The notes beneath the pieces were generated by a model. That model searched no databases. It was not told the DNA's origin and worked only from the letters and a program-made list of their open reading frames with translations. Below, piece after piece: positions 1 through 11,553 of a DNA stretch of 11,553 bases (position 1 is its first letter; every line of letters starts with the position of its first letter). Source of the DNA: Candidatus Desantisbacteria bacterium CG1_02_38_46 (GTDB lineage Bacteria; Desantisbacteria; UBA1551; UBA1559); contig MNUO01000083.1 of NCBI GenBank assembly GCA_001871015.1, positions 1-11,553 on the forward strand, given 5' to 3'. The position numbers and the translations under genes are program-made.

Positions 1-142
1 TAAGAACCTCTTCGAGAACCTTGTTTTTCGCAAAATAAACGTCGTGGGTTGGTCAAAATAAGAACCTCTTCGAGAACCTTGTTTTTCGCAAAATAAACGT
101 CGTGGGTTGGTCAAAATAAGAACCTCTTCGAGAACCTTGTTT
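1..142. repeat. 58-bp tandem repeat, about 2.4 copies
   Basis: Two exact 58-bp copies (1-58 and 59-116) are followed by the first 26 bases of a third copy (117-142), after which the sequence diverges. Each unit contains the hexamer GAACCT twice. The period is not a multiple of three and no reading frame of note crosses the array, so it is not a coding repeat. The window opens exactly at a unit boundary, so the array probably continues to the left. Function is unknown; a replication-slippage array is the simplest reading. Confidence 0.9.
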
Positions 143-188
143 CCTCTTACAAAGCATACTCCTGTCGAAACTAAACAATCAAGTACGT

Positions 189-253
189 TGTCAGGTCTTG
201 ACAAATGACAAATATCAGGACTAAAGTCCTGAGTTACATGTCAAGACCTGACA
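189..253. repeat. Nested inverted-repeat element upstream of rho
   Basis: Perfect 15-bp inverted arms lie at 189-203 and 239-253. Each arm is itself a dyad, TGTCA-N5-TGACA. The middle holds a second perfect palindrome at 215-232 (TCAGGACT-AA-AGTCCTGA), which is the exact reverse complement of an 18-base core found again at 5075-5092. A tandem 7-mer TGACAAA x2 lies at 199-212. The element ends 6 bases before the rho Shine-Dalgarno sequence. It may be a miniature repetitive (REP- or MITE-like) element, a regulatory leader of rho, or both; the sequence alone does not decide. Confidence 0.8.
198..227 (+). promoter_or_regulatory. Possible sigma70-type promoter for rho operon
   Basis: TTGACA (198-203) is a perfect -35 consensus. 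It is followed after 18 bases by TAAAGT (222-227), a 4/6 match to the -10 consensus. The spacing is acceptable but long and the -10 is weak. Both boxes lie inside the nested inverted repeat, so the TTGACA match may be a by-product of the TGTCA-N5-TGACA dyad. If real, transcription would start near 235 and give a short leader of about 35 bases. Confidence 0.3.
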
Positions 254-269
254 CCTAGTGGAGGTGGAA

Positions 270-1538
270 ATGGATATTGCGGAGTTACAGAATAAAACTG
301 TTCCTGAATTAAATGAGATAGGCAGGCAATTGAACGTTGGCGGCTTGAGCGGGATGAAAAAACAGGATTTAATTTTTAAGATTCTTCAGGCACAGATTGA
401 AAAGGAAGGATTCCTGTTTGGAGAGGGAGTGCTTGAGATTTTACCTGACGGATACGGATTTTTACGTTCCACGAATTACAATTATCTCCCCAGTCCTGAC
501 GATATTTATGTTTCTCCTTCACAAATAAGAAAATTTGGGTTACGCACTGGCGATACGGTCTCTGGGCAGGTTCGTCCACCAAAGGAAGGCGAAAAGTTCT
601 TTGCACTTTTACGGGTAGAAGCAGTGAATTATGAAAATCCAGAACTTGCAGGCGAGCATCCTCTTTTTGACAACCTGACTCCCCTCTATCCACAGGGGCA
701 CATTGTGCTTGAGAGAGAACCAAATGAACTATCAATGAGGATAATGGACCTGATTACACCGATAGGAAAAGGACAGAGGGGATTGATAGTTGCTGCGCCC
801 AGGACCGGCAAAACTATTTTGCTGCAAAAGATTGCAAACAGCATTACAGTGAATCATCCCGAGATAAAACTTATAGTCCTGCTCATTGATGAAAGACCCG
901 AAGAAGTCACTGATATGCAACGTTCGGTGAATGCCGAGGTTATTTATTCCACCTTTGATGAGAAACCCGAGCGTCATGTTCAGGTTGCAGATATGGTGAT
1001 GGAGAAAGCGAAGAGACTTGTTGAATACAAGAAGGATGTCGTTATCCTGTTAGATAGTATCACAAGACTTGCGCGGGCACATAATCAGGTGGTTCCCTCA
1101 AGTGGTAAAGTTTTATCAGGAGGGCTTGATTCTAATGCTCTTCATCGCCCAAAAAGATTTTTTGGCTCTGCACGTAACATAGAAGAAGGAGGTAGCTTAA
1201 CTGTGCTTGCCACAGCTTTAATTGAGACAGGCAGTCGTATGGATGATGTAATATTTGAGGAGTTTAAGGGAACCGGAAACATGGAGTTACAACTTATCCG
1301 TCAACTTGCAGATCGACGAGTCTTTCCAGCAATTGATATAAACCGCTCTGGCACAAGGAAGGAAGAATTGCTATTTTCTGAGGAGATATTGAATAAAGTT
1401 TGGGTTCTTCGCAAAGTCCTTAATTCTCTTAACCCGGTTGAGGCAATGGAACTGTTAGTGGAGAAGATAAAAAGGACAAAGAGCAACAAAGAGTTTTTAG
1501 GTTCAATGATTAATTCTAATAAACAGGGGGGGACATGA
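270..1538 (+). CDS. rho: Transcription termination factor Rho
   Basis: Hexameric RNA-dependent ATPase/helicase that loads on untranslated RNA and releases RNA polymerase. Residues 1-45 form the Rho N-terminal helical region, followed by the cold-shock-type RNA-binding domain (about 48-120, with the [16 protein letters not shown] signature). The P-loop reads APRTGKT (K181, T182), the Walker B strand ends at D262 ([14 protein letters not shown]), and the Q-loop/R-loop segments SSGKVLSGG and [11 protein letters not shown] are present, so all catalytic parts look intact. The length of 422 aa is typical. The ATG at 270 is chosen over the in-frame GTG at 258 because GGAGG (260-264) sits 5 bases before it and because Rho proteins commonly begin MDIAEL-like. 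The stop overlaps the rpmE start by 4 bases. Confidence 0.98.
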
Positions 1539-1771
1539 AAGAGGGAATACACCCAAAATATGAACTGACAACAATAACCTGTGCTTGTGGTAATGTAATT
1601 CAGACGAGATCCACGAAGAAAAACATTCATGTAGAAATATGTTCAAAATGCCACCCGTTCTTTACTGGCAAGCAAAAATTGGTAGATACTGCTGGTAGAG
1701 TGGAGAGGTACAAGAGAAAGTATAAAAAGAAGGAGGCTGATACTGAAAGTGCAGAGAAAACAAGTGCATAA
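1535..1771 (+). CDS. rpmE: 50S ribosomal protein L31, zinc-binding type
   Basis: Small protein of the large ribosomal subunit. The start [10 protein letters not shown], the C16-A-C18 pair and the C36-S-K-C39 pair followed by HPFFTGKQK mark the zinc-containing (C+) form of L31; the four cysteines would bind one zinc. The family usually ends soon after the V-D-T-x-G-R-V motif; here a Lys-rich then acidic tail (residues about 60-78) is added. Its ATG overlaps the rho stop in an ATGA junction and a run of seven G (1526-1532) serves as the ribosome binding site, so translation is probably coupled to rho. The rho-rpmE pairing is common in bacteria, often with prfA next, which is absent here. Confidence 0.97.
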
Positions 1772-3008
1772 GAAAATTTCCATACTTTTTTTGATATTTT
1801 TTTCATTGTCTGTACCCCCCCGTCTTGCTGTCGCAAGACAGCAGGGGGTGCTAATTGCACAGCAGAGCAAGGAACTTGAAGAGAGCAAGAAAAGACTGTT
1901 GCAGATTCAACAGCAAATTAACGAGGAAAAGGAAAGAGAAGAGAAGGTGAGGGTAGCCGAAAGGAAAGAAAAGCAGGCATTGGAAACTGTAAATAAGAAT
2001 CTTGTAAAAACTGAGGGAGAGCTGAAAAAGTATAAAAATAAAATTTTTTCTACGAAGAAAAATTTAAAAATTGCCGAGATAGATTTAAAAAAGAAAGAAA
2101 GGGATTTTCGCGATTACCAGGATTTACTCGCTGGACGTATATCTGCATTTTTCAGAAATATTTTCTTCCCTCTGAGTCAATTGGACGAAATTGAACAGGA
2201 TGCCAGGAATCCATTGAGGAAATATCTAAATTCTCTCTCCTCAGACTGTATCTTGCTTTACAGTGCCATGGACTTAGGAAGGGAATTAAAGGTTTTCGGT
2301 GTTTTCGCCAGTGAGAATGCTGATCTTATCCGGGAGACAGAATTTCAAAAGAAGACAATCGAGGATAAAAAGAAGACATTAAAAACAGAAGAAGTTAAAT
2401 TAACTCGCGTGAAAGTTGTAAAGGAAAAAGAGAAACAGGAATTAGAATCTAAAAAAAAGGAGAAGGAAGTTTCTATATCCAGGGCAAAGGCTGAATTAAA
2501 AAAGTCTCAGAGAAAACAGGAACAATTGAGAAAAACTGCAAGGGAACTTGAAGCAATGATTAAGAGACTTGCAGCCCAAAAAGGTGTGCCTCCGGAAGTC
2601 TTAAAAAAAGAGGCGATGCTGTTCGAGAAGGATAAAGATAATCTTCCCTGGCCTGTTTCCAGGGGAAAAGTAGTTAGTTATTTTGGATGGACATCTACCC
2701 AGCAATATACAGCTTCCATATTTAATCCTGGAATTGGCATAGAAGTTAGCGGAAATGAAAATGTGTACGCGGTGAGTAAAGGTAAAGTTATGTACAGCGA
2801 CTCGTTCCGCAGTTATGGAAAAACTATAATTATTGACCATGGAGGAGGATATTGTAGCGTGTATAGCGGGCTTGATAAAATTTCAGTGAAAACAGGTCAA
2901 GAAATGAAGAGTGGAGAAATAATTGGCAGTATTTCATCAAACATGCATTTTGAAATGCGTAAGGATGCAAAAGCAATTGACCCGTTAGAATGGCTTAAAA
3001 ACAAATAA
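1749..3008 (+). CDS. EnvC-like murein hydrolase activator, degenerate LytM domain
   Basis: Exported coiled-coil protein ending in an M23/LytM fold. Residues 1-29 look like a signal peptide (basic start, hydrophobic 10-22, AVA at 27-29). Long Lys/Glu-rich coiled coils span about 40-128 and 190-285, separated by a less charged segment. The LytM domain is at about 299-419. Positions expected to hold zinc ligands are changed: the HxGxD motif reads N326-P-G-I-G330, the YxHL motif reads Y372-S-G-L, and HxH reads N398-M-H400. The domain is therefore probably not a peptidase, like E. coli EnvC, which activates amidases at the division septum. The 419-aa length fits EnvC. The start is GTG 1749, 12 bases after AGGAGG (1731-1736), overlapping rpmE by 23 bases; GTG 1764 is an alternative. 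The gene pairs with the downstream CtpA protease, as in many proteobacteria. Confidence 0.88.
1812..1851. repeat. Palindromic element inside the envC-like gene
   Basis: A 40-base palindrome with outer arms ACCCCC (1814-1819) and GGGGGT (1844-1849) and an inner stem that can pair two ways: GTCTTGC-TGTC-GCAAGAC (1822-1839) or TGCTGTC-GCAA-GACAGCA (1826-1843, a GNRA-type loop). It is read in frame as residues 22-34 ([13 protein letters not shown]), the end of the signal peptide. Its plan, GTACCCCC then stem, 4-base loop, stem, AxCA, GGGG(G)T, matches the hairpin at 4484-4518 although the inner stem sequences differ. Confidence 0.7.
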
Positions 3009-3021
3009 AAAAGGAGGATGG

Positions 3022-4476
3022 ATGTTTACTAAGAAAAAGAGAATATTCTGGATTGTTACAGGGCTTGTGTTATTGAGTTTTTACATGGGGGTATTTATTA
3101 CAAAAGCGCAGCAACCTTCAGGTGATCTTTTTGGAAATCTGCGCTTGTTTTCAGAAGTATTATCCCTTCTAAAAAACCAGTATGTTGAGGAAGTTGACAC
3201 TCAGAAATTAATTTACGGTGCTATTAAGGGAATGCTTGCTTCTCTTGATGACCCTCATACACATTTTATGGAACCCCAGGAATATAAAAATTTACAGGTG
3301 GAGACGCAAGGGGCCTTCGGTGGTCTTGGGATTGAGATTGATTTAGAGCCACTTACCAAACAATTGATTGTTGTTGCTCCAATAGAAGGTACTCCTGCTG
3401 AGCGGGCAGGTATAAAAGCAGGGGACAAAATTATTGAGATTGAGGGAAAATCTACTGTTGGAATTACGCTGAGGGAAGCAGTTAATAAATTGCGAGGTCC
3501 AAAAGGAACTACTGTTAGAATTACCATAAAGAGGGAAGGCGTAGAGGAACCGCTCTATTTTACAATTACCAGGGATGTAATAAAACTCAAGGCGGTAAAA
3601 TCTGTGTGCATGCTTGATGGAAATATAGGGTATCTGCGCATTACTACCTTTAATCAAAATGTTGGAAGAGAATTGGACGAAGCATTGAATTCTCTGGAAA
3701 GTCGGGGTATGAAGGGTTTAATATTAGATATGCGCAATAATCCAGGAGGATTACTGGAACAGGCAGTAGAAGTTGCAAATAAATTCATTTCCAGTGGAGT
3801 AATTGTTTCAACGAAAGGTCGCTCTCACCAGGAGACAAAATATTTTGCCCGCCCGGAATCTACCCATCGCTATTTCCCTCTAATTGTACTTGTAAATAAA
3901 GGTAGTGCCAGTGCTTCTGAGATTGTGACAGGAGCAATAAAGGACAATAAGAGGGGATTGGTTCTGGGTGCACGGACTTTTGGCAAGGGTTCGGTTCAGA
4001 GTGTAGTTCAGCTCGAGGAAGGAGCAGGTGTAGCCATCACTACAGCAAAATATTATACTCCGAGCGGAACCTGTATTCAGGATACAGGTATTTTTCCAGA
4101 TATTGAGGTGGAGGATACTTTAATTTCAAAAGATATGGAAGAGAATGAACTCCTGTATATACTCAAGAGAAATAACTGTTTCATAACCTTTGCGCAGAAC
4201 AAAGGAAAGATGCAGCCAGGCGAATTCAATTTAGATGATGCCGGAATAAACCTCTTTTCTGAAATTTTGAAGGGGAAAAATATTGATTTCACCCGTCAAA
4301 AATTAGTCAAATATAAAGGGACAATTGAAAGGGAAATAAGGGTGGAGCTCGCTCGTCTAACCAGCGAAGAACAGGCGCTGCAAGTCTTGCTTTCTCTTGA
4401 CCCCATTGTGAAAAGAGCTCTTGACTTGATGAAAGGAGTAGAACTGCTTAAAGTAGTTTCAAGCGAAACCAGATGA
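3022..4476 (+). CDS. ctpA: C-terminal processing peptidase, S41 family (CtpA/Prc type)
   Basis: Membrane-anchored periplasmic serine protease that trims or degrades exported proteins from their C-termini. Residues 9-26 form an N-terminal membrane anchor. A PDZ domain (about 97-172, with GGLGIEI and ERAGIKAGDKIIEI) gates substrate access. The S41 core contains the LDMRNNPGG strand-turn (235-243), catalytic S297 in GSASASEI, K322 exactly 25 residues later in TFGKGSVQ, and E300 and Q326 at the expected offsets, so the Ser-Lys dyad is intact. A C-terminal region of about 115 residues follows; such extensions occur in longer members. AAGGAGG (3011-3017) lies 4 bases before the ATG, 13 bases after the EnvC-like gene. 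EnvC-CtpA neighbours suggest joint control of septal peptidoglycan hydrolysis; the actual substrate cannot be read from the sequence. Confidence 0.95.
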   Translation: MFTKKKRIFWIVTGLVLLSFYMGVFITKAQQPSGDLFGNLRLFSEVLSLLKNQYVEEVDTQKLIYGAIKGMLASLDDPHTHFMEPQEYKNLQVETQGAFGGLGIEIDLEPLTKQLIVVAPIEGTPAERAGIKAGDKIIEIEGKSTVGITLREAVNKLRGPKGTTVRITIKREGVEEPLYFTITRDVIKLKAVKSVCMLDGNIGYLRITTFNQNVGRELDEALNSLESRGMKGLILDMRNNPGGLLEQAVEVANKFISSGVIVSTKGRSHQETKYFARPESTHRYFPLIVLVNKGSASASEIVTGAIKDNKRGLVLGARTFGKGSVQSVVQLEEGAGVAITTAKYYTPSGTCIQDTGIFPDIEVEDTLISKDMEENELLYILKRNNCFITFAQNKGKMQPGEFNLDDAGINLFSEILKGKNIDFTRQKLVKYKGTIEREIRVELARLTSEEQALQVLLSLDPIVKRALDLMKGVELLKVVSSETR

Positions 4477-4483
4477 GCAGGGA

Positions 4484-4518
4484 GTACCCCCAGTTTCTCA
4501 CGAAACTAACAGGGGTAC
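4484..4518. repeat. Hairpin element directly upstream of mcsA
   Basis: Outer arms GTACCCC (4484-4490) and GGGGTAC (4512-4518) enclose an inner stem AGTTTC-TCAC-GAAACT (4492-4507); the unpaired bases are C4491 and AACA 4508-4511. The element starts 7 bases after the ctpA stop and ends 2 bases before the GGAGAG ribosome binding site of mcsA. There is no T-run, so it is not a typical intrinsic terminator. In plan it matches the palindrome at 1812-1851. It could stabilise the 3' end of the upstream mRNA, influence mcsA translation, or simply be an inserted repeat. Confidence 0.8.
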
Positions 4519-4530
4519 ATGGAGAGAAAG

Positions 4531-5034
4531 ATGTTATGTGAGGTTTGTAAAAAGGAAGAGGCAAACGTTCATTTCACTACTGTAATAAACGGGGAAGTGA
4601 CCAAGATGAACATTTGTGAATCCTGTGCTGAGGAAAAAGGGATAGGGGGAATTTCATTTTCCAAGGGGGTCCTTTCGGGTTTTCCAGATTTTGCGGTTGG
4701 TGAACTTCTGGCGGAGTTGAAGGATTTTGAAATTGCATCCGGGGAGGAAAAGCTCAAATGTACCAATTGTGGTTTATCCTATCACGACTTCAAACGCATT
4801 GGACGACTTGGGTGTAGCGAATGTTACAAAGCATTCCGGGCAGACCTTATTCCTCTTTTGAATCGGATTCATGGAGAATCAGAACATAGAGGAAAGATGC
4901 CATCACAATTCAATAAAAGAAAAGAGTTGTTTTCCCTGCAAAAGGAATTGCAGGAAGCAATAGCCATAGAAGAATATGAAAGAGCGGCACATCTCAGAGA
5001 TAAAATTCGCGCCATTAAGAAAAATCAGACCTGA
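4531..5034 (+). CDS. mcsA: McsA-like zinc-finger and UVR-motif protein, activator of McsB
   Basis: In Bacillus, McsA binds and stimulates the protein-arginine kinase McsB in protein quality control. Four CxxC pairs are visible: C3/C6, C29/C32, C77/C80 and C95/C98, enough for two zinc sites. A UVR motif (about 132-165, ending in EEYERAAHLRDKIRAIKK) closes the 167-aa protein, as in McsA. The ATG at 4531 (MLCEVC) is preferred over ATG 4519 because GGAGAG (4521-4526) lies 4 bases upstream and family members begin with a short residue run before the first Cys; the earlier ATG would sit on the edge of a hairpin. mcsB follows after a 91-base gap filled by repeats. No ctsR repressor gene and no clpC lie nearby. 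Confidence 0.93.
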   Translation: MLCEVCKKEEANVHFTTVINGEVTKMNICESCAEEKGIGGISFSKGVLSGFPDFAVGELLAELKDFEIASGEEKLKCTNCGLSYHDFKRIGRLGCSECYKAFRADLIPLLNRIHGESEHRGKMPSQFNKRKELFSLQKELQEAIAIEEYERAAHLRDKIRAIKKNQT

Positions 5035-5093
5035 AGGTCCGTAGCTCAGGGCTTTAGCCCTGACCTGCTGTGATTCAGGACTTTAGTCCTGAA
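5028..5093. repeat. Three consecutive palindromes between mcsA and mcsB
   Basis: Three perfect dyads follow each other: GACCT-GA-AGGTC (5028-5039, containing the mcsA stop codon), TCAGGGCT-TT-AGCCCTGA (5046-5063) and TTCAGGACT-TT-AGTCCTGAA (5074-5093). The last two are variants of one unit with compensated stem changes (GGGCT/AGCCC versus GGACT/AGTCC). The third contains, in reverse complement, the palindrome found at 215-232 upstream of rho. There is no T-run after any of them. They look like REP-type dispersed repeats; a role in stabilising the mcsA mRNA end or in partial termination is possible. The remaining bases to the mcsB start (5094-5125) show only a weak purine-rich ribosome binding site, AAAAAGAGA. 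Confidence 0.85.
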
Positions 5094-5125
5094 GGTTGTA
5101 GATAACTTTAGCTATTAAAAAGAGA

Positions 5126-6181
5126 ATGGAAATTAAAGAATTAATTAATCATCAGGCGAAATGGCTCAATGGAGAAGGTCTTTTTGCTCATATTGTCATT
5201 TCTAGCAGGATAAGATTGGCGAGAAACTTAAAAGACATTCCCTTTCCACACAGGGCTAAGCCATCTGATTTAGAGAAGGTTTTTTCATTGATAGAGGATG
5301 CATTAGGGAGGGATAAATCCCTCAGTGATTGGGGGGTTTTAATTCTGAATAGCCTTTCATCCATTGAAAGACAATTTTTGTTTGAGAGGCACTTGATAAG
5401 TATAGAACACACTCAAAAAGAGAATAAGCCAAAGTTTGTTGTTATCAATAAAGATGAGACTGTAAGTATAATGATAAATGAAGAAGACCATCTCCGTATT
5501 CAAGTCCTTTATTCAGGTTTAGAATTGAGAAGGACATGGGAATTGATAGACCGGATAGACTCAGAACTCAGCGAGCACTTGAATTATGCTTTTTCTCAAG
5601 AGTTTGGCTATCTGACTTCCTGTCCTACAAATACGGGAACAGGTATGCGAGCCTCAGTCCTTATGCATCTTCCTGCGCTGGTCAAACAAGGTGAAATTAA
5701 TAATCTGATAAAAGATATTTCACGAAGGGGATTGGTCGTGAGGGGATTTTATGGTGAGGGTACAAAACCACAGGCTTCTTTCTTTCAAATTTCCAATCAG
5801 CTAACCCTGGGTTTAACAGAAGAGGAGATAATTGATAATATTGAAAAGGTCTCCACGCAAATTGTTATTCAGGAGGAGAAGGCAAGGTCCCGGTTATTGA
5901 ATGAAGATAAAAGAAAAATTAAATATAGTGTTGAACTTTCATACGGGATGCTGAAAAATGGACATATATTTTCTTCTCGAGAAGCAATGAATCTACTTTC
6001 AGAAATCAGGATGAGCACATGTTTGAAATTGATTCCAGAAATTAAATTATCTTTACTCAACGAGTTGTTATTGTTGATCGGGCCTGCCCACCTGCAACTG
6101 ATGGAAGGTAGAAAATTGGATGCGTTAATCAGGGATTCAAAGAGGGCATTACTTTTACGCAAAAAATTAACTAAACAATGA
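5126..6181 (+). CDS. mcsB: Protein arginine kinase McsB
   Basis: Phosphagen-kinase-fold enzyme that phosphorylates arginine residues of proteins; in Bacillus the pArg mark directs them to ClpCP. Visible signatures are SSRIRLAR (26-33, nucleotide-binding arginines), NEEDHLR (118-124), CPTNTGTGMRAS (166-177) with the conserved active-site-region C166, RGFYGEG with E211, and QISNQLTLG (221-229). The C-terminal RDxxRA motif (R336-D337-S-K-R340-A341), used by McsB to recognise phospho-arginine, is intact. The length of 351 aa is normal. Translation starts at ATG 5126 with a weak ribosome binding site; the end overlaps holB in an ATGA junction. A pArg-dependent ClpC and a pArg phosphatase (YwlE type) are not in this window. 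Confidence 0.97.
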   Translation: MEIKELINHQAKWLNGEGLFAHIVISSRIRLARNLKDIPFPHRAKPSDLEKVFSLIEDALGRDKSLSDWGVLILNSLSSIERQFLFERHLISIEHTQKENKPKFVVINKDETVSIMINEEDHLRIQVLYSGLELRRTWELIDRIDSELSEHLNYAFSQEFGYLTSCPTNTGTGMRASVLMHLPALVKQGEINNLIKDISRRGLVVRGFYGEGTKPQASFFQISNQLTLGLTEEEIIDNIEKVSTQIVIQEEKARSRLLNEDKRKIKYSVELSYGMLKNGHIFSSREAMNLLSEIRMSTCLKLIPEIKLSLLNELLLLIGPAHLQLMEGRKLDALIRDSKRALLLRKKLTKQ

Positions 6182-7083
6182 ATGCATTAGATAAAATAAA
6201 AAATCAGAATTTAGCAAGCAGAATCCTGAAGGGAATTTTGAAAACCGGGCGCATAGCAAATACCTATCTTTTCACCGGGCTTCAGGGAACCGGTAAGAAA
6301 TTTGCTGCCATACAATTTGCCAAAGCACTTAATTGTCCGAATGGAGGATGTGAACAGTGTCCCTCCTGTATTAAAATTGGAGAATTTTCTCATCCCGATG
6401 TTCATATAATTACTCCTGAATTAAATAAGGATTCTATTCTCGTTGACCAGATGAGAAATATGCAAAGGGAGGCATATCTAAAACCTTTCATTGCAAGGTT
6501 TAAAGTCTATATTATTGAAGAGGCTGGGAATATGACCGAGGAAGCCGCAAATAGTCTGCTAAAGATTCTGGAGGAGCCACCGGTTGATACTGTATTTATT
6601 CTAACAACCTCAAGCCCGCAGGATATTCTTCCTACAATTATATCCCGGTGTCAGATGGTCCGGTTTACTACTAAATCTAAGACTGACCTTGCCCATCTAC
6701 CTGGCAGTCACGGGGTGGAAAAAGTAGAAAAAGTTCTTTCATTAATAGAATTATGCAAAATCTTACAGATATTCAGAGAAGTAAAGAATTTAGCCTCGAA
6801 TAAAGAGGATGCAGAGGAGATTGTGGATTTTCTTGCGTTATGGTATCGTGATATCCTTCTCCTGAAAGAGAAAGATGAAGAATTTCTTATTTTCAAGGAT
6901 AGAATGGAACAACTCAGGGATATGGAGAAGAAATTATCTGAAGATTTCTTATTCCAGGTCTTCAGGGATATATTGCAGGCAAGACATTTGCTTGCAAGAA
7001 ATGTAAGTCCCAGACTTACTCTCGAATCATTATTCTTGAAGTTTGGAGAAAAAAATGGCCGAGGTTATTGGAATAAAACTTAA
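6178..7083 (+). CDS. holB: DNA polymerase III subunit delta prime
   Basis: Clamp-loader subunit of the replicative polymerase. The AAA+ fold is seen in the P-loop-like GLQGTGKK (34-41), where the usual final Ser/Thr is Lys, in IIEEAGNMTEEAANSLLKILEEPP (112-135) in place of the DE-box helix, and in the SRC arginine-finger motif (157-159). A four-cysteine zinc module (C53, C58, C61, C64) precedes HPDVH. The altered P-loop and DE box suggest no ATPase activity, as expected for delta prime rather than the DnaX tau/gamma motor. At 301 aa it is shorter than the E. coli protein. The ATG overlaps the mcsB stop by 4 bases, and the 3' end overlaps ricT by 29 bases. The holB-ricT adjacency is the same as holB-yaaT in Bacillus subtilis, which supports both calls. 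Confidence 0.93.
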   Translation: MNALDKIKNQNLASRILKGILKTGRIANTYLFTGLQGTGKKFAAIQFAKALNCPNGGCEQCPSCIKIGEFSHPDVHIITPELNKDSILVDQMRNMQREAYLKPFIARFKVYIIEEAGNMTEEAANSLLKILEEPPVDTVFILTTSSPQDILPTIISRCQMVRFTTKSKTDLAHLPGSHGVEKVEKVLSLIELCKILQIFREVKNLASNKEDAEEIVDFLALWYRDILLLKEKDEEFLIFKDRMEQLRDMEKKLSEDFLFQVFRDILQARHLLARNVSPRLTLESLFLKFGEKNGRGYWNKT

Positions 7084-7837
7084 GGAAGAGTTAACCCAGT
7101 ATTTTGACCCACAGGGGCTTGACTTGAACAAAGGCGATTTATGCATCGTGGAAGGCGAAGAAGACTCTTCTGAAATTGGAGAAGTTTTTACTGAGATAAA
7201 GATTATTTCCCCTCAGGAAGTTCGCGGAAAACTGAAAAAGGTACTTCGCAAACTTGGCAAGGAAGATATAGAGCAACTTAAGATGAATAAAATAAAAGAG
7301 AAGGAATCTTTTGCATTATGCCTGAAGAAGATTAAGGAAATAGAATTACAAATGAAACTCGTCAAGGTCGAGTATAATTTTGACCGCTCAAAGGCAATTT
7401 TTTATTTTTGTTCTGATGACAGAATAGACTTCAGAGAGTTGGTGAAAGACCTGGCACATGAATTGAAGACGAGGATAGAGATGCGCCAGATTGGCGTGCG
7501 TGATAAAGCGAAAATGATAGGCAGTTTTGGGCATTGTGGTCGACCACTTTGTTGTATGACATTCTTAAAGGAATTTAGTCCTGTATCCATGCAAACGGTA
7601 AAGGTGCAAAACCTTGCATCTAATCCTTCAAAGTTAAGCGGTGTCTGTGGCAGGCTTATGTGTTGTTTGAAATATGAGTATAATTTCTACAGGGAGAATA
7701 CCAAGAAGTTCCCCCGTGTAGGCACAAGAGCAAAAGTTAAGGAAGAAATAGGAATTGTGAGCGATGTGAACATAATAAAGGGGACCTATAAGGTCAAGTT
7801 TGAGGATGGAAGGGAAGTTGAGGTGCAGGTATATTAA
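7055..7837 (+). CDS. ricT: RicT/YaaT family regulator, PSP1 domain
   Basis: PSP1-domain protein; in Bacillus subtilis RicT forms an iron-sulfur-carrying complex with RicA and RicF that modulates RNase Y-dependent mRNA maturation and developmental pathways. The 260-aa product begins MAEVIGIKL, like family members, and carries the two diagnostic Cys blocks: C161-G-R-P-L-C166-C167 and C198-G-R-L-M-C203-C204, linked by a QNLASNPSKLSG segment. ATG 7055 is preferred over the in-frame TTG at 7043 because GGAG (7045-7048) lies 6 bases upstream. The start lies inside holB (29-base overlap), implying translational coupling. RicA and RicF are not in the window, so complex formation is inferred only from the family. 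Confidence 0.95.
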   Translation: MAEVIGIKLKEELTQYFDPQGLDLNKGDLCIVEGEEDSSEIGEVFTEIKIISPQEVRGKLKKVLRKLGKEDIEQLKMNKIKEKESFALCLKKIKEIELQMKLVKVEYNFDRSKAIFYFCSDDRIDFRELVKDLAHELKTRIEMRQIGVRDKAKMIGSFGHCGRPLCCMTFLKEFSPVSMQTVKVQNLASNPSKLSGVCGRLMCCLKYEYNFYRENTKKFPRVGTRAKVKEEIGIVSDVNIIKGTYKVKFEDGREVEVQVY

Positions 7838-7878
7838 CTTATTTGATGTTATTTAAGGATTGTTCTGGGGAGGACAAA

Positions 7879-8640
7879 ATGAGAAAGGTACAAATTGTAT
7901 TGGTAGTGGTTTTAATGATTGTCGGCATAGCTGGAGTATCCTTTGCTGGGGGGTTATACATCAGGTTGGGTGGTGGTTATGGTCTTGGTTTGGGTGGAAT
8001 GAATACGGGAAGACAGCAAACCGCCCAAGAAACATGGACTAAAGATGTGCCAGTTAATGTGGGGCAAGGTTTTCCAATTGCAGTTGATGTTGGATGTAAA
8101 ATAAATGAGAATCTTGCTATCGAGGTAGGTGCTGGCTATACAATTGGCATAGAAAGTGAAAAAATTAATGAACTCTATAACGTGTTTGGTACAGGCGATA
8201 CAACAGCATTTACTTTTAAAGGCTCGTGGATTCCAATTACTGCTGGTGTAAAACATATATTTACGCTGGGTCCACTGAAACCATATTTTTCTGTAGGAGC
8301 AGGAGCGTACTTTGGTACAGTAATCCAAAAATACACTAACGGTGGAACTAAGGAGGAATGGGAAATTACGCTTTCCGGTATCAATGTAGGAAGTTATGCT
8401 TCAGGTGGTGTAGAATTTTTCATCTCTGAGATGATTTCAATTTTTGGTGAAGCCAGACTTGATAAAGTGCTTTTTGGTGCGTCACAGCAAGAAGTAACAA
8501 AATACACGGTGGACGGTGTAGATAAACTTCCAACTTTAACAATTAACCAAAGACATGGCAGTGGATTACCTATCCCAGTTGCAACCATTGTTTCTGCTGA
8601 CTGCCTTAGCATAAGGAGTGGGGTGGGTATTAACTTTTAA
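7879..8640 (+). CDS. Putative outer-membrane beta-barrel protein
   Basis: A 253-aa exported protein with a clear signal peptide (MRKV start, hydrophobic 5-20, SFA at 21-23, then mature GGLYIRLGGGYG). The mature part shows alternating, Gly-rich, aromatic-containing strands (ENLAIEVGAGYTIGI, KPYFSVGAGAYFGTV, ISIFGEARLDKVLF) and ends in SIRSGVGINF, whose C-terminal Phe is typical of outer-membrane beta-barrels. It resembles the small OmpA/OmpW-like porin families in pattern, but no specific family is claimed. ATG 7879 is preferred over 7843 because GGGGAGG (7867-7873) lies 5 bases upstream and because the signal peptide then begins at residue 1. It is the first of four exported products, 41 bases after ricT, with no clear promoter in the gap. 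Confidence 0.75.
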   Translation: MRKVQIVLVVVLMIVGIAGVSFAGGLYIRLGGGYGLGLGGMNTGRQQTAQETWTKDVPVNVGQGFPIAVDVGCKINENLAIEVGAGYTIGIESEKINELYNVFGTGDTTAFTFKGSWIPITAGVKHIFTLGPLKPYFSVGAGAYFGTVIQKYTNGGTKEEWEITLSGINVGSYASGGVEFFISEMISIFGEARLDKVLFGASQQEVTKYTVDGVDKLPTLTINQRHGSGLPIPVATIVSADCLSIRSGVGINF

Positions 8641-8680
8641 TAGTAATAGCAGGTTTTAAAAAGAATTGGGTGGAGAAAAA

Positions 8681-8695
8681 ATGAGAAAAGTGTGA
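8681..8695 (+). other. Four-codon minigene MRKV-stop with its own ribosome binding site
   Basis: An ATG at 8681, preceded by GGTGGAG, is followed by AGA AAA GTG and TGA. The codons match the first four residues (MRKV) of the upstream barrel gene, and the sequence before it resembles that gene's ribosome binding site, so it may be a decayed copy of a gene start. It could also act as a leader that couples translation to the next gene, whose Shine-Dalgarno lies 7 bases after the stop. Its expression cannot be judged from sequence. Confidence 0.2.
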
Positions 8696-8712
8696 AAAAT
8701 TGGAGGTTAGAT

Positions 8713-9492
8713 ATGAAAAATCACATAAGGGGCAAAATTTTCTTAATGACTTTCTTTATGATAATGGGAAGTTTATGGTTACACACAGGGATGCTTATTG
8801 CTGAAGTGACTGTGGATGACATACTAAATAAGATGCAGCAGAATATCGCAGGAATGAATGATATGAAAGCAGAGATTATGACTACTGCATATATGGGAGG
8901 ACAGTTAAATACAATGACTCAGAGAATGAATTACTATTTTAAGAAACCAGATAAAGTTAAAATGGAAACACTTACTCCTATTAAACAGATAATGATAATT
9001 ATTGGAGATAAGATGACTATGAAAACTGCTGACGGCAAAATTACAACAATAAATCTTAGCCAGATGCTCGGGATGGACCCAAGCCAGCAATATTTCGGTC
9101 CGGATATAACAAAGATGCTTAAAAATTTTGATGTGACTTTAAATGAATCATTGTCCGACAAGGTCAATAATATCTATGTCATTGAATTTGTTCAAAAACA
9201 AACCACTACAAACACTTCTCCTGTTGGTACTTTTGGTATGCCATTCAAAACGCAGATGTTTATTGATTATACAAAAGGAATTACAATAAAACAAAAGATT
9301 TATGGTAAAGATAATGTGCTAATAGCAATTACTGAAGTAAAAGATACAAGGCAAATTGAAAGTGTATGGCTCCCAATAATTACAGAATCCACTGCTTTTC
9401 TTCCAAACGGTCAACAAGTGAAATCTGAGATGAGATTTGAGAATGTTCAGGTGAATGTGGGGATTGGGGATGGAGAGTTTGAAAGAAGATAA
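8713..9492 (+). CDS. LolA-like outer-membrane lipoprotein-sorting protein
   Basis: A 259-aa exported protein with a signal peptide of about 30 residues (hydrophobic 9-29, LIA then EVTVDDILNKM). The mature N-terminus VDDILNKMQQNIAGMNDMKAEI, followed by short beta-strands (MNYYFKKPDKVKMET, DKMTMKTADGKITTINLS, KTQMFIDYTKG) and the end NVGIGDGEFERR, fits the LolA/LolB-like half-barrel fold of proteins that carry lipoproteins or lipids across the periplasm. It is longer than E. coli LolA and closer to the broad 'lipoprotein-sorting protein' group; its cargo is unknown. Methionine is frequent (22 of 259). ATG 8713 is preferred over GTG 8692 because GGAGG (8702-8706) lies 6 bases upstream. The next gene begins 12 bases after the stop. 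Confidence 0.78.
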   Translation: MKNHIRGKIFLMTFFMIMGSLWLHTGMLIAEVTVDDILNKMQQNIAGMNDMKAEIMTTAYMGGQLNTMTQRMNYYFKKPDKVKMETLTPIKQIMIIIGDKMTMKTADGKITTINLSQMLGMDPSQQYFGPDITKMLKNFDVTLNESLSDKVNNIYVIEFVQKQTTTNTSPVGTFGMPFKTQMFIDYTKGITIKQKIYGKDNVLIAITEVKDTRQIESVWLPIITESTAFLPNGQQVKSEMRFENVQVNVGIGDGEFERR

Positions 9493-9504
9493 AGGAGAAT
9501 ACCG

Positions 9505-10083
9505 ATGCAGAAAAAGTGGTTTTGGGAGATTATTTTAATAGGAATAATTATAAGTGGAGTGAGTTTTTGCGAGTTAAATGCTGAAATTCTTCATTTGAAA
9601 TTAAAAACTGATAAAAAAATTAGTGGGGACTTTCTGTATATGGATACTGAAAGTATTACTCTTTGTTATGCATGGAAATTAGGAAAACCAACCTTTTGTG
9701 AGACTTTCTCTTTTAGTGAAATTGAACATATCGAAGGAAAGAAACCAGAAACAGCTTTTCTTTTAGCGTTAGGTCCGGGATTTTTCTTGCATGGATTAGG
9801 AAGTGCTTATGCTGAAAACTCACTATTAGCAGGTATATTAGCGGGATGCGGAACCAGTATTATTTTTCTACTTCCTTTTCCTCCTTATGGAACTTATCCT
9901 CCCCCTGAAATTCGGACATTAATAACATGTTTGTTCTGGGTTTCATGGGCTGCAGACATCATTGTCTCTCCTTTGTTATCAATGGATTATAACCGTAAAT
10001 TAAAAAGATTGAATCTCCCAGTCAAAATTTCGTTGGATCAAAAAATAAATGATATTTATATCTCTGCAAAAATAGAATTTTGA
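9505..10083 (+). CDS. Unrecognised membrane protein with small beta domain
   Basis: I do not recognise a family. The 192-aa product has an N-terminal hydrophobic signal or anchor (about 6-21, possible cleavage after LNA at 26). A short beta-rich stretch follows (27-78: LHLKLKTDKKISGDFLYMDTE then FSFSEIEHIEG), resembling small barrel modules that read 'kgkiisGdlv...i..seI..i'. Hydrophobic segments lie at about 83-101 (with LGPGFFLHGLGSAY), 106-126 and 136-157, separated by a Pro-rich loop (PFPPYGTYPPP). The tail ends in ISAKIEF. C22 is not in a convincing lipobox because Phe precedes it. AAAGGAG lies 7 bases before the ATG. Tight spacing (12 bases after the LolA-like gene, 10 before the lipase) implies co-expression with its exported neighbours. 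Confidence 0.8.
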   Translation: MQKKWFWEIILIGIIISGVSFCELNAEILHLKLKTDKKISGDFLYMDTESITLCYAWKLGKPTFCETFSFSEIEHIEGKKPETAFLLALGPGFFLHGLGSAYAENSLLAGILAGCGTSIIFLLPFPPYGTYPPPEIRTLITCLFWVSWAADIIVSPLLSMDYNRKLKRLNLPVKISLDQKINDIYISAKIEF

Positions 10084-10093
10084 AGGAATTTTT

Positions 10094-11553
10094 ATGAATT
10101 TCCAGAAAACATCTTCTATAATTGTGTGTTTAAGTTTAATAATAATCAGCATTTTTGGGATTAAAGGATATACTCAAAATTCCTATAAGGTCTATCCCGT
10201 GCTTCTTGTTCATGGATTCACAGGCAATTTTTATGGGTGGGTAGAAGACGGAAATGTCCCTGGTATCTTATCTCCATATTATGATTTATATTCAGACAGA
10301 AATGCCCGTTATAGAAGTAAAGGTTGGTTTCCTTATAATCGATTAAGTTTGGACTACAATGTTTTTGGAATTAGTTATACAGACACTTGTGGACCGATAG
10401 AAAATAATGCTGAAGAGCTTAATCGGGCTATTAATGGTTATATAGGACAGGATGGTATTCGGCAAATTATGTCAAAGGCATATCCTGAAGTATTTCCTAC
10501 GCCCGATGATGTAAAGATAATTATAATTGCTCATAGTATGGGTGGATTATCTACAAGGTATTATCTCCAGACCAACCCTAATGTCCATTCTATAATTAAA
10601 TTAATAACTTTAGGAACACCTCATAAAGGTAGTTTTGCTGCCGATAAAAGCCATGTGTTAGAAATTAGAAACAATGTAACATATATTGCTGCTGCTTTTG
10701 TTGCAACGGGTAGTGCTCTTTTAGTTTTCTGCCCTTGGGCAAGTGCAGGTTTCTTTTTGGGAGCATGGGCCCTTGGAATAAAAGCTGTCGAAATAGATGA
10801 CCAAATTAAATCAGGAAGACTGGATACTTCTGGAGCAAAACAAATGATTCCCAACAGTAATTTTTTAAACAATCTAAATTATACTCTTCCTGTTCCAGCA
10901 AATATTGATTATCGCCTTGTGGCTGGTCTAGGGTGGTGGACTAATGAGTGGTGGAACTGCTTGTTGGGTGTATTAGGGGGTGAGACAACCGAAGGAGATG
11001 GAGTTGTATGTAGGAAAAGTGCAATTGCAAGCAATTGGCAATCTTCATCAGTAAATATTTTAAAAGATTCTCCTCACTATACATGGACTGTTAGCCACAC
11101 TAAAGAAATTTCAGATAGATTTGGTGGTGTTTCATATTTCCATAAGTTTCCAGACCTTTTTAGAATTATTGAAGATCCACCAGTTATTAGCAATGTGGCG
11201 TTGTTTACTTCCGACAGCAAGCCACTACCAAATAATACCCTGCAGGATATAACTAAACCAGGAATAATTATCACTGGCAATCTCTGGGATTATTTATTGC
11301 ATAAGTTAGACGCAAAACTAGTTTTCAGTAATCAAATAGCACAACAAATTGATTTTGATACATTTGGATATTTTTCAGAGACTGCCACATTAGCTGCTGG
11401 AGGCAAGAACACTGTTTTTGTAATGGCAAACAACCCTGCCAATTATTATAGTGCCAGCAACCCCCATAATATCTATCTCGTTGGCATTTCCTATCCCAGG
11501 GATGGGATGATATTGATTCCTGAAAACTCATCACAATTTCAGTATTTTATTCT
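10094..11553 (+). CDS. Secreted alpha/beta-hydrolase lipase, 3' end outside window
   Basis: The frame is open from ATG 10094 to the window edge (486 complete codons, no stop). AAGGA lies 6 bases before the ATG. Residues 1-28 look like a signal peptide. Lipase features follow in order: the VLLVHGFTG oxyanion strand (H40-G41), the nucleophile elbow A-H-S148-M-G-G (the Ala-first pentapeptide also seen in Bacillus lipases), LGTPHKG after it, D302 in EGDGVV and H335 in VSHTKE, giving a plausible Ser-Asp-His triad. A markedly hydrophobic insert (about 197-230) lies where a lid or cap would be. Beyond about 360 the sequence becomes beta-rich, possibly an Ig-like or carbohydrate-binding domain. Substrate (triglyceride, phospholipid or other ester) is not determined. 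It is probably the last member seen of the 7879-onward gene set. Confidence 0.85.
   Translation, partial: MNFQKTSSIIVCLSLIIISIFGIKGYTQNSYKVYPVLLVHGFTGNFYGWVEDGNVPGILSPYYDLYSDRNARYRSKGWFPYNRLSLDYNVFGISYTDTCGPIENNAEELNRAINGYIGQDGIRQIMSKAYPEVFPTPDDVKIIIIAHSMGGLSTRYYLQTNPNVHSIIKLITLGTPHKGSFAADKSHVLEIRNNVTYIAAAFVATGSALLVFCPWASAGFFLGAWALGIKAVEIDDQIKSGRLDTSGAKQMIPNSNFLNNLNYTLPVPANIDYRLVAGLGWWTNEWWNCLLGVLGGETTEGDGVVCRKSAIASNWQSSSVNILKDSPHYTWTVSHTKEISDRFGGVSYFHKFPDLFRIIEDPPVISNVALFTSDSKPLPNNTLQDITKPGIIITGNLWDYLLHKLDAKLVFSNQIAQQIDFDTFGYFSETATLAAGGKNTVFVMANNPANYYSASNPHNIYLVGISYPRDGMILIPENSSQFQYFI

Follow-up and report, generated by a model that had tools for sequence, protein, structure and literature searches.

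The DNA analyzed here (the window) is a stretch of 11,553 nucleotides that constitutes contig C92 of Candidatus Desantisbacteria bacterium CG1_02_38_46. It includes a gene for an EnvC-like M23 peptidase, with the sequence AAGGAGG located 11 nt upstream of its GTG start codon. The palindrome that the initial annotation described at positions 1812 to 1851 is present and in frame, and translation from that start codon confirms that it corresponds to residues 22 to 34, including A27-V28-A29. The fold of the palindrome was better than that of shuffled sequences (z of about -4, with 0 of 200 shuffles as good). Its proposed length of 40 bases did not stand, as the repeat unit is 36 nt long (Table 1). 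The EnvC copy lacks stop codons in all six frames. Because 36 nt is a multiple of three and this copy is free of stop codons, it is read through as approximately 12 residues. The element is positioned after the hydrophobic core of the EnvC-like protein and before the mature protein.

Table 1. Features of the window (R2, covariance model of the repeat family; R3, refined covariance model)
Feature	Position	Strand	Evidence or remarks
EnvC-like M23 peptidase gene: signal peptide, coiled coil, C-terminal LytM domain	1749..3008	+	Pfam Peptidase_M23 1.4e-21; match to EnvC model weak
Palindromic element, 36 nt, family copy C92	1815..1850	+	In-frame residues 23-34; R2 E 1.0e-8 (genome), R3 E 9.1e-11 (window)
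Outer stem, 5' arm CCCCCCC	1815..1821	+	Covariation, 26 copies
5' bulge GTCT	1822..1825	+	GTCT in 10/27, TTCT in 10/27, ATCT in 3/27 distinct copies
Inner stem, 5' arm TGCTGTC	1826..1832	+	Covariation
Tetraloop GCAA	1833..1836	+	Commonest loop, 9/27 distinct copies
Inner stem, 3' arm GACAGCA	1837..1843	+	Covariation
3' arm of outer stem, GGGGGTG, with a single mismatch (GGGGGGR is usual)	1844..1850	+	Covariation; R3 match in window
Second hairpin, 5' of McsA-like gene, architecture similar to family	4484..4518	-	Fold; twin at C113:6405; R3 E=0.2

Comparisons were made with the genome of one relative, Ca. Desantisbacteria CG1_02_49_89 (contig MNUP01000147.1), which is from the same phylum but not the same genus. 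The EnvC ortholog of this relative is 45 to 47% identical, and the comparison, which the initial annotation had proposed, revealed that the segment is missing from it. There are 41 residues before ELEE in the window protein when counted from the GTG at 1749 and 36 when counted from an alternative GTG at 1764, versus 21 residues before ELQE in the relative. Subtracting the 13-residue segment leaves 28 or 23 residues. In a simple-rule scan, the best signal-peptidase site with the insert present was between AVA and RQQ, and a site between IA and QQ was usable without it. The insert thus provides a cleavage site but was not needed to create one, because the IA site would serve without the insert. 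It is plausible that residues 22 to 34 comprise the cleavage region, with AVA as the site. The added residues follow the hydrophobic core and bear a good A-V-A site, and therefore part of the insert is probably cleaved off together with the signal peptide.

The genome containing the window is a fragmented assembly of 1.73 Mb in 133 contigs that is 88% complete. A BLAST search of this genome with 101 bases around the EnvC palindrome returned, among other matches, a perfect 35-nt copy on contig C77 (E 7e-12). A genome-wide covariance search, also proposed in the initial annotation, uncovered many further copies: R2 matched 33 loci at E<=0.01 and 38 loci when weaker matches were included. R2 also matched approximately 20 loci in CG1_02_49_89, where R3 gave 30 matches at E<=0.01, a number in which both strands of one locus may be counted. 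No family matches to R2 were found at E<=0.001 in 57 genomes from other phyla. A chance origin of the palindrome, which had initially been left open, can be dismissed in light of the perfect copy on C77 and the 33 loci versus none in the genomes of other phyla.

The consensus unit of the family is 36 nt long and consists of seven C, GTCT, TGCTGTC, GCAA, GACAGCA, and seven G. This arrangement corresponds to a 7-bp C/G outer stem, a 4-nt bulge on the 5' side, a 7-bp inner stem, and a tetraloop, which is most often GCAA or ATGA. Across 26 distinct copies from both genomes, paired cells amounted to 95.9%, versus 81.5% in shuffles, and compensatory cells numbered 46 versus 11, with double changes at nine pairs. 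The covariation score was 0.384 versus 0.110 (26 copies; recomputed on 27). Covariation in this register, with the bulge and the GCAA tetraloop, was already apparent at 5 pairs in 8 copies. For example, the two arms have changed together in copies of the relative, as in TCCCAAC/GTTGGGA and CCCCTGC/GCAGGGG. The initial annotation had proposed a different register (stem, 4-base loop, stem, and AxCA on the 3' side). That pairing is possible in the EnvC copy, but it was rejected because it has no compensating pairs across copies, in contrast to the bulge register. Larger forms of the family, 53 to 77 nt long, carry their extra sequence within the tetraloop. On the opposite strand, most such inserts read as GTAG-headed hairpins, for example CCGAAAGTAGGCTCTCTGGAAGAGC. 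One element is nested in the loop of another in the RNase P RNA gene.

The hairpin at 4484 to 4518 was initially regarded as a second copy of the repeat. The hairpin itself is real, folding better than shuffles (z -2.7), and a single near-identical twin exists elsewhere in the genome, but its assignment as a family copy was not supported: it resembles the family on the minus strand only and matches R3 within the window at E=0.2, which makes it at most a possible member. Other repeats are also present. At 5041 to 5099 and 189 to 253 of the window there are other REP-type palindromes, GTAG-CTCAGGGCTTTAGCCCTGA and TCAGGACTTTAGTCCTGA, together with a 15-bp inverted repeat, TGTCAGGTCTTGACA. The genome as a whole has several short palindrome families. 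At the contig end (1 to 174 of the window), a 58-nt repeat (TAAGAACCTCTTCGAGAACCTTG...) occurs three times head to tail, the last copy being incomplete, and pieces of AAGGTTCTT also flank element copies on contigs C11 and C78.

In-frame copies in recognizable protein genes account for 8 of the 33 loci at E<=0.01. The hosts are the EnvC-like protein, Alr, MiaA, LeuC, OppD, LL-diaminopimelate aminotransferase, an AddA-like helicase, and a UshA-like protein. The frame and the strand in which copies are translated vary across the host genes, with several frames and both strands represented. For Alr, MiaA, OppD, LeuC, and the aminotransferase, the alignment with solved homologs extends to either side of the copy. 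Relative to these homologs, MiaA has a 10-residue insertion (closest solved homolog), the aminotransferase has 16 extra residues, and OppD and LeuC have approximately 28 and 31 extra residues, respectively, numbers that include neighboring REP-like hairpins. A perfect direct repeat of 9 bp, CAAAAGTAG, lies on either side of the copy in Alr (alanine racemase, contig C89). The AddA-like and UshA-like copies, for which no solved homolog was aligned across the insertion site, were counted as in frame from the open frame and the family match, as was a ninth copy with a weaker match (E 0.05) in a GH106-like gene on C131. With one relative from outside the genus as the comparison, none of the protein genes showed an exact empty site. 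The open frames and the housekeeping roles of the hosts suggest that the copies may be functional as coding sequence. Other copies are intergenic or near gene starts, as at MnmE and MiaB; no interrupted or dead genes were found beside those intergenic copies that were tested. Two protein genes had further unusual features. A single open frame on contig C49 (L047, 1330-3060) has both CoaE and LL-diaminopimelate aminotransferase domains, a possible gene fusion, and RtcB on contig C82 (L045, 1-1488) has an apparent intein, with Intein_splicing and LAGLIDADG_3 domains ahead of the RtcB C terminus.

Five further copies are in RNA genes: one each in the genes for 16S rRNA (helix 10), RNase P RNA (P12), and tmRNA (directly 3' of the tag stop codon) and two in 23S rRNA genes (H63 on contig C113 and a helix near the 5' end on C77), with the names helix 10, P12, and H63 assigned in this study. 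Thus, 5 of the 38 copies lie in approximately 0.5% of the genome (P of about 2e-6, with the RNA-gene total of 9.5 kb an estimate). These copies are not clean additions but partly replace an older hairpin. The tmRNA site has a 57-nt form here versus CCCGCC-TTA-GGCGGG in the relative, H63 of 23S rRNA has a 36-nt form versus CCGCC-GTAA-GGCGG, and the 16S site has 36 nt versus approximately 23 nt. No element was detected with R3 in the 16S rRNA, tmRNA, RNase P RNA, and available 23S rRNA pieces of the relative. A family copy is located approximately 150 nt outside the tmRNA gene of the relative, and the P12 region of its RNase P RNA (L128) has its own, different expansion containing GGGACAGTCCC, a palindrome that also flanks the copy on contig C52. 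The 23S rRNA gene on C113 (L014) additionally contains, at approximately 1592 to 2261, an extra stretch of about 670 nt that is missing in the relative and encodes a LAGLIDADG-type protein (YVSGLADGEGCF...); this stretch is probably a homing-endonuclease intron. The predicted tmRNA tag, ANTLVA, is unusually short in both Desantisbacteria genomes (L130 and L129).

Copies of the family are found on two related metagenomic phage contigs from IMG/VR that have portal genes in common, one copy on L125 (8839-8874) and two on L126 (10860-10895 and 10238-10312). Phages may carry the family between hosts. Mu-type transposition genes are found alongside the copy on L125. Apart from the IMG/VR contigs, the phage and plasmid collections that were searched had no match to the family. 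A search of open-licence papers found no report of the family and none that connects Desantisbacteria with palindromic repeats.

The initial annotation interpreted the palindrome as a dispersed, structured repeat that, as in Rickettsia, had entered a gene and been retained there as coding sequence. The many copies, the EnvC ortholog without the segment, and the in-frame copies in housekeeping genes bear out this interpretation. We consider it very probable that the family is a non-autonomous mobile palindromic element of approximately 36 nt that has spread in the Desantisbacteria lineage and that one copy was inserted in the region encoding the c-region of the EnvC-like signal peptide. The family looks like a junk-type repeat that is now translated or folded within the host's own molecules. 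The moving form would be a DNA segment that folds into a hairpin; insertions would persist at sites where they are harmless, with copies in RNA genes simply lengthening an existing helix. Where copies lie in RNA genes, their outer arms stand in for a pre-existing helix, often one rich in C/G, which suggests hairpin-tip entry or hairpin exchange. It is conceivable, as a tentative extension, that a mobile hairpin entering or exchanging the tips of existing hairpins, those of its own copies included, has in this way remodeled four core structured RNAs and supplied peptides that include a signal-peptide cleavage site.

How the element is mobilized is the least certain step. The candidates that fit best would be a Y1 transposase (REP-associated, RAYT-type) that works on hairpins in single-stranded DNA, or an exchange between C/G-rich hairpins. 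The genome has Y1 transposase genes (Y1_Tnp), and no element was found within approximately 1.5 kb of them. The idea that RAYT genes carry the element at their flanks was rejected, as none of the copies lies next to a Y1 transposase gene. GTAG is present within 7 nt on the 5' side of 6 of the 38 hairpins, versus a background of 1.5%.

One alternative is that the palindrome arose by coincidence from the codons of ordinary EnvC sequence. Residues 22 to 34 do form an acceptable c-region for a signal peptide, but a perfect 35-nt copy in the 16S rRNA gene and the absence of the segment from the relative's EnvC leave this explanation with a negligible probability. It could also be argued that the copies are regulatory RNA hairpins, such as attenuators, terminators, or protein-binding sites, that arose gene by gene and were kept for their function. 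The strong conservation of structure by covariation would be expected of such hairpins, as would the intergenic copies and those near gene starts. However, the same sequence recurs in unrelated contexts, including several frames, both strands, five RNA-gene sites, phage contigs, and nested within itself, and the primary sequence is conserved beyond structural need. A regulatory origin is thus highly improbable.

Explanations that invoke a different route of spread deserve more weight. Template switching or gene conversion between C-rich and G-rich hairpins could replace an existing hairpin without a transposase. The outer arms match the ancestral or consensus C/G stem in tmRNA and in H63 of 23S rRNA, as well as in the 5' helix of 23S rRNA (cccccggc/gccggggg), the net gain in length at these three sites is less than the unit, and target duplications are absent at most copies. 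This possibility is nevertheless rather doubtful as the explanation for the family, given that a perfect duplication of 9 bp lies outside the arms of the Alr copy, the copies in LeuC, MiaA, and the aminotransferase add residues to what solved homologs have, and a comparable C/G stem is missing at the relative's 16S site. The family could instead be a MITE of a DDE-type insertion sequence with a 9-bp target duplication. The terminal arms are inverted, and there are 9-bp direct repeats at the copies on C89, C11, C52, and C48, with 5 strong repeats versus 0.2 expected. Only the repeat on C89 abuts the unit cleanly; on C11, C52, and C48 the boundaries are shifted, and two of these lie within another palindrome. 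Duplications are missing at most copies, the 7-bp arms show little conservation from one genome to the other, and no parent element was identified in a search that covered Y1_Tnp. A MITE origin is considered unlikely.

Palindromes that invade both proteins and RNAs have so far been found mainly in Rickettsia, with intragenic REPs scattered elsewhere. The mobile element proposed here makes Desantisbacteria a second, unrelated lineage, providing an opportunity for a comparative test of insertion tolerance and hairpin targeting. It also serves as a caution that, in uncultured phyla, mobile DNA is possible in signal peptides and in the variable helices used for 16S surveys.

The very small repeats of cyanobacteria (STRR and SDR) are very short, dispersed, and reported in RNA genes such as rnpB. 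The Desantisbacteria family differs in sequence and design from STRR and SDR as these are generally known. The GTAG and CGTC REPs associated with RAYT transposases are hairpins of 20 to 40 nt with intragenic copies in several bacteria (Di Nocera 2013, PMC3733652), and CGTC REPs have a terminal CGTC tag, a stem of 8 to 9 bp, a loop of 4 to 5 nt, and a CCA tail (PMC3733652). The Desantisbacteria family is similar in having short hairpins, intragenic copies, Y1/RAYT genes in the genome, and GTAG beside some copies, and CGTC overlaps the junction of arm and bulge in many copies. A terminal tag of either kind, GTAG or CGTC, is missing from most copies. Unlike in GTAG REPs, hairpins preceded by GTAG are a minority (6/38), and the Y1 genes are not flanked by the repeat. 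Unlike in CGTC REPs, CGTC is internal and variable (TTCT, ATCT), and the hairpin has a double stem of 7 plus 7 bp with a 5' bulge, C7/G7 arms, and no consistent tail.

The Rickettsia palindromic elements (RPEs) were reportedly described by Ogata in 2000 and 2002. According to later accounts, RPEs are hairpin-forming dispersed repeats of one lineage that are in frame in many conserved protein genes (PMC2229807, PMC10969869) and are also inserted in tmRNA and RNase P RNA genes (PMC2229807). They are described there as alphaproteobacterial and approximately 100 to 150 bp long, with RPE-4 and RPE-6 shorter (PMC2229807, PMC10969869); RPE-4 and RPE-6 correspond to CGTC REPs (PMC3733652). Like RPEs, the Desantisbacteria family is in frame in conserved protein genes (Alr, MiaA, LeuC, OppD, the aminotransferase, and EnvC) and inserted in tmRNA and RNase P RNA. 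Copies are also present in 16S and 23S rRNA, sites that the available portions of those accounts do not mention for RPEs. There are in-frame copies and RNA-gene copies, and the relative's EnvC and aligned RNA sites are without copies; therefore, the analogy with RPEs holds. Nevertheless, the C/G-clamped unit of 36 nt (53 to 77 nt when nested) contrasts with the length of 105 to 150 bp expected for RPEs, and the host phylum is Desantisbacteria rather than Rickettsiales, so that the family is set apart from RPEs by size, tag, and lineage.
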